From positions 1 to 50,022 of IMG/VR virus record IMGVR_UViG_3300037119_006434: DNA of 50,022 nt; one strand, written 5' to 3'. Shown here piece by piece: positions 1 through 50,022 of the stretch (positions are counted from its first letter, which is position 1; every line of letters starts with the position of its first letter). The position numbers and the translations under genes were made by a program. The notes under the pieces are model-generated. The model made no database searches, was not told the DNA's origin, and worked only from the letters and a program-made list of their open reading frames with translations. This DNA comes from a virus.

Positions 1-126
1 GGAGAGGAGGCGCTGGGTGATGAACTCCTCGTGGGCGACGATCACGGAGGTGGTCCCCGGGGTGCAGATGGTATCGGCGAAGAACAGGGCGATGACGATT
101 GTGGAGAAGCCGACCTGGCTGGGCTT
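1..126. repeat. Terminal direct repeat, left copy
   Basis: These 126 bases are identical to 49894-50019. The repeat lies inside the large terminase gene and continues one reading frame across both contig ends, which is what a circular assembly cut at an arbitrary point produces. The three bases that end the window (50020-50022) do not match 127-129 here, so the right edge has a small assembly error or true end heterogeneity. A genuine short terminal repeat of the virion DNA cannot be excluded from sequence alone. Confidence 0.9.
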
Positions 127-306
127 GAGGAAGACGTGGCGGCCGCCGGGTTGGACCAGGTTATCTAGCACGTCGCTTTGGATGACGCCGGGGACAAAGC
201 GTCCAATGCGGCGTTCTTTGTTCTCGACCTCGAGGAGGTTCTCGATGAAGGCCCGGCGGTCGGTGAGGAGGTGATGGACTACTCGTCCGACGTCAACGGA
301 GGTCAT
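1..306 (-). CDS. terL: Terminase large subunit, N-terminal part (continues at the right end)
   Basis: This is the N-terminal 102 residues of TerL, the ATPase-nuclease motor that packages DNA into the prohead. Translation from the ATG at 306 gives a helical leader and then a Walker-A-like motif of the terminase type, KPSQVGFST, at residues 61-69. The frame runs off the left edge and resumes at 49893 on the minus strand, so joining the ends gives a 526-residue protein. The ATG overlaps the TGA of the upstream 48-codon gene (ATGA), which implies translational coupling. The ATPase Walker B and nuclease residues are in the other part (48619-50022). Confidence 0.93.
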   Translation of the reverse strand, partial: MTSVDVGRVVHHLLTDRRAFIENLLEVENKERRIGRFVPGVIQSDVLDNLVQPGGRHVFLKPSQVGFSTIVIALFFADTICTPGTTSVIVAHEEFITQRLLS

Positions 307-449
307 CGGCGCCGGGTGCTGGTGGATTTGTGGGTGCCGTGGATGGTACCCTTGTTCTGGCTGGCGTAAAACACCCGGGTCCCCTTTTTGGTACCATATT
401 GCCGGGTCATCGCGGCCTTGATCTTCTTACCCTTGGGGGTTAGGGGCAT
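303..449 (-). CDS. Small basic phage protein of the MPLTPKGKK type
   Basis: A 48-residue lysine/arginine-rich protein starting MPLTPKGKKI with a central VFYASQNKGTI. Small proteins with this pattern (PLT-KG-KI start, VFYAS-NKGTI core) recur beside structural and packaging genes in many phages, but their function is not known to me. The internal ATG at 449 is preferred over the longer open frame to 614 because the family pattern begins exactly there and an upstream GGAGG precedes it. The stop overlaps the terL start. Confidence 0.7.
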   Translation of the reverse strand: MPLTPKGKKIKAAMTRQYGTKKGTRVFYASQNKGTIHGTHKSTSTRRR

Positions 450-514
450 GTGGACCTCCGGGGATGACGACCGGCCTGGGCGGCCGGCGATAAAGGTAGA
501 CCTCCGGCGCCAGA

Positions 515-611
515 TTAAGTCGTCAACCCCCCGGCCGCAAAGGAGTTCTCCTGCCCTCGGCAGTCCTCCGGCGCCCGATGGCGGCAAAGTCCTCGGGGGT
601 TGATGACTTAA
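515..611. promoter_or_regulatory. Long inverted repeat in the packaging-gene gap
   Basis: The gap 450-649 has no convincing gene. It holds a 17-bp inverted repeat: TTAAGTCGTCAACCCCC at 515-531 faces GGGGGTTGATGACTTAA at 595-611, with one mismatched position. The 63-bp interior contains further paired blocks and a direct repeat of CCTCCGGCGCC (501-511 and 565-575). Its place between lysis genes and terL would suit a pac/cos-type recognition region or an mRNA processing or termination structure; no T tract follows. Function is inferred only. Confidence 0.5.
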
Positions 612-649
612 CATGGATTGACGACCTCACGTGCCTACCGGCGCAAAGG

Positions 650-835
650 TTATCGGCGCATTGCGGTGCGTTTGTAAGGGTTGTGGCTACCGACTCGGGA
701 AACCTGGGCTCGTTTGATGTTTTGGCGGGAGGCCGCGGACTTAGCGCCGGCGTGTTTGGTGGTGTTGGACTTGGGGGCGTAGGAGGAGTAGGTACCCTTG
801 CGGGTCTTGGACCCCGGGGATCTAGTTCCCGCCAC
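650..835 (-). CDS. Small basic hypothetical protein
   Basis: A 61-residue protein of high positive charge (about 16 Arg/Lys) with no hydrophobic segment, ending YKRTAMRR. I do not recognise a family. It overlaps the 3' end of the upstream membrane-protein gene by 14 bases and lies in the lysis-packaging stretch, so it is transcribed with it. The charge suggests nucleic-acid or phosphate binding, but nothing more can be claimed. Confidence 0.55.
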   Translation of the reverse strand: MAGTRSPGSKTRKGTYSSYAPKSNTTKHAGAKSAASRQNIKRAQVSRVGSHNPYKRTAMRR

Positions 836-1130
836 GGATAGCCCTGGGGGGATTACGCTGGCGCATGTAGAGGTCTCTCCAGTAATCGCGGTCTTTGGCC
901 ACGGACTCTATCTCGCCGTCGAAGACTATCCGCTGTTCTTCTAGTTCTTTGAGGAGGCTGGAGATGTGGGTGTTCTTGGCGGCGAGGAGGTAGTTGAATA
1001 GGAGGCCGATGGCCCCGGCGAGGGAACCAATGGCCCCGATGACGATGCCTCCGTCGAGGGTGACGCTGGGCTGCAAGTTGGTGACTTTCTGGGACGGGTT
1101 TCTGGGGGGCGGGTAAGGGGGAGTCACCAC
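822..1130 (-). CDS. Holin-like or spanin-like membrane protein
   Basis: A 102-residue protein with a short proline-rich N-terminus (residues 1-20), one glycine/alanine/leucine-rich transmembrane stretch at about residues 27-51 (GGIVIGAIGSLAGAIGLLFN) and a charged, probably coiled-coil tail (about 55-90). It directly follows the endolysin gene on the same strand, where holins or other membrane partners of lysis are expected. A single membrane segment fits a class III-type holin or a DUF2746-like phage membrane protein. The lysis role is inferred from architecture and position. Confidence 0.6.
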   Translation of the reverse strand: MVTPPYPPPRNPSQKVTNLQPSVTLDGGIVIGAIGSLAGAIGLLFNYLLAAKNTHISSLLKELEEQRIVFDGEIESVAKDRDYWRDLYMRQRNPPRAIRGGN

Positions 1131-1172
1131 ATGCGGGTTAAGGGGGGCAGCGGGCTCCTTTGTGGTGGGGGG

Positions 1173-2600
1173 TTAGACTTGGTCCTTGAGAGCGGTGTTA
1201 ACCCACTCCTTGATGGTGTTACCCTCGCTGCGGCAATATTCGCCGCGGTGAGGCTGGCCGGCGGCGGTGTATTGGTCGCCGAGTTTCATGAGTTGGTCGC
1301 CGAGGGCCCAGACCTGGGCTTCCAGTGCGGGTAGGCTTGGGGCTGGTGGCAAAGGCTGACCTCCGCGGCAAAGTTGAAGGAACTTGTCCCAGTTAAAGAC
1401 CGGGCCGGGGTCTGATTTGTGGTCGAGGCGGCCGGACTCGGTGTCCTCATGGCCGACAAGGCCCGGCTCGGTTTGGGTCATTCTCCGAACTAATGGGAAC
1501 TTGTACTTCTCAGACCATTTCCTACAGGCTTCGGCCGCGGCTTGGTATTGGAAATCGCTGATGGGGCTGGTGATGGTGGGTTGGGCTATTTCAATCCCCA
1601 GGTGGGTGTCGTTGGCGGTCCGGGCATGGTAAGCGATGTCGTCGTCGTGGACGCTCCGGCAGGCTTCGTCCGGGCCGATGGTGAGGTGGGCGGAGACCTG
1701 GGCATCGGGGTTCTGGAACCAGTTGATGGTGGCGATGTATTCTCGTTGGAGGGTGGAGGCGTCGCCGCGGGTGGTATGGACTACTACACCTATGGTCCGG
1801 GGGCGCGGGCCTCGGCGGTAGTTGTCGGTGTGGGCTAGGGCGGTGCGGGTAGGTACGGTTAGGATGATGTCGGGCATGGTTGGTACCTCCGGGGACTCCC
1901 ATTCGCGGATAATGGCCTCGATTTGGGTGCCGGCGGCATCGAGGGAGGAGCCAAGGGGCATGTCGGGGTGAGGCCACCGCCAGGCGAAATAGGTAGTGAG
2001 GCGGATTCTTGGTAGCCGAGAACACCAGTCGAGGAAGGGTTTGAGGTGGTCCCGGGCCCAGGCATCCTTGTCTACGGTTCTGCCGCCGGCGAAGTTGACC
2101 TCGGTGATGTAGAGGTCGCCGTCGGTGTGTTGGAGATACCAGTTGACTATTTGCTGGAGTTCGGGGAGGTTGCCGTAGCAGTGGACGGCGTGGTTGCCGG
2201 CGGGGCGGACCCAGCGTTGCCAGTCGGGGAGGCCGGGGCTGGGGGGCATGGAGAGGAGTTGGCCGGGGTCCTTGGCCGCGGCGCGGACGGCATCCTCGAA
2301 GGCAAACCAGGCTGAGGATCCGCCGGCCCAGTTTTCCAGGGGGAGGTTCTGCTCATTCCCTAGTTGGCAAAGGCCGCCTTGGGATGTGGCTCTATTTGCT
2401 CTCTCCACTAGCCACTCGACGGTAGGGTTGCCGGTGAAGTAGGGTCGATCTACCCAGGCCCCGCCGACGGCGGCAGTGGTAACGCCGAGTTGGAAGCCGC
2501 CGTGGTCCCAGGCATCGTCTTTGGAGACGGTGGCGGTGGCCGGGGGACCTAGGGCGGCTTGATCATGGTCGCTGAGGATTACAAAGCCTTGGGAGAGCAT
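1173..2600 (-). CDS. Two-domain endolysin: GH-A-like glycosidase plus amidase_2
   Basis: A 475-residue cell-wall hydrolase. Residues about 30-235 resemble a clan GH-A TIM-barrel glycosidase: LGNEQ (Glu83, typical of the acid/base) and YITEVNFAG (Glu167, typical of the nucleophile) both follow predicted strands. Residues about 265-410 are a zinc amidase_2/PGRP domain: VVVHTT (His275), AYHAR (His325), GHED (His384) and KSDPGP (Asp397) match the ligand/catalytic pattern of N-acetylmuramoyl-L-alanine amidases. A charged helical tail follows. No signal peptide is seen, so release would need the downstream holin-like protein. Its ATG overlaps the stop of the small-terminase-like gene by one base (TGATG). 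Confidence 0.85.
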   Translation of the reverse strand: MLSQGFVILSDHDQAALGPPATATVSKDDAWDHGGFQLGVTTAAVGGAWVDRPYFTGNPTVEWLVERANRATSQGGLCQLGNEQNLPLENWAGGSSAWFAFEDAVRAAAKDPGQLLSMPPSPGLPDWQRWVRPAGNHAVHCYGNLPELQQIVNWYLQHTDGDLYITEVNFAGGRTVDKDAWARDHLKPFLDWCSRLPRIRLTTYFAWRWPHPDMPLGSSLDAAGTQIEAIIREWESPEVPTMPDIILTVPTRTALAHTDNYRRGPRPRTIGVVVHTTRGDASTLQREYIATINWFQNPDAQVSAHLTIGPDEACRSVHDDDIAYHARTANDTHLGIEIAQPTITSPISDFQYQAAAEACRKWSEKYKFPLVRRMTQTEPGLVGHEDTESGRLDHKSDPGPVFNWDKFLQLCRGGQPLPPAPSLPALEAQVWALGDQLMKLGDQYTAAGQPHRGEYCRSEGNTIKEWVNTALKDQV

Positions 2601-3199
2601 CAGGGGTTCTCGCTGAGGAGTTCGGCGTGGCGGATGATTTTTGGGGGCCTGGGGGTTGGCTCCTCGGGCTCGGTGGTGCCACGGGCGAGGTTCATGACCA
2701 CTTGGGTGAAGTTGAACTGGGGGCCGAGGCCGGAGTTCGGGGCACCCCCGGCTAAGGCTCCCCGGACTACTTCCATCTGCTGAGGGGTGTAGTATTGGCG
2801 GATCCTCGAGAGATAGGACTTGTCTTCTTGGGTTAGGGTGGTTGGGGCTAGGGCCTGCTTGAGGAGGACCTTGGAGTCCTGCATCATGACCAGGCGGAAG
2901 TTTCTGAGGAACTCCGCGTAGGCGAAGTTGGCCCCGAACCTCTGGCGGATGAGCTGGATATCCTTCTCGTATTTCTCGACCTCGGGGAACTGCTGGCGCC
3001 AGAGGAGGACGGTGCCGGGGCGGACCTGGACCATATGGGCGGCCTCGCGGACGGTGAAGCCCGAGGCGCGGAAGGCTAGGTACCGGGTCTTGGGATCATC
3101 CTCACCAAACTGGGGGACGATGGACTCGGCGATGGAGAGGGGGTCGTCGGGAGAGATTTCGGGGGTGGAGTCGACCTCTTCTTCCAATATCTCTGTCAT
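2600..3199 (-). CDS. Terminase small subunit-like protein with HTH
   Basis: A 199-residue protein. Residues about 35-75 read as a helix-turn-helix (RYLAFRASGFTVREAAHMVQ, then VRPGTVLLWRQQFPEVE), as in small terminases that recognise phage DNA. The middle is helical and the C-terminus is proline- and charge-rich. It is the first gene of the leftward arm that also contains terL. A predicted promoter places the transcript start at or next to the ATG at 3199, so translation may be leaderless. A different DNA-binding regulator is the main alternative. Confidence 0.65.
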   Translation of the reverse strand: MTEILEEEVDSTPEISPDDPLSIAESIVPQFGEDDPKTRYLAFRASGFTVREAAHMVQVRPGTVLLWRQQFPEVEKYEKDIQLIRQRFGANFAYAEFLRNFRLVMMQDSKVLLKQALAPTTLTQEDKSYLSRIRQYYTPQQMEVVRGALAGGAPNSGLGPQFNFTQVVMNLARGTTEPEEPTPRPPKIIRHAELLSENP

Positions 3200-3205
3200 A
3201 AGTAT

Positions 3206-3234
3206 AGCCTACAGTATTGGTGAGACCATGTCAA
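3206..3234 (-). promoter_or_regulatory. Leftward sigma70-type promoter for packaging/lysis genes
   Basis: On the minus strand TTGACA (3234-3229) is followed by a 17-bp spacer and TAGGCT (3211-3206). The expected start site, about 7 bases further on, falls on the ATG of the 199-residue gene at 3199. The -35 box is shared in a palindrome with the rightward promoter. The -10 box is not consensus but keeps TAnnnT. Confidence 0.65.
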
Positions 3235-3236
3235 GC

Positions 3237-3266
3237 TTGACACGGAGGGCTCTCATAGAGTACACT
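3237..3266 (+). promoter_or_regulatory. Rightward promoter of the early arm
   Basis: TTGACA at 3237-3242, an 18-bp spacer and TACACT at 3261-3266. The TTGACACGG start is shared with other promoters of this arm. Its -35 box and that of the divergent leftward promoter form the 14-bp palindrome TGTCAAGCTTGACA at 3229-3242, so one protein or one polymerase could serve only one side at a time. Confidence 0.7.
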
Positions 3267-3295
3267 GATTGTATAAGCGTAGATGAGGTGAAGGT

Positions 3296-3709
3296 GTGCT
3301 GACTTGGGTGCAGAAGGCTCGGCCGGGGGATCGGTGTGATCATGAGGGGTGTGTGGACCCGGGGAGGATGGAGGGGTCGGTGGTGAGGGTGAAGACCCGG
3401 GCCGGGCCGGTGAGCTTTCATCCTGGGTGTTGGCTGGAGCTAGCGGAGGGAGCGGCGGACTCGGTGGGGACTCCCGGGCGGCGGGCCTTGGGGTTGGAGC
3501 CGGAGGATGCGGCCACCCGGCGGAGTTTGCTGTGCAGGTATGCGGCGGTGAAGCAGAGGATTAAGGTGTATGAGGGGAGGCTGGCGACGGACCCGGCCTC
3601 ACCAACCTTACCGTTGATGATTTTGCGGGCTCGGTTGAAGATGGAGGAGTATAAGGTGAGGATTGATGGGGTGGGGGGTGTGCCGAGGAGATGGGAGGTC
3701 GCGGGGTAA
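3296..3709 (+). CDS. Hypothetical protein with possible Cys/His zinc site
   Basis: A 137-residue protein, the first gene of the rightward arm. The N-terminal third has CDHEGC and SFHPGCW, which together could bind zinc. The rest is helical and positively charged with no family that I recognise. The GTG at 3296 follows a purine-rich ribosome site (GAGGTGAAGG) and lies about 23 bases after the predicted transcript start. It is coupled to the next gene through TAATG. Confidence 0.6.
   Translation: MLTWVQKARPGDRCDHEGCVDPGRMEGSVVRVKTRAGPVSFHPGCWLELAEGAADSVGTPGRRALGLEPEDAATRRSLLCRYAAVKQRIKVYEGRLATDPASPTLPLMILRARLKMEEYKVRIDGVGGVPRRWEVAG
3690..3707 (+). repeat. 18-bp ribosome-site repeat, copy 1
   Basis: GATGGGAGGTCGCGGGGT occurs here and at 3860-3877. 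Each copy encodes WEVAG at the end of one gene and carries GGGAGG that can serve as Shine-Dalgarno for the next, overlapping start codon. It looks like a duplicated gene junction. Confidence 0.6.
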
Positions 3710-3879
3710 TGCCTAGTTGGTTGCCAGAGGATCGGCCGGCCACGGCTGAAGACCATCTTAAGGAGCTGGCCTCAACCTTGTACTTGTTCTTGGAGTATGA
3801 CACGGAGGCCCGGCGGGGATGGCTCCTGAGGGCTCTGAGGGAAGCTGAGGAGTTCTTGGGATGGGAGGTCGCGGGGTGA
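3709..3879 (+). CDS. Small acidic helical hypothetical protein
   Basis: A 56-residue protein starting MPSWLPEDRPAT, mostly helical and acidic, ending WEVAG like its upstream neighbour because of the 18-bp repeat. The ATG at 3709 overlaps the upstream stop (TAATG) and has GGGAGG 10 bases ahead. No family is recognised. Confidence 0.5.
   Translation: MPSWLPEDRPATAEDHLKELASTLYLFLEYDTEARRGWLLRALREAEEFLGWEVAG
3860..3877 (+). repeat. 18-bp ribosome-site repeat, copy 2
   Basis: Second exact copy of the 18-mer at 3690-3707. Here it precedes a GTG (3876) that opens a 48-residue frame. Confidence 0.6.
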
Positions 3880-4022
3880 ACATCCGCCGGGAAGATCACC
3901 TACATTGTTCCCCGGACAAATCTCGCGTGGGGGCGTTGGAAAGCCGAGTTAGACAGCAAACCAGCCTAGCCCCCTTGCGCTCGGCCGCCTGGCTGCTTAA
4001 CCGCGCCGCTCGGCCGGGATGA
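3876..4022 (+). CDS. Possible small protein ending in the first operator repeat
   Basis: A 48-residue frame that begins with a GTG overlapping the preceding stop (GTGA) and is served by the duplicated GGGAGG site. It reads VNIRREDHLHC at the start and has an arginine-rich tail. Its TGA lies inside the first of the palindromic repeats. Size and lack of homology leave real doubt. The evidence is the ribosome site and the coupling arrangement seen throughout this arm. Confidence 0.4.
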   Translation: MNIRREDHLHCSPDKSRVGALESRVRQQTSLAPLRSAAWLLNRAARPG

Positions 4023-4163
4023 GTGAGCGGTCATTCAAGGTTGAGGCATCGGGGGATTGAGTGAGCGGTCATTCAGGAGCCGGCGGCTGAGTGGATGCTC
4101 ATTCACCAACGACTGAGTGAGTGCTCATTCGCCGTGTTGAGGCGGTGAGTGAGCGTTCATTCA
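4020..4163. promoter_or_regulatory. Array of five palindromic operator-like repeats
   Basis: Five near-identical 18-mers lie at 4020, 4058, 4088, 4114 and 4146 (each start +17). The first two are TGAGTGAGCGGTCATTCA; the others differ at one to four positions. Each is an imperfect palindrome, TGAGTGA-N4-TCATTCA, which strongly resembles operators of TetR-family repressors. Spacing is 26-38 bases, so most copies do not repeat on a fixed helical face. There is no gene above 48 codons from 3880 to 4465. It may be a repressor or antirepression site cluster, a partition-like site or an iteron-type origin. No TetR-type protein is encoded in the window, so a host regulator may bind it. Confidence 0.8.
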
Positions 4164-4222
4164 CTCCTGCCCGGCCGCCCGCGCGCGGGGGATCGTGGGC
4201 GCGGGTACCACAATCGGGGGCA

Positions 4223-4279
4223 CTGTACTAATGGACAGGCCCGGCCTGTACTAAAGAAGGACCCTCAAGACTGTACGAA
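4223..4279. repeat. Three CTGTACKAA direct repeats
   Basis: CTGTACTAA occurs at 4223-4231 and 4246-4254 and CTGTACGAA at 4271-4279, spaced 23 and 25 bases apart, just downstream of the palindromic array. A short hairpin (ACAGGC-ccg-GCCTGT) overlaps the second copy. Regular spacing near two helical turns suggests an iteron-type protein site. The rest of 4164-4439 shows no credible gene. Confidence 0.45.
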
Positions 4280-4439
4280 AGCATGGCGACAGGGGGCGCT
4301 CGGTCGGCGAGTATGTCGGCGTCGAACGCGTCGGGGCCGCCAGCGCTGGCAAGAGCGCTCAGGACACGACGCGGGGGACAGCGTTAACAAATGCGCTTGC
4401 CGCGCCATAGGTGACCACTGCCCGGGCTTATGCTCCTGA

Positions 4440-4455
4440 CTGAGCACCCGCTCAG
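4440..4455 (+). promoter_or_regulatory. Hairpin in front of a ribosome site
   Basis: CTGAGC-accc-GCTCAG forms a 6-bp stem with a 4-base loop, ending directly at the AGAGAGAG ribosome site of the gene starting at 4466. It belongs to the set of start-associated hairpins in this arm. Confidence 0.45.
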
Positions 4456-4465
4456 AGAGAGAGCT

Positions 4466-4849
4466 ATGGCTAGGAAGCACCCGCCCGAGATTTTCTCCGG
4501 GCATCGGTACTGCCGAATCTGTAAGACCGTGATGTCCGGCCGCGAGGGTGGCATGGGTAAGGGGCCGTTTAACGTCCCAGTGCTGTGCTGCCCGGACTGT
4601 CTCAGCGGCTTCCGCCCGGAAGAAACCGTGGTGGTTAGGCCAAGATCCGGCCGGAATCACTCCGAGACCCATAAGATGTCTCATCGGCCGCTGGACCCCG
4701 CCGCCTTGGCGGTTGGCATCCGGGGCAAGAGGTTCGACCCCCGGCCACAGTTGACGGCCGCGACAGCGGTTCGCATCAGCCGCGAGACACAGACTATGTC
4801 CGCGCTACTACCCAACTATCGGCCGCCGAGTAGGTTTCGCGTCGCGTAG
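4466..4849 (+). CDS. Small protein with CxxC zinc ribbon
   Basis: A 127-residue protein with RYCRIC (Cys-x2-Cys) near residue 20 and LCCPDC about 24 residues later, a four-cysteine zinc ribbon. The rest is basic and probably disordered. The ATG at 4466 was chosen over the in-frame ATG at 4430 because GAGAGAG lies just ahead of it. It is the first clear gene after the operator region. No specific function is known. Confidence 0.6.
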   Translation: MARKHPPEIFSGHRYCRICKTVMSGREGGMGKGPFNVPVLCCPDCLSGFRPEETVVVRPRSGRNHSETHKMSHRPLDPAALAVGIRGKRFDPRPQLTAATAVRISRETQTMSALLPNYRPPSRFRVA

Positions 4850-4945
4850 GCCCGCCGGTCGGGAGCATAATCCTGGGCAGTGTGATCGAGTTGCGTTCGG
4901 GCCTCAGGGGTTGAGTCCTCTCACGCCTTAGAGTGGAGAGTGCTC

Positions 4946-5113
4946 GTGGTTTCTGACTGGCTCCTGGCCCAGCTACTGCTGTGGGGGAAGTCCCACAATG
5001 CCGAACCGCGACCGATGTACATCGGCAGGCTGATTGAGCGGCCGTCGGATAGGTGGCTGCTCTCCCAGCGGCGACCGGTGCAGGTCGTCATCCGCCGAGA
5101 GATTTCGGCGTGA
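4946..5113 (+). CDS. Small basic hypothetical protein
   Basis: A 55-residue frame starting at GTG 4946 behind GGAGAG. It reads VVSDWLLAQLLLWGKS at the start, then a basic region with PMYIGRLIERPSD. The stop overlaps the next gene's GTG (GTGA). Codon use matches its neighbours. No family is recognised. Confidence 0.5.
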   Translation: MVSDWLLAQLLLWGKSHNAEPRPMYIGRLIERPSDRWLLSQRRPVQVVIRREISA

Positions 5114-5319
5114 CCTACGTTCGGCCCAATTTCCCGACCAAAAAGGCGCTCCGAGAGGCGATCGCCGACGGCAGGTCTCGGGTCGAGGTGTTCGAGCCGG
5201 GCCTTGGGACCGTGCCGTTTGACGGCGTGGTGTTTCTTGAGGGACCGTGGGCTCCGAAGGCCCATAGCTGGTATGCCCAGGGCCGGGTGGTCCGGGGCCG
5301 ACTGGTGAGCGTTAAGTAG
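5110..5319 (+). CDS. Small conserved phage protein (TKKALREAI / HSWYAQ type)
   Basis: A 69-residue protein: TYVRPNFPTKKALREAIADG, then EVFEPGLG, VFLEGPWAPKAHSWYA. This arrangement (a lysine-rich TKK-L-EA helix, then E-PG, then a strand with EGP-P-PH-WYA) recurs in small early proteins of many phages, with no function known to me. The GTG at 5110 is chosen because it overlaps the upstream stop and begins at the conserved TYV. An ATG at 5053 would overlap the previous gene heavily. Confidence 0.7.
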   Translation: MTYVRPNFPTKKALREAIADGRSRVEVFEPGLGTVPFDGVVFLEGPWAPKAHSWYAQGRVVRGRLVSVK

Positions 5320-5327
5320 TTTCCGCC

Positions 5328-5346
5328 GGGCTCAACCGCTGAGCCC
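5328..5346 (+). promoter_or_regulatory. Intergenic hairpin
   Basis: GGGCTCA-accgc-TGAGCCC gives a perfect 7-bp stem with a 5-base loop 9 bases after the preceding stop codon. There is no T tract, so it is more likely an RNA stability or attenuation element than a classical terminator. Confidence 0.45.
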
Positions 5347-5364
5347 CGGACGCAACCGCGTGCC

Positions 5365-5390
5365 GGGCATTTTGCTTAGGAGCAATGCCC
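5365..5390 (+). promoter_or_regulatory. Hairpin that buries the Shine-Dalgarno
   Basis: GGGCATT (5365-5371) pairs with AATGCCC (5384-5390), and GCT (5374-5376) with AGC (5381-5383). The AGGAGC ribosome site (5378-5383) of the gene starting at 5395 falls in the loop and upper stem, so folding would restrict ribosome access. Confidence 0.5.
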
Positions 5391-5394
5391 TACC

Positions 5395-6105
5395 ATGAGC
5401 GAGCAGACTAATCCACAGACAGACCCGGCCCAGCCGCCGGCCGAGGGTGAGTCCTCGGTTGCCGCACCGCCGGACACCACGGCCACGGTGCCAGAGGTCC
5501 CGGCGGTTCCTGAGCCCAGCTTGCTGGAGAAGATCCAGGCCGAGTTGGCGAAGGGGACGGGCCTGGACCAGCTGGCGACCCTCCAGGCTCTGCTGACCAC
5601 CGAGTTGAATCAGCGCCGGGCGGAGGAGCGGGAGAAGGCCGAGACCGCGCGACGGGCCAAGAGGGCGGAGCTTGTCGGTCAGATCACTTCGGTGGTGGAC
5701 CTCGGCAGCCTGCTGAGTCCGTTCCTGGCCGCGGCCAAGGAGTGTGGTCTCCTGGGCCTGGATATCAGCTTCAGCGGCGACACGCTCGGGATCACCCCAC
5801 GGGCTCAGGCCCTGGCGGTGCCAAAGGCTGCCGCGGCTTCGGCCGATGGGAAGCCCAAGGCGGAGGCGGCCGGGGTGAAGGCTCCCGCCGGACAGTCCGC
5901 GCAGCCGGGCGACGAGCAGACTTGGATGTCGGTGACATCCGAGGCTGACCGCGACGCTGACAAGGCGGCGATTGAGGCGGAGGTGGTGGCGGCGGAGGCT
6001 CGGGGCCGGACCGGCCCATCCGTTCGCAACTCGATCACATGGCGGGTCAGGCATGATCGGATTCAGTATGCCCGGACGGGCAGCCGGGTCGGTCACCTGA
6101 AGTAG
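5395..6105 (+). CDS. Hypothetical Pro/Ala-rich protein with coiled-coil centre
   Basis: A 236-residue protein. Residues 1-40 are Pro/Ala/Thr-rich and acidic. Residues about 42-110 are helical with heptad-like leucines and a charged RRAEEREKAETARRAKRAE stretch. Then comes a compact part with GLDISFSGDTLGI and a second low-complexity Ala/Lys region. The C-terminus is basic (WRVRHDRIQYARTG). Disordered arms around a coiled coil suggest an oligomeric binding or scaffolding protein, but no family is recognised. Its last six codons lie in a 16-bp direct repeat. Confidence 0.6.
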   Translation: MSEQTNPQTDPAQPPAEGESSVAAPPDTTATVPEVPAVPEPSLLEKIQAELAKGTGLDQLATLQALLTTELNQRRAEEREKAETARRAKRAELVGQITSVVDLGSLLSPFLAAAKECGLLGLDISFSGDTLGITPRAQALAVPKAAAASADGKPKAEAAGVKAPAGQSAQPGDEQTWMSVTSEADRDADKAAIEAEVVAAEARGRTGPSVRNSITWRVRHDRIQYARTGSRVGHLK

Positions 6106-6156
6106 GCCCCAGGCCGGGTCTCTGGGTAATGCCAGGGGCCCGGTCACCTGAAGTAG
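6090..6156. repeat. 16-bp direct repeat pair around a hairpin
   Basis: CGGTCACCTGAAGTAG is found at 6090-6105 (end of the 236-residue gene, including its stop) and again at 6141-6156. Between them lies a 10-bp stem with two G-U pairs, GGGTCTCTGG (6116-6125) with CCAGGGGCCC (6132-6141) and a 6-base loop. It looks like a partial duplication of the gene's 3' end and may act as a 3' RNA structure. Confidence 0.5.
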
Positions 6157-6180
6157 TCCGAGTCGCCTCGTGACCGTGGC

Positions 6181-6232
6181 GGCTGAGTTTGGGTCCCCCC
6201 TGACTCAGCCTCCAGGGCCCGGGACTACCCGG
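6181..6232 (+). promoter_or_regulatory. Start-associated double-hairpin element, copy 1
   Basis: An 8-bp inverted repeat, GGCTGAGT (6181-6188) with ACTCAGCC (6203-6210), is followed by CCGGG-ACTA-CCCGG (6219-6232). The second hairpin ends three bases before the GAGAGG ribosome site of the gene at 6245. The element recurs at 6434-6484 and 8661-8706 with different first stems but the same second hairpin. Confidence 0.7.
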
Positions 6233-6244
6233 TAGAGAGGTGTG

Positions 6245-6433
6245 ATGGACAGAGATCAGGTTCGTGGTATGGTCAAGGAGATGGTCCGGCTTGCCAGGGC
6301 GAAGGACTATGACTCCTACTCTACCCTTGAGCGAGCCCTGGATGAGCTCCTGTTCGAGGAGAAGTCTGACAATGCATGGGTCCGGGGATTTATCTCCGGG
6401 GCGCTGGTGATGACGGAGTCAGTGGTGTCGTGA
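6245..6433 (+). CDS. Small acidic helical protein
   Basis: A 62-residue protein (MDRDQVRGMVKEMVRLA start, C-terminal ISGALVMTESVV). It appears wholly alpha-helical and acidic. The ATG at 6245 is preferred; a GTG three bases earlier is equally possible. Expression is probably governed by the double-hairpin element just upstream. No function is assigned. Confidence 0.55.
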   Translation: MDRDQVRGMVKEMVRLARAKDYDSYSTLERALDELLFEEKSDNAWVRGFISGALVMTESVVS

Positions 6434-6484
6434 CCTCAGGGTGTGAGTGTCCCCGCTCATAGCCTGAGGCCCGGGACTACCCGG
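6434..6484 (+). promoter_or_regulatory. Start-associated double-hairpin element, copy 2
   Basis: The first stem pairs CCTCAGG (6434-6440) with CCTGAGG (6463-6469) and continues inward with TGAG/CTCA. The second hairpin is CCGGG-ACTA-CCCGG at 6471-6484, identical to copy 1. It fills the gap between the stop at 6433 and the ribosome site GGAGAG before the gene at 6500. Confidence 0.7.
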
Positions 6485-6499
6485 CTGTTGGAGAGTGAC

Positions 6500-6679
6500 A
6501 TGTCCGAGCAGATCAAGACCCTGACCCCGGTGGCCGCCCTGAAGGGGTACTTCGGGCTGAAGCCGGGACAGACCTCGGCGGAGTTCCTCGGCGAGCTGCG
6601 GGAGCTGTCGGCCAAGGACCGCGACTGGTTGGCGAACGAGGCGGCGCACAACCTGGGCGCCAAGATCAAGGAGGGGTAG
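6500..6679 (+). CDS. Small hypothetical protein
   Basis: A 59-residue protein starting MSEQIKTLTPVAALKGYFG. The middle, KPGQTSAEFLGELRELS, and the following AKDRDWLANEAAHNLG form a helical pair. Small phage proteins of the form L-P-G-tloeF--ElK-Ls--er-el---ia resemble this, without known function. The ATG at 6500 with GGAGAG 5 bases ahead is chosen over the ATG at 6443, which would include the regulatory hairpins. Confidence 0.6.
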   Translation: MSEQIKTLTPVAALKGYFGLKPGQTSAEFLGELRELSAKDRDWLANEAAHNLGAKIKEG

Positions 6680-6681
6680 GC

Positions 6682-6891
6682 ATGGCTGAGTTCCAGCCCG
6701 GCGATAGGGTGTGCATCCTCGGGCACACCCCGTACTTCAACACCAAATTCGGGGCCTGGGCGTTCTCGTATGAGGACCAGACCGCGGAATACGTCCAGCA
6801 GTGGTCGGCGAAGATGGGCCTGAGTTTGGTCCGCCGACCATCGGGCACCCTGCTGAAGGTGCCTGACCGGGCCCTGATCCCGGACCTTTAG
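6682..6891 (+). CDS. Small hypothetical protein
   Basis: A 69-residue protein starting MAEFQPGDRVCILGHTPY, a beta-rich start like a small SH3-like barrel (F-GDRV), with a tail SGTLLKVPDRALIPDL. It begins two bases after the previous stop behind AAGGAGGGG and is clearly in the same transcript. No family is assigned. Confidence 0.55.
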   Translation: MAEFQPGDRVCILGHTPYFNTKFGAWAFSYEDQTAEYVQQWSAKMGLSLVRRPSGTLLKVPDRALIPDL

Positions 6892-6909
6892 TTCCCCTGC
6901 CCGTCCCGG

Positions 6910-6938
6910 CCTGGTAGTGGCTGATAACCGCTGCCAGG
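6910..6938 (+). promoter_or_regulatory. Strong 11-bp hairpin after a gene
   Basis: CCTGGTAGTGG (6910-6920) pairs fully with CCGCTGCCAGG (6928-6938), including two G-U pairs, around the 7-base loop ctgataa. It starts 18 bases after the stop at 6891, which suits a transcription pause or terminator. No T tract follows. It opens a 270-base gene-free interval. Confidence 0.55.
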
Positions 6939-6977
6939 CTCCGGCCCGTTGAGCATCCGGGCCTAGCCTCAACCAGG

Positions 6978-7022
6978 TTCAGCACTAGGTGCAGGGGTCG
7001 CAACCCTGGCCGGGGTGCTGAG
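6978..7022 (+). promoter_or_regulatory. Branched hairpin in gene-free interval
   Basis: TTCAGCAC (6978-6985) pairs with GTGCTGAG (7015-7022), 8 bp with one G-U pair. It encloses an inner stem CAGGG (6992-6996) with CCCTG (7004-7008). Together with the 6910 hairpin it makes 6892-7090 a structured, non-coding stretch upstream of a promoter, and a small RNA or terminator is possible. Confidence 0.45.
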
Positions 7023-7091
7023 TCCAAGCCGAGCCGAAGGGTTAATAGCCCGTGGATGGTGTAGCCTAGGTTAAAGCTAGGACCCGGGCAC

Positions 7092-7120
7092 TTGACACGG
7101 TGGTGTCCGGCGGCTATACT
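7092..7120 (+). promoter_or_regulatory. Early-arm promoter (TTGACA-17-TATACT)
   Basis: TTGACA at 7092-7097, a 17-bp spacer and TATACT at 7115-7120, with the shared CACGG-type context around the -35 box. It reads into the zinc-finger gene at 7162. Confidence 0.85.
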
Positions 7121-7161
7121 ATAGTACAGGCCGAGTGGGCCAGAGAGAGGTGCCCGAGGAT

Positions 7162-7533
7162 ATGAACCGCTGTCCAAGCTGTGGGGAGGACCTAGAGGAC
7201 TGGGATGATGAGGCCGCTCTCAACCACACGGACTACTGTGAAGGCGGGGTGGAGGAACCACCCCCGCCGAAGTACCACCTCTGCCCTCAGTGCCAGGGTC
7301 ACGGGGTCACGGTGCATGCCGCGGTGTCGGTGTGGACTGAGTCCGACAGAGAGGAGGACCCCGAGGGGTTCGAGGATATGCTGGCCGGTCACTACGATGT
7401 GACTTGTCCAAGGTGCCGGGGCCTGAGGGTGGTAGATACCGCCAGGGAGGAGGAGTTTACCGAGGAGGAGGATGACCGCAGAACCCGGTTGATGGAGTCC
7501 GGGATATACCCAGGGTCCGCTGACTATTACTAG
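7162..7533 (+). CDS. Acidic zinc-finger protein
   Basis: A 123-residue protein with CPSCG at the N-terminus and two later pairs, LCPQCQGHG and CPRCRG, of the DnaJ-type CxxCxG zinc finger. The remainder is very acidic. It is the first gene after a strong promoter. The start is uncertain: ATG 7162 is followed by the CPSC motif, but a GTG at 7150 directly behind AGAGAGAG is also possible. It probably mediates protein or RNA contacts; the role is unknown. Confidence 0.65.
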   Translation: MNRCPSCGEDLEDWDDEAALNHTDYCEGGVEEPPPPKYHLCPQCQGHGVTVHAAVSVWTESDREEDPEGFEDMLAGHYDVTCPRCRGLRVVDTAREEEFTEEEDDRRTRLMESGIYPGSADYY

Positions 7534-7544
7534 GAGGATGGAGA

Positions 7545-7796
7545 GTGTCCAAGTATTACCCGTTTACCTCTGACTCGGTGCTGGCGGAGCCCGAAGGCGA
7601 GGTGCTGTTCGAGGTCACTGTTACATCGGTGATTGGTAAGGTCAGGGCCGGTGGTCATCTCAACCCGCGGGTGGCCGCGTTCATCCTGATCGCCGAGGCC
7701 GGGATCACCGGGGAGTACAGTTTCCCGGCGGAGGACGGCGGCGTCGAGGTGGTCACCGTGAAGCAGTTTGGCCCGGATGAGCAGAGGCTCCCTTAG
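7545..7796 (+). CDS. Small beta-rich hypothetical protein
   Basis: An 83-residue protein, GTG start behind GGATGGAGA. It reads SKYYPFTSDSVLAEPEGEVLFEVTVTSVIG and appears beta-rich. No motif is recognised. It is spaced 11 bases from the preceding gene and 3 from the next, in one transcript. Confidence 0.5.
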   Translation: MSKYYPFTSDSVLAEPEGEVLFEVTVTSVIGKVRAGGHLNPRVAAFILIAEAGITGEYSFPAEDGGVEVVTVKQFGPDEQRLP

Positions 7797-7799
7797 GCC

Positions 7800-8102
7800 G
7801 TGGACCAATCTACCGGCCTGGTCTATCTGATTCACTTTGACCGGCGGTATCGGCATGCCGGGCATTACCTGGGGTTTGTCCGCCGACCTCAGGGCCTGGC
7901 CCGGAGACTCAGAAACCATCGGGCCGCCCGGCTGGAGACGTGGGTCAGGCACCGCCAGAGCAAGCTGATGGCGGCTGTGGGGAGCGCCGGGATCACCTGG
8001 CGGCTGGCCCGGGTGTGGCCGGGGAAGTCAATAGGGGATGAGCGGCGGATGCACCGGGGCGGCGGCCACCGTCGCCGGTGCCCAATCTGTTTAGGAGGTT
8101 GA
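7800..8102 (+). CDS. GIY-YIG nuclease-like protein
   Basis: A 100-residue basic protein with GLVYLIHFDRRY and HYLGFV at the N-terminus (the two strand motifs of GIY-YIG domains), then LARRLRNHR (catalytic-type arginine helix), ITWRLARVWPG, ERRMHRGG and a C-terminal RRCPIC. This matches compact GIY-YIG-like proteins found in actinobacteria and their phages. GIY-YIG enzymes nick DNA through a Tyr/Arg/Glu/metal centre. Whether it acts as a homing-type, repair or host-degrading nuclease is unknown. GTG start; the stop touches the next gene's ribosome site. Confidence 0.65.
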   Translation: MDQSTGLVYLIHFDRRYRHAGHYLGFVRRPQGLARRLRNHRAARLETWVRHRQSKLMAAVGSAGITWRLARVWPGKSIGDERRMHRGGGHRRRCPICLGG

Positions 8103-8104
8103 GG

Positions 8105-8311
8105 TTGTACCCAGCTAAGGTCCGGGCGCTTGGCCATCTGGAGGCTACCCTGGCGGAGCTGATTGATTGGTTCCAGGAGAAGTCCGACAGCCTGGGGGAG
8201 AGTGAGTCCGCCCAGGAGAAAGCCGACGTCATCTCGGATATCATCACAGACCTGGACGCGGCAAAGGATTCGGTGTCCACGGCCATGGCAACCCTCGAGG
8301 AGCTAAAATGA
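8105..8311 (+). CDS. Small acidic coiled-coil protein
   Basis: A 68-residue protein of acidic helices (LEATLAELIDWFQEKSDS, then DVISDIITDLDAAKDSV). The TTG at 8105 is chosen because a perfect AGGAGG lies 6 bases ahead and it avoids the 25-base overlap that the upstream ATG would cause. No function is assigned. Confidence 0.55.
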   Translation: MYPAKVRALGHLEATLAELIDWFQEKSDSLGESESAQEKADVISDIITDLDAAKDSVSTAMATLEELK

Positions 8312-8329
8312 GGCCGGGTAAGTAACCAG

Positions 8330-8653
8330 GTGCTGAAGCTAGGACGACTAAGAGCCTGGGTGGAGGCCAAACGGTCCTTCCCCTGGGTTATCTCCACCGG
8401 CGTGTACATTGAGCCTAGGAGGTTACAGGTGCCGGATATGGGATGGTCCCGGTACATCGCCGAGCAGGAGGCAATGGTCGAGTTTGAGCAGTGGATGAAC
8501 CAATGTGCAGTGTTCTTGAGGTACCCCTGGGACCTCTCCCCTGAGATGATCGACGATGCTCAGTGGGAACTGATGTTCAAGGAGAACCTGAGTCCTCTAA
8601 CTGCCGTTGAGGCCGTGCTCAAGGATCTCCTGATTGCCCACCTAGACCGTTAG
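8330..8653 (+). CDS. Hypothetical protein
   Basis: A 107-residue mixed alpha/beta protein, GTG start behind AACCAG (a weak site). It contains FPWVISTGVYIEPRRLQV, then helices with many aromatic residues (EFEQWMNQCAVFLRYPWDL). No recognised family. It is the last gene before the third double-hairpin element. Confidence 0.5.
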   Translation: MLKLGRLRAWVEAKRSFPWVISTGVYIEPRRLQVPDMGWSRYIAEQEAMVEFEQWMNQCAVFLRYPWDLSPEMIDDAQWELMFKENLSPLTAVEAVLKDLLIAHLDR

Positions 8654-8660
8654 GCTCCGA

Positions 8661-8706
8661 CCCGAGCCCCCGACCACTCGGGGGTTTGGGCCCGGGACTA
8701 ACCCGG
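8661..8706 (+). promoter_or_regulatory. Start-associated double-hairpin element, copy 3
   Basis: The first stem is 13 bp: CCCGAGCCCCCGA (8661-8673) with TCGGGGGTTTGGG (8678-8690) around ccac. The second hairpin, CCGGG-ACTAA-CCCGG (8692-8706), repeats the CCGGG-ACTA-CCCGG of copies 1 and 2. AGAGAGAGG follows, then the ATG at 8730. Confidence 0.7.
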
Positions 8707-8729
8707 ACACCAGAGAGAGGTCACAACCA

Positions 8730-8987
8730 ATGGTCGGATACAACGCGGCGACAGAGGGGACCGGGTTCTGGGACTCGCAGACTATCGAGACGGATATCGC
8801 CTCGGGGGATTATGGAAATGTGGTGAGGGTTAGCCGGGTGACTAAGGGTCGCCGGGGGTTCGTGGACATCCGGCAGTGGTTTGTCCATCGAGAGACTGGG
8901 GTGCTGACTCCCGGCAAGGGTATCGCCCTGCCGGTGGATATCGCGGAATCCGTCCTCTACGCCGGGCTGGCGGCCGCGAGCCGGTAA
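8730..8987 (+). CDS. PC4-like transcriptional coactivator / ssDNA-binding protein
   Basis: An 85-residue protein matching the compact PC4 (p15) fold pattern: a strand with NVVRVSRVTKGRRGFVDIRQWFV, then a turn with TGVLTPGKGIALPVD and a C-terminal helix. PC4-like proteins bind single-stranded DNA as dimers and can affect transcription or repair. Its start is behind the third double-hairpin element, which suggests regulated expression. The family call rests on the RVS-----G-FVDIRQW and PGKGIALP pattern. Confidence 0.65.
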   Translation: MVGYNAATEGTGFWDSQTIETDIASGDYGNVVRVSRVTKGRRGFVDIRQWFVHRETGVLTPGKGIALPVDIAESVLYAGLAAASR

Positions 8988-9019
8988 TCGCCGGCACCAC
9001 CCACAGCTGGAGAGTGGCG

Positions 9020-9316
9020 ATGGGATCAATCAATGGAGTGTGTCGTCCCCGAGCAACCTACAGAGTGATGATACCCGCGATATCCCGTCTTTATCCTTGG
9101 GGGCCGTTGGACTACCCGGATATCGACTCGGCCCTGGATGACGCGCAGTTCCTGAGCATGGAGTCGGACTGGCCCTGGGCGGATGTGATCCTGTGGTGGG
9201 ACTTCGCCGGCCAGGTCATCTGCCTGGGGTTGGTACCTAGGTCTGACCCATGCGTGGGCCTGGCCCCCGTGATGAGGTTCCGCGACGGCGTAGGAGTAGA
9301 AGGACCCGTGCAGTGA
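9020..9316 (+). CDS. Hypothetical protein
   Basis: A 98-residue protein, tryptophan- and aspartate-rich in the middle (DSALDDAQFLSMESDWPWADVI). The ATG at 9020 has GGAGAG 5 bases ahead; the longer open frame from 8876 would overlap the PC4-like gene. An ATCGCC/GGCGAT pairing (8987-8992 with 9016-9021) could cover the start codon. The gene is coupled to the next through GTGA. No family is recognised. Confidence 0.5.
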   Translation: MGSINGVCRPRATYRVMIPAISRLYPWGPLDYPDIDSALDDAQFLSMESDWPWADVILWWDFAGQVICLGLVPRSDPCVGLAPVMRFRDGVGVEGPVQ

Positions 9317-9567
9317 GCATGACCAACAGCGAGTACATGGCGAGGGTTCACCGTGCCCTGACGAACAAGTCACTCCTGTGTGACTGGTGTGCCAGGTCCG
9401 CAGAGTGTACCCATTGCCGGACCGGCGTCTACCACATGCATGAAAAATGTTATGCGGAGGCGTTCCAGAGTGGTTACTTCTCCCGGCTGTCGCCTACCCG
9501 ACAACAGTTCCCGGTTGGTTGTTCTACCGGGCTGGTGCATTTTGTCCTCGGCTACTCTAACATCTAG
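9313..9567 (+). CDS. Small Cys/His-rich putative zinc protein
   Basis: An 84-residue protein with CDWCARSAECTHC followed by YHMHEKCY, enough Cys/His for one or two zinc sites. The GTG at 9313 overlaps the upstream stop and has AAGGA at suitable distance; the ATG at 9319 is an alternative. No function is assigned. Confidence 0.55.
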   Translation: MSMTNSEYMARVHRALTNKSLLCDWCARSAECTHCRTGVYHMHEKCYAEAFQSGYFSRLSPTRQQFPVGCSTGLVHFVLGYSNI

Positions 9568-9579
9568 AGAGGAGACCTC

Positions 9580-9786
9580 ATGCCCCGGAGACGCGACTAT
9601 CATAAGGCCCGAATCCTGACCCTGGCCGCCGAGGCCCTGGAAGGAGCTTCTGTATACCAGGATGAGGCAGACCACGGTGAGAAGTTCCATATCTCCAGCG
9701 AGGATAGCAGCAGTCTGCTGGTGAAGGCGGAGGTGCCTAAGAGACATCCTAGGTACTTTATACTCAAGGTGATTGAACCAGTCTAA
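9580..9786 (+). CDS. Small hypothetical protein
   Basis: A 68-residue protein, basic N-terminus (MPRRRDYHKARILTL) and beta-strand-like C-terminus (RYFILKVIEPV). The ATG is behind AGAGAGGAG. No recognised motif. Confidence 0.5.
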   Translation: MPRRRDYHKARILTLAAEALEGASVYQDEADHGEKFHISSEDSSSLLVKAEVPKRHPRYFILKVIEPV

Positions 9787-9810
9787 CCACTGGGCCAAGG
9801 AGGCCTAACC

Positions 9811-10092
9811 GTGAGCTACGACCCGGCGGTCAGGTGCCAGGGCTGCGGGAGCCTGAAGTTCAGGTTCATCCCGGCCTGGGGCCTGCTGATGTGTAATCTA
9901 TGCTGCGTGGCCTTGGACTGGGTCACGGCCCCCGAGAGGGAGTGGATTCTCTCCCGAATCTATGCCGAAGAGAGGTTGCCGTATGACTGGTGTTGTTGGA
10001 TCTACCGGCCTGAGGTCGGGACCTGCCGGCTCCACGGCAACGTGCAGATGAACCTGGATGCCGGCCTGACCAAGCAGGGGGAAGCCGCATGA
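9811..10092 (+). CDS. Zinc-ribbon protein
   Basis: A 93-residue protein: CQGCG near residue 9 and MCNLCC about 20 residues later form a four-cysteine ribbon; two further cysteines (DWCCW, GTCRLH) lie downstream. GTG start behind AAGGAGG, coupled to the next gene by ATGA. Likely a nucleic-acid or protein binder of unknown role. Confidence 0.6.
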   Translation: MSYDPAVRCQGCGSLKFRFIPAWGLLMCNLCCVALDWVTAPEREWILSRIYAEERLPYDWCCWIYRPEVGTCRLHGNVQMNLDAGLTKQGEAA

Positions 10093-10427
10093 CGCCGATT
10101 GATGAGTGGTCGGCCGGGTTCTACCGCTGCGACCAGTGCGGTGCTTTATACCATCACGCTGTGGACCTGGCCGAGCACCGAGAAGGAGGTTGCCCGGCGG
10201 ATGAGATGGTCAAGGACCTCCTAGAACCTATGAAGTCTGACTGGTTCATGGCCAAGGAAATCAGCCGGCAGAGCTATTGGTTCAAGGCTCTTGTGTTGGC
10301 GGTGTGGTGGGCCGCGGACCCGGAGAACCGTGCCCGACTCCTCCGGGCCTGGCCAAACCTAGAGGAGGAGGCCGTCTACCTCTCGGCCAGCATCTCACAG
10401 AAGGATAAGGAGGAGTGGTATGCCTGA
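10089..10427 (+). CDS. C2H2-like zinc-finger protein
   Basis: A 112-residue protein with FYRCDQCGALYHHAVDLAEH and a further REGGC close to the N-terminus, which fits a C2H2/C2HC finger (Cys-x2-Cys-x12-His with a following Cys). The rest is helical with many tryptophans. It overlaps both neighbours by 4-8 bases. Possibly DNA-binding. Confidence 0.6.
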   Translation: MTPIDEWSAGFYRCDQCGALYHHAVDLAEHREGGCPADEMVKDLLEPMKSDWFMAKEISRQSYWFKALVLAVWWAADPENRARLLRAWPNLEEEAVYLSASISQKDKEEWYA

Positions 10428-10707
10428 GGAAGACACCTACAGAAGTGTCGAGGTGCCATTGACCCCGGCCGGGACCCTAGACATCCCCGTGTTGTTTGGA
10501 GCCAAGCCGGTGGCCAGGTGCCTGGCGGAGGGAATCTGCCGACACTGTGGGTCAGATGTAGACCCTCAGTTCCTTGAGGCCGAGGAATACAGCCGCCCGG
10601 ACTACATCCGGGAGTACCGAACATCCGGACTGTGCAGGGGGTGCCAGGATGAGGTCTTTGCACCCGCCCCAGAGGACGAAGAATACCTCCAAGGGGAGAT
10701 GCCATGA
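10420..10707 (+). CDS. Zinc-binding hypothetical protein
   Basis: A 95-residue acidic protein with CRHCG at about residue 40 and CRGCQ about 32 residues later. It begins inside the end of the preceding gene (ATG behind AAGGAGGAG) and its stop overlaps the next start (ATGA). One of the cluster of cysteine-pair proteins. Confidence 0.55.
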   Translation: MPEEDTYRSVEVPLTPAGTLDIPVLFGAKPVARCLAEGICRHCGSDVDPQFLEAEEYSRPDYIREYRTSGLCRGCQDEVFAPAPEDEEYLQGEMP

Positions 10708-11090
10708 CCGAGTATGACAATGTGCCAAGGAGTCCACCCCCGGACATGTCCGCGGTGATTAGGGAATACCTGGCCTCGGGCCGGGCCTTGACCATCACCG
10801 AATGGTGCAAGTTCGACGGCAAGGGGTATACCCGACGCTGGAGCGTCATAGAAAGGGTGGTGCCGGATGGACCAGGGCAACCAAGCTCCGGGCAGTCATA
10901 TCAAGACGGGGGTCGGGGAGATCAGGCGGCGGATTCTCCTTCAACACCCTGGCCTGATGCCGCCGACCCGGCCGTGGATGAGACACCCGGGGGCCTGGAG
11001 AGGCCCAGGTACCGACCCGTGGCCGACAGCGGCGGTGAAGGTCGTCGAGGAAGCCGTCGGCCAGCCTATCGGGGAAATCCTGGCCCGTGA
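10704..11090 (+). CDS. Hypothetical protein, 3' part in doubtful frame
   Basis: The first about 55 codons (MTEYDNVPRSPPPDMSAVI start, then TITEWCKFDGKGYTRRWSVI) show the GC-rich third positions of their neighbours. After about 10870 the third-position bias weakens in this frame and strengthens in the +1 frame, where the next gene reads. Either the true protein is short and its stop has been lost, or a frameshift joins it to 10867-11211. The far C-terminus as translated (low-complexity Gly/Pro/Arg) is probably not meaningful. Confidence 0.45.
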   Translation: MTEYDNVPRSPPPDMSAVIREYLASGRALTITEWCKFDGKGYTRRWSVIERVVPDGPGQPSSGQSYQDGGRGDQAADSPSTPWPDAADPAVDETPGGLERPRYRPVADSGGEGRRGSRRPAYRGNPGP

Positions 11091-11211
11091 GCCTAATAAC
11101 CGGGCATTGGTCGCCGAGCTAACCACCCTGGGGCTGGCTCTGAACCTCACTACCATCGCCAGATGGAGGAAACGACATGCCGCTGCGATTGCATACCCTG
11201 AGGCACGCTGA
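10867..11211 (+). CDS. Helix-turn-helix protein
   Basis: A 114-residue frame whose C-terminal half, VKVVEEAVGQPIGEILARE then LVAELTTLGLALNLTTIARWRKRH, resembles phage HTH proteins with a G-P-I--IL leader helix before the recognition helix (T-IARWRKR). DNA binding is likely. The ATG at 10867 lies deep inside the preceding frame (224-base overlap), so the true N-terminus is uncertain. It may instead be the second half of a frameshifted longer gene starting at 10704. Confidence 0.55.
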   Translation: MDQGNQAPGSHIKTGVGEIRRRILLQHPGLMPPTRPWMRHPGAWRGPGTDPWPTAAVKVVEEAVGQPIGEILAREPNNRALVAELTTLGLALNLTTIARWRKRHAAAIAYPEAR

Positions 11212-11458
11212 CCTGAACGTGTTCTGCGGACGATGTGGCCGGAAGCCAGTAGGAGTATGGTATGACGCCGACTCCTACATCGCCGGCAACACGATCTACG
11301 CGGGGTCGGTGGTCCGATGCCAGGAGTGCTGGGACAAGGAGACCGCCGAGGGGAATGTATTCACCACCCTACCGACTGCCCGGCTGTCCCAAGCCCAGGC
11401 CGAGGCTTCCCCACCCACCGCCACCACCCCCGAGGCCCCCCATAGACCCCCGGACTAA
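11177..11458 (+). CDS. Zinc-ribbon protein with disordered tail
   Basis: A 93-residue protein: FCGRCGRKPVG near residue 16 and RCQECW about 32 residues later form a cysteine-pair zinc site. The last 25 residues are Pro/Thr/Ala-rich. The ATG at 11177 follows GGAGGA and overlaps the previous gene by 35 bases. Confidence 0.55.
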   Translation: MPLRLHTLRHADLNVFCGRCGRKPVGVWYDADSYIAGNTIYAGSVVRCQECWDKETAEGNVFTTLPTARLSQAQAEASPPTATTPEAPHRPPD

Positions 11459-11461
11459 ACC

Positions 11462-11737
11462 ATGCGGCTGTTGTACGTGGTGGGTCCGGGCTTCACCGAC
11501 GAAGCTTTAGTATCCTGGAGGCTGCTCCAGCTACCTAAGGGCACGGTCGTGACCCGGGCCAACCCTCAGGCTAATGCCCGGTTAACTGTCTGGAAAACCC
11601 GGCCCGATGCGGTATGGGTGTTCACGGAGGATATGTGGAAGGACAAGACTCATCGGTGGCTGGACCTGGCCGCGGAGAAGACCATCCCGGGGATGAGCAT
11701 CAACCCAGCCGGGGAGAACCACCGCTGGGGGTGGTAG
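11462..11737 (+). CDS. Hypothetical protein, SLOG-neighbour
   Basis: A 91-residue protein starting MRLLYVVGPGFTDEALV, a strand plus glycine-rich turn that looks like a Rossmann-type beginning, with VVTRANPQANARLT and DAVWVFTEDMW. It lies two genes before the SLOG-type protein and may be a related nucleotide-binding fold. That is weak inference. Confidence 0.5.
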   Translation: MRLLYVVGPGFTDEALVSWRLLQLPKGTVVTRANPQANARLTVWKTRPDAVWVFTEDMWKDKTHRWLDLAAEKTIPGMSINPAGENHRWGW

Positions 11738-11949
11738 CCGGCCCCGAGCCGACAGACACCGCCGAGAGCCTGGAGAAAACCCAACTACTCAAGCTAATCG
11801 CCTGTTTGGTGATGAAGTTTGACCCAGCCGGCCGGGTATTTATCTCCAAGCGGGATGTTTACCGACTCCCGGGCCGGTTCGAGATCCTCGGCGTGGAGGA
11901 CCCCCAGAGAATAGGTTGGGTGGTTAGTGTCAGGGAGGTTGGGCCGTGA
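11731..11949 (+). CDS. Small hypothetical protein
   Basis: A 72-residue protein: an acidic start, LLKLIACLVMKFDPAGRVFISKRDV, then RLPGRFEILGVEDPQRIGWVV. A GTG at 11731 overlapping the previous stop by 7 bases is chosen; the longer frame from 11614 would run through the neighbour. Coupled to the next gene through GTGA. Confidence 0.5.
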   Translation: MVAGPEPTDTAESLEKTQLLKLIACLVMKFDPAGRVFISKRDVYRLPGRFEILGVEDPQRIGWVVSVREVGP

Positions 11950-12329
11950 AGGTGTTGGTGACCGGGGACCGTGAATATACCAACTTCAGCCGGGTTATGG
12001 CTGTCCTAGGGACACTGAACCCGGCCACCACTACCATAATCCATGGGTACGCCCGGGGAGCTGATACCCTGGCTCATCAAGCCGCCGAGCTGCTGGGCAT
12101 GGAGGTACATGATTACCCGGCGGCCTGGGAAACCTTGGGTCGGGCGGCTGGACCCATCAGGAACCAAGTCATGCTAGACTCAGAGTCCCCGGACCTGGTC
12201 GTGGCCTTCCACGATGACATTGCCCGGTCCAAAGGCACCCTAGACATGCTCACCCGGGCTCACCGCGCCGGCGTCCGCTGTATCCTGGTGACTACTATCG
12301 GCATCCTCCAGTGGCCTTTGACACGGTAG
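11946..12329 (+). CDS. SLOG-family (YpsA/DprA-like) nucleotide-binding protein
   Basis: A 127-residue protein with the SLOG superfamily signature: MKVLVTGDRE strand-loop at the N-terminus, IIHGYARGADTLA (residues 31-43), then AAGPIRNQVML (68-77), PDLVVAFHDD and SKGTLDM. These Rossmann-like proteins bind nucleotides or nucleotide derivatives, and phage members are common next to replication genes with an unproven role in sensing or processing nucleotide ligands. GTG start overlaps the upstream stop. Confidence 0.75.
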   Translation: MKVLVTGDREYTNFSRVMAVLGTLNPATTTIIHGYARGADTLAHQAAELLGMEVHDYPAAWETLGRAAGPIRNQVMLDSESPDLVVAFHDDIARSKGTLDMLTRAHRAGVRCILVTTIGILQWPLTR

Positions 12330-12346
12330 CCACGGCCTGATATAAT
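12318..12346 (+). promoter_or_regulatory. Early-arm promoter (TTGACA-17-TATAAT)
   Basis: TTGACA (12318-12323), 17 bp, TATAAT (12341-12346), consensus at every box position. The expected start is at about 12353, which is the A of an ATG opening a 6-codon frame (MEVPVA) that overlaps the GTG of the ATPase gene at 12370. Confidence 0.9.
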
Positions 12347-12369
12347 CTAGAGATGGAGGTGCCCGTCGC

Positions 12370-13122
12370 GTGAAAGTCCGCACGACCACCGAGTTGATAG
12401 AGTGGCAGCCACCACCCGTGGCGGAGATCGTCTCCCAGGGCCTGCTTCATCCAGGGTCCCGGGCGGTATTGTTCGGCCGCTGGGGGAGCTGGAAATCCAT
12501 GTTAAGCATGCATATGGGGTTCTGCATAACCGCCGGCGAGAACTGGCTAGGGTTTGACACCGCCCCGAACTCGGTGATGATCGCCCAGGTAGAGATCCCC
12601 GAGGCGATGATGAGAGAGAGGGTGATCAAGTATACCAATGCCGCGGGGATAATGGACCGCCGACCAATCTGGTGGTTGTCAGAGCCGTTCCTCAGGCTCG
12701 ACCGAGAAGCAATATTCAAGGAGTTCACCGCGGAAGTAATCCTGAGGAAACCAGCGGTCCTCATTCTCGACCCATTCTACCGCCTCTACACCGGGGACAT
12801 CAACGATAACTTCCAGATCACCAAGCTCCTAGACAAGCTCGACCGGCTAGTCTTGGAGATGGGTACCGCGATCGTGATGATCGGCCATACCAAGAAGTTG
12901 CAACCCCTTGAGCCGGGGGTTCACCGAGACTGGGGCCAGGAGCTAATCGGGGGTAGCTATATTATGGACTGGGTCGACACCGGCATCGCCGTCGAACCTG
13001 ACCACGAGCGGGACACCGACGTACGGTTACACTTCGTCAAGGTCCGCCACGCTACCCAGGAAATCCGGAGCATTAAGGTCCGGGTGAATCGTAACACCCT
13101 TCATGCGGCCCGGCTGTTGTAA
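12370..13122 (+). CDS. RepA-like RecA-fold ATPase (replication/helicase type)
   Basis: A 250-residue P-loop ATPase of the AAA_25/RepA type: Walker A GRWGSWKS at residues 36-43 (tryptophan in the position usually held by glycine, as in other GSYKS/GSWKS members), Walker B AVLILDP with Asp134, and MIGHTKK with sensor His173. Such proteins serve as hexameric replicative helicases or helicase loaders in phage and plasmid systems. It is the first gene of the DNA metabolism module under its own promoter. GTG start with GGAGGT 9 bases ahead. Confidence 0.75.
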   Translation: MKVRTTTELIEWQPPPVAEIVSQGLLHPGSRAVLFGRWGSWKSMLSMHMGFCITAGENWLGFDTAPNSVMIAQVEIPEAMMRERVIKYTNAAGIMDRRPIWWLSEPFLRLDREAIFKEFTAEVILRKPAVLILDPFYRLYTGDINDNFQITKLLDKLDRLVLEMGTAIVMIGHTKKLQPLEPGVHRDWGQELIGGSYIMDWVDTGIAVEPDHERDTDVRLHFVKVRHATQEIRSIKVRVNRNTLHAARLL

Positions 13123-13161
13123 ATAATGCCCAACGACTCTAGTAGAGTAGAAGGATTATAG

Positions 13162-13842
13162 ATGACAACGCCCAGGGTTCGGCGACATCCACCCTACACC
13201 CCAGTAGCTGCCAGAGCTTTGGAATCCAGGTTACAGGAGCTGGCCGAGTCGGTGCATGGTCCCACCCGGGCCAACCACCGGGGAGGTAATCTTCACCACA
13301 GCGACTGGGACTGGCTGGAGGACAAGATGCGCCTGGGGGAGGTCTCTCAGCAACCCTGTCTACTATCCGGCGGCTACCCACCATGCCTGGGGAGCCCAAC
13401 CAAAGTCCGGCTATTACCACCGGCCATGGAGCTGGATTTACTACCCCTGGAGGCCCGGGCCGACCCGGCTCTGTTTGTTAACCTCTGCGACCTCTGCTTC
13501 CTATTAAAGCTAGCCAGGATAGACTTCCTGCCGACTAAGTCCCGGTGGGTTAGGGAATCCTCCGCGCACCTCCGCCTGGCACCTAAGACCATCCGCTGGC
13601 ACTATTCCAGCTGGGCGAATATCCTGCATCAGGTACTGACCCCGGCCCTGTCTACCGCCGAGGGGGTAATCCAGAGTCACCGGGAACAAACGGTAACTAT
13701 AGTCCTTAGGAGGTGGGAGCTGACTCCCCCGGTGCCAGAAGGTCTCCGGATCCTCCATTTTGATGCATCCAGGCTCCGGGAGGATGGATCCATCCGGGTG
13801 GTGCTGGCGGCCAATCCATATGGATCTATAGTAGATATGTGA
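13162..13842 (+). CDS. Hypothetical protein in replication module
   Basis: A 226-residue protein with no family that I recognise. The middle has VNLCDLCFLLKLARI and a stretch RESSAHLRLAPKTIRWHYSSW that could be a helix-turn-helix. The position after the ATPase suggests a replication partner such as a loader or origin binder; that is inference from position only. The ribosome site is weak (AAGGAT). Confidence 0.5.
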   Translation: MTTPRVRRHPPYTPVAARALESRLQELAESVHGPTRANHRGGNLHHSDWDWLEDKMRLGEVSQQPCLLSGGYPPCLGSPTKVRLLPPAMELDLLPLEARADPALFVNLCDLCFLLKLARIDFLPTKSRWVRESSAHLRLAPKTIRWHYSSWANILHQVLTPALSTAEGVIQSHREQTVTIVLRRWELTPPVPEGLRILHFDASRLREDGSIRVVLAANPYGSIVDM

Positions 13843-13930
13843 TACTCCTAGTATACTACTATAGTCGTTGAGCATTAAATACAACAAACAGCACCCACCG
13901 AATAAATCTGCATCCCCTATGGTGCCAGTC

Positions 13931-13946
13931 AGGGTGGCTAACCACC
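13931..13946 (+). promoter_or_regulatory. Short hairpin before a promoter
   Basis: GGGTGG-ctaa-CCACCC lies at 13932-13947 within one base, closing an AT-rich gene-free stretch (13843-13920) and ending 6 bases before the next -35 box. It could insulate the promoter from upstream transcription. Confidence 0.4.
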
Positions 13947-13952
13947 CGGGCC

Positions 13953-13981
13953 TTGACATGGCCTGACCAATCAGCTAGACT
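13953..13981 (+). promoter_or_regulatory. Early-arm promoter (TTGACA-17-TAGACT)
   Basis: TTGACA (13953-13958), 17 bp, TAGACT (13976-13981), with TTGACATGG context as at 18994. It reads into the tiny membrane-peptide gene at 14011. Confidence 0.8.
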
Positions 13982-14010
13982 ATAGGCAGCGACTCAGTGA
14001 CAGGAGAGAG

Positions 14011-14085
14011 ATGCTAGACACCACCTTAGTCTTTGGATTCTGTCTCACGGTCATATTCCTTCTATCCCTGCGAATCAAGACGTAA
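14011..14085 (+). CDS. 24-residue membrane peptide
   Basis: The peptide is MLDTTLVFGFCLTVIFLLSLR plus three more residues. It is one hydrophobic helix with a basic end, so it is likely a membrane-inserted micropeptide. GGAGAG stands 2-3 bases before the ATG, about 22 bases after the predicted transcript start. Its stop overlaps the AAGGAG ribosome site of the next gene, so its translation may help open that site. Confidence 0.55.
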   Translation: MLDTTLVFGFCLTVIFLLSLRIKT

Positions 14086-14101
14086 GGAGAAACCCGGCCC
14101 T

Positions 14102-14788
14102 ATGGAAGACCTTCGCGCGCAGATCAGAACCCGCGGGTTGTCAGTCGGCGGCGGCCCGAACACCCCGCTGAGGGATTTCTGGGGGACGTTTGATGGGTAT
14201 GACCCCGTCCACAACGCCCAGTTCAACTCCCTCAATGTCAAGCTCAAGTTCTCCGACATCGAGGTCCTCGAGTCCCTAACTCCCTATGACTTCCCCGCGG
14301 CCGAGCTGACCATCAAGTTCAGTGACCGGGCGGACGGTTCCCTCTGGGGGATCTTCTCCGGGTCCGTGAACAAGCACCTGGCGGAGACCGAGGACCTGCC
14401 CGCACTGATCGGCAAGCGGGTACACCTGAAGTACACCCCCGGGCACATGATGTTCAACCGCAGCCTGAACAACGGGACCGGCGGTCAGGAGGCCCGGGAA
14501 GCCTGGGAGATGATCGGGGTCGAGGGCGCTGCCGGTAGCAATGGTGCCGGCGCTGCCGCGGCCGCCCTCTCCCCAGACGCGGCCATCCTCATCATCCTTG
14601 AGGGGAAGACCGAGCAGGAGTTCAACGCGGCGGCCCTGAGGGATAACCGGGTCAAGGCTGATGCCGGGATGGTTGGCAAGATTCTAAACCGCAGCCTGAT
14701 CGGCGAGCTGGTGACCAACGGCTCGGCCACGTTGGTCGAGGGTAGGTACCGGGTGAACCCCGACCTACTGGCCGCTCTCACCTCCTAG
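14102..14788 (+). CDS. Putative single-strand DNA-binding protein
   Basis: A 228-residue protein. Residues about 28-110 look like an OB-fold beta barrel (GTFDGYDP start, VKLKFSDIEVLES, AELTIKFSDR, WGIFSGSV, KRVHLKYTP), as in phage-encoded ssDNA-binding proteins of this size. An Ala/Gly-rich linker (about 143-160) leads to a helical C-terminal domain with KTEQEFNAAALRD. Position in the replication module supports the call. The ATG at 14102 follows AAGGAG, 12 bases away. Confidence 0.5.
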   Translation: MEDLRAQIRTRGLSVGGGPNTPLRDFWGTFDGYDPVHNAQFNSLNVKLKFSDIEVLESLTPYDFPAAELTIKFSDRADGSLWGIFSGSVNKHLAETEDLPALIGKRVHLKYTPGHMMFNRSLNNGTGGQEAREAWEMIGVEGAAGSNGAGAAAAALSPDAAILIILEGKTEQEFNAAALRDNRVKADAGMVGKILNRSLIGELVTNGSATLVEGRYRVNPDLLAALTS

Positions 14789-14791
14789 TAT

Positions 14792-14861
14792 CCAGGGGCC
14801 AGGCTGGGCTCTGCTGCGGGTCGCCACCGCGGCATGGGGGTTCGAATCCTCCATCCCCGGG
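14792..14861 (+). tRNA. Degenerate tRNA-like element
   Basis: A T-arm is clear: GGGGG-TTCGAAT-CCTCC at 14836-14852. Upstream, GCGG (14816-14819) and CCGC (14827-14830) make an anticodon stem around the 7-base loop GTCGCCA with U33 in place and CGC as would-be anticodon (alanine). CCAGGGG (14792-14798) pairs with TCCCCGG (14854-14860) at six of seven positions with one bulge. The D-arm is poor and no CCA is encoded. It may be a decayed tRNA or a structural mimic rather than a working tRNA. Confidence 0.4.
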
Positions 14862-14961
14862 GCTAGTCTAACTGTGGGGACCCGGTGTGCACCGTCATCA
14901 GCGGCAAGGACCGGGCAGAGGAGTTGTAACGGTGGGGGAGGCTCCTCAACTAGCTAGTCCA

Positions 14962-15156
14962 AGCCCGGGCGCGGGCTAGCCGGGTGTCGGCCACCCGGGG
15001 TGACCGGATGAGGTCCCAAGCCTAGGTATAAGCTCAACCCTATCGATGGGCTGGGCACCAAAGCTGCCGAGTGTCGGGCCGGGGGGATGTGACCCCCGGC
15101 CCGGCCGTCCCGAGGTCCAGGGGGTGACCTCTCTTCAGCGGGCGAGCACCCCCTGG
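14962..15156 (+). ncRNA. Candidate structured RNA: run of four hairpins
   Basis: The gene-free stretch 14862-15189 holds four successive stems: AGCCCG/CGGGCT (14962-14977), CCGGGTG/CACCCGG (14980-14998), an 11-bp perfect stem CGGGCCGGGGG/CCCCCGGCCCG (15075-15103, 7-base loop) and a 10-bp perfect stem CCAGGGGGTG/CACCCCCTGG (15117-15156). None is followed by a T tract. No promoter of the phage family lies just upstream, so it would be made by read-through, perhaps as a processed RNA or a 3'/5' regulatory structure. Confidence 0.5.
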
Positions 15157-15189
15157 CCACCCTAACTCAAGATAAAGGAGCCCGGCCCC

Positions 15190-15351
15190 ATGGACTATCT
15201 GGCCACCTGGCAGGACCGTTACCATCGCCCATTCCCCGAGCCACCGCTGGATCCTCCCGAGGAAGAAGTTGAAGAGGAAGAGGAGGTTGAAGAGGAGGTT
15301 GAAGAGGAAGAGGAGGATCCCGAGCCTGACCCGGGTTCCATTAGAGAGTAA
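15190..15351 (+). CDS. Glutamate-rich acidic protein
   Basis: A 53-residue protein: an aromatic start (MDYLATWQDRYHRPFPEPP) followed by an almost unbroken Glu/Val run and ending DPEPDPGSIRE. Net charge is strongly negative. The coding DNA of the run is a short-period repeat (gaagag/gaggtt). Phage proteins of this charge can mimic DNA or bind basic proteins, but there is no direct evidence here. AAGGAG lies 8 bases before the ATG. Confidence 0.6.
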   Translation: MDYLATWQDRYHRPFPEPPLDPPEEEVEEEEEVEEEVEEEEEDPEPDPGSIRE

Positions 15352-15365
15352 AAGGAGCCGAGCCA

Positions 15366-15761
15366 ATGCACGGGTACCCCGACCAGTCGTTCCAGAACCC
15401 CGACGGCACCCAGATGATGACCGTCACCCTGAGTGAGGACCCCCTGGTGACCGTGACCCTGCCCCGGGAAGTCCATGACAAGATTGGAGCAGAGGCGGAC
15501 TCCCCAGAGCAGTACCGCAACGCTCTGTTGGTGGCGGATGCCGCGCAGAACCAGCCACCGGAGTCCACCGAGCCCAAGGCCCCGGAGGATGAGGGTCGCC
15601 GGGAGCCAGGGGCGGAGCAGCTCCCAGCTCCAGGCCCCGAGCTGCCAACCCCGCCGACGGCCCCGGACCTCAACCCGGTGCCACCGCCCGATCCCCCGGG
15701 TTCAGGGATCTTCCCGACCCCCGAGTCACCTCCAGGATCCGTGATCAACCCAGAGAGGTAG
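15366..15761 (+). CDS. Hypothetical protein with proline-rich tail
   Basis: A 131-residue protein. The first 60 residues (MTVTLSEDPLVTVTLP, then REVHDKIGAEADSPEQYRNAL) look folded and beta-alpha in nature. The C-terminal half is Pro/Glu-rich and disordered. AAGGAG precedes the ATG, directly after the acidic-protein gene. No family is recognised. Confidence 0.5.
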   Translation: MHGYPDQSFQNPDGTQMMTVTLSEDPLVTVTLPREVHDKIGAEADSPEQYRNALLVADAAQNQPPESTEPKAPEDEGRREPGAEQLPAPGPELPTPPTAPDLNPVPPPDPPGSGIFPTPESPPGSVINPER

Positions 15762-15776
15762 CCATAGCATCCCAGG

Positions 15777-15804
15777 CCCCGGCTTCAGTGAGTGGTCGCC
15801 GGGG
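15777..15804 (+). promoter_or_regulatory. Terminator-like hairpin
   Basis: CCCCGGC (15777-15783) pairs with GCCGGGG (15798-15804), 7 bp with a 14-base loop, followed by TCTTCCCTT. The pyrimidine-rich tail makes it the most terminator-like structure in this part of the arm. Confidence 0.4.
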
Positions 15805-15853
15805 TCTTCCCTTACCCCAAGTCTACTAAAGGAGGCCGGCCCTGGCACAGGTA

Positions 15854-16135
15854 TTGGTGGATGAGGACCACCTCACCACCCTAGTGGCTGTCGCCGAGTG
15901 GGAACTCAAGACCATGCCGCGCGGGGACCCCAAATACCACAGCTTACATCAGTCCTTAATCCAGGCCATCCACGCAGTAGGAGTAGCAGTCTCTACAGGA
16001 GGGCTGACAGTTGCCGCTGACCCACTTTATCTGTCCCGACGGTGTCCACATTGCCAAGGGAGCCTGCCTGGAGGGTTGCCGAATGGGTCGGCGGTGCCTC
16101 ACCCTAGCCACCCTGACCTCCATAGTCCAGGATAA
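15854..16135 (+). CDS. Hypothetical helical protein overlapping the nuclease gene
   Basis: Up to 93 codons. The first about 50 (VDEDHLTTLVAVAEWELKTM, then HSLHQSLIQAIHAVGV) read as a good helical protein. AAAGGAGG at 15827-15834 would best serve a CTG at 15842 in the same frame; TTG 15854 or GTG 15857 are alternatives. From about 16011 the frame lies inside the Cas4-like gene and the C-terminal 40 residues lose coding character, so the natural end is unclear. Confidence 0.45.
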   Translation: MVDEDHLTTLVAVAEWELKTMPRGDPKYHSLHQSLIQAIHAVGVAVSTGGLTVAADPLYLSRRCPHCQGSLPGGLPNGSAVPHPSHPDLHSPG

Positions 16136-16850
16136 CTCCCACGAGTGGGACGGCGTGCCGCATGTCACTGGGTTGATGAACGGCACCATGCTGGAGTTCC
16201 TCAAGATTGTCGAGGATTATGCCATCAACCCTCGATCCCTAGCCTACGCTCTGCTGGGCACCAGCCACCATGTCTACCTAGAGCAACATGCTGGGGTTGG
16301 TGGCGAGATGACCTTATACCTGGGACCTATCTCCGACCCGTTGATTCAAGGCAGGACGGATGACATCCGCCCGGATGAGTTCACCCCGGGGTACGTCATC
16401 ACCGACTACAAGACCTACGGCTCATACCGAGTGGGCCTGGTCCTGGGATTAGAGAAGGGGATGACGGGGAAGTGGGTGCCTAACCCAGCCAAGGCAGAGA
16501 TACAGGACCTCACCCTCCAGTTGAACTGCTATAGGATCATGGCCGAGCAGCAGCTTGGGATTGAAGTGACCCGGCTGCAGGTTCAGATCACCGTCCGCGA
16601 TGGCGGCATCAAGGCGGCGGTGGATAGAGGGATCACCGAGCCCGTGTACGTGCTGGATATACCCATAGTCGAGGACAGCTATATCCTCGGGTACTTCCTG
16701 ACCAAGAGAACCAAACTCATAGAAGCCCTGGATCGAGGCTCCGTAGAGGACATCTGCACCTGGGAGGAGAGATGGCAAGACCGCAGATGTAAGTCCTACT
16801 GTGAGGTGGCCGGGCTTTGTCCTCATGGGGTACAGTTCCTTCAGGCTTGA
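16011..16850 (+). CDS. Cas4/RecB-like PD-(D/E)XK nuclease with Fe-S cysteines
   Basis: A 279-residue protein with the Cas4-type layout: an N-terminal cysteine cluster (Cys8, Cys19, Cys23, Cys29), a RecB-like core with TDDI (Asp117/118) and VITDYKTYG (Asp132-x-Lys134) as metal and catalytic residues, HH at 86-87 as in RecB motif I, and C-terminal RRCKSYCEVAGLC (Cys260, Cys264, Cys270) that could hold a 4Fe-4S cluster. Such enzymes resect DNA ends. With the Sak4-like and ERCC4-like genes next to it, it probably serves phage recombination. TTG start behind AGGAGGG. Confidence 0.75.
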   Translation: MPLTHFICPDGVHIAKGACLEGCRMGRRCLTLATLTSIVQDNSHEWDGVPHVTGLMNGTMLEFLKIVEDYAINPRSLAYALLGTSHHVYLEQHAGVGGEMTLYLGPISDPLIQGRTDDIRPDEFTPGYVITDYKTYGSYRVGLVLGLEKGMTGKWVPNPAKAEIQDLTLQLNCYRIMAEQQLGIEVTRLQVQITVRDGGIKAAVDRGITEPVYVLDIPIVEDSYILGYFLTKRTKLIEALDRGSVEDICTWEERWQDRRCKSYCEVAGLCPHGVQFLQA

Positions 16851-16857
16851 CCAACGC

Positions 16858-16886
16858 TTGACACGGTTCAGCAGTCGAGCTATAAT
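16858..16886 (+). promoter_or_regulatory. Early-arm promoter (TTGACA-17-TATAAT)
   Basis: TTGACA (16858-16863), 17 bp, TATAAT (16881-16886) with the TTGACACGG context. Start predicted near 16893, 12 bases before the leader-peptide ATG. Confidence 0.9.
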
Positions 16887-16904
16887 CTAGTCAGGAGGTA
16901 GTAG

Positions 16905-16940
16905 ATGTCTGACCAGTCCATCATGATGGAGCCGGAGTAA
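16905..16940 (+). CDS. 11-residue leader peptide
   Basis: ATG 16905 to TAA 16940 encodes MSDQSIMMEPE. It has the best ribosome site of the locus (AGGAGG, 6-base spacing), while the recombinase gene that follows has none of its own and starts in the overlap TAATG. The leader therefore probably delivers ribosomes to the recombinase start. Confidence 0.6.
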   Translation: MSDQSIMMEPE

Positions 16941-17755
16941 TGGCCCTCGGACCATTCATCCTCGGCATCGAGGGGGATGACAAATCGGGCAAGACCAGCC
17001 TGGCTCTCACGGCCCCGAGACCCCTCTGGCATGTGGAGATGGATGTCGGGGGCTTCCGCCGAGCCGCCCACAGGTTCACGGGGGTCCCCGATATAAAGTC
17101 GGATCCGTATCCAATCCCCCGGCAAGCGGTCCTGTCGAGTCTGCGGCAAGGCCATAACGGCACCGGCAAGGCCCCCAGCGTCCTCAGGCCCACGCAGATA
17201 CTAACCGGGTACAAGGAGCTGTGGTACCGCCTGTTGAGCAACTACGCGGACAAACTGGAGGACCCGACCACCCAAACCATCGTGTTCGATTCATTCCCCC
17301 AGGTGTGGGAGCTATGCCGGTTCGGCTATCTCCAAGAGATGCAAGAACGGGCACATGCCCGGGGTGGTGCTTACCGGGAATCCATCACCCAGATCGAGTA
17401 CGCGGAACCCAATGCCCGGATGCGCCAGCTCCTCTACGCCGCCCGGGAAATGCAGAAGAACCTAATCCTGATCCACTACATGACCGAGCTGAGGGAAGAT
17501 CGGCTGGTCAACGGCGAGGTCAAGAACATCGTCACGGGGATCAAGCACGCTGGGTGGCGGTATCTGGACAAAGAAGCGGATGTGGTAGTTCGCACGGAGA
17601 TGAGATGGGTGGGGGTGGGTACTAACCGCCAGCTGGTACCCTTTGCCACAGTCAGGTTATCGGGGCTGGCCCTGGAGGTCACGGAGACCGAGATGAAGGC
17701 TCCTACCTGGGAGATGCTCCGCCAGCATTTGGAGATATACCGAGCCACGGCCTAA
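16940..17755 (+). CDS. Sak4-like RecA-fold recombinase/ATPase
   Basis: A 271-residue P-loop ATPase (AAA_24 type): Walker A GDDKSGKT at residues 12-19, Walker B TIVFDSF with Asp117, and a later NLILIHYM strand. Its length and the E-G-x-KSGKTSLAL start fit the Sak4 group of phage recombinases, which anneal single strands with an SSB. The adjoining nuclease genes make a recombination cluster. Translation appears coupled to the 11-residue leader. Confidence 0.75.
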   Translation: MALGPFILGIEGDDKSGKTSLALTAPRPLWHVEMDVGGFRRAAHRFTGVPDIKSDPYPIPRQAVLSSLRQGHNGTGKAPSVLRPTQILTGYKELWYRLLSNYADKLEDPTTQTIVFDSFPQVWELCRFGYLQEMQERAHARGGAYRESITQIEYAEPNARMRQLLYAAREMQKNLILIHYMTELREDRLVNGEVKNIVTGIKHAGWRYLDKEADVVVRTEMRWVGVGTNRQLVPFATVRLSGLALEVTETEMKAPTWEMLRQHLEIYRATA

Positions 17756-17777
17756 CCCTCAGCAGGAGTAGTCAGTC

Positions 17778-17957
17778 GTGGGACCAAAGCCTCCCATGTC
17801 CCGGGAACAGTTCATCACCGAGATTGAGATGTTGGTAATCCAGTCTATGGATCCAAACTACGACCGCTGGCATCAGTCCCTGGATGTGGAGAAACTCCGC
17901 CGGCGAGCCAGCCTGTTTTATGACCGGGTTCTTAGCAGAACCAAAATCACCCTATGA
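17778..17957 (+). CDS. Small helical hypothetical protein
   Basis: A 59-residue frame, VGPKPPMSREQFITEIEM at the start, helical throughout and basic at the end (EKLRRRASLFYDRVL). GTG 17778 has AGGAG 10 bases ahead; an ATG at 17796 is also possible. The stop overlaps the next ATG (ATGA). Confidence 0.5.
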   Translation: MGPKPPMSREQFITEIEMLVIQSMDPNYDRWHQSLDVEKLRRRASLFYDRVLSRTKITL

Positions 17958-18136
17958 AATCACTGGTCTGTGACTCCTGTACCAAGCCGGCCGGCGACGT
18001 GAAGCTTCGGCCTGGCTGGTCACAGGTAGCCCGGCGGGAAGGCCCAACCCCCGAGCCTGGCATCTGGCATTTCTGTTCGGATAGGTGTTTGTGGGAGTGG
18101 GTGAACCACAAAGGCTGGGAGGAGCCCCTGAGATGA
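17954..18136 (+). CDS. Small zinc-binding protein (TRASH/MYM-like)
   Basis: A 60-residue protein: LVCDSCTKPAG near the N-terminus and WHFCSDRCLWEWV near the C-terminus. The spacing Cys-x2-Cys...Phe-Cys-x3-Cys-Leu is that of small TRASH/MYM-type zinc domains. Coupled on both sides by ATGA overlaps. Confidence 0.6.
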   Translation: MKSLVCDSCTKPAGDVKLRPGWSQVARREGPTPEPGIWHFCSDRCLWEWVNHKGWEEPLR

Positions 18137-18252
18137 AGCGGCTGGTTTGCATCTTCCTGGGCCACCGCTACACGGCATTCCTCGGCACGGAACTCATCAC
18201 CCTACACTGTGCTCGGTGTGGCAACCTCACGCGAATCCCCCGGCTGCCATGA
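18133..18252 (+). CDS. 39-residue zinc-knuckle protein
   Basis: The peptide starts MKRLVCIFLGHRYTAF and has LHCARCGN near the end. This C--FLGHR...C-RCG pattern is common in tiny phage proteins and gives a Cys/His zinc site. It overlaps both neighbours by four bases. Confidence 0.6.
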   Translation: MKRLVCIFLGHRYTAFLGTELITLHCARCGNLTRIPRLP

Positions 18253-18983
18253 CCCTCTCCGCTCTACCCATGAGGGTGGACCAGTTTGAACCTACCGAGG
18301 GCCTCACCCTCATCAGCCAGTCCATCCCGGCAGAACGGGCTCCTCTGAACCATGCCGGCTTCGCGGATTATTTCTGGTTTGATCACCAAGGCCGGTCAAT
18401 ACAGGTCGAGCGCAAGCAATGGCCGGAGGTTCTCGGGGGAATTGATGAGGTCGAGGATCAGCTCCGCCGGGAGTTCCCGGCCGCCGACGAACTGTATCTT
18501 TTAGTTGAGGGGGTCGCCGAGCCGTCGGCCAACGGCATCCTCACCTACAAACGAGCACCCACCAAGCCGATCTATATCCCCAACCACGAATACGGTGACC
18601 ACAAGCGGCCTCAAGCCCACCTTTACCATCGAGTACAAGCATGGTTCTGGAGCCTGGACAAGGCTGGGATCACGGTCCTGCAGACTCCAAACCTCGGGGC
18701 CACAGCCACTACCCTCGTGGCCATGTACCTACAGCATCAGAAACCAGAGCACGGAGTTCTCAATAGGTACCTAAAGCCGAGAGCCTCCCTCCAGCCCCAA
18801 AATATGTGTACTAGGATCCTACTGGGGGTACCAGACCTCGGGGAAGCCCGGGCACGGAAGCTCGCCGACCACTTCGGCTCAGTCGGCAGGATCTGCAACG
18901 CCACCCCCCAGGAGATCGCGGCCTTGCCAGGGTTCGGCCGGGTCATGGGCGATAGGATCATCGAGTACCTTTGGCAGGTCTAG
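18249..18983 (+). CDS. ERCC4-type nuclease with HhH motifs
   Basis: A 244-residue protein. Residues about 20-130 match the ERCC4 (XPF) nuclease core: ADYFW, IQVERKQ (Glu54-Arg55-Lys56, the ERK of the catalytic motif), ELYLLVEG. Residues about 186-244 hold paired helix-hairpin-helix elements (VPDLGEARARKLADHFGS and ALPGFGRVMGDRI). XPF-like enzymes cut branched DNA, so resolving replication or recombination intermediates is likely. The ATG at 18249 is chosen for the ATGA overlap with the preceding gene. Confidence 0.75.
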   Translation: MTLSALPMRVDQFEPTEGLTLISQSIPAERAPLNHAGFADYFWFDHQGRSIQVERKQWPEVLGGIDEVEDQLRREFPAADELYLLVEGVAEPSANGILTYKRAPTKPIYIPNHEYGDHKRPQAHLYHRVQAWFWSLDKAGITVLQTPNLGATATTLVAMYLQHQKPEHGVLNRYLKPRASLQPQNMCTRILLGVPDLGEARARKLADHFGSVGRICNATPQEIAALPGFGRVMGDRIIEYLWQV

Positions 18984-18993
18984 TCGTCGAGGC

Positions 18994-19022
18994 TTGACAT
19001 GGTAGACATAACAATGTATACT
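18994..19022 (+). promoter_or_regulatory. Early-arm promoter (TTGACA-17-TATACT)
   Basis: TTGACA (18994-18999), 17 bp, TATACT (19017-19022). The ATG at 19037 is only about 8 bases past the predicted start, so the leader is almost absent. Confidence 0.85.
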
Positions 19023-19036
19023 ACGGCCGAGGGCCG

Positions 19037-19219
19037 ATGCGCCCGGACACAACCGCCATATACCAGATCGACGAGGTCAGCGCGCTCCTAGGCCTCTTGA
19101 GGAGAGCGGCCGTTAGCTACCTTCACGGCGACCTAATCGAGCAGTTCAACCTAGAGCTGGACCGGCTTTGTCCCCCAGTATGGGAGATGCAGGAGAATGG
19201 ACATGCGACGATGGTATGA
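19037..19219 (+). CDS. Small hypothetical protein with near-leaderless start
   Basis: A 60-residue protein, MRPDTTAIYQIDEVSALLGL at the start, helical. It has no clear Shine-Dalgarno and lies within a few bases of the predicted transcript start. Its 3' end overlaps the secreted lysozyme-like gene by 17 bases. Confidence 0.5.
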   Translation: MRPDTTAIYQIDEVSALLGLLRRAAVSYLHGDLIEQFNLELDRLCPPVWEMQENGHATMV

Positions 19220-19631
19220 GCTGGGGCGGTGGGAGCGGCATCTCCTAGCCGCACTGGCGTTTGCTCTCGGGGTGTTGGTGTCAACCAACGCCGCGGCCGC
19301 CCCCGATTGGGACGATGACCAATGGCGGCTCGACGATATCATCCATCAAATGGCCCGGGTGTATGACCTCGACCCCAATGCTCTAGTCCGCACGGCGGTC
19401 TGTGAGTCCCAGATGGGGTACTTCAGGTACGGCGACCGCGGCCACAGCCATGGCCCCTGGCAGCTCAATGACCGGGCCACCGGCCTCCTCCCTCACTTCT
19501 ACGAGGTGGGTTACACCGATCCCTATGACTACAACCAATCCACCGACTACGTGGCCCGGGTAGCCTCCGGGGAGTGGGCCGGCCGGGGGATCACCATGCA
19601 GCGGTGGTCCTGCTGGCGGGAAGCCCGGTGA
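19203..19631 (+). CDS. Secreted lytic-transglycosylase-like protein
   Basis: A 142-residue protein with a signal-peptide pattern: basic MRRWYELGRWERH, a hydrophobic segment LLAALAFALGVLVSTN, then AAAAP with likely cleavage after about residue 34. The mature part has a soluble lytic transglycosylase/lysozyme-like core: LVRTAVCESQMG (catalytic-type Glu), SHGPWQLND and a closing RWSCW, with a possible Cys-Cys bond. The ATG at 19203 is 7 bases after AGGAG. An exported wall enzyme in the early arm, far from the lysis genes, may remodel the wall or affect superinfection. The role is inferred. Confidence 0.65.
   Translation: MRRWYELGRWERHLLAALAFALGVLVSTNAAAAPDWDDDQWRLDDIIHQMARVYDLDPNALVRTAVCESQMGYFRYGDRGHSHGPWQLNDRATGLLPHFYEVGYTDPYDYNQSTDYVARVASGEWAGRGITMQRWSCWREAR
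19229..19252. repeat. 24-bp direct repeat, copy 1
   Basis: A 24-base sequence starting GTGGGAGCGGCATCTCC is repeated exactly at 19730-19753, 501 bases away. This copy encodes part of the signal peptide of the transglycosylase-like protein. Confidence 0.85.
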
Positions 19632-19924
19632 TCCTGCCTGATGGACCCCCACCGGAAGAAGTCGAGGGTTGTGAGGGGTGTTACTGGGAGACCCGGGAAC
19701 TGGAAGCCTATGCAGGTCAAAGCCGCACCGTGGGAGCGGCATCTCCTAGCCGCGAGGTAAAATGGCTTTGCAAGGTCTGCGCCAACAGCTCGGCCGGGAA
19801 TGCTTTCCTCTACCCAGATGTCCACGCCACGGATAGAGAGGTTCTGCAAACCCTCTGCTGGGGCATTAACTACCTAGCCAGCCTGATTAACCAACCCGGG
19901 GCAGTTGACACGGAAGCCATCTAG
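19628..19924 (+). CDS. Zinc-ribbon protein
   Basis: A 98-residue protein with CEGCYWE near residue 14 and LCKVCANS about 37 residues later, a four-cysteine zinc site with the look of small phage zinc proteins. GTG overlaps the previous stop (GTGA). The middle contains the second 24-bp repeat in a different reading frame from the first. Confidence 0.55.
   Translation: MILPDGPPPEEVEGCEGCYWETRELEAYAGQSRTVGAASPSREVKWLCKVCANSSAGNAFLYPDVHATDREVLQTLCWGINYLASLINQPGAVDTEAI
19730..19753. repeat. 24-bp direct repeat, copy 2
   Basis: Exact copy of 19229-19252, here encoding VGAASPS in the zinc-ribbon gene. Because the two copies are read in different frames, the identity is at DNA level, not protein level. 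Confidence 0.85.
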
Positions 19925-19933
19925 CAGTATAAT
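19905..19933 (+). promoter_or_regulatory. Early-arm promoter (TTGACA-17-TATAAT)
   Basis: TTGACA (19905-19910), 17 bp, TATAAT (19928-19933), within the last codons of the zinc-ribbon gene. GCAGGAGG follows, then ATG 19954 of the methyltransferase. Confidence 0.9.
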
Positions 19934-19953
19934 TGGGGCAGGAGGCACCCGCC

Positions 19954-20853
19954 ATGACACTAGCCACGGATGACCTGGCCACCCGGCCCTTCTGCCCGGA
20001 CCTGCCCCGGTATTATCCCGACGACCGGACTCAGCCGTTTGCCTCCCAGGGGTACATCCAGTTCCCCTATGATATACCCCGCCGCCGGGAACACTTCTGC
20101 TCGGACTCCTTCAAACACCCGGCGAAAGCCAACGTATACATGATCGAGGAGCTGGTGAAGCTGGTCAGCCAGCCCGGGGAGAGGATCCTCGATCCCATGA
20201 GTGGCACCGGCACCCTCATGATGGCGACCCTCGGCCCGGGAGGAATCGGCTGGTCCGGCAGAGAGGTAGTGTTGGTCGAAGATGCAGCAATCTTCCATTA
20301 CTATCAGCAGCAGTCCCGGGAGATGTTCCTTCGCCGTGGAGTCCCGGATTATGCAATCACCCTCCTCCACGGTCCCTGCCAGGATTATCTCCCTCTACCT
20401 GTCGATCACATTATTTTCTCACCACCCTACAGCTCGGTTCTTAAGTTTGAGGCGGTGGCGGATTCAACCCGAGCTCTCGGTGGCAGTACATACGTTGGGG
20501 CGGAGGCGGGAGATCCCACGGTATTCCAGGACTACCTCGGCACCAAGGACAACTTCGGCCGGCTGAACCAGTTCATGTATAACCAGAAGATTTCCAAAGT
20601 CTATGGTCTCATGATCGCGGGTCTTCGGGCCGGCGGCACCCTCACGGTCATCGTCCAGGATATGATGAAAGACGGTGCCCGGGCCAAGCTCTCCGAATGG
20701 GTGATGAGGACCTGTGTCCGCCAGGGGGTCGAGCTAATTCGTTGGGAAGTCAGGCATGCCCCGGGTACCGGGTACAAGAAGTCCATGCGGGCGAAGGGGT
20801 TCACGGTGGTCGAGGGGGAGGACATCATTATCATGAGGAAGCCGGGGCCGTGA
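19954..20853 (+). CDS. DNA methyltransferase (SPPY type, probably N4-cytosine)
   Basis: A 299-residue SAM-dependent methyltransferase. DPMSGTGT at residues 80-87 is the AdoMet-binding motif I and SPPY at 156-159 the catalytic motif IV; Ser-Pro-Pro-Tyr is typical of N4-cytosine enzymes, although some N6-adenine enzymes share it. Motif I precedes motif IV. No partner endonuclease is visible, so self-modification against host restriction or a regulatory mark is likely. The ATG at 19954 with AGGAGG is chosen over the upstream GTG. Confidence 0.8.
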   Translation: MTLATDDLATRPFCPDLPRYYPDDRTQPFASQGYIQFPYDIPRRREHFCSDSFKHPAKANVYMIEELVKLVSQPGERILDPMSGTGTLMMATLGPGGIGWSGREVVLVEDAAIFHYYQQQSREMFLRRGVPDYAITLLHGPCQDYLPLPVDHIIFSPPYSSVLKFEAVADSTRALGGSTYVGAEAGDPTVFQDYLGTKDNFGRLNQFMYNQKISKVYGLMIAGLRAGGTLTVIVQDMMKDGARAKLSEWVMRTCVRQGVELIRWEVRHAPGTGYKKSMRAKGFTVVEGEDIIIMRKPGP

Positions 20854-20903
20854 CCATTATCTACCGAGAAGCCAAGGAGATAATCACCCGGAGGATAGAG
20901 TGA
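20850..20903 (+). CDS. Possible 17-residue peptide
   Basis: GTG 20850 to TGA 20903 encodes VTIIYREAKEIITRRIE. It overlaps the methyltransferase stop and the next gene's GTG by four bases each (GTGA twice), so it fills the gap as a perfect coupling link. It contains AAGGAG and GGAGG, so it may only be a ribosome site with incidental coding. Confidence 0.4.
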   Translation: MTIIYREAKEIITRRIE

Positions 20904-20935
20904 CCGAGCAGCACCAGCCGCCCCCACTCAACCTG
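20900..20935. repeat. 36-bp start-anchored direct repeat, copy 1
   Basis: The first 36 bases of the gene starting here (GTG plus 11 codons, MTEQHQPPPLNL) are identical to 21585-21620. The match starts exactly at GTG and ends after the 12th codon. Confidence 0.9.
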
Positions 20936-21211
20936 GACGCCATCGAGGCACTCGGTGCGGCGTGGCTGACCGAGAAGCAGTTGGCCGCGCTCCTAGCCGA
21001 ACTGCGCGCGCTGCGGGCCACGGTGGCGGCGCTGACCGCCGAGCGGGACGCGGCCAGGGCGGTGCTGGCGCCGCTGCTGGATCGCCCGGGTTACATCTGC
21101 CGCTTCTGCGGCGTCGAAGGATGGAGCCCGGGGAATACGCATCACAGGCCCGACTGCTCGGTGCTGCGCCGCGATGCGCTGCTGGGGCGGGCGCGGGAGG
21201 GGGCGGGGTGA
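20900..21211 (+). CDS. Coiled-coil zinc protein in GC-rich cassette
   Basis: A 103-residue protein: the repeated N-terminus MTEQHQPPPLNL, a leucine/alanine coiled coil (about residues 18-60) and a zinc-type CRFCG...HHRPDC. Codons are richer in GCG, CTG and GGC than those of its neighbours, suggesting a different origin. Coupled to the next gene by GTGA. Confidence 0.6.
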   Translation: MTEQHQPPPLNLDAIEALGAAWLTEKQLAALLAELRALRATVAALTAERDAARAVLAPLLDRPGYICRFCGVEGWSPGNTHHRPDCSVLRRDALLGRAREGAG

Positions 21212-21588
21212 GCGACACGCGCGCCGACCTCATCGCCGACCTGCGCGCGCAGCGGGCGGCGGTGGCGGCGCTGCGGGCCGAGCGGGACCGGAGACTGCGC
21301 CTCCTGCGGGCCACGCTCGCCTACGTGGATGCCACCCAGGACCGCGCACCGCTCGGTGAGCGCAAGCGGCTCTGGGACGACCTACGGACGGCCCGTGCTG
21401 CGCTGCACGACCCACCGAGCACGCCGGCCGGTCCGTTGGCCGAGGGGCACCTCTACCCAACCGACCTGACCGATGGGGAAGGTGCCCCGGCGGCGGGCCT
21501 GCCGAAAGCCCAGGCAGCGGCTGCTCAACGCTACGCCCTGACCTGGGAGATCGAGGATCAAGCTGCGGACCAGGAGGTGACGCGGTGA
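21208..21588 (+). CDS. Hypothetical coiled-coil protein in GC-rich cassette
   Basis: A 126-residue protein: a coiled-coil N-terminus rich in Arg/Ala/Leu (ADLIADLRAQRAAVAALRAE), a loop, and a C-terminal acidic part. It resembles the preceding protein in its coiled-coil style (AAVAALRAERD vs ATVAALTAERD), so the two may derive from one another. GTG start; the stop overlaps the next GTG. Confidence 0.55.
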   Translation: MSDTRADLIADLRAQRAAVAALRAERDRRLRLLRATLAYVDATQDRAPLGERKRLWDDLRTARAALHDPPSTPAGPLAEGHLYPTDLTDGEGAPAAGLPKAQAAAAQRYALTWEIEDQAADQEVTR

Positions 21589-21620
21589 CCGAGCAGCACC
21601 AGCCGCCCCCACTCAACCTG
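21585..21620. repeat. 36-bp start-anchored direct repeat, copy 2
   Basis: Second exact copy, again beginning at the GTG start codon of a gene (the 41-residue membrane protein). Confidence 0.9.
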
Positions 21621-21710
21621 ATAGTCATGTACCCGTGGTGGTTCATCCTCGCCGCCGGCCTGGCCATTCTCACCCTAGTAGTGGTGGTAGCAGACCTCAG
21701 GAGAAGATAA
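21585..21710 (+). CDS. 41-residue membrane protein
   Basis: The N-terminus MTEQHQPPPLNL is shared with the gene at 20900; then one transmembrane helix (IVMYPWWFILAAGLAILTLV and following valines) and a basic tail ADLRRR. AGGAGG is 7-8 bases ahead of the GTG. The stop forms TAATG with the next gene. Too short for gene finders, but well supported by ribosome site and coupling. Confidence 0.6.
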   Translation: MTEQHQPPPLNLIVMYPWWFILAAGLAILTLVVVVADLRRR

Positions 21711-22000
21711 TGGGAGTTATCCATGTCTCAACCATGTTCGGGGCCAAAGCCCGGGAACCTCTAGTTGATATCGTAGACGAGGAGAAGGAGTACCGGATAC
21801 AGCTCAGGGTCGGGGAGGCCCGGGCCCTAGGACTCAACATCCTCCAGGCCGCTGAGGCTGCGGTCTCGGATGGCTTCCTCTTCCAATTCTTCAAAGAGAA
21901 GCTGGACACTACGGATAACCAATCCGCCCACATGATGAATGATTTCCGGAAATACAGGTCCAAGACCTCATCCTGGCCTAGGGTCGTGACAACGGAATGA
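21710..22000 (+). CDS. Hypothetical protein
   Basis: A 96-residue protein, MGVIHVSTMFGAKAREPLVD at the start, with helix QLRVGEARALGLNILQAAEAA. Phage proteins with this G-A--LG-NLL-AAEAA pattern are frequent and uncharacterised. The TAATG start overlaps the membrane-peptide stop. Confidence 0.6.
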   Translation: MGVIHVSTMFGAKAREPLVDIVDEEKEYRIQLRVGEARALGLNILQAAEAAVSDGFLFQFFKEKLDTTDNQSAHMMNDFRKYRSKTSSWPRVVTTE

Positions 22001-22194
22001 GCCAGCTCACCATTATCCTCTCCCCCCAAGACCGCCGGCCTCTCACCAACCAGGACTGGGCCCAGGCACTTATGATCCTGTCCGTGGTCCTCAAAGATAC
22101 CCAAGCTGTGGCAGGTAACGACCCATTCGAGGCCGGCAACGCAGCCACGGGAGTCATCCGACGGTACAACATGTCATGGTCCACGGACCGATGA
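21997..22194 (+). CDS. Small hypothetical protein
   Basis: A 65-residue helical protein (TNQDWAQALMILSVVLKD). It overlaps the preceding and following genes by ATGA. No family is recognised. Confidence 0.5.
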   Translation: MSQLTIILSPQDRRPLTNQDWAQALMILSVVLKDTQAVAGNDPFEAGNAATGVIRRYNMSWSTDR

Positions 22195-22262
22195 CCACCC
22201 GGCGGTACTTCCTCATGATCCTTTGGATCCTCATCTACACTACCTTATTGAGGGTGACGTGA
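22191..22262 (+). CDS. 23-residue membrane peptide
   Basis: MTTRRYFLMILWILIYTTLL plus RVT: a basic start followed by one hydrophobic helix. It is held between two four-base overlaps (ATGA, GTGA), so it is probably translated. Similar in kind to the 24-residue membrane peptide at 14011. Confidence 0.5.
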   Translation: MTTRRYFLMILWILIYTTLLRVT

Positions 22263-22459
22263 CCTCCGCTGACGGCCTCTACCAAGTCTACACTGATCTG
22301 GGTCAACCAATCTGTGCCGGCCTGGTAGTAGAAAACGGCCGGGTGGTCCACTGTGCACCCATAGTTCGGCGCAAATTCCTAGGCACCGACATTCACCATG
22401 TCTACAGCTGGTTAGCAGCCAGTCTCGGGGTGTGGAAGATCACAAAGGTGGGGCCGTGA
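22259..22459 (+). CDS. Small hypothetical protein
   Basis: A 66-residue beta-rich protein (TSADGLYQVYTDLGQPICAG start). The GTG at 22259 is chosen for overlap with the upstream stop. Coupled to the next gene by GTGA. Confidence 0.45.
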   Translation: MTSADGLYQVYTDLGQPICAGLVVENGRVVHCAPIVRRKFLGTDIHHVYSWLAASLGVWKITKVGP

Positions 22460-22719
22460 GCTACCGCGTCTACTACTGCCTGGAGGGCGAGCCCGGGGTC
22501 GGCCACACCCTCGGGCCTCAAACCTATGCTGACCCCACCGATGCCCTGGCTGAAATCTACGATTTGCTGAGGGTGGATGAGGTCATCTCGGTGACCGTGT
22601 ATACCGGCCGCCGACTGAGTACCCCGCCGCCGTGGACCCCCAGTGTTAAGAACCTCGGGAGGGTTAATGCCAATCACCGACCCCGCCAGCAAACTCAGGC
22701 TCCTCGCCGCTACGCATGA
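22456..22719 (+). CDS. Small hypothetical protein
   Basis: An 87-residue protein: VSYRVYYCLEGEPGVGHTLG start, beta-alpha-beta in outline. The last 17 codons overlap the next gene in another frame, so the C-terminus may be unimportant. Confidence 0.45.
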   Translation: MSYRVYYCLEGEPGVGHTLGPQTYADPTDALAEIYDLLRVDEVISVTVYTGRRLSTPPPWTPSVKNLGRVNANHRPRQQTQAPRRYA

Positions 22720-22909
22720 CCTCTCCCGAGCCACCACGGCCTTCGCCGAGACCCAGATGAAGGTTCGCTGGCGCTCCCCGGCCCATGAAAAGATGATGAT
22801 GCAGGTCATGCTGCACCTGGCCGAGACCCAGAAGTACCTTCACCATATTGTGAAGGATCTCCAGGCCGAGGGGTTCGGCGATATTGACAGGGATGTGTCG
22901 GTGTGCTAG
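22667..22909 (+). CDS. Small helical protein before DNA polymerase
   Basis: An 80-residue protein, MPITDPASKLRLLAATHDLS, fully helical. ATG 22667 with GGGAGG ahead is chosen. It ends 9 bases before the polymerase gene, and the polymerase promoter lies in its last codons. Confidence 0.5.
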   Translation: MPITDPASKLRLLAATHDLSRATTAFAETQMKVRWRSPAHEKMMMQVMLHLAETQKYLHHIVKDLQAEGFGDIDRDVSVC

Positions 22910-22912
22910 AGT
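22884..22912 (+). promoter_or_regulatory. Promoter for leaderless DNA polymerase mRNA
   Basis: TTGACA (22884-22889), 17 bp, TAGAGT (22907-22912). The predicted start, about 7 bases on, is the A of the polymerase ATG at 22919, and no Shine-Dalgarno precedes it. Confidence 0.75.
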
Positions 22913-22918
22913 ATAGGC

Positions 22919-24550
22919 ATGACTAGATGGATCTGCTCCGGCTTCGAGGCCCCGGATGAGTTCACCCTGCAGGACTTTCTCAACCATCCGCCGCCGGTCA
23001 TCGCCGTCGATATCGAAACCATCAGTCTGAAGGACCAGACCCTCATCGGGGTCGGCGTGGCGGTCGATGCTTCCCGGGCCTTTTACTTCCCATGTCACCC
23101 CACCCACGGCGGCGACGACTCCATCCTCTTCCAACTGTTCTTCGAGGTGTTTAGCCGGCCGGACATCACCAAAGTTCTACACAACATTGGGTATGATATT
23201 CGGGGGTTAGAGCCCCGGGGGTTTGACTACTCCAGGATTGTTGACACCCGAACCCTCTGCTGGCATCTAGGCATCCCGGCCAGCCTCAAGGAGGCGGCGG
23301 ACGGGGTCCTGCAGTGGAAGATCCGAGAAATCAAGGACATCTTACCACCCCGGCGGAACATGCTGGACCTTCCCGTGGAGCTAGTAGCTTCCAAATGCCT
23401 CGACGACTGCCGGGCAACCTGGGCGTTGTGGGACCAGGGCAGACGGTATCTCCCCAACCACCAATACTTCGCCGACGAGATGGAGACCCTCAGTATCCTG
23501 ATCCGCATGGGTCTCCGAGGCGTGGCGGTAGATCAAACCAAACGAGCGGCCCTTGAGGCCAAATACCGGGCTGAAGCCGACTATTACCGCGGCCTGTGTG
23601 ATGCAGAGGGGTTTAATCCTGGGTCGCCGCAACAAGTCGGGTACATCTTGATGAGCCGCGGGACCATGCTCCCGATGAGCTATGGGAAGATCATCACCGA
23701 CGAGGAGGCCCTTGAGTCGGTAGACGACCCCCTAGCCGCAGTGGTCCTCAACTACCGCAAAGCCGCCAAAGTCCTCGGAACCTATCTAGTCCCCTGGAGC
23801 TTAGGTCCCCGGGCGCACACGGCTTACCATATGAGCACGGGTACCGGGCGCACAGCCTCACTAGACTTCAATCTTCAGAACGTCCCGCCCGACCTCCGGC
23901 AGTGTATCATCCCGGATGACAACCCCGCCCCGGTGTTCACTGAGTGGGATTATTCCCAGCAGGAGTACCGCTGCCTGGCCTATCTGTCTGGTGACCCCCT
24001 GCTCAACCAGTGGTATGCCGAGGGCCGGGATGTCCATCAGATGACAGCCGATGTAATGGGTGGAATACCCCGGCGGGTGGCCAAAAACACCGGCTATGCG
24101 ATGACCTATGGAGGAGACGATGCCACGGTCGCAGCCACCGCGAAGGTCAAAGACCCGCGGGTCGCAGCCAGCCTCAGAAGGACCTGGCTGGACCTATTCC
24201 CTGTCGCTGGCCGGTGGATCGAGGCGTTCGCGCGTCAAGGTCTTGATGACGGGTACGTTACCACCCTCCGAGGCCGCCGACTTTATCTCCCGGATGTTGC
24301 CGAGGTTGGCGCTGACGAGGTCAAGCGAAAAGCCGTCAACTATATGATTCAGGGTAGTTGTGCGGAGATCACCAAAGCTTCCATCCGGGCACAGGCTCAC
24401 CTGGACCTAGCCATCACCGTCCACGACAGCAACCTGCTGAACGATTACATCATGGAGGAGGAGCTCCGTGGCCTCGGCCTGGAAGACCTTGGTCCCTTTA
24501 AGGTACCCATCGAGGTCAAGCATTCCCGGCGATGGGGTCCCGAGGTCTAA
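22919..24550 (+). CDS. Family A DNA polymerase with 3'-5' exonuclease domain
   Basis: A 543-residue replicative polymerase, compact compared with PolA. Exonuclease motifs: VDIET (Asp31, Glu33), HNIGYD (Asn89, Asp93), LDDCRAT (Asp162/163). Polymerase motifs: TASLDFNLQN (312-321), motif A DYSQQEYR (Asp344), motif B RRVAKNTGYAMTYGG (Lys389), and motif C VHDS (Asp503). Motif C is usually HDE; Ser504 replaces the glutamate here. There is no 5' nuclease domain. Its own promoter suggests a leaderless transcript. Confidence 0.92.
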   Translation: MTRWICSGFEAPDEFTLQDFLNHPPPVIAVDIETISLKDQTLIGVGVAVDASRAFYFPCHPTHGGDDSILFQLFFEVFSRPDITKVLHNIGYDIRGLEPRGFDYSRIVDTRTLCWHLGIPASLKEAADGVLQWKIREIKDILPPRRNMLDLPVELVASKCLDDCRATWALWDQGRRYLPNHQYFADEMETLSILIRMGLRGVAVDQTKRAALEAKYRAEADYYRGLCDAEGFNPGSPQQVGYILMSRGTMLPMSYGKIITDEEALESVDDPLAAVVLNYRKAAKVLGTYLVPWSLGPRAHTAYHMSTGTGRTASLDFNLQNVPPDLRQCIIPDDNPAPVFTEWDYSQQEYRCLAYLSGDPLLNQWYAEGRDVHQMTADVMGGIPRRVAKNTGYAMTYGGDDATVAATAKVKDPRVAASLRRTWLDLFPVAGRWIEAFARQGLDDGYVTTLRGRRLYLPDVAEVGADEVKRKAVNYMIQGSCAEITKASIRAQAHLDLAITVHDSNLLNDYIMEEELRGLGLEDLGPFKVPIEVKHSRRWGPEV

Positions 24551-24584
24551 GTCACAACAGAGTTTATTTTATGGAGGCGGCGGT

Positions 24585-24866
24585 ATGATGGGCCTGATCG
24601 ACATCCCCCGGCTGGACCCCGCCAAAGTCTACACCTTGCGGTGGGTCCCCACCAGCCGAGACTCTTATCGGGAACTATTCGAGGAGTGCGCCGGGCTGTC
24701 CCCGGGGGACGCCGAGGTCGTGCACCTCACCGCCCAGTTCGGTACAGCCGTGGACCTATTTCTCCGCTGTGGCAATTGTGGGCCGGCGGCTAACCCCCTG
24801 AGACTGGTCCCGGGGGTCAGCCTGGCCTGCTCCAAGTGCTACACGGTGTACCGGCTAGAGGTTTAA
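24585..24866 (+). CDS. Zinc-ribbon hypothetical protein, last gene of the rightward arm
   Basis: A 93-residue protein with LRCGNCG and ACSKCY about 27 residues apart, a zinc ribbon. GGAGG lies 8-12 bases before the ATG. Its stop is only 10 bases from the stop of the convergent 1044-residue fibre gene. Function unknown. Confidence 0.55.
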   Translation: MMGLIDIPRLDPAKVYTLRWVPTSRDSYRELFEECAGLSPGDAEVVHLTAQFGTAVDLFLRCGNCGPAANPLRLVPGVSLACSKCYTVYRLEV

Positions 24867-24876
24867 CCCCCAGGGT

Positions 24877-27800
24877 CTAGCGGGTCAGCTGGGTTGCCAG
24901 GGCATACCCGGTGTCCGGCTGCAGCAGGGTCCCGGTCTGCAGTACCGCCTGATATTCCGCCCGGCGGAAGTCGGCCGAGGACTGTAGCTCCTTAGCCAGG
25001 GCCACGGCCCGGTCTACCGAATTGTGGTACCCCTGGGCCTCACCCAGCAGCGAGTTAATCTCCCCGTTGAGCTGCCCCAGAGTCTGGTTATACTGCCCGA
25101 TTTCCTCGATCCTCTCATGTCCTTCATTGACAGAGAGTTGGCCGATCTGGACCCGGACCTGTGCTTCCTCAATGTGGCACCGACATAAAGCCAGGAACCC
25201 TTGGGCGGCTAGGGCTAGGTGCTTGGCCTCCTCGATCCAAGCTAACGCCGCGTTGATATGAGCCTGGACTATGGCGATCCTCTGTGACGCGGTCTGGACA
25301 TAGGTCCCGGCGGCCTGGATCCTAGCCAGGGCTACCTCGACAGACCCCCGGGAGGCAGCAATCCGGGCACTGGCCCGGGCCACCAACCCCTGGCCCTCGG
25401 CCACCAGGGCCTCACCATCTCTCACCAACGTGGCGGCCCCGTTCACCCGCTGCTCTGCCACCGCCACCTGGGACCTAGCCACATCCGCATGAGCCCGGGC
25501 TACCTCAGCTAGGTTCCGCCCGATCTCACTCCGGGCCGTGGACTCAGCCACCCAGGTCCGGGCAATCTCCACCCTCACGGCACCCACCGCCCGGTAGGTA
25601 TCCCCGGCCTGAACCTTTACCCCGGCTAGGGCCGCCAGGCTCCGTTGCATCTCTACCCTGGCAGACGCCTCGGCCACAAAGGTCCGGGCCATTTCCACCC
25701 GGCTGTTTGCTACCGATACATGCTCGGCGACCAGTTGAGTCCGAACCTTAGCCTCCTCAACATGAGCGATAGCCAGTTGGGACCGGGCCTGACCTTCCGC
25801 CACATCCAACTCCCCAGTACGGATCCTAGCCAGGGCAATCTGCACGGAAGCCCCGGCCTGGGCTACCTTCCCCTGGAGGAGTCCCACCGCCTGCTGGGCC
25901 GCCGCAACCCGGGAGTTCGCGGCCTCGACCAGGACCCGGCCCACGGTCGCCTGACCACCCAGGCTCTCCAACTTCACGCTGGCGTTCTTGGTCCTCTCGG
26001 CGGCCTCGGCGATCCAGGACTGTGTCACCCCCAGGTCAATCCGGGCATTCTCCAGCATATCCCGTTCGTGCTCGATAAAGGAGCGGACCTGCTGTGTGGA
26101 GAGCTCCGAGTACCTGCCGAAGTTCTCGGGGACATCCTTGCCGGTGTTAACCGTGTTGATGAAGTCGTCGCCGTCGGTTAGATAGCTCGCCACGAGTTCC
26201 GTGTAGCCGAAACCTAGGTTAGTCCAGTCCGTGAGGGCATTGACCAAGGTTGTAGCCAGATGGGCGTTGCCGTTGGTAATCTTGTTCAGCGCGGTGGCTG
26301 ATAACCCCAGGTATGCATCCACGGCGGCGAGGATCGTCGTAACCCCGGAGTTAGCTACCACTGTCGCTGAGGTAGCGTCGGCCTGAGATTGGGTGAGATA
26401 CCCCTGCCCGGTGACCGTGTACTGATCCCCGGCATCGTTCTTCACCCCGGCGGCACCGGCCGCAGTGTCCGCGGCGGTAGCTTCCGCAGCCACCTTATCC
26501 AACGCAGTGTCAGCGTCTGCGAGCCCGGTGCTGGTGAGTCCCAAAGCATTACCCGCGGCCGTGAACTCCGCGGCGGAGTCAGCCAGGGCCTTACCCGCCC
26601 CGGTGGTATCACTCAGCTGGACGGTGACTTTATCTAGCGCGGCCGTGATCGGCCCGGTTACCTTAGCGGTGTCCACGTCGACCACTGCCGCACCAATGGC
26701 CCCGACCGCCGAGGCGAGTTCAGCGGTGGTCAGGGCCGCCGCCACGTTTGGTAGGTTGTCGTCCGCGGTCTGGGCAATGGTCTGGGCGGTGGTGATGCTG
26801 GCCAAGGCCCCGCTAACCGCCGAGTTTGCCGACGCCAGGTCCGACGCCACCACCCCGCTGATCTGCCCGGAGACCGTGGCCAGGACCGTGGCCGCTTGGT
26901 CAAACGCCGCCTTAGCATCGGCGATGTCCGCACTGGCGGTAGCAATGTTGGACTCGGCCGTGGCGAGGTCACTCATCGTGGTGGCTCCCTGCCAGTTCTC
27001 GACCTTGTTTAGTTCCTCGGCGGCCTCTACTAACCCACTGTCTACCTGTAGTAGTTCCAGTTCGGCATGGTTCAGCACGGACCCAGGACCCCGGTCCGTG
27101 GCCGCCGCCAGAATAGACAGCAAAGTCACGAGGGAGGAGTCCAGGTCCACCAACGCGGCATCAGCCTTGGTTACCTGGTCTACGACCCTATCCAAGGCGC
27201 CCTTGGCAATGAGATGGGTCGCGGTAATAGCTACCCGGATGACCCCCTGCTCGGTATGCAGGGTCACCGCCGCGAGGATTCGGCTCCGGGCGGTCTCGAG
27301 GTCCGCGGCCGACCGCAAGTATTGTTTGGACGCCAGGCTCATCAAACAGTACATCCCGGCACCCTTGATGACCAGCTCGTTGAGGTTACCAGGATAAGAG
27401 CCGATGGTCAGGCCAGTTGGCGGATCCTGCGGCCCATCGTAATACACCCAGATATGCTGGCCCTCAACCACCCGGGCTTGGGTGTCAATGCCGGCACCCA
27501 ACTCTAGCATGGTATTCTCCACCCTAAAGTCCAGGGTGGTTTCAGGCACGGCCCCGGCCTGGTAGCCGACTCTTCGGACCCGGTACATCGACCCATTCAG
27601 CGGGCCAAGGTCGAAGGCGGTCCCCAGCAGCAAGTAATCTATCAGTAGACTCTGGCCGACAGTGATAGCGGCCCCGGGGATGCTAGCCACCCGGCCGTTG
27701 GCGTAGTCCATGCGGTAGTCTACATCCCGGGTGTAAGTCACAGTACCGGCGGCATTGGTTAGTACCTCCGAGGCTGGCCTGACCCGCTTGTTCCTCAGAG

Positions 27801-28011
27801 TCACCCAGGTCCCGGCCACGGTGGCATTGACTACTGGTTCGTTGGTTACCGTCAGGCTAACAGTGATGTCCAGGATCGAGGACTTCGGCAGCCTGAGGCT
27901 TAGATCCGAGACAGCTCGTTGGACCGCCCGCTCCAGCTCATTGTCCGTCAGGTCAGTTGACGTGGCCCCCAGGTCCGTCCTGATGGCGTTCCGCATCTCC
28001 TGTATTCGCAT
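24877..28011 (-). CDS. Large alanine-rich coiled-coil fibre or tail protein
   Basis: 1044 residues. The first about 230 are a beta-rich, probably virion-attaching domain (MRIQEMRNAIRTDLG, VTYTRDVDYRMDYANGRVAS). The rest is almost purely helical: an Ala/Asp/Thr-rich middle (about 230-600) and then a long run of short repeats of the form ARVEMARTFVAEA (about 650-960). No receptor-binding tip is recognised. It is the last gene of the late arm and overlaps the preceding gene by 59 bases. A long fibre or tail needle is likely. Confidence 0.6.
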   Translation of the reverse strand: MRIQEMRNAIRTDLGATSTDLTDNELERAVQRAVSDLSLRLPKSSILDITVSLTVTNEPVVNATVAGTWVTLRNKRVRPASEVLTNAAGTVTYTRDVDYRMDYANGRVASIPGAAITVGQSLLIDYLLLGTAFDLGPLNGSMYRVRRVGYQAGAVPETTLDFRVENTMLELGAGIDTQARVVEGQHIWVYYDGPQDPPTGLTIGSYPGNLNELVIKGAGMYCLMSLASKQYLRSAADLETARSRILAAVTLHTEQGVIRVAITATHLIAKGALDRVVDQVTKADAALVDLDSSLVTLLSILAAATDRGPGSVLNHAELELLQVDSGLVEAAEELNKVENWQGATTMSDLATAESNIATASADIADAKAAFDQAATVLATVSGQISGVVASDLASANSAVSGALASITTAQTIAQTADDNLPNVAAALTTAELASAVGAIGAAVVDVDTAKVTGPITAALDKVTVQLSDTTGAGKALADSAAEFTAAGNALGLTSTGLADADTALDKVAAEATAADTAAGAAGVKNDAGDQYTVTGQGYLTQSQADATSATVVANSGVTTILAAVDAYLGLSATALNKITNGNAHLATTLVNALTDWTNLGFGYTELVASYLTDGDDFINTVNTGKDVPENFGRYSELSTQQVRSFIEHERDMLENARIDLGVTQSWIAEAAERTKNASVKLESLGGQATVGRVLVEAANSRVAAAQQAVGLLQGKVAQAGASVQIALARIRTGELDVAEGQARSQLAIAHVEEAKVRTQLVAEHVSVANSRVEMARTFVAEASARVEMQRSLAALAGVKVQAGDTYRAVGAVRVEIARTWVAESTARSEIGRNLAEVARAHADVARSQVAVAEQRVNGAATLVRDGEALVAEGQGLVARASARIAASRGSVEVALARIQAAGTYVQTASQRIAIVQAHINAALAWIEEAKHLALAAQGFLALCRCHIEEAQVRVQIGQLSVNEGHERIEEIGQYNQTLGQLNGEINSLLGEAQGYHNSVDRAVALAKELQSSADFRRAEYQAVLQTGTLLQPDTGYALATQLTR

Positions 28012-30727
28012 ACAGCGTCTCCTCTAACTGCTCTACCCTCTTGGACAGCTGGGCTACGGCCCCGACTAGGAGGCCATTGGTCAGGCTTAGGTCATTCCAG
28101 CCGTCATCGGCGACTACCTGGACCGGGGCCTTGACCTCGGACCCAGTCCTTAACGACTCATGGAGTTGTTGGACCAGAGCCACGTCATCTTCATCGTGGA
28201 ACTGGGATAATGTAGTCCGCCATCTAACATCCCCGGCATAGAGTCTCTCCCAGTATCTTACGTCATTGCCTAGGTAAGCACCGTTGGATACTCTAGGAAA
28301 TAGACCAATATTCGGGCCATTGCCGGCGCCGGGGGGACCAACAACCACCACGTTCTCGAAGAACCCAGTCTGACTGTGGACTTCGCCGAACCGGATTTCA
28401 AAAGTCCCCAGCAATGCGACATTAGGGGACTCAGGCACCATCGCTCCATTAACCCCGATTATCGTGATCCTATTAGAGGATATATTCTGCCCCCGGATGT
28501 TAAGCCAGAAGCGGTTAGCCTGACCAATATCTCCACTATTCGGGCCATTAATAGGCACCAGTTGGTGCATAAACGCGGTACCAGTATCTGGGATCTGCAG
28601 GGTCCCGTGAGCGTATAGGTTTATGCTGCGGACATTATTCCATCTATGGTTAAGATCCCCCAGGGACGCCACCCCGTCGTCAAACGGCGCGTATAGGGTG
28701 AAGATGGTCTGCTGGGCCTGGTTCCTAGTGACAAACCACAACGTGGCCACGCCGCCGCCGACCCCATATGGGCCAAAGAATCTGTCCGTGGCGGTGAATA
28801 GCCCCTGGACCGAGTAGAACCCACCCGGGGCATTAGTACCTAGGGGGATATTATTGGTATGGGGAGTGCGGTTGAGGACATTAGACCCGCTGACGACCGC
28901 CGTATTGAGATAGGATATTATGACTTGGTTACCAATCCCAATACTAGCATCATAGAACTGCATCTGGTTGGCAACTGTAATACCATTACGGTCAAGGATA
29001 GTATTACCAGCCTGAGCGTAGGCTTTGCCATCCACTGAGCTGATGGCAAACTGCTCCAGGCCATTAAACATACCCTGGATACCGGCGGGGGTGAACCGAA
29101 CATTAGGTATGTTCCCAAGAGCCGGGTCCCGGGCATAGATGTTTAACCCATACTTGGGCTCCTTGTCAATTAGGAAATCAAAGGCTTCATTGATGGCGGT
29201 AATCTGGACATCCGTTACTGTTCGGTGACTGGTATCCTGGATCGCAGCTAACAGGAGCAGATGGCCGGCGGAGGTTACATCCCCGAAGGCTATCCGGCGG
29301 TAGTTAACCGGCCCGTCGGGAATCTGATCTAGGGTCAGGCTAACCGCCGAGGGGTACCCCCCGGCCTCCCCGGGTGATGTTGGGTTGGGGTATGAAGGGT
29401 CGAACGGCAAGTCCACCCCGGCGCCGACGTAGAGGTTGCCGAACCCCACCTCTATCTGGTACACCCCGGCTTTACTGTCCCAGGTTCGATTAACAGACCC
29501 TACCCAGCCAAAGTACGTGGCGTTTAGCCGGGGGTCTACTACCCCGACATAATCCCACAGCTCCTGGCCACAGTTCATCCGGGCTTTGATGGTCCCGGTG
29601 GAGGCCTCCAGCTGTGATCGGCGGAGCAAGGAATCAGCTACCACCGCGGCCTCAGCGTTGGACTGCACCTCGATGTCGATGAACTTGGTCACCGGCAGAC
29701 CATATTGTGCAGTGGCAACATTGTCCTCGGCCGCGGCGAGGATTGACTCGGTCGAGGTCAGCCCGGCCTTGGAGTTAAACACCACTATACGGGTGGGTAG
29801 GACTAGTTTGTTATCCCGCAGATCAGTAAAGGTTCTATCCGCCGAGTAGGTATTAGTGGTCGCGGGGTCTGTAGCCACGGTCCCAAGATGCAGGAATCCA
29901 TCCGCCCGGACCCGAGAGTACACCTTGGTCCGGCCAAGCATGTCTTTGGTTATCCCCAGGACATTAGCCCCGGTCTCGGTCGTGTACACGGGGGTCTGGG
30001 TCGTGATGATACCATCAGTAGAGTCCAACACTACAGTGGTGTGGGCGGCCAGCAAACTCTGGAGAAACTGTAGGATCGTGAGGGTGCCGTTGTTCCCTGG
30101 GCCGGGACCCCCGCCCCAGGGGGTGATAGCCAACACGGTGATAAAGTTGGTGGGGTTTAGGTCACTCTGGACCTGCTCATTGCCAACGAACCCGGGGCCG
30201 GCGACCCTGTGCACCGAGATAAAAGCAGTATTGGGGATCCCGGGCTGTGGTGCTCCGACGTAGAGGATCCGGGCCTTAGTCTTACTGACAAACCCGGTTA
30301 CTGTCATCCCGGGGGTTAGTATCCCCGTGATAGGTCCCCGGACATCCATACCACCACTAGCGACATTCGCCAGGCTCAGCCGCTCCCACAACCCACGGCA
30401 CTGGATTCGTCGGACAAGTACCCCCTCGCGGGACTCGTCCTGATAATCCAATATCCACATCGGAGCAGAGTCAGACCACTCCACAGTACCCGCGGCCGTG
30501 AAGAACCCCCAGCCTATTACCACCCTCAGGCCCCTGGCATCGAACCCCGACAGCACCCTGTCTTGGTTTAGGACTACAATCTCCGCGCTAGTGGCAAACG
30601 GCTCCTCCTTATGGGTGACACTGAGGACCCGGGGGGAGTAGTCCGCGCCGCCGATAACCACATGGACATGAGGCCGGGCGGAAGGTTGGTCCTGAGCCAG
30701 CAGGAGATTACTGGTGAGGGGCCTCAT
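27953..30727 (-). CDS. Baseplate/tail-spike-like structural protein
   Basis: 924 residues. The N-terminal half is beta-rich and begins like a tail or baseplate hub component (VHVVIGGADYSPRVLSVTHK, FATSAEIVVLNQD), with later WDYVGVVDPRLNATYFGWVG and YQIEVGFG. The C-terminal half has spaced W-N/W-L motifs (HRWNNVRSINLYA, RFWLNIRGQNI, RYWERLYAG), each about 60 residues apart, as in tail-fibre repeat strands, followed by a coiled coil (AQLSKRVEQLEETL). The exact position in the virion is unknown. Confidence 0.65.
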   Translation of the reverse strand: MRPLTSNLLLAQDQPSARPHVHVVIGGADYSPRVLSVTHKEEPFATSAEIVVLNQDRVLSGFDARGLRVVIGWGFFTAAGTVEWSDSAPMWILDYQDESREGVLVRRIQCRGLWERLSLANVASGGMDVRGPITGILTPGMTVTGFVSKTKARILYVGAPQPGIPNTAFISVHRVAGPGFVGNEQVQSDLNPTNFITVLAITPWGGGPGPGNNGTLTILQFLQSLLAAHTTVVLDSTDGIITTQTPVYTTETGANVLGITKDMLGRTKVYSRVRADGFLHLGTVATDPATTNTYSADRTFTDLRDNKLVLPTRIVVFNSKAGLTSTESILAAAEDNVATAQYGLPVTKFIDIEVQSNAEAAVVADSLLRRSQLEASTGTIKARMNCGQELWDYVGVVDPRLNATYFGWVGSVNRTWDSKAGVYQIEVGFGNLYVGAGVDLPFDPSYPNPTSPGEAGGYPSAVSLTLDQIPDGPVNYRRIAFGDVTSAGHLLLLAAIQDTSHRTVTDVQITAINEAFDFLIDKEPKYGLNIYARDPALGNIPNVRFTPAGIQGMFNGLEQFAISSVDGKAYAQAGNTILDRNGITVANQMQFYDASIGIGNQVIISYLNTAVVSGSNVLNRTPHTNNIPLGTNAPGGFYSVQGLFTATDRFFGPYGVGGGVATLWFVTRNQAQQTIFTLYAPFDDGVASLGDLNHRWNNVRSINLYAHGTLQIPDTGTAFMHQLVPINGPNSGDIGQANRFWLNIRGQNISSNRITIIGVNGAMVPESPNVALLGTFEIRFGEVHSQTGFFENVVVVGPPGAGNGPNIGLFPRVSNGAYLGNDVRYWERLYAGDVRWRTTLSQFHDEDDVALVQQLHESLRTGSEVKAPVQVVADDGWNDLSLTNGLLVGAVAQLSKRVEQLEETLYANTGDAERHQDGPGGHVN

Positions 30728-30729
30728 GG

Positions 30730-31014
30730 TTAGCTGTGTACCTCAAAGGAGTCCCTTTGCCGGGTTACCCTTGTGCCGCTGACCGCATGATACAGGACCT
30801 CATAGATACCCAGGGGCGCCGTCAGGGGTAGCAAATAGTCCATCCGCCATTCACCGACGAGGACATTGACCATCGACTGGGCGGTGACCACGGCCAGGCC
30901 GTTTGGGTCGGTGATGGTGACTACGATTGACGTGGGGTCCCGGGGCTGCCCGGACCTTGCGTCCTTGACCGTCTGCTCGATAACGACGGTTTCGCCGGCC
31001 TCGAACCTCGCCAT
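30730..31014 (-). CDS. Small structural protein
   Basis: A 94-residue beta-rich protein (FEAGETVVIEQTVKDARSG, SIVVTITDPNGLAVV), like small tail-associated Ig-fold or carbohydrate-binding proteins in late operons. It lies 2 bases from the spike-like gene and directly abuts the repeat protein. Confidence 0.55.
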   Translation of the reverse strand: MARFEAGETVVIEQTVKDARSGQPRDPTSIVVTITDPNGLAVVTAQSMVNVLVGEWRMDYLLPLTAPLGIYEVLYHAVSGTRVTRQRDSFEVHS

Positions 31015-32070
31015 CTAGCGACTCCTTAGGATAGAGTTCAGGCTCAGGTCCTGCCTGATGGTGCTACTGAGGGTCAGGTCTTGCCGGATGGTAGAGTCCA
31101 TGCTTAGGTCTTGTCGGATGTGAGACTCAAGAAGGATGATGAACCCGGCCAGGCCGAGCCCACCCGCCGGGGACAAAGTCCCCCGGAGGATAATCCGGGC
31201 TCTCTTGATGAGGGTGCCGACTGGACCTAGAGTCCCAAACAGCTGAACCCCCGGGCCACGGGTGGTCCCGGCCATCGGCCTGAGGAGGGCGAAGATTTGC
31301 CGGCGGAGGCGTTTAGATCCGGCGGCCGTCAATACCAAGGCTCCGGCGAACCGCTTGAAGTACCGCCGAATGATGACCCCGGATAGTACCAGGGCCCCGG
31401 TGAGAGCCTTGCGGGTTCGCCGGCTAACGATCCCGATCAACACCAGGCTGCCGCCGACCAGCTTTTGGAATAGCCGGCCCCGGGTGGTTGATCCTAGGGG
31501 GGTGAGGGTCCCGGCGATGGTCCGGCGAATCCGCCGGGCTGTGGTGTTAGTGAGAACCAAAGCCCCGGTAAGAAGCTTCCTAGGCCTACGGACAAATATG
31601 GCGGTCAGGCCCAGAGACCCGGCAAAGGTCCGGGGCCGAATTCTTGCTCGGATTGTGGCGGCGGTGAGGCCCAGGACCCCGGCTCTGGTAGTGTGGATTC
31701 GCCGGGGCACCAGCCCAGACAACAGTAAGGCCCCGGCCGGGAACAGGCGGTTCCGCCGGGGCAGGGTGCTGGTGAGGATTAAGTTGGCCAGGAAAGCCCG
31801 GAGATGGATGTTGCGGTTAGCAATCCTCCCGGCCGGGGTGATGACGCCGGTTAGTATCCGGGTGCGGGTCTTCAGGGACCTGAGGATCCCGGAGAACCCA
31901 AGCTGAGCGTTTACCAGCTTGCGGGTCCTCAGCAGTAGGTTGTTGTTCCCCAGCAGGGCGGTAAACACCAGGGGGAATGGCGCGCCCAGGTTAAACCTCA
32001 ACTGCCCGGAGGCTGTCACTCGGTTGATGGGCTCGGCGAAGGGGAAAGGAAAGTTGTAAGGAAAAGGCAT
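31015..32070 (-). CDS. Highly basic repeat protein
   Basis: 351 residues made of about eleven imperfect repeats of 24-27 residues, consensus near R+-R--LTGALVLTG---R (for example RKALTGALVLSGVIIRRYFK). Three short repeats, S-IRQDLS-, close the protein. Comparable GAL-LAG repeats occur in tail-associated proteins of phages. The alternation of hydrophobic strands and arginine pairs suggests a beta-solenoid or a membrane/lipid-contacting rod. Function unproven. Confidence 0.6.
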   Translation of the reverse strand: MPFPYNFPFPFAEPINRVTASGQLRFNLGAPFPLVFTALLGNNNLLLRTRKLVNAQLGFSGILRSLKTRTRILTGVITPAGRIANRNIHLRAFLANLILTSTLPRRNRLFPAGALLLSGLVPRRIHTTRAGVLGLTAATIRARIRPRTFAGSLGLTAIFVRRPRKLLTGALVLTNTTARRIRRTIAGTLTPLGSTTRGRLFQKLVGGSLVLIGIVSRRTRKALTGALVLSGVIIRRYFKRFAGALVLTAAGSKRLRRQIFALLRPMAGTTRGPGVQLFGTLGPVGTLIKRARIILRGTLSPAGGLGLAGFIILLESHIRQDLSMDSTIRQDLTLSSTIRQDLSLNSILRSR

Positions 32071-32073
32071 TAC

Positions 32074-32187
32074 CTATCCCCCGGCCCGGCGGTTTAGGTG
32101 CCTCCAAGCCTGATATTTCTGGGCCTTGGACTCAGGCTTAACCTTGGTAGGCACCTTGAGGGGCTTGGGCGCCTTGACCTGCTTCAT
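32074..32187 (-). CDS. 37-residue lysine-rich protein
   Basis: MKQVKAPKPLKVPTKVKPES followed by KAQKYQAWRHLNRRAGG. Its ATG overlaps the preceding stop (ATGA) and the codon use is regular, so I count it as a gene. Basic, probably structural or DNA-contacting. Confidence 0.5.
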   Translation of the reverse strand: MKQVKAPKPLKVPTKVKPESKAQKYQAWRHLNRRAGG

Positions 32188-32666
32188 CCCGCGACCGAGT
32201 GCAACCCCCGGATTTCTTCGACCTCAACCTGCTTCGCGGCCTCCAGATCATGCCGCAGCTTCTGGTATTTGGGGCCGAGGATTCGATCCGCCGGGGCTCC
32301 CTTGAGGTCCAGGAATGTGTCCTTGGCGTAGAGGAATAGCCGGGACTCCATAAGATACTCGGTCTCTTCCTGACCCATGGACTCGTCCAGCTCTTGGACC
32401 CGGGCGTTGATGCGGGTCATCAGCATTTGGTATTCGGGCTCATCTGCCCGGCCGGCAAACCGCCGATTCACCCTCTTGGCCTCACCAATCAGCTCTTCGA
32501 GGTTGCCGTCGTAGATGAGGTTCGCCCGGGCCAGGAATCCATCCACCTCCATGGCCTTGGCAGATTCGTGGAGGTCCCGGTCCTTACTCGGGGCCGTGAC
32601 TACCAGGCTGAGGATCCGGGCACACTCGCGGGTGGTTATGAGCTTCCAGAGTTTGGCCACGGCCAT
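32184..32666 (-). CDS. Hypothetical helical virion-region protein
   Basis: A 160-residue protein of charged helices (LIGEAKRVNRRFAGRADEPE, LRHDLEAAKQVEVEEIRGL). No family is recognised. The location among late structural genes suggests an assembly or minor virion role. Confidence 0.5.
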   Translation of the reverse strand: MAVAKLWKLITTRECARILSLVVTAPSKDRDLHESAKAMEVDGFLARANLIYDGNLEELIGEAKRVNRRFAGRADEPEYQMLMTRINARVQELDESMGQEETEYLMESRLFLYAKDTFLDLKGAPADRILGPKYQKLRHDLEAAKQVEVEEIRGLHSVAG

Positions 32667-32689
32667 GGTTATTCTCCTATGGTTGTGAG

Positions 32690-32995
32690 CTAGGACCCGG
32701 TGTAACCCGTCCCCCAGATCCGCCGGGCGAAGGCGGTGAAATCCTTAGCCGGGGAAACCTCCGCCTGGCCCAGGAACACGGTTCTTAACTGGTCCAGATC
32801 AGCCATGGCGGACTTGAGGTTATCAATGTCCGGCTGGGTATACCCCAGGAGGATGAGGTCGGCGTTCTGGGCAGTGTCGAGGAACTTCTTGGCGTTACCG
32901 ATATTGAGGAACGCCACGTTCAGGGCCTGGGCGGCTCCGCCGCAGGTTACATCAACCGTCTGCTTGGTGAGGGCTGCGTTGAGTCCCGCGGACAT
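32690..32995 (-). CDS. Small hypothetical structural-region protein
   Basis: A 101-residue protein, MSAGLNAALTKQTVDVTCGG at the start, helical in the middle (DIDNLKSAMADLDQLRTVF). AAGGAGAAC precedes the ATG. No family is recognised. Confidence 0.5.
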   Translation of the reverse strand: MSAGLNAALTKQTVDVTCGGAAQALNVAFLNIGNAKKFLDTAQNADLILLGYTQPDIDNLKSAMADLDQLRTVFLGQAEVSPAKDFTAFARRIWGTGYTGS

Positions 32996-33007
32996 GCTGT
33001 TCTCCTT

Positions 33008-34777
33008 CTAGCCGACCCGGACCATGCCGAACTCAGGGGAGGTGTTACCAATGGCGGTGACGGCCAATGCAAGGCCGGCATCTTGGTACGCCTCAATCTC
33101 CACGTAGTCGTTAACCGCCAGATCATAGACTGTTGAAATCGTGATGTCTATTGGAGCAATGCCGGATGCTGTACGACGATCAATTGCTATATAGATGGAG
33201 CCGTTGAGCTTGATACCGAGATACCTGACCCCGGTCGCATTGGCTTGGAATTCCGCGGTAGCAAAGATGTAATATTTGCCGGCGGTACGGCAGGTTAGCC
33301 GGGAATTATTAGTGACGGTGTCATGAATAGTATCGGTGTCAAATCTCTCGTTGTTAAATGCAAGGATAAACGGTGTGGCTGTGGTTAGGGATTGGCCACC
33401 ATTATGGTATACCCGGGCCTCGGGCACCGTGTAGGTATTCATCTGCCCGACAACTCGGACCTTGCCGACCCCGGGGTCGGTAGAATCCCCGATGGAGACA
33501 CCGCCAGATAAATGCAACCTTATGGTACCACCGCCGGTCACCGAGATATCAATCGGTAGGACGGTGCCGCCGCCAACCGCCGCGGAGTTGATCTGCATGG
33601 CGACCCCGGCCTGGGCAATGACGCGGATGCGGGAGGAGATTGTTGGGTCGGCGGTCGTGTAGAGATCCAACTCACTGATGCCTGACGTGCCGTTTGGTAG
33701 GACAGTCAGGGCTGTCGCCGCGTTGGCGACTGAGGTTTGGAAGGCAAACCTATTGAGGAGTGTAGCTGTGGAGAAGTCAGCGATGATTCTCTGGGTCAGG
33801 TTCGAGAAGATGATGTTGCCGTTTTGGAGGTTGAGGTTGATACCCGTGAGGAAGAGGGTGTTGCTGTCTAGCAGCATCTTCTGCGCCGGGGTCCATGGTT
33901 GGTTGGGGCCGGGGAGTGAGGCGGCCGGGTACCACCCGAAGGTCCCGTTACCCAGCAGGGCCATGAGACCCATGCCGGAGGTGATGACGTTCCGCCAGGT
34001 AGTCCCGTCGTAATAGGCGTTCTGGGCTATGTAGGTGGCGCCGGAGTTGTCAACCGCAATAGCCCCTCGGCTGTTGTTGAGGTCAACAACTGTCCACACG
34101 GCCGGCCACTCGGTTCGGGGGTTCACCTTCACGCCGATGTTACCGATGGAGGTTAGTCCCCCGGTGATAGAGGCACCGCCGGCCTGGATGCTGAGGCCGC
34201 CGGATTGGATCGTCGCCCCGCCAGCCTGGATAATCAGGCCGCCGCCTTGGACCGTCAATGTGGAGCCGGTGTTAACCGCCGAGTCCAACTGCACGGTGCC
34301 AGAGTCAACCCAAAGGGCGTAGTTGTTGGTGGCGCCGGTTGGCGCCGCGGGGATGTACACCGAGGCCGCGGAGGTGGTCGAGGCCCCGGCATCGACAATG
34401 GTCGGGGGCGAGACCCTGAGGGTCCCCACGATCGCGTGGATACCGCTGCCAGCCTCGGTGATCGTCCCGCCATAGGATACCAAGAAGCTATCCGAGCCAA
34501 TGGTTGGGGCTGTGGCCAGGGTGTTGGCGGTGATAGTGCCGGAGAAGGTAGGGTTAGTGACTGTCACCCCGCTGATGCTGGTGGTCCAGATAGGGTCCGT
34601 GCCGTTGGACCCCAGAACCGTGCCGGCGGCCCCAACCCCCAGGCCGGCGATGTTGGTACCATTATGATACAGGAGATCGCCGCGAACCCCGCCAACCAGC
34701 GTGTGGGAGTTGATGCTCTCCCACTCAGACTGGGACAGATCAATCCCCACGCTGGCGTGGGCTAGTTCCTTAGCCAC
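33008..34777 (-). CDS. Tail fibre with C1q-like C-terminal domain
   Basis: 589 residues. The N-terminus (to about 60) is a typical fibre attachment part with WESINSHTLVGGVRGDLLYH. A central beta-helical or collagen-like repeat follows (GGLIIQAGGATIQSGGLSIQ and similar). The C-terminal about 135 residues form a C1q/TNF-like jelly roll: SLTTATPFILAFNNERFDTD, TAGKYYIFATAEFQ, RYLGIKLNGSIYI, VNDYVEIEAYQDAG. Such tips bind receptors as trimers. Confidence 0.75.
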   Translation of the reverse strand: MAKELAHASVGIDLSQSEWESINSHTLVGGVRGDLLYHNGTNIAGLGVGAAGTVLGSNGTDPIWTTSISGVTVTNPTFSGTITANTLATAPTIGSDSFLVSYGGTITEAGSGIHAIVGTLRVSPPTIVDAGASTTSAASVYIPAAPTGATNNYALWVDSGTVQLDSAVNTGSTLTVQGGGLIIQAGGATIQSGGLSIQAGGASITGGLTSIGNIGVKVNPRTEWPAVWTVVDLNNSRGAIAVDNSGATYIAQNAYYDGTTWRNVITSGMGLMALLGNGTFGWYPAASLPGPNQPWTPAQKMLLDSNTLFLTGINLNLQNGNIIFSNLTQRIIADFSTATLLNRFAFQTSVANAATALTVLPNGTSGISELDLYTTADPTISSRIRVIAQAGVAMQINSAAVGGGTVLPIDISVTGGGTIRLHLSGGVSIGDSTDPGVGKVRVVGQMNTYTVPEARVYHNGGQSLTTATPFILAFNNERFDTDTIHDTVTNNSRLTCRTAGKYYIFATAEFQANATGVRYLGIKLNGSIYIAIDRRTASGIAPIDITISTVYDLAVNDYVEIEAYQDAGLALAVTAIGNTSPEFGMVRVG

Positions 34778-34786
34778 GGCGGACTC

Positions 34787-34951
34787 CTATCCCTGGATTG
34801 CGAACCCGAAGGTCTTCCAGCCCAGGAGGGCCAGGAGCACCCAGACCAAGAGGCTGCCGCCGAGTTGGAGCCTGGTGGCCGGGGTATAGGACCACCAGGC
34901 CAGCAGCAACCAGACAAACATGATCAACCAGAAGATCAGTCCTATTGGCAT
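34787..34951 (-). CDS. 54-residue membrane protein
   Basis: Two hydrophobic helices, MPIGLIFWLIMFVWLLLAWW and GGSLLVWVLLALLGWKTFGF, joined by SYTPATRLQL. A small two-span protein inside the late operon may be a second holin candidate. It is packed between the fibre gene and the next gene with 2-9 base gaps. Confidence 0.6.
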   Translation of the reverse strand: MPIGLIFWLIMFVWLLLAWWSYTPATRLQLGGSLLVWVLLALLGWKTFGFAIQG

Positions 34952-34953
34952 GG

Positions 34954-35454
34954 TTAGCCTCCGGCGGCCACGGTCAGGTTGTAGGTGAACTCGATGCGGT
35001 CACCGGCCACCACGTTGACGGCCGCGAACACGGTACGGTCGACCAGGATCCCGGCACTGCTGGCGTTGAAGAGGCCGTGCTCGGTGACCGCAAAGGACCC
35101 GGCGTAGGTGTGGGTGGCAATGGTCTGGTAGACATTCGGGGCGCCGCCTTCGCCTTGGGTCCCGGCATCCCGGGCCTCGGCGATCGGGGACTGCAGCCCA
35201 GTGTCGGCGATGACCTCGGCATTGGTGCCGGTGCCTGAGGCATGGAAGTTGAAGCTGTTGATGAAGGTGGCGACTTGGAAAGCATCCACCAGGGCGTTGA
35301 CGAACACGGTGGTGATGACTCGGTTCAGCACTACTCTTCGGGTGAGGAGCTTATCCCGGCGGTAGTGCTTGACCACGAGTTCGGTCTTGAACACCATGGC
35401 GTGTTCGGGGGTCGGGGCAGTCCGCCAGAACCACTCACGCAGTCGGTTGAGCAC
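34954..35454 (-). CDS. Minor structural protein
   Basis: A 166-residue beta-rich protein with the pattern TTVFVNALVDAFQ, FNFHASGTGTNAEV, NVYQTIATHTYAGSFAVTEHGLFNA, LVDRTVFAAVNVVAGDRIEFTYNL. This pattern is found in minor structural proteins of several environmental tailed phages. Likely a tail or capsid accessory protein. It overlaps its upstream neighbour by 20 bases. Confidence 0.65.
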   Translation of the reverse strand: MLNRLREWFWRTAPTPEHAMVFKTELVVKHYRRDKLLTRRVVLNRVITTVFVNALVDAFQVATFINSFNFHASGTGTNAEVIADTGLQSPIAEARDAGTQGEGGAPNVYQTIATHTYAGSFAVTEHGLFNASSAGILVDRTVFAAVNVVAGDRIEFTYNLTVAAGG

Positions 35455-35716
35455 TCTGAGCCTCCTTTGCCTGGATGTCCTCCTCGGCTTGGAGCTGGAG
35501 GATCAGCTGCTGGAACTGCTGGGCCATGGGGTTGGGCTTGGTGGATACCGCCGGGGGTTTGAGTCTCCGGCCGGTAGCAGTGGCCGCCTGGGAGGTTGCA
35601 ACAGCCTCGGGGTTTTCAACACCCCGGGATTCGAGGATCCGGGCAGTCTGCTGGATGGCGGCCTCAACCATAGGTAGAGGAGTAGCCGGGGTAAGCGCAT
35701 CGACCGGGGTCCTCAC
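35435..35716 (-). CDS. Hypothetical helical protein
   Basis: A 93-residue protein with Pro/Ala-rich segments and a C-terminal helix (AQQFQQLILQLQAEEDIQAK). GTG start directly overlapping the preceding TAG. No family is recognised. Confidence 0.45.
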   Translation of the reverse strand: MRTPVDALTPATPLPMVEAAIQQTARILESRGVENPEAVATSQAATATGRRLKPPAVSTKPNPMAQQFQQLILQLQAEEDIQAKEAQSAQPTA

Positions 35717-35826
35717 TAGTAGCCGCCACGGCTGGCGGGCGGGGCCGGGGTTCGGGGAGCTGACCGCGGGGCAGACCCCTTACGGCTCTTGGGCTTGCTC
35801 TTCGGCTTGGCCTTCACCTTGGCCAC
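35716..35826 (-). CDS. 36-residue lysine-rich protein
   Basis: VAKVKAKPKSKPKSRKGSAP followed by a Pro/Arg/Ser tail ending RGGY. A GTG with AGGAGG 6 bases ahead, although it overlaps the preceding gene by 47 bases. The basic composition fits a DNA- or RNA-coating peptide in the head. Confidence 0.45.
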   Translation of the reverse strand: MAKVKAKPKSKPKSRKGSAPRSAPRTPAPPASRGGY

Positions 35827-36001
35827 GGGCGGCCTCCTGAGGATGAAGATCCTCGAACGAACTGGTAATCAGTTGCCGGCGGGCCTGGCGGCGGAGAGCT
35901 AGGAACTGACCCATGCCGATGAACCCCTGAGGGGCGACTACCTGTCGCAACGCCTCACTCCTCTCAGAGGGGTCCACCGGCTGGACTGATTTTCCTGCCA
36001 T
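35780..36001 (-). CDS. Hypothetical protein
   Basis: A 73-residue protein, MAGKSVQPVDPSERSEALRQ at the start, then helical with FIGMGQFLALRRQARRQL and a Gln/Glu-rich C-terminus. AAGGAG lies 7 bases before the ATG. It follows a 134-base gap (36002-36135) that holds GC-rich partial hairpins and no gene. Confidence 0.5.
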   Translation of the reverse strand: MAGKSVQPVDPSERSEALRQVVAPQGFIGMGQFLALRRQARRQLITSSFEDLHPQEAARGQGEGQAEEQAQEP

Positions 36002-36135
36002 GGTATACTCCTTAGCCGGGGACCCCCGGCGGGTGAAGGCAGAGGAGCCTGGACGAGACTCCCCTCACCTGGCCCACCGAGGGCCCGGGCGGGTTCCACA
36101 GGCTGCCCCAGGCCCTAGGAGCCGCCGCTTGGGTT

Positions 36136-36951
36136 CTACTCTAGAGAGTAGATGACAGTGGACATGGCGCCGGCGGCTCCCACCCGGGCTACCTTGCCGA
36201 CGATGTCGTTGGTGAAGGCGGCCACGGCCGCGACTGCTCCCGTGGCTCCCAAAGCGGCCACCAGGTCACCGATGACTACGGTACCGCTGGTCAGGGCCGG
36301 GCCTTCACCCTTGACCAACCCCCAGAAGTAGTCGCCGGCGGGGATGGCAACCATCGAGGCTGCTACCACCCGGGCGGTTGGCGTGGCGACGTGGGCGATA
36401 AGGTTGCGGTAAGGGTTGGCATTCAAGGCCACGGTATGGGTACCCACGGCCAGGGGCCGGCGGATTCGGTCATAGAGGGTGGCTACAAAGGTAGCGCCGG
36501 TCGCTGCCACGGCGGTGTCCTTGATTCGGTAGACATCGCCGAGGCCCAGGGCGCCGGTGATGACAACCAGCAGGCCGCCGCGGTAGTCGCCGACGGCGAT
36601 CGGGGTGGTACCGCCGTTGACTAGGGTCAGGATGGTGTCGCCGACTGCTGCGGGGAGGGACAAGGCCAGGCCGGAGTGGTCGGCCGCAGGCACAGGCATT
36701 TGGAGGACGGTCCCGGGCAGGAGGGCTCCCGCGGCCCCGTTCTTGCAGTACCGCCAGCGTTGGCCGAGGGCGAGGTCCTCGACCATGCTGCCGAGGGGGT
36801 ACTTCTGGTTGAGGGACTCGGCCCAGAGGTCGGGGTCGGCGATCTCCCCGTTGACGAGCAGGTCATCCTTCGCCCGGCAGAAGTACCGGCCGTCGGAGTC
36901 GATGACATCGTGGGTGTAACGAACCGCCGCGGGGAATGCAGTGAGAACCAT
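36136..36951 (-). CDS. Accessory capsid (decoration-like) protein
   Basis: A 271-residue protein directly after the major capsid gene (12-base gap). It is beta-rich with many Gly/Ala/Val, such as ALGQRWRYCKNGAAGALLPG and VGDYRGGLLVVITGALG, as in surface or cement proteins. The call rests on position and composition; no diagnostic motif exists. Confidence 0.6.
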   Translation of the reverse strand: MVLTAFPAAVRYTHDVIDSDGRYFCRAKDDLLVNGEIADPDLWAESLNQKYPLGSMVEDLALGQRWRYCKNGAAGALLPGTVLQMPVPAADHSGLALSLPAAVGDTILTLVNGGTTPIAVGDYRGGLLVVITGALGLGDVYRIKDTAVAATGATFVATLYDRIRRPLAVGTHTVALNANPYRNLIAHVATPTARVVAASMVAIPAGDYFWGLVKGEGPALTSGTVVIGDLVAALGATGAVAAVAAFTNDIVGKVARVGAAGAMSTVIYSLE

Positions 36952-36963
36952 GCTGTACTCCTG

Positions 36964-37989
36964 TCAGCTCAGGGTCACGGGAGCGTCGGTGATGTCCATG
37001 ATGGCGCCGATGGCCTTGGTGGATCCATTGGCCAGGGCGGTGTAGGCGACCAGGCGGATGCCGCCGGCGTCAAAGTCCTCGAGTACCTCAAACTCTATCA
37101 CGTCGAAGAAGTTGGGTCCGCCGGTACCGTCTCCGATGAGGAGGTTCAGGCCGCCGTCCTCGATCTGACCAAGCCGGCAGGCAAAGATGCTGTATTGGAT
37201 GACACCGGTGGTGTACTTTGCCCGGGCGGTACGGGGGATGGCCAGGGCCCCGGTGTTCGCCTGCTCAGCCACAAAGTAATCGGAGTAGTAGATCGGGACG
37301 CCACCATACGCTGGCACCCGCATCCCGAAGTCGCTCGGCATCCAGCCGATGCCGGAGGACCCGACGAAGAAGTTGGCCGCACCGGAGTTCACACCAAACA
37401 TCGCGGCGTCGGAGATGCGGTTGTGGATTGCTCTCGACGTATAGTACATGTCGGGCTTGGGCTTGACCCGCTCCTCGAGAGCCCGGAGCGAGAACGGCCC
37501 GGTCATCCTCAGGGGGACCTCGCCGCCGTCGATGACCATAGTGGTGTCGACCAACGCGTGGAGCCCATCGAAGGACTTGGCGTTGACTCGGACATCGCCG
37601 TAGACCAGGCCATCTTCGATGGTCCTCATGCAGCCCTTGGCGAGTTGGGAGGTCATGACCGCTCGGTATTCGTTGGGGTTCCTGTAGGTGAGCTGTCGCA
37701 TTCGGTCGAGGGCGTCCTGCCTGACCACCCTCTTGAGGGCGGCCTCGACCTGAGGCCCGTATTCCACGTCTGACCGCCAGGCAATCTGCTCCAATTCGCC
37801 GATGAAGTCGGCCCCGGGAAGGGTCTTTTCGCGGTTCCACTTCAGCGAGATGGAGTTGATCTGCGTGACTGGAAGTTTCTGGAGAAGCTGTCCCTCTTCG
37901 TACACTTCCTGGACGATGCCGGCCAGGAGAGTGCTTTGGGTCAGCTTGTTGGCTTCGTCAATGGACGCCCAATGGGCGATGATTGCCAA
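36964..37989 (-). CDS. Major capsid protein
   Basis: A 341-residue protein with the order expected of an HK97-fold shell protein: helical N-arm (IAHWASIDEANKLTQSTLLA), E-loop-like strand with PVTQINSISLKWNREKTLPG, a spine helix (RQDALDRMRQLTYRNPNEYR), then FDGLHALVDTTMVIDGG and late strands with GGVPIYYSDYF. It follows the scaffold gene by 11 bases under the same promoter, which is the standard arrangement for capsid genes. Confidence 0.82.
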   Translation of the reverse strand: MAIIAHWASIDEANKLTQSTLLAGIVQEVYEEGQLLQKLPVTQINSISLKWNREKTLPGADFIGELEQIAWRSDVEYGPQVEAALKRVVRQDALDRMRQLTYRNPNEYRAVMTSQLAKGCMRTIEDGLVYGDVRVNAKSFDGLHALVDTTMVIDGGEVPLRMTGPFSLRALEERVKPKPDMYYTSRAIHNRISDAAMFGVNSGAANFFVGSSGIGWMPSDFGMRVPAYGGVPIYYSDYFVAEQANTGALAIPRTARAKYTTGVIQYSIFACRLGQIEDGGLNLLIGDGTGGPNFFDVIEFEVLEDFDAGGIRLVAYTALANGSTKAIGAIMDITDAPVTLS

Positions 37990-38000
37990 GGTACCCGCTC

Positions 38001-38609
38001 CTACTCATTGTTACCGCCTCGAACTCGGCGACCCTCGCCGGCTTCATACCCGGCTAGGATCTTGGCGCGACCAGTTAGCGGGGCTCCGGTCCCGGCGCCA
38101 TTCCCGCCCGCCGAGAACCGTCTCGTGGGGGATTGACCCACCGGGGCCTTGGCCAAAGCTTCGGTTAGAAGCTCCAGCTGCTCCAGCTTGTAGTCCTTCA
38201 CGTCCTCAGCCTTGTACCCATATTTGGAGACAAGGTCTGTCCTGAGGCTCGTGGCCAACCGATCGTTCAATCGGTTACGGCTTTCTTCGGCCGCCGCGGC
38301 CTGGGAGCGAAGCTGCTCGACCTCTTGCACGGTCTCCTTGGCTTTGTCTAGTTCGGCCTGGATGGTTTCGAGCTGGACTTTTGTGGCGGTGCCCTCCCTC
38401 TGCGCGGTGTCTAGCTGGCCCTTGAGGGTTTGGACCTCACGATCCACTCTCTCCTTCTGGGCCTTGACTGCCATGAGGTCGGTCTCGGGGACCATCTTTG
38501 GCCCCGGGGTGGGTGGCGGCTCGGCGGCCGGGGGTTCAGGCGGGGTGCCGCCGGCCGGCGGGTTGCTCTCCCACATCGGCTGTGGTCTGGTTCTAAATAG
38601 CTGTACCAT
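38001..38609 (-). CDS. Capsid scaffolding protein
   Basis: A 202-residue protein: a proline-rich N-terminus (about 15-40), a long charged coiled coil (about 45-115, AVKAQKERVDREVQTLKGQL and following), and a basic C-terminus (GRAKILAGYEAGEGRRVRGG). This is the usual form of a scaffold, whose basic end contacts capsid protein. ATG 38609 has AAGGAGG 12 bases ahead and its own promoter. Confidence 0.8.
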   Translation of the reverse strand: MVQLFRTRPQPMWESNPPAGGTPPEPPAAEPPPTPGPKMVPETDLMAVKAQKERVDREVQTLKGQLDTAQREGTATKVQLETIQAELDKAKETVQEVEQLRSQAAAAEESRNRLNDRLATSLRTDLVSKYGYKAEDVKDYKLEQLELLTEALAKAPVGQSPTRRFSAGGNGAGTGAPLTGRAKILAGYEAGEGRRVRGGNNE

Positions 38610-38629
38610 TGGGGCTTCTACCTCCTTGT

Positions 38630-38658
38630 ATTGTACTCTATGGGATCGAGGCTGTCAA
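38630..38658 (-). promoter_or_regulatory. Leftward promoter for scaffold and capsid
   Basis: On the minus strand TTGACA (38658-38653), 17 bp, TACAAT (38635-38630), then ACAAGGAGG before the scaffold ATG at 38609. The promoter spans the last codons and stop of the giant virion gene, giving capsid genes extra transcription. Confidence 0.85.
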
Positions 38659-41600
38659 CATCTGCTGAGAGCTATTGGGGCGCCATTGGATGGGCTCCGC
38701 CCCGGGGCGGTGCTCGGCGATGAGCTGGTTGTAGACCTTCACGGCCTCGGGGGAGAGTACCTTATCGGTCTTACCCCAGAAGAGGAGAGCGGCGTCAAGG
38801 TTTGGGTCAGCCATGCGGAGATTGTTTCTGAAGGTGGTCATGGTCCGGTTAAAGTGCGCTAGGACTGGCTGGCCCCGGGCATCCACGGCACTTTGGAGCC
38901 GCTGCTTCTCGGCGGTGTCGGCGGTGCGGAACTGATTAATCACGGCTTGTTGGTCAGCTGGGAGCTGCTGGATCACGACGTTGCGGATGTTGCGGTACGC
39001 GGCGAGGTAAGCCTTGGAGTGCTGCCATTGGAGGCGTTGGGTATCAGTCCACTCGGCCTGGATTCTGGCGAGGAACCGCTGCTGAACCCCCGGCTCCATG
39101 GCATTGACTAAGGTGTCGAGTTTCTGGAAATATTGGTCATAGTCAGGGCGGAGGATTCCATCTTCATCCTGCCGCTGCTCGGGCCGGATTTGGTAGTACT
39201 CCCAGAGGAGTTCCTGGCCCGGGCTAAAGGTGGGGACTAGGATACCGTGCTCACGGTAGAAGTCCTCACGCTCTTTGCGGGATTTGGGCACCCCGGCATA
39301 CTGCATGGTCTGGCCAATGGCATCCTGGGCAGCCTGGGCCCGGGTGTAGGTATCGGCGAGTTGATTGCGGTATTCGTCGGGGGTTAGTTTCCCGGCCTTG
39401 AATTCCTGATCCAGCTGCTGGGTGGATTTGGCCAGGAGTACATCCCGCCCGGCTTCATCCTTGCCACGGAAGCCTTGGGTTCTCAGGGCCTCCTGTACGG
39501 ATTCAACATCCCGGTAGTAAGACTGAATGATGGTCTGCTGCCGGCCCAGACTGCTTGGGACCAGGGGGGTGGTTTGGGGCCGGAGAAACCCTCTCATCTT
39601 GTCGAAATACTCAGCCCTCACCCACTGCTGGAGGGGGTCTGCCGGGTAGATATCGGAGAACCTTTTGCCGGTGACCGGCTGGGCCTTGTCGATGGCTTCC
39701 ATCTCGGTCAATGGTACCCCACTTAGGGCCGAGTCGGCTTCCTTGAGGGCCTGGTGTAAGGCTACCTTCTGAGCACCTCGGAGCCTAAACATCCCTACTT
39801 GGGAGTCGAGAGTCCCGGCCACAAACCACACTCTCTGCTCGGCGGCATTCCAGGCGGACTGTTCAGCCGGGGTGAGGGGAACCCGGGCCTGGAGCTTGGC
39901 GTAGATTCTATTGCCTAGGTCGCCGTCGCCGGTCTGCTCTCCTACTTCTTGGATTACCCGGAATTCTCTGAACCGGTCGGGGAACAGCTGGTCATTGATG
40001 GTGCGGCGGGTGGCGTCGGGGATCGGCGCGGTGTTGATGACCCCGAGGAAGGTATTGGCCCATGGTGGCATGATTTCGCCGGATTGGAGGTTAGTCCCGC
40101 CAAAGTATGCCAGGGGAGCAGTGACGTGGATGCCGGGGTAGAACCCAGCCCGGCTCATGCGGTCAACGACCCCGGTGACGGCCTCGGGGAACTGGTCGTA
40201 ATACTCGGGGGTATCACGCATCATCAGGCGACGGAAGCCTCCCATGGCTACACCGCCACGGAGGGGATTGATCTGGAAGTTAGTGCCCGGGACCGTGATG
40301 TACCCCTCGTCGGTGTTCTCCATGTACTTGCCCCAGGTGAGGAGGGTCGAGGGTCGGCGGGCGGCGGTGCGGAGGAGCCAGGGGAACCGCTCTTTCTCGT
40401 AAATCCAGAAGGGGTAGAAACCTTTCATGACCGCGTCGAACATGTTCTGGTTACTATAGTCTGGGAAATCCCGGGCATACTCCACATTAGCCTGGTCCAT
40501 GGCACCCCGGCGGGACTGTTGCCAGGCGGCCTGGTCCCAGGTCTTACCCCGTTGCTGGAAGGCGGCGGTGGTTGCTGCATCCCGAGCTTCTACCGCCCGG
40601 GCTCGTTGAGCTTGGAGGTCTAGGATGGTATCGTTGGGGAGGTTGCCGCCGAGAACCTGGCTCTCTAGGGAGGTGATATTGCGCTGGTGTTCGGCGGCGG
40701 CTTGGGTGTGGCGGACGGCCGCGCCGGCGGGGTCTCTAAGGTCCTCGAGGTTCCGGGCGGCTTGCTCGATGAAATCGTTGAGGTGGTTGTGGGCGTTGGC
40801 GGGGAGCCCGGCGGTGGTCATTTCGCCAACCAAGTCGCCGGCCAGGCCACGGAACATCGCGGCGGAGGGGAGGTCAACGTTGCCGACCTTGACCTCGGAC
40901 TTGTCGAAGTTGGTGAGGGAGTTGCGGGTCTTACCGATGGATTCGGGGAAGACCACTCTCACGGTGTGGGCGCCAAGGTCGGAGTTAACCCCACCGATAT
41001 GCTTGATACCCTCGAACCCCTGCTGGGCTAGCCAGTCGTTGACTGAGGTTGGGGATGGTGGGATATTATCTATCTGTGAGTGGAGATCCCTAAGCTGGGC
41101 CTGCCAGAAGGACGGGTCCACCCTCATCTGTTCCATGGTTAATTTCTCTAGTGGGTCAAGGGTGGATATGTCAATAGCTGGGTTTGCGGCGATTTCTAGG
41201 CGAGTTTCAAGGTCATGGGCGGAGATTAATAGGTTATGTTTGTAGGTGTTAGGCCGTTCATGGATCATTCTCTCCATGTGACGGTAGAATGCCTCGGCCT
41301 CGTTGACCTCACCATTGGGTAATACCAGACCATGGGATTCTCGGGGATGAAGGTAGCCGGAGGATGCTTGACCCTTGAGATCGGTAAGGTACTCCTCGAA
41401 CTCGTCCCTGGTCCCAGGGAACTGCGCCTCGGCCTTGTCTAGCAGGCCGGCGGGGACCGGGGCGGAGAAGTCCCCGGGGATTAGCTCTAGGTCCCTAAGA
41501 GCCGCCTTACCCCGAGCAATCTTAGCGTCAAGTTGGTCGAGGAAATCACTGTGTTGCTGACGTTGGTTCGGGGTCATCCGGTCGATTTCTTCCGCCTGAA

Positions 41601-44600
41601 TTTCTAGGCGGAAACTCTCTAGATCGTCGACCCCACGTCTGATGTCTTCTGGGTCATTTCTCTGGATCGCAGACTCGAAGTTGAGGTCCCGGGCTCGGTC
41701 ATATAGGGTCTGCCGCTCGTTCTCCAGGGCGATGATCTGGTCTCGGGCCCCGGGTGTATCTTGGAGATCAATGAGCTGGTCACCAATGTCACGGAGCCTG
41801 TTGCCAATCTGGCCTAGTTCCTGGCCGATTTCTGGCGGGGCTTCCTCAAGGGGAGGAGCCGTGGGCCGGTCCCAGGTCTCGTGGGTCATCCCCCCGGTAA
41901 CATCATAGAAGTTCATGTTCTCGGGGATGTCGAGGACCCGGGTCTGTGGGGTTACCTGGGCCTCGACCTCAGCGAGATGTTGCCGGGCGGATGCTAACCT
42001 AGCCTGGGCATCCTCGGTTCGGGAAGTCCCCGGCACGAACTCAGCACCCTGCTCTGCTAGTTGTACCCGGCGGAGTTCCTGCTCAAGGTCCGAGACTCTA
42101 ACCCGGGCTCCTGATAACCCTGCCATCGCGTAGCCTTCGGTGATCCCGGGCTTACCAATGAATGGAGCGTCGGTAGTGTAGAACCCCTTGCCGTATTGGC
42201 CGGAGATCATGGTGCCTGGGTCAATGGCGCCGTAGGTAGCCGGGGTGCCGTGGGCAGAGCGGATCCATCCCGGCGGCTTGGTCCACCGAACTATTGTCTC
42301 GCCGCTTGGGTTCAGGCTCACACTTCGGAGGAGGTTGTCATAGACCTGACCAAGGGTATTCTCGGTGAAGCCGAAGTCCGCGGCCTTTTGACCCAGGCCG
42401 TCGGCGAGGTGCTCGGCCTGGACCAGGTGCTTCTCGATGAAGGCACGGCGGGATTGGAGAGTCATGCTGATGGGCTCGACCATCTGGTGGATCAAGGCGC
42501 TGGGGAGGCTGTTGTACATGCGGGAGACATCGATGGGGGTGAGGGTGCCATTGCCGGGGAGTTGTATGGAGCCGGGGGTGTGGGGGATGCCAAAGGAGGC
42601 GGCTAGTTTGTCGGTGATATCCCGGGCTTCCATCTCGATTTCGGCGTGGCGGTGGTGATGACGGTCCCAAGCTTCTCGAACCAGAGCCCGGTGCTGGGTG
42701 TAGCTGCCAGAGCCTTTGACGAATACTTCCTCGTGCCGGGTTTCCTCGGCGAGCCTGGCCTGGCGGATGGAGTCAACTTCACGGTTGAACAGCTTCAGCC
42801 AGCGGCTGAAGAGGTCTTGCTGGGCCGGGGTGTAGCCCATGGCCGGGTCGCGGATTCTGTCCATGAGCCGGGTCGAGGCCGCCGCGTAGGTTTGGCCGAG
42901 TTTATCGGTGAGACTGGTGAGGGATTCGAGGCCATGGGAGAACAGTTGTCTCCTCTCGGCAGTGCCTAACTCATCGCCGCGGTTGACCATGGACTCCATG
43001 ATGTGGGTGGTTGAGGTTTCCATGGACATGAGGGTGTTGTCCATGGTGGTTAGCATGGACACGACATCTTCGGGGTGCTCAGGGTGAAAGCCGAGGAGTT
43101 CGCGGCGAACCTGGTCAGCGACATGAGAGTGGTATTCTAGTTGGCCCATGACGCTTTGGTCCCACCAGCTGAGTCTTACTCGTTCTAGGTAGGACAGCAT
43201 GTTAGTGGTGGTTTCGGCGGCGTTACGGCCGAGTTGGAACTCGCCGGTCTGAACACCGTGGAGGATAGCCCGGCTATGCATCTCGCCGAGTTGGGGGTAC
43301 CGGCTGATGACCTTGACGAAGGCGTTGGTGATGTTGGTGTTCACCAGATCGGCGTGGGTCATCTTCATCGCCCGGATGGTTCGGGGATCTACCATCAAGG
43401 CAAAGGTGTTGAGTTTCTGTTGGATGGAGCGTTTGACATCGGTGGTGAGGGTGTCTTTCAGTGGGGTGTCGTTGATGTCCCCGACGGCTCCTAGGATCGC
43501 CTTGAATTCTTCGGGGTTGGAGCCTGCCAGGGACTGGATCCACTTGTTGTAGAGGTAGTAGTTTTCCTGGCGGCGGGTCACCCCCTGCCAGGCTTCCCCC
43601 CAATGGGCCAGGGAGTAGAATTGCTTGGGGACGTGGGCCTCGATCCAATCAGCGGCACGGGTGCCACGGCCTTGGAGGAAGCCGGAGCGCAGGGTGTCGG
43701 GGATGCCCCGGGTAATGCCGGGGAGACGGCCTTCTCGGGTGTTCAGGCCGATGAGGACCTGGGTGGGGTTATCGGGCAGGGAGGCGAGGACTGGGAGGCT
43801 GCCTTGGAAGGCATCGGACAACGCCCCGATGATTGCTTGTTTGTTGGGGATGTCACCGGTGGCGGCGTGGAACATGTGGCCGAGGTCGAGGCTGGTGGCG
43901 TACCACTGGGAGCCGGGGGCCCCGGGGAAGGGGTTGACCCCGCCGAGGAACATCCTCTGGGCGTTTTCTTCGACGTTGACCGGGCCGTAGAAGGTATAGA
44001 ATAGGTTGTGCCGACTCGCGGACATGACCATGCGGTTCATGAACGAGATCACCGGCCAGCGGGCGGCCTGGTCCTGCCAGCGTTGGAGATGGTTGACGAT
44101 GCCCTCGGAATGGGACATCTGGTAGCTGGGGTGTCGGTAGAGGTTTAGGAGGCTCTCCTCATGCTTGTTGCCAAAATCTTCGAGAGCACGGTTTGGGTTA
44201 GCGGAAGGGTTCACGGCGCCATCGGTTGGCCGGCGGGTGAAGGGGGCTAGACCTGAGTCAAAGGTACCTTTCTCGAACCGGCGCATCCAGTTACGGATGA
44301 TCTGGTTGTTGGTAAGGACCTTATCGCCGATCTTGGTGGTGACGGCGGGATCTATACCCAGGGCGGCGGCAATTCGGTTAGCGATTTCGGGGCGTTTGTA
44401 GAAGGAGCCGCGGCCGATGTTGGAATATATGGCGTCGGTGATATTGTGGAGAACTACTTTGGTTTCTTCTGGAGCGAGTTGTACCCCGAGGGATTTGATC
44501 AGTGGGGAGAGGTCGGCGTGGACCGGGGCCCCGGTTCTTGTACCTACCCGGGAGATGAAGGGTGGGGTGAATCCGGTCTGGAAGATGAACAGGCCAAGGC

Positions 44601-46833
44601 GGTGAAGCTCGGTCTGAACTGTTTGGATAGGGTTGTTACGGATGGTACGGATGCCTTCTCGACCCATGGCGAGGAGGTCTGAGGTCCGGGCGGTTCCACT
44701 GAGGGTAGCGGCGGGGTTGTTCTCCCCGGCTCGGCGGATAGCGAGGCTAGCCCAGAGTTGGGTAGCTTCCCCCGCGGACCTCCTGGCTAGTTGTTGGAGG
44801 GTCTGAGGGATTTCAACCCCCGCGGCTCGGAGTCCTGCGTGAGCCAGGCCGGCTCCTACGCCGATGATTGGGTTGCCGGTGGCTACCGACGCCACGATAC
44901 CTGTGGCCATGGGGTAGCTGGCGACGTGGGCCATGGAGGCGAAGCCGCGCTCCCACGCGGCGAATTGCTTGTAGATGGGGAAGGGTTTTACGAACTTGGT
45001 GACAAGGCCGGTGCCGATGAGGTTGCCGGGGTCCCCCATGACTTCGGAAGTGAAGCGGAGGACCCCGCCGATTTCGGCTTGTTCCCAGGCCATGACCGCG
45101 GCCTGCCATTGGTACAGCCCGGGGCTTTGGCGTCGGATTTCGTTGAACCGGGCGGAGATTTCCCCGCCGTGGATGCCGGCGGAAAGGAGCCCGGCGACCC
45201 CGCCGATGGTGCCTCCGACTAATGCCCCGGGAGGACCGGCGACGCCGAAGCCCAGGGCGGCTCCTAGGCCGCCGGTAACAAGGGCCCCGGAGCCTTGGGG
45301 GAGGCCGTAGGCCCCGGCGAATCCGCTGGCCATGGCTGGGAGGCCGACGTTCTCGGAATACGCTTTCAGGGCCTCGAAGGGGAGAAGGAAGGGTTGGACT
45401 GCGCCGAGGGCCATCCACTCCCAGCCACTGACCCGGCGGACATCCGGGCTGATTTCCCCGGCCTGGCGGGCCTGGCGCATTTGGTCTTGTTTGTACCACT
45501 CGGTGGCGAGGCTGCGCCAGTGGACTCTCAGAGAGTCAATGGACTGCATGTAGTCGGGGTCTTGGTATTTGCGGGCGAGGTAGGCGTTGAATCGGGACAT
45601 GTCTAGGCCCTGGGGGATCGGGCCGGGGGCTGTGCCGGTGAGACTCCGGACTAGTTCTTCAGTGGTGAGGACACTGGTGTCTACGATTCGGGACTTAGGT
45701 CGGGTCTGGAGTGCCTCGATGAACGGGGCGGCCTCGGCGTCGGTTAAGGCCCGGGGGATGGTGTTGGGGATATCACCCCAGGCGGCCTCCATGATGGCTA
45801 GGTCTGTGGGGGTCAGACTCCCCAGGACTCTTCTCTTGTAATCCTCGGGACTGGGGTCATTGCTGGCGGCCTGGGTGGCGAATTGGTTCAGGGCGCCTTG
45901 GAAGTCCTCGGGGTAATCACCGGTATGCCAGCCACCCGGGGCGGATTCTAACCAATAACGGATGAACTCGGCCTTGGTATTCTCGGCTCCCGCCAAGGCT
46001 AAGGCTTGCTGTCCGGCGGTGATTTGTTCTATTTTGGATTGAGAATACTGGGGGTTCCAGTAGAGGATGAGGTTGGCGAGGGTCGCCGGGGCACTACCGG
46101 CGGAGGTTATGGCCGCGGGGTTGGTGCGGAAGGTGTTGGCGGTGCTGGTGAGGAGATCGGAGACATCGGGGGTCTGAAGGACCCGGAGCTGGTCTTCAAC
46201 CTCGGTCATGGACTTCTGGGTCTGAATTACTCTTCTGAGGCTGGCTTGCTGGAAGCCTTTGTAGGTCTGGGAGAGGTGGGGCTGGCCCTGGATCTTGGTA
46301 ATCTGATCCTGTTCGATTTGGGCCAGGGCGGCGGCACGCTCGGAGAATCCGGGCTGTCCACGTTGAGGAGCGGGAGGACCCGGGCCGAGCCCGGACTGTT
46401 GGTCGTAGGAGTTGATGGTGGCGACCATGGAGTCGATCTTGTCGGCCAGGGCAGGGTCGGAGGAGATCCCGGACTGCTGTAGACCTTGGGCAAAGGCCCG
46501 GGGGTTAGAACGGTCGAGGTTGGCAAAGGCCGGGGATTGGAGGGTGGTGGTGAGGTGCTGGAAGGCTTCTTCGGGGGTGGAGTATTGGGCGAGGGTGATG
46601 GGTTGGGGGACTTCCCCGCCAACGGAGTAGGCGTTGGGGTTAGCGGCCTGGCGGGTAGAGCCGCTGGGGCCGGGACCTGGGATACGGAAGAGATTGGGGT
46701 TGGTGTCGTCCCACCCGGACTCGTTGGCGGCCAGGGCTAGGGAATAGGAGGCCGGGATACCGGTATCTCTCTGGAGTTTCTCGGCGTAGGGCCTGAGCCT
46801 GGTGGCAAACCCACGACGGTAGTCTATGGCCAC
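38638..46833 (-). CDS. Giant virion/ejection-type protein with glucosaminidase and ADP-ribosyltransferase-like parts
   Basis: 2731 residues, nearly one sixth of the genome. Residues about 10-150 look like a FlgJ/GH73 glucosaminidase (IPASYSLALAANESGW, catalytic-type Glu38; then NLFRI). Around 505-570 and 655-690 lie Gly/Ala-rich membrane-active stretches (GALVTGGLGAALGFGVAG). From about 1515, a ART-like pattern appears: SAHGTPATYG, GKGFYTTDAPF, EGYAMAG, ending near 1950 with GFEGIKH and HTVRVVFPES, interrupted by coiled coil. A later block (GFYPFWIYEKERFPWLLRTA, GTNFQINPLRGG) recurs in large phage internal proteins. It lies between portal and scaffold, so it is probably ejected with the DNA to cross the wall. 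Confidence 0.7.
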   Translation of the reverse strand: MAIDYRRGFATRLRPYAEKLQRDTGIPASYSLALAANESGWDDTNPNLFRIPGPGPSGSTRQAANPNAYSVGGEVPQPITLAQYSTPEEAFQHLTTTLQSPAFANLDRSNPRAFAQGLQQSGISSDPALADKIDSMVATINSYDQQSGLGPGPPAPQRGQPGFSERAAALAQIEQDQITKIQGQPHLSQTYKGFQQASLRRVIQTQKSMTEVEDQLRVLQTPDVSDLLTSTANTFRTNPAAITSAGSAPATLANLILYWNPQYSQSKIEQITAGQQALALAGAENTKAEFIRYWLESAPGGWHTGDYPEDFQGALNQFATQAASNDPSPEDYKRRVLGSLTPTDLAIMEAAWGDIPNTIPRALTDAEAAPFIEALQTRPKSRIVDTSVLTTEELVRSLTGTAPGPIPQGLDMSRFNAYLARKYQDPDYMQSIDSLRVHWRSLATEWYKQDQMRQARQAGEISPDVRRVSGWEWMALGAVQPFLLPFEALKAYSENVGLPAMASGFAGAYGLPQGSGALVTGGLGAALGFGVAGPPGALVGGTIGGVAGLLSAGIHGGEISARFNEIRRQSPGLYQWQAAVMAWEQAEIGGVLRFTSEVMGDPGNLIGTGLVTKFVKPFPIYKQFAAWERGFASMAHVASYPMATGIVASVATGNPIIGVGAGLAHAGLRAAGVEIPQTLQQLARRSAGEATQLWASLAIRRAGENNPAATLSGTARTSDLLAMGREGIRTIRNNPIQTVQTELHRLGLFIFQTGFTPPFISRVGTRTGAPVHADLSPLIKSLGVQLAPEETKVVLHNITDAIYSNIGRGSFYKRPEIANRIAAALGIDPAVTTKIGDKVLTNNQIIRNWMRRFEKGTFDSGLAPFTRRPTDGAVNPSANPNRALEDFGNKHEESLLNLYRHPSYQMSHSEGIVNHLQRWQDQAARWPVISFMNRMVMSASRHNLFYTFYGPVNVEENAQRMFLGGVNPFPGAPGSQWYATSLDLGHMFHAATGDIPNKQAIIGALSDAFQGSLPVLASLPDNPTQVLIGLNTREGRLPGITRGIPDTLRSGFLQGRGTRAADWIEAHVPKQFYSLAHWGEAWQGVTRRQENYYLYNKWIQSLAGSNPEEFKAILGAVGDINDTPLKDTLTTDVKRSIQQKLNTFALMVDPRTIRAMKMTHADLVNTNITNAFVKVISRYPQLGEMHSRAILHGVQTGEFQLGRNAAETTTNMLSYLERVRLSWWDQSVMGQLEYHSHVADQVRRELLGFHPEHPEDVVSMLTTMDNTLMSMETSTTHIMESMVNRGDELGTAERRQLFSHGLESLTSLTDKLGQTYAAASTRLMDRIRDPAMGYTPAQQDLFSRWLKLFNREVDSIRQARLAEETRHEEVFVKGSGSYTQHRALVREAWDRHHHRHAEIEMEARDITDKLAASFGIPHTPGSIQLPGNGTLTPIDVSRMYNSLPSALIHQMVEPISMTLQSRRAFIEKHLVQAEHLADGLGQKAADFGFTENTLGQVYDNLLRSVSLNPSGETIVRWTKPPGWIRSAHGTPATYGAIDPGTMISGQYGKGFYTTDAPFIGKPGITEGYAMAGLSGARVRVSDLEQELRRVQLAEQGAEFVPGTSRTEDAQARLASARQHLAEVEAQVTPQTRVLDIPENMNFYDVTGGMTHETWDRPTAPPLEEAPPEIGQELGQIGNRLRDIGDQLIDLQDTPGARDQIIALENERQTLYDRARDLNFESAIQRNDPEDIRRGVDDLESFRLEIQAEEIDRMTPNQRQQHSDFLDQLDAKIARGKAALRDLELIPGDFSAPVPAGLLDKAEAQFPGTRDEFEEYLTDLKGQASSGYLHPRESHGLVLPNGEVNEAEAFYRHMERMIHERPNTYKHNLLISAHDLETRLEIAANPAIDISTLDPLEKLTMEQMRVDPSFWQAQLRDLHSQIDNIPPSPTSVNDWLAQQGFEGIKHIGGVNSDLGAHTVRVVFPESIGKTRNSLTNFDKSEVKVGNVDLPSAAMFRGLAGDLVGEMTTAGLPANAHNHLNDFIEQAARNLEDLRDPAGAAVRHTQAAAEHQRNITSLESQVLGGNLPNDTILDLQAQRARAVEARDAATTAAFQQRGKTWDQAAWQQSRRGAMDQANVEYARDFPDYSNQNMFDAVMKGFYPFWIYEKERFPWLLRTAARRPSTLLTWGKYMENTDEGYITVPGTNFQINPLRGGVAMGGFRRLMMRDTPEYYDQFPEAVTGVVDRMSRAGFYPGIHVTAPLAYFGGTNLQSGEIMPPWANTFLGVINTAPIPDATRRTINDQLFPDRFREFRVIQEVGEQTGDGDLGNRIYAKLQARVPLTPAEQSAWNAAEQRVWFVAGTLDSQVGMFRLRGAQKVALHQALKEADSALSGVPLTEMEAIDKAQPVTGKRFSDIYPADPLQQWVRAEYFDKMRGFLRPQTTPLVPSSLGRQQTIIQSYYRDVESVQEALRTQGFRGKDEAGRDVLLAKSTQQLDQEFKAGKLTPDEYRNQLADTYTRAQAAQDAIGQTMQYAGVPKSRKEREDFYREHGILVPTFSPGQELLWEYYQIRPEQRQDEDGILRPDYDQYFQKLDTLVNAMEPGVQQRFLARIQAEWTDTQRLQWQHSKAYLAAYRNIRNVVIQQLPADQQAVINQFRTADTAEKQRLQSAVDARGQPVLAHFNRTMTTFRNNLRMADPNLDAALLFWGKTDKVLSPEAVKVYNQLIAEHRPGAEPIQWRPNSSQQMLTASIP

Positions 46834-46843
46834 GGTATGCTCC

Positions 46844-48559
46844 TTAGGCTAGGCCGCCGGGCGCGACCCCGGCCGCGGACTCGAGGGATGAGCCGGGCTG
46901 GACGGTGTTGTTGGGGTTGATGGGGGAGGCCCCGTTGTTGGGGGGTTGCTGGGCTCCGCCGGCCTGGATTTGCTGTTGGAGTTGCTGACCGACAGCGACG
47001 GCCGCGGCGGCGAAGAGGTTGGCGCCGTCGGAGTCGCCGGCATCTTGGAGAATCTGGGACTGCTCGTTGTAGGCGCGGACAAGGTTGATGCTGATGGCGA
47101 TGGGGTGTTGCTGGGACTGCTCGGCACGGACCCGGGCCATCTCGCGCTGGGGGTCGGTGATCTCGGGGAAGAGCATGTCCATGATGATGGCCTGGGAGAG
47201 TTGGAAGTTAGGGTTGAGTAGCCGGGCGGTGGTGCCGCGTTGGGTGAAGTCTCCTGGCACGGAAACATGGAGCTGGGCCTCGACTTCAATCATTGGTGGG
47301 ATCTTGGGCACCTTTAGCTCGTAGGGTCGCCGGCCATGGTTGATGATAAGGTCCAGCCAGAAGTTAGCGATGTCGGACTGAGCTGTTGCTGAGGCTTCAC
47401 CGTAGGGGGTTAGGTGTTGCTGGGCGGAGGCGGAGACTTGGGAGATGAGGTAGCCGGTGACCTGGGCCTGGATGTTGCCAAACATCATGTGTGGGAGACT
47501 GCCGCGTTGGAGCATCCCGTCGATGTCGAACAGGCTTGTCCTGAAGTCGACAGGGATGGGAGGTTTGGCTAGGTAGCCGAGGTCATCCTGCAAGCCCATG
47601 CGGAAGTGGGCGCCGCGGCGGTAGAGTTGTTGGGGATCGCCGACGATGTTCCCGCCTGATCTTTTCTCGTAGCTGACGGGTTGAGCGGTGTCGCGGAGAA
47701 GCTGCTGGAGGAAGGTCATCTGGCGGTTGTAGTTTCGCTGGACGAATTCGTTGGTGGCCAGCATTGCTTCCCCGACGTGCTCTTGCCAGGAGAGGTTGGT
47801 AACGATTGAGCCGCGGTCTGGCAACCCCCCTGCAGGACTCACGAATACTGGGAGGCGGTAGAAGTCTGGAGCCGGCTCGGGGCCGAAGATGATGGTGCCT
47901 TGGAGCATGACTAGGTTCGTGGGCACCCCGGTGTCTTCATCCAAATACCAGTAGTCGTCGACGGGGAATGGCCCAGCCCCGGTGATTCCTTGGGGGATTG
48001 CCCAACCAAGGTTCGCGGCGTTGCGGTTGAGTGCCCGGAGACTCATGAGCTGGGCGTGGACTACTTCATCCAGGCCGATGTCGTCGTCCCAGTGGGGGTA
48101 TGTGTCCACCGGGGACCAGATTTCGGCGCGGCAGACTTCAGTGCCGAGGCGCGGATCCTCGACTATGTCCGCGTAGACAGCGAACCAGCCGGTGGCCAAA
48201 ATGTAGGCGTTTAGTTCCCGGCGCCAACCCTTGCGGCCGCGGGTTCGGTTAAAGGCGTCGACCTTCTTCCACATGATTCGGAGAGCACGTTCTACTTCGG
48301 AGGTATCGGGGACTTCAATGTCTTGCAGGGGATCGATGGGGATCCGCATGGGGACATCGGGCGGGGTTAACAAGTGAAGAGCTAGATTATACGTTGTTCG
48401 GGGGTTATTGCTGATAAAGGATTCAAGACCTTCTTGTTGGAGATCATTGGTTTGAAGGAGCTGGGTGTACCAGTTGCGGATTTGGGTGTTTCTTCTGGTC
48501 CAGTTGCCTTTGAGGACGCCGATGGCCTGGGCGGCGGTTTGCGCGGTTAGTGGCGGCAT
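46844..48559 (-). CDS. Portal protein
   Basis: A 571-residue protein located between terL and the head genes. It has a helical start with RRNTQIRNWYTQLLQ, IMWKKVDAFNRTRGRKGWRR, a CRAEIWSPVDTYPHWDDD strand region, a long stem helix (AMLATNEFVQRNYNRQMTFLQ) and a Gln/Gly/Pro-rich C-terminus. These features and the gene order match a dodecameric portal that receives DNA from the terminase. Confidence 0.8.
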   Translation of the reverse strand: MPPLTAQTAAQAIGVLKGNWTRRNTQIRNWYTQLLQTNDLQQEGLESFISNNPRTTYNLALHLLTPPDVPMRIPIDPLQDIEVPDTSEVERALRIMWKKVDAFNRTRGRKGWRRELNAYILATGWFAVYADIVEDPRLGTEVCRAEIWSPVDTYPHWDDDIGLDEVVHAQLMSLRALNRNAANLGWAIPQGITGAGPFPVDDYWYLDEDTGVPTNLVMLQGTIIFGPEPAPDFYRLPVFVSPAGGLPDRGSIVTNLSWQEHVGEAMLATNEFVQRNYNRQMTFLQQLLRDTAQPVSYEKRSGGNIVGDPQQLYRRGAHFRMGLQDDLGYLAKPPIPVDFRTSLFDIDGMLQRGSLPHMMFGNIQAQVTGYLISQVSASAQQHLTPYGEASATAQSDIANFWLDLIINHGRRPYELKVPKIPPMIEVEAQLHVSVPGDFTQRGTTARLLNPNFQLSQAIIMDMLFPEITDPQREMARVRAEQSQQHPIAISINLVRAYNEQSQILQDAGDSDGANLFAAAAVAVGQQLQQQIQAGGAQQPPNNGASPINPNNTVQPGSSLESAAGVAPGGLA

Positions 48560-48618
48560 TGGTCAGGCCCTCCTCGGGAGCTGGGATGATCTCCGGCGCC
48601 CAAAGGCGGCAAAGGTGG

Positions 48619-50022
48619 TTACCATTTCTCGTTCCAGCCGCCAACCCCGGCGAACCCGGTACCGGCGCCGACCAGGCTTCGGGAGACGATGCCAATCGCC
48701 GAGGACATGTAGAGGTCGGAGAGGCCGATGTGGATGTAGCCCTCGCGGCTGGTGCCTTCTGGGTATCTCACGCCGCGGATTTGGCTGATTATGCGGGAGT
48801 CGTGGCACTCTAAGGCTGGTAAATGCTTGCTGACTTCTTGGACCATGAAGGGCTTGGTTCGGGGGGTGGTGAGCCAGCCGTAGTCGGTGCTGATACGCTC
48901 GGTGAAGGGGTCTCTTCGGTTGGAAAGCCGCGGATATTTGTGGACGTTCCTCAACTCACTGATGACTGCTAACCCGTGGCTGTTGGCCTCAGGGACTAAG
49001 GTCGCGGTATTGTAGTACCGGGCGAGTTTGGCGGCTTTGGTGGCGGTGAACTCGGTGTCCCAGAAACCTACACCTGTGGCGACGTGGATGCAGTGGGTGA
49101 CTTCGGGCTCCTCGGCCGGGATATATCGCCACACGGTTATCGCGGACTCGGTCTGCCGGCCTTGACCTGGGTCAACTGCCACTACGTAGGCGAAGTCGGG
49201 GTCGGGGGGCTCCCACACCTCGCAGTTCTCGAACCCAAGGGGGGCGGGGTAGCACAGCCGGGACATGTTGTCGAGGGTCTTGGAATCATGGACCATGTCG
49301 CCGGCGGCTAGGAAGCAGGAGACGTCATCCTCGGGGAATTCCTGGCCGAAGAGGAGTCGGGTGGTGCCGTCTCGCCGGAGGGCCTCAAGTTCCGCGGTCT
49401 TGGCCCGGCGCCATCGGAGCTGGTTGTGGTCTAGTCCCCGGCGGACTAAGACCTCTTCTTCGCTGTCGAGGTTGGTTAGCTCGGGGGTGCGGTCTCTGGG
49501 GAGAGCCAGGGGGGAGTTGATGGGTAGGCGGTATTCGGGGTGAAGGTACCAGGGGTAGAAGTGGTGCTGCCAGATGCTGCTACCTGTCTTGGCTGCGGTA
49601 TACAGCTCGTTGAAGGCGTTTTCCTCGCCGTTAGGGGTTGACCCGACGACCATACGGCCCCAGGCTGGTACACGTTGGAGGCTGGGGACCATGATGCGGT
49701 CGGGATCGGACCAGAAGGCGTATTCGTCGCAGAGGAAGTTGTGGATCGGCTCTCCCCGGCCGAATACGTGGGCGCGGGCGGAGCCAATATATAGTACACT
49801 GTTGAGTTCTGGGAAGAACTTCTCATTGGCGGAGCGGTGGCTCATTACTGGTTTGAACTCCGCCGGCAGGTGGTCGTAGAAGAATTGGGCTTTGGAGAGG
49901 AGGCGCTGGGTGATGAACTCCTCGTGGGCGACGATCACGGAGGTGGTCCCCGGGGTGCAGATGGTATCGGCGAAGAACAGGGCGATGACGATTGTGGAGA
50001 AGCCGACCTGGCTGGGCTTTTC
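48619..50022 (-). CDS. terL: Terminase large subunit, main part (N-terminus at the left end)
   Basis: Open to the right edge and joined through the terminal repeat to 1-306, giving 526 residues. Numbered on the joined protein: Walker B NFLCDEYAFW (Asp158, Glu159), coupling motif MVVGSTPNG (about 182-190), and an RNase H-like nuclease with VVAVDPGQG (Asp343), LVPEANSHG (Glu404) and LSDLYMSSAIG (Asp495). The apparent start at 49938 is an internal valine codon, not the real start. Portal follows 59 bases downstream. Confidence 0.93.
   Translation of the reverse strand, partial: EKPSQVGFSTIVIALFFADTICTPGTTSVIVAHEEFITQRLLSKAQFFYDHLPAEFKPVMSHRSANEKFFPELNSVLYIGSARAHVFGRGEPIHNFLCDEYAFWSDPDRIMVPSLQRVPAWGRMVVGSTPNGEENAFNELYTAAKTGSSIWQHHFYPWYLHPEYRLPINSPLALPRDRTPELTNLDSEEEVLVRRGLDHNQLRWRRAKTAELEALRRDGTTRLLFGQEFPEDDVSCFLAAGDMVHDSKTLDNMSRLCYPAPLGFENCEVWEPPDPDFAYVVAVDPGQGRQTESAITVWRYIPAEEPEVTHCIHVATGVGFWDTEFTATKAAKLARYYNTATLVPEANSHGLAVISELRNVHKYPRLSNRRDPFTERISTDYGWLTTPRTKPFMVQEVSKHLPALECHDSRIISQIRGVRYPEGTSREGYIHIGLSDLYMSSAIGIVSRSLVGAGTGFAGVGGWNEKW
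49894..50019. repeat. Terminal direct repeat, right copy
   Basis: Identical to 1-126. See the left copy; the final three bases of the window fall outside the match and would change one TerL codon (Leu60 to Glu), so they are probably an edge error. Confidence 0.9.

Follow-up and report, generated by a model that had tools for sequence, protein, structure and literature searches.

Three small genes in the early region of an uncultivated phage are each preceded by the same short hairpin, with a strong stem-loop adjoining it upstream and a GAGAG-type ribosome site following it. The questions raised by this locus are whether these leaders form a selected element, whether such an element would act as RNA or as DNA, and how it relates to the start-associated sequences (SAS) of other phages. 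The window, i.e. the whole stretch of DNA that was analysed, is IMG/VR record IMGVR_UViG_3300037119_006434 (50022 bases, 61% G+C). A terminal repeat of 126 bases is present (1-126 is identical to 49894-50019), and its junction is bridged by an independent contig of 4.6 kb whose sequence is that of the window, so the genome is very probably closed, at about 49.9 kb.

Early and replication genes occupy the + strand from about 4466, whereas the - strand encodes the lysis functions and the late genes (terminase, capsid, tape measure). The best matches of the endolysin are to phages of Cutibacterium and Propionibacterium, which suggests an actinobacterial host. Structural and replication proteins have relatives in IMG/VR contigs (28-50% identity, mostly of lower G+C), and no nucleotide-level counterpart of the 10 kb around the elements was found in known phages. 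Further repeats were seen in the window. Where the late (-) and early (+) operons diverge there are five 18-bp near-palindromic repeats of the type TGAGTGA-GCGG-TCATTCA (4020-4163), which are candidate operators or replication-origin repeats, and three closely spaced copies of CTGTAC(T/G)AA lie at about 4225-4279, upstream of the first early gene. Identical 36-nt stretches, both starting with GTG, are found at 20900-20935 and 21585-21620, the first being a likely gene start.

The three leaders and their genes are made up as follows; the ribosome-site-like motifs were assigned from sequence.

6174-6217, + strand: variable stem-loop A, 17 pairs, loop TCCC, -29.9 kcal/mol, z -4.58
6218-6232, + strand: constant element CCCGGGACTACCCGG, copy A, a 15-mer forming a 5-bp hairpin with loop ACTA
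6235-6240, + strand: ribosome-site-like GAGAGG
6245-6433, + strand: gene after copy A, 62 aa, codon-position composition gene-like
6434-6469, + strand: variable stem-loop B, 15 pairs including 2 G-U, loop TCCC, -25.0 kcal/mol, z -6.86
6470-6484, + strand: constant element CCCGGGACTACCCGG, copy B, the exact 15-mer
6490-6495, + strand: ribosome-site-like GGAGAG
6500-6679, + strand: gene after copy B, 59 aa, codon-position composition gene-like
8661-8690, + strand: variable stem-loop C, 13 pairs including 2 G-U, loop CCAC, -25.0 kcal/mol, z -5.13
8691-8706, + strand: constant element CCCGGGACTAACCCGG, copy C, its loop longer by one A
8713-8720, + strand: ribosome-site-like GAGAGAGG
8730-8987, + strand: gene after copy C, 85 aa, PC4-like (ssDNA-binding fold), codon-position composition gene-like

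The window holds exactly three copies of the constant element, CCCGGGACTA(A)CCCGG, all of them on the + strand, and 100 shuffles gave none (0 expected). From the end of each copy to the ATG at 6245, 6500 and 8730 the distance is 12, 15 and 23 nt, respectively, and a GAGAG-type site sits 2-6 nt 3' of each. An earlier note, made from the sequence alone, had described repeated double hairpins and GAGAG-type ribosome sites before these three genes, and both observations hold, the abutting stems having z-scores of -4.6 to -6.9. A search of the window against Rfam 15 gave no match at the gathering score. The possibility that GGACTACC represents a partial match to a conserved stretch of 16S rRNA was dropped, as copy C breaks the match. 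For the 62-aa product of 6245, neither a PHROG match nor an accepted Pfam match was found, and the product of 8730 just misses the Pfam cut-off of 25 for PF02229 (24.3 bits, E 2.1e-5).

In a genome of 61% G+C, where a CCGGG-N(3-6)-CCCGG stem is found at 12 places in the window, the leaders might be chance hairpins next to a functionless duplicated 15-mer. However, every constant copy is adjoined on its 5' side by a strong stem-loop with zero spacer, and in all three the first C of the constant element is unpaired, leaving a one-base junction between stem and hairpin. Equally strong stems ending at a chosen base were found at 0, 1 and 1 per 1500 random positions for stems A, B and C, respectively, and an abutting stem of -25.0 was reached at 3 of 611 CCCGG sites. 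When two adjacent hairpins before starts were ranked blind to the motif, using the 64 listed gene starts and 250 random positions, the three elements took ranks 1-3 among the 64 starts, scoring -32.7 to -37.7 against -27.3 for the best random position. Together, the shuffles, the random-position stems and the blind ranking leave chance as a very unlikely explanation. That the structure is selected is well supported by these statistics from one genome.

The earlier note had seen in these leaders pairing that was kept while the bases changed, a sign of selected RNA or DNA structure. This is so between the three copies in this genome, and the within-genome statistics bear out selection, but neither amounts to phylogenetic covariation: the constant stem is invariant across the three copies and yields none, stems A, B and C are too divergent to be aligned as one site and give no shared consensus, and no relative with the region was found. 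The one further contig from this phage, the 4.6-kb one at the junction of the terminal repeats, covers a different part of the genome. Relatives were gathered using the DNA polymerase, major capsid protein and terminase, and the longer records were examined in full; the early genes of 4466-9567, the motif and the double hairpin were all absent from them. No relatives of genes 6500 and 8730 were found. In IMG/VR, the 15-mer was found in 104 stretches, as a single copy in each, and the layout was absent from those inspected; of 21 viral stretches with the 15-mer plus ribosome site, none had an abutting stem. By sequence match alone, flanks aside, the 15-mer plus ribosome site also turned up in stretches of genomes of unrelated taxa, at least 120 in number. 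The repeats seen before gene starts in the relatives are coding, ribosome-site or promoter repeats. One relative's contig has promoter-like TTGACA...TGTGGTATAAT sites repeated before several genes.

The main rival to a start-associated element is that the variable stems serve the genes upstream, as transcription terminators or 3'-end stabilisers, so that only the constant hairpin and ribosome site are start-associated and the abutment arises from short gaps. Stem B opens at the very next base after a stop codon, the corresponding distance for stem C is 7 nt, and other strong stems (6106-6141 and 6903-6945) likewise trail stop codons. Strong stems also abut two of the eight SAS tested in phage AnnaSerena, described below. 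At 6245, though, the gap to the upstream gene is 139 nt and the abutting stem is still present; since the separate stem at 6106-6141 already trails the upstream stop codon, the abutting stem seems to be a property of the start element. No U-tract was found after stems A, B or C, and none of the three is among the terminator-like sites, so the stems do not have the form of intrinsic terminators. Nor does a role at upstream 3' ends require exact abutment in three of three cases, and we regard it as unlikely, if less so than the remaining alternatives. The strong stem at 6106-6141 is itself flanked by a direct repeat, GGTCACCTGAAGTAG (6089-6157), with one copy ending gene 5395-6105 and the other 52 nt further along.

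Whether the leaders would act as RNA or as DNA can be approached through the pairing itself. On the sense strand, stems A, B and C contain 1, 2 and 2 G-U pairs (five in total) and no A-C mismatches, the antisense counterpart of G-U pairs. This favours RNA, though the numbers are small (a one-sided chance of 1 in 32 for five pairs). The sense strand also folds more stably than the antisense (A, -29.9 vs -27.2; B, -25.0 vs -16.5; C, -25.0 vs -18.1). The alternative is that the leaders are DNA operators or promoters, with a phage regulator binding the CCGGG-N4-CCCGG half-sites, as has been proposed for the inverted repeats termed ESAS in cluster K, which in later work include putative SigA promoters (PMC11373665). 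Such a regulator would suit the inverted-repeat form, the conservation of the half-sites and the restriction of the elements to the early region. However, the one-base insertion in the loop of copy C shifts the half-site spacing for a DNA-binding dimer and would be tolerable in an RNA loop, and the variable stems have no common sequence and pair with a bias to the sense strand. No promoter-like -35/-10 pair, SigA-like or otherwise, was found in the three leaders, although strong TTGACA-17-TATA(A/C)T promoters are present elsewhere in the phage, at 7092 and 12318. An operator is improbable, and the case that the elements act as RNA is good, though not proven.

The earlier note had also likened the leaders to the SAS of mycobacteriophage cluster K. 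The likeness holds for the layout, in which the starts of non-structural genes have a constant short repeat just before them and, immediately 5' of that repeat, an inverted repeat, but not for most of the cluster K features that could be tested. The cluster K SAS is a 13-bp repeat, GGGATAGGAGCCC, that includes the Shine-Dalgarno core and is present in 11-19 copies per genome (PMC3203893, PMC12699233, PMC11373665), typically 3-9 bp from the start codon (PMC11373665). In contrast, the 15-mer hairpin lies outside the ribosome site, is further from the ATG of the early-operon genes (12, 15 and 23 nt), and has three copies in a genome that is very probably closed. The ESAS of cluster K are inverted repeats of 17 bp whose half-sites follow a common consensus, and their description found little to support hairpins at the RNA level (PMC3203893); here, the stems are unrelated in sequence but well paired, whereas the cluster K repeats share half-sites, generally without RNA pairing. 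Allowing up to two mismatches, GGGATAGGAGCCC matched before starts four times (3.85 expected), and at none of the three elements. In the cluster K phage Pixie, the best upstream stem never lay at a gap of 0-1 to the SAS. A single sequence one mismatch from the cluster K SAS, GGGATAGGAGTCC at 34781-34793 (- strand), lies 3 nt before gene 33008-34777 and may be due to chance.

A closer parallel in layout is found in the cluster EF Microbacterium phages, such as AnnaSerena. According to PMC7302621, these have a constant start-associated 13-mer, GGGAAAGGACCCC, at the ribosome site and an ESAS that is a weak upstream motif centred on GTAGAG. In our folding of AnnaSerena, two of eight SAS tested (at 21667 and 34172) were directly abutted by strong stems (-25.5 and -21.6 kcal/mol, gap 0-1), of which the consulted passages of PMC7302621 make no mention. 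A variable abutting stem is not general in cluster EF, whereas all three copies have one here. GGGAAAGGACCCC matched before starts in the window twice (4.27 expected) and at none of the elements. The layout is therefore partly common to cluster EF, and the element works somewhat like a start-associated one, but, lacking the consensus, the shared half-sites and the SigA promoter, it is not a member of the SAS/ESAS family of cluster K or cluster EF. Clusters EG and O also have short inverted repeats (PMC7302621, PMC4351075); those of EG are constant and lie 14-22 bp upstream of starts, a similar position, those of O are of constant sequence and not start-linked, and neither has a second variable stem.

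The possible extent of the element within this genome was also considered. The earlier note listed looser versions at 4466 and 5395, and these could not be upheld: the best double hairpin at 4466 scores -6.4, 5395 is outside the best 14 of the 64 starts in the ranking, and the element layout is absent from both. The leader of 5395 (5320-5394) has strong hairpins of another kind, with the ribosome site TAGGAG in the loop region of the last (z -3.2), and is SAS-like in shape. A candidate for a divergent fourth copy lies in the opposite orientation:

36015-36075, - strand: possible fourth, divergent element, a stem-loop (36031-36075) abutting GCCGGGGGTCCCCGGC (36015-36030)

It has the CCGGG/CCCGG stem of the three copies with loop GGTC and sits 13 nt before a 73-aa ORF (35780-36001, - strand), whose start at 36001 was the one other high scorer (-34.0) in a broader, permissive ORF list. 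The best predicted fold of the whole merges both hairpins.

The early messages of T7-type phages contain intercistronic stems that are processed by RNase III and for which pairing matters and sequence does not. The variable stems resemble these in being intercistronic, in an early operon and defined by pairing only, and would be putative cleavage sites. T7 is not known to have a constant second hairpin of this kind.

The reading we prefer, while giving it slightly less than an even chance, is that of a cis-acting two-part RNA leader placed between the cistrons of a polycistronic early mRNA. It is favoured because the repeats are exact and start-associated, the composite layout is uniform, the elements rank as the top three in the blind search and the differing stems keep their pairing; because of the G-U pairs without A-C mismatches, the sense-strand bias and the loop insertion in copy C; and because the leaders have no promoter-like site and the stems no U-tract. 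Against it, there are three copies, in one uncultivated genome. The three genes would be carried on one polycistronic early message. The variable stem would need pairing alone and may be a double-strand processing site or a nuclease barrier separating the message upstream of it from the one downstream. With its ACTA loop and its place before the ribosome site both fixed, the constant hairpin would be read by sequence, the putative reader being a phage or host RNA-binding factor or the ribosome, and would set stability and translation for the three small early proteins, of which one is PC4-like. No support was found for a role of the hairpins in keeping the ribosome site open (mean unpaired 0.47, 0.26 and 0.70 with the start of the coding sequence included).

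T4 gp32 represses translation of its own message, and an autoregulatory loop may be imagined here, in which the PC4-like product of 8730 binds the common hairpin and represses translation of the three genes. One of the three does encode such a product, if just below the Pfam cut-off, and translational control would fit with a fixed hairpin that precedes several genes. PC4-like proteins are, however, known for binding single-stranded DNA and not such a hairpin, and we consider this putative binding very improbable.

A bolder proposal, and a rather doubtful one, is that these leaders form a class of their own among the start-associated RNA elements of phages: a modular leader whose stem, free in sequence and always fused via a fixed one-base junction to a fixed ACTA hairpin, would define a three-gene post-transcriptional regulon with a phage RNA-binding reader. 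From the predicted structures, the leader probably tunes expression at the messenger-RNA level, and the leaders are small and suited to reporter tests. Actinobacterial phages have been known to carry start-associated sequences since 2011, and a mechanism for them is still lacking. The recurrence of their layout here, with a different sequence and real predicted pairing, suggests that start-adjacent RNA structure is what is selected.
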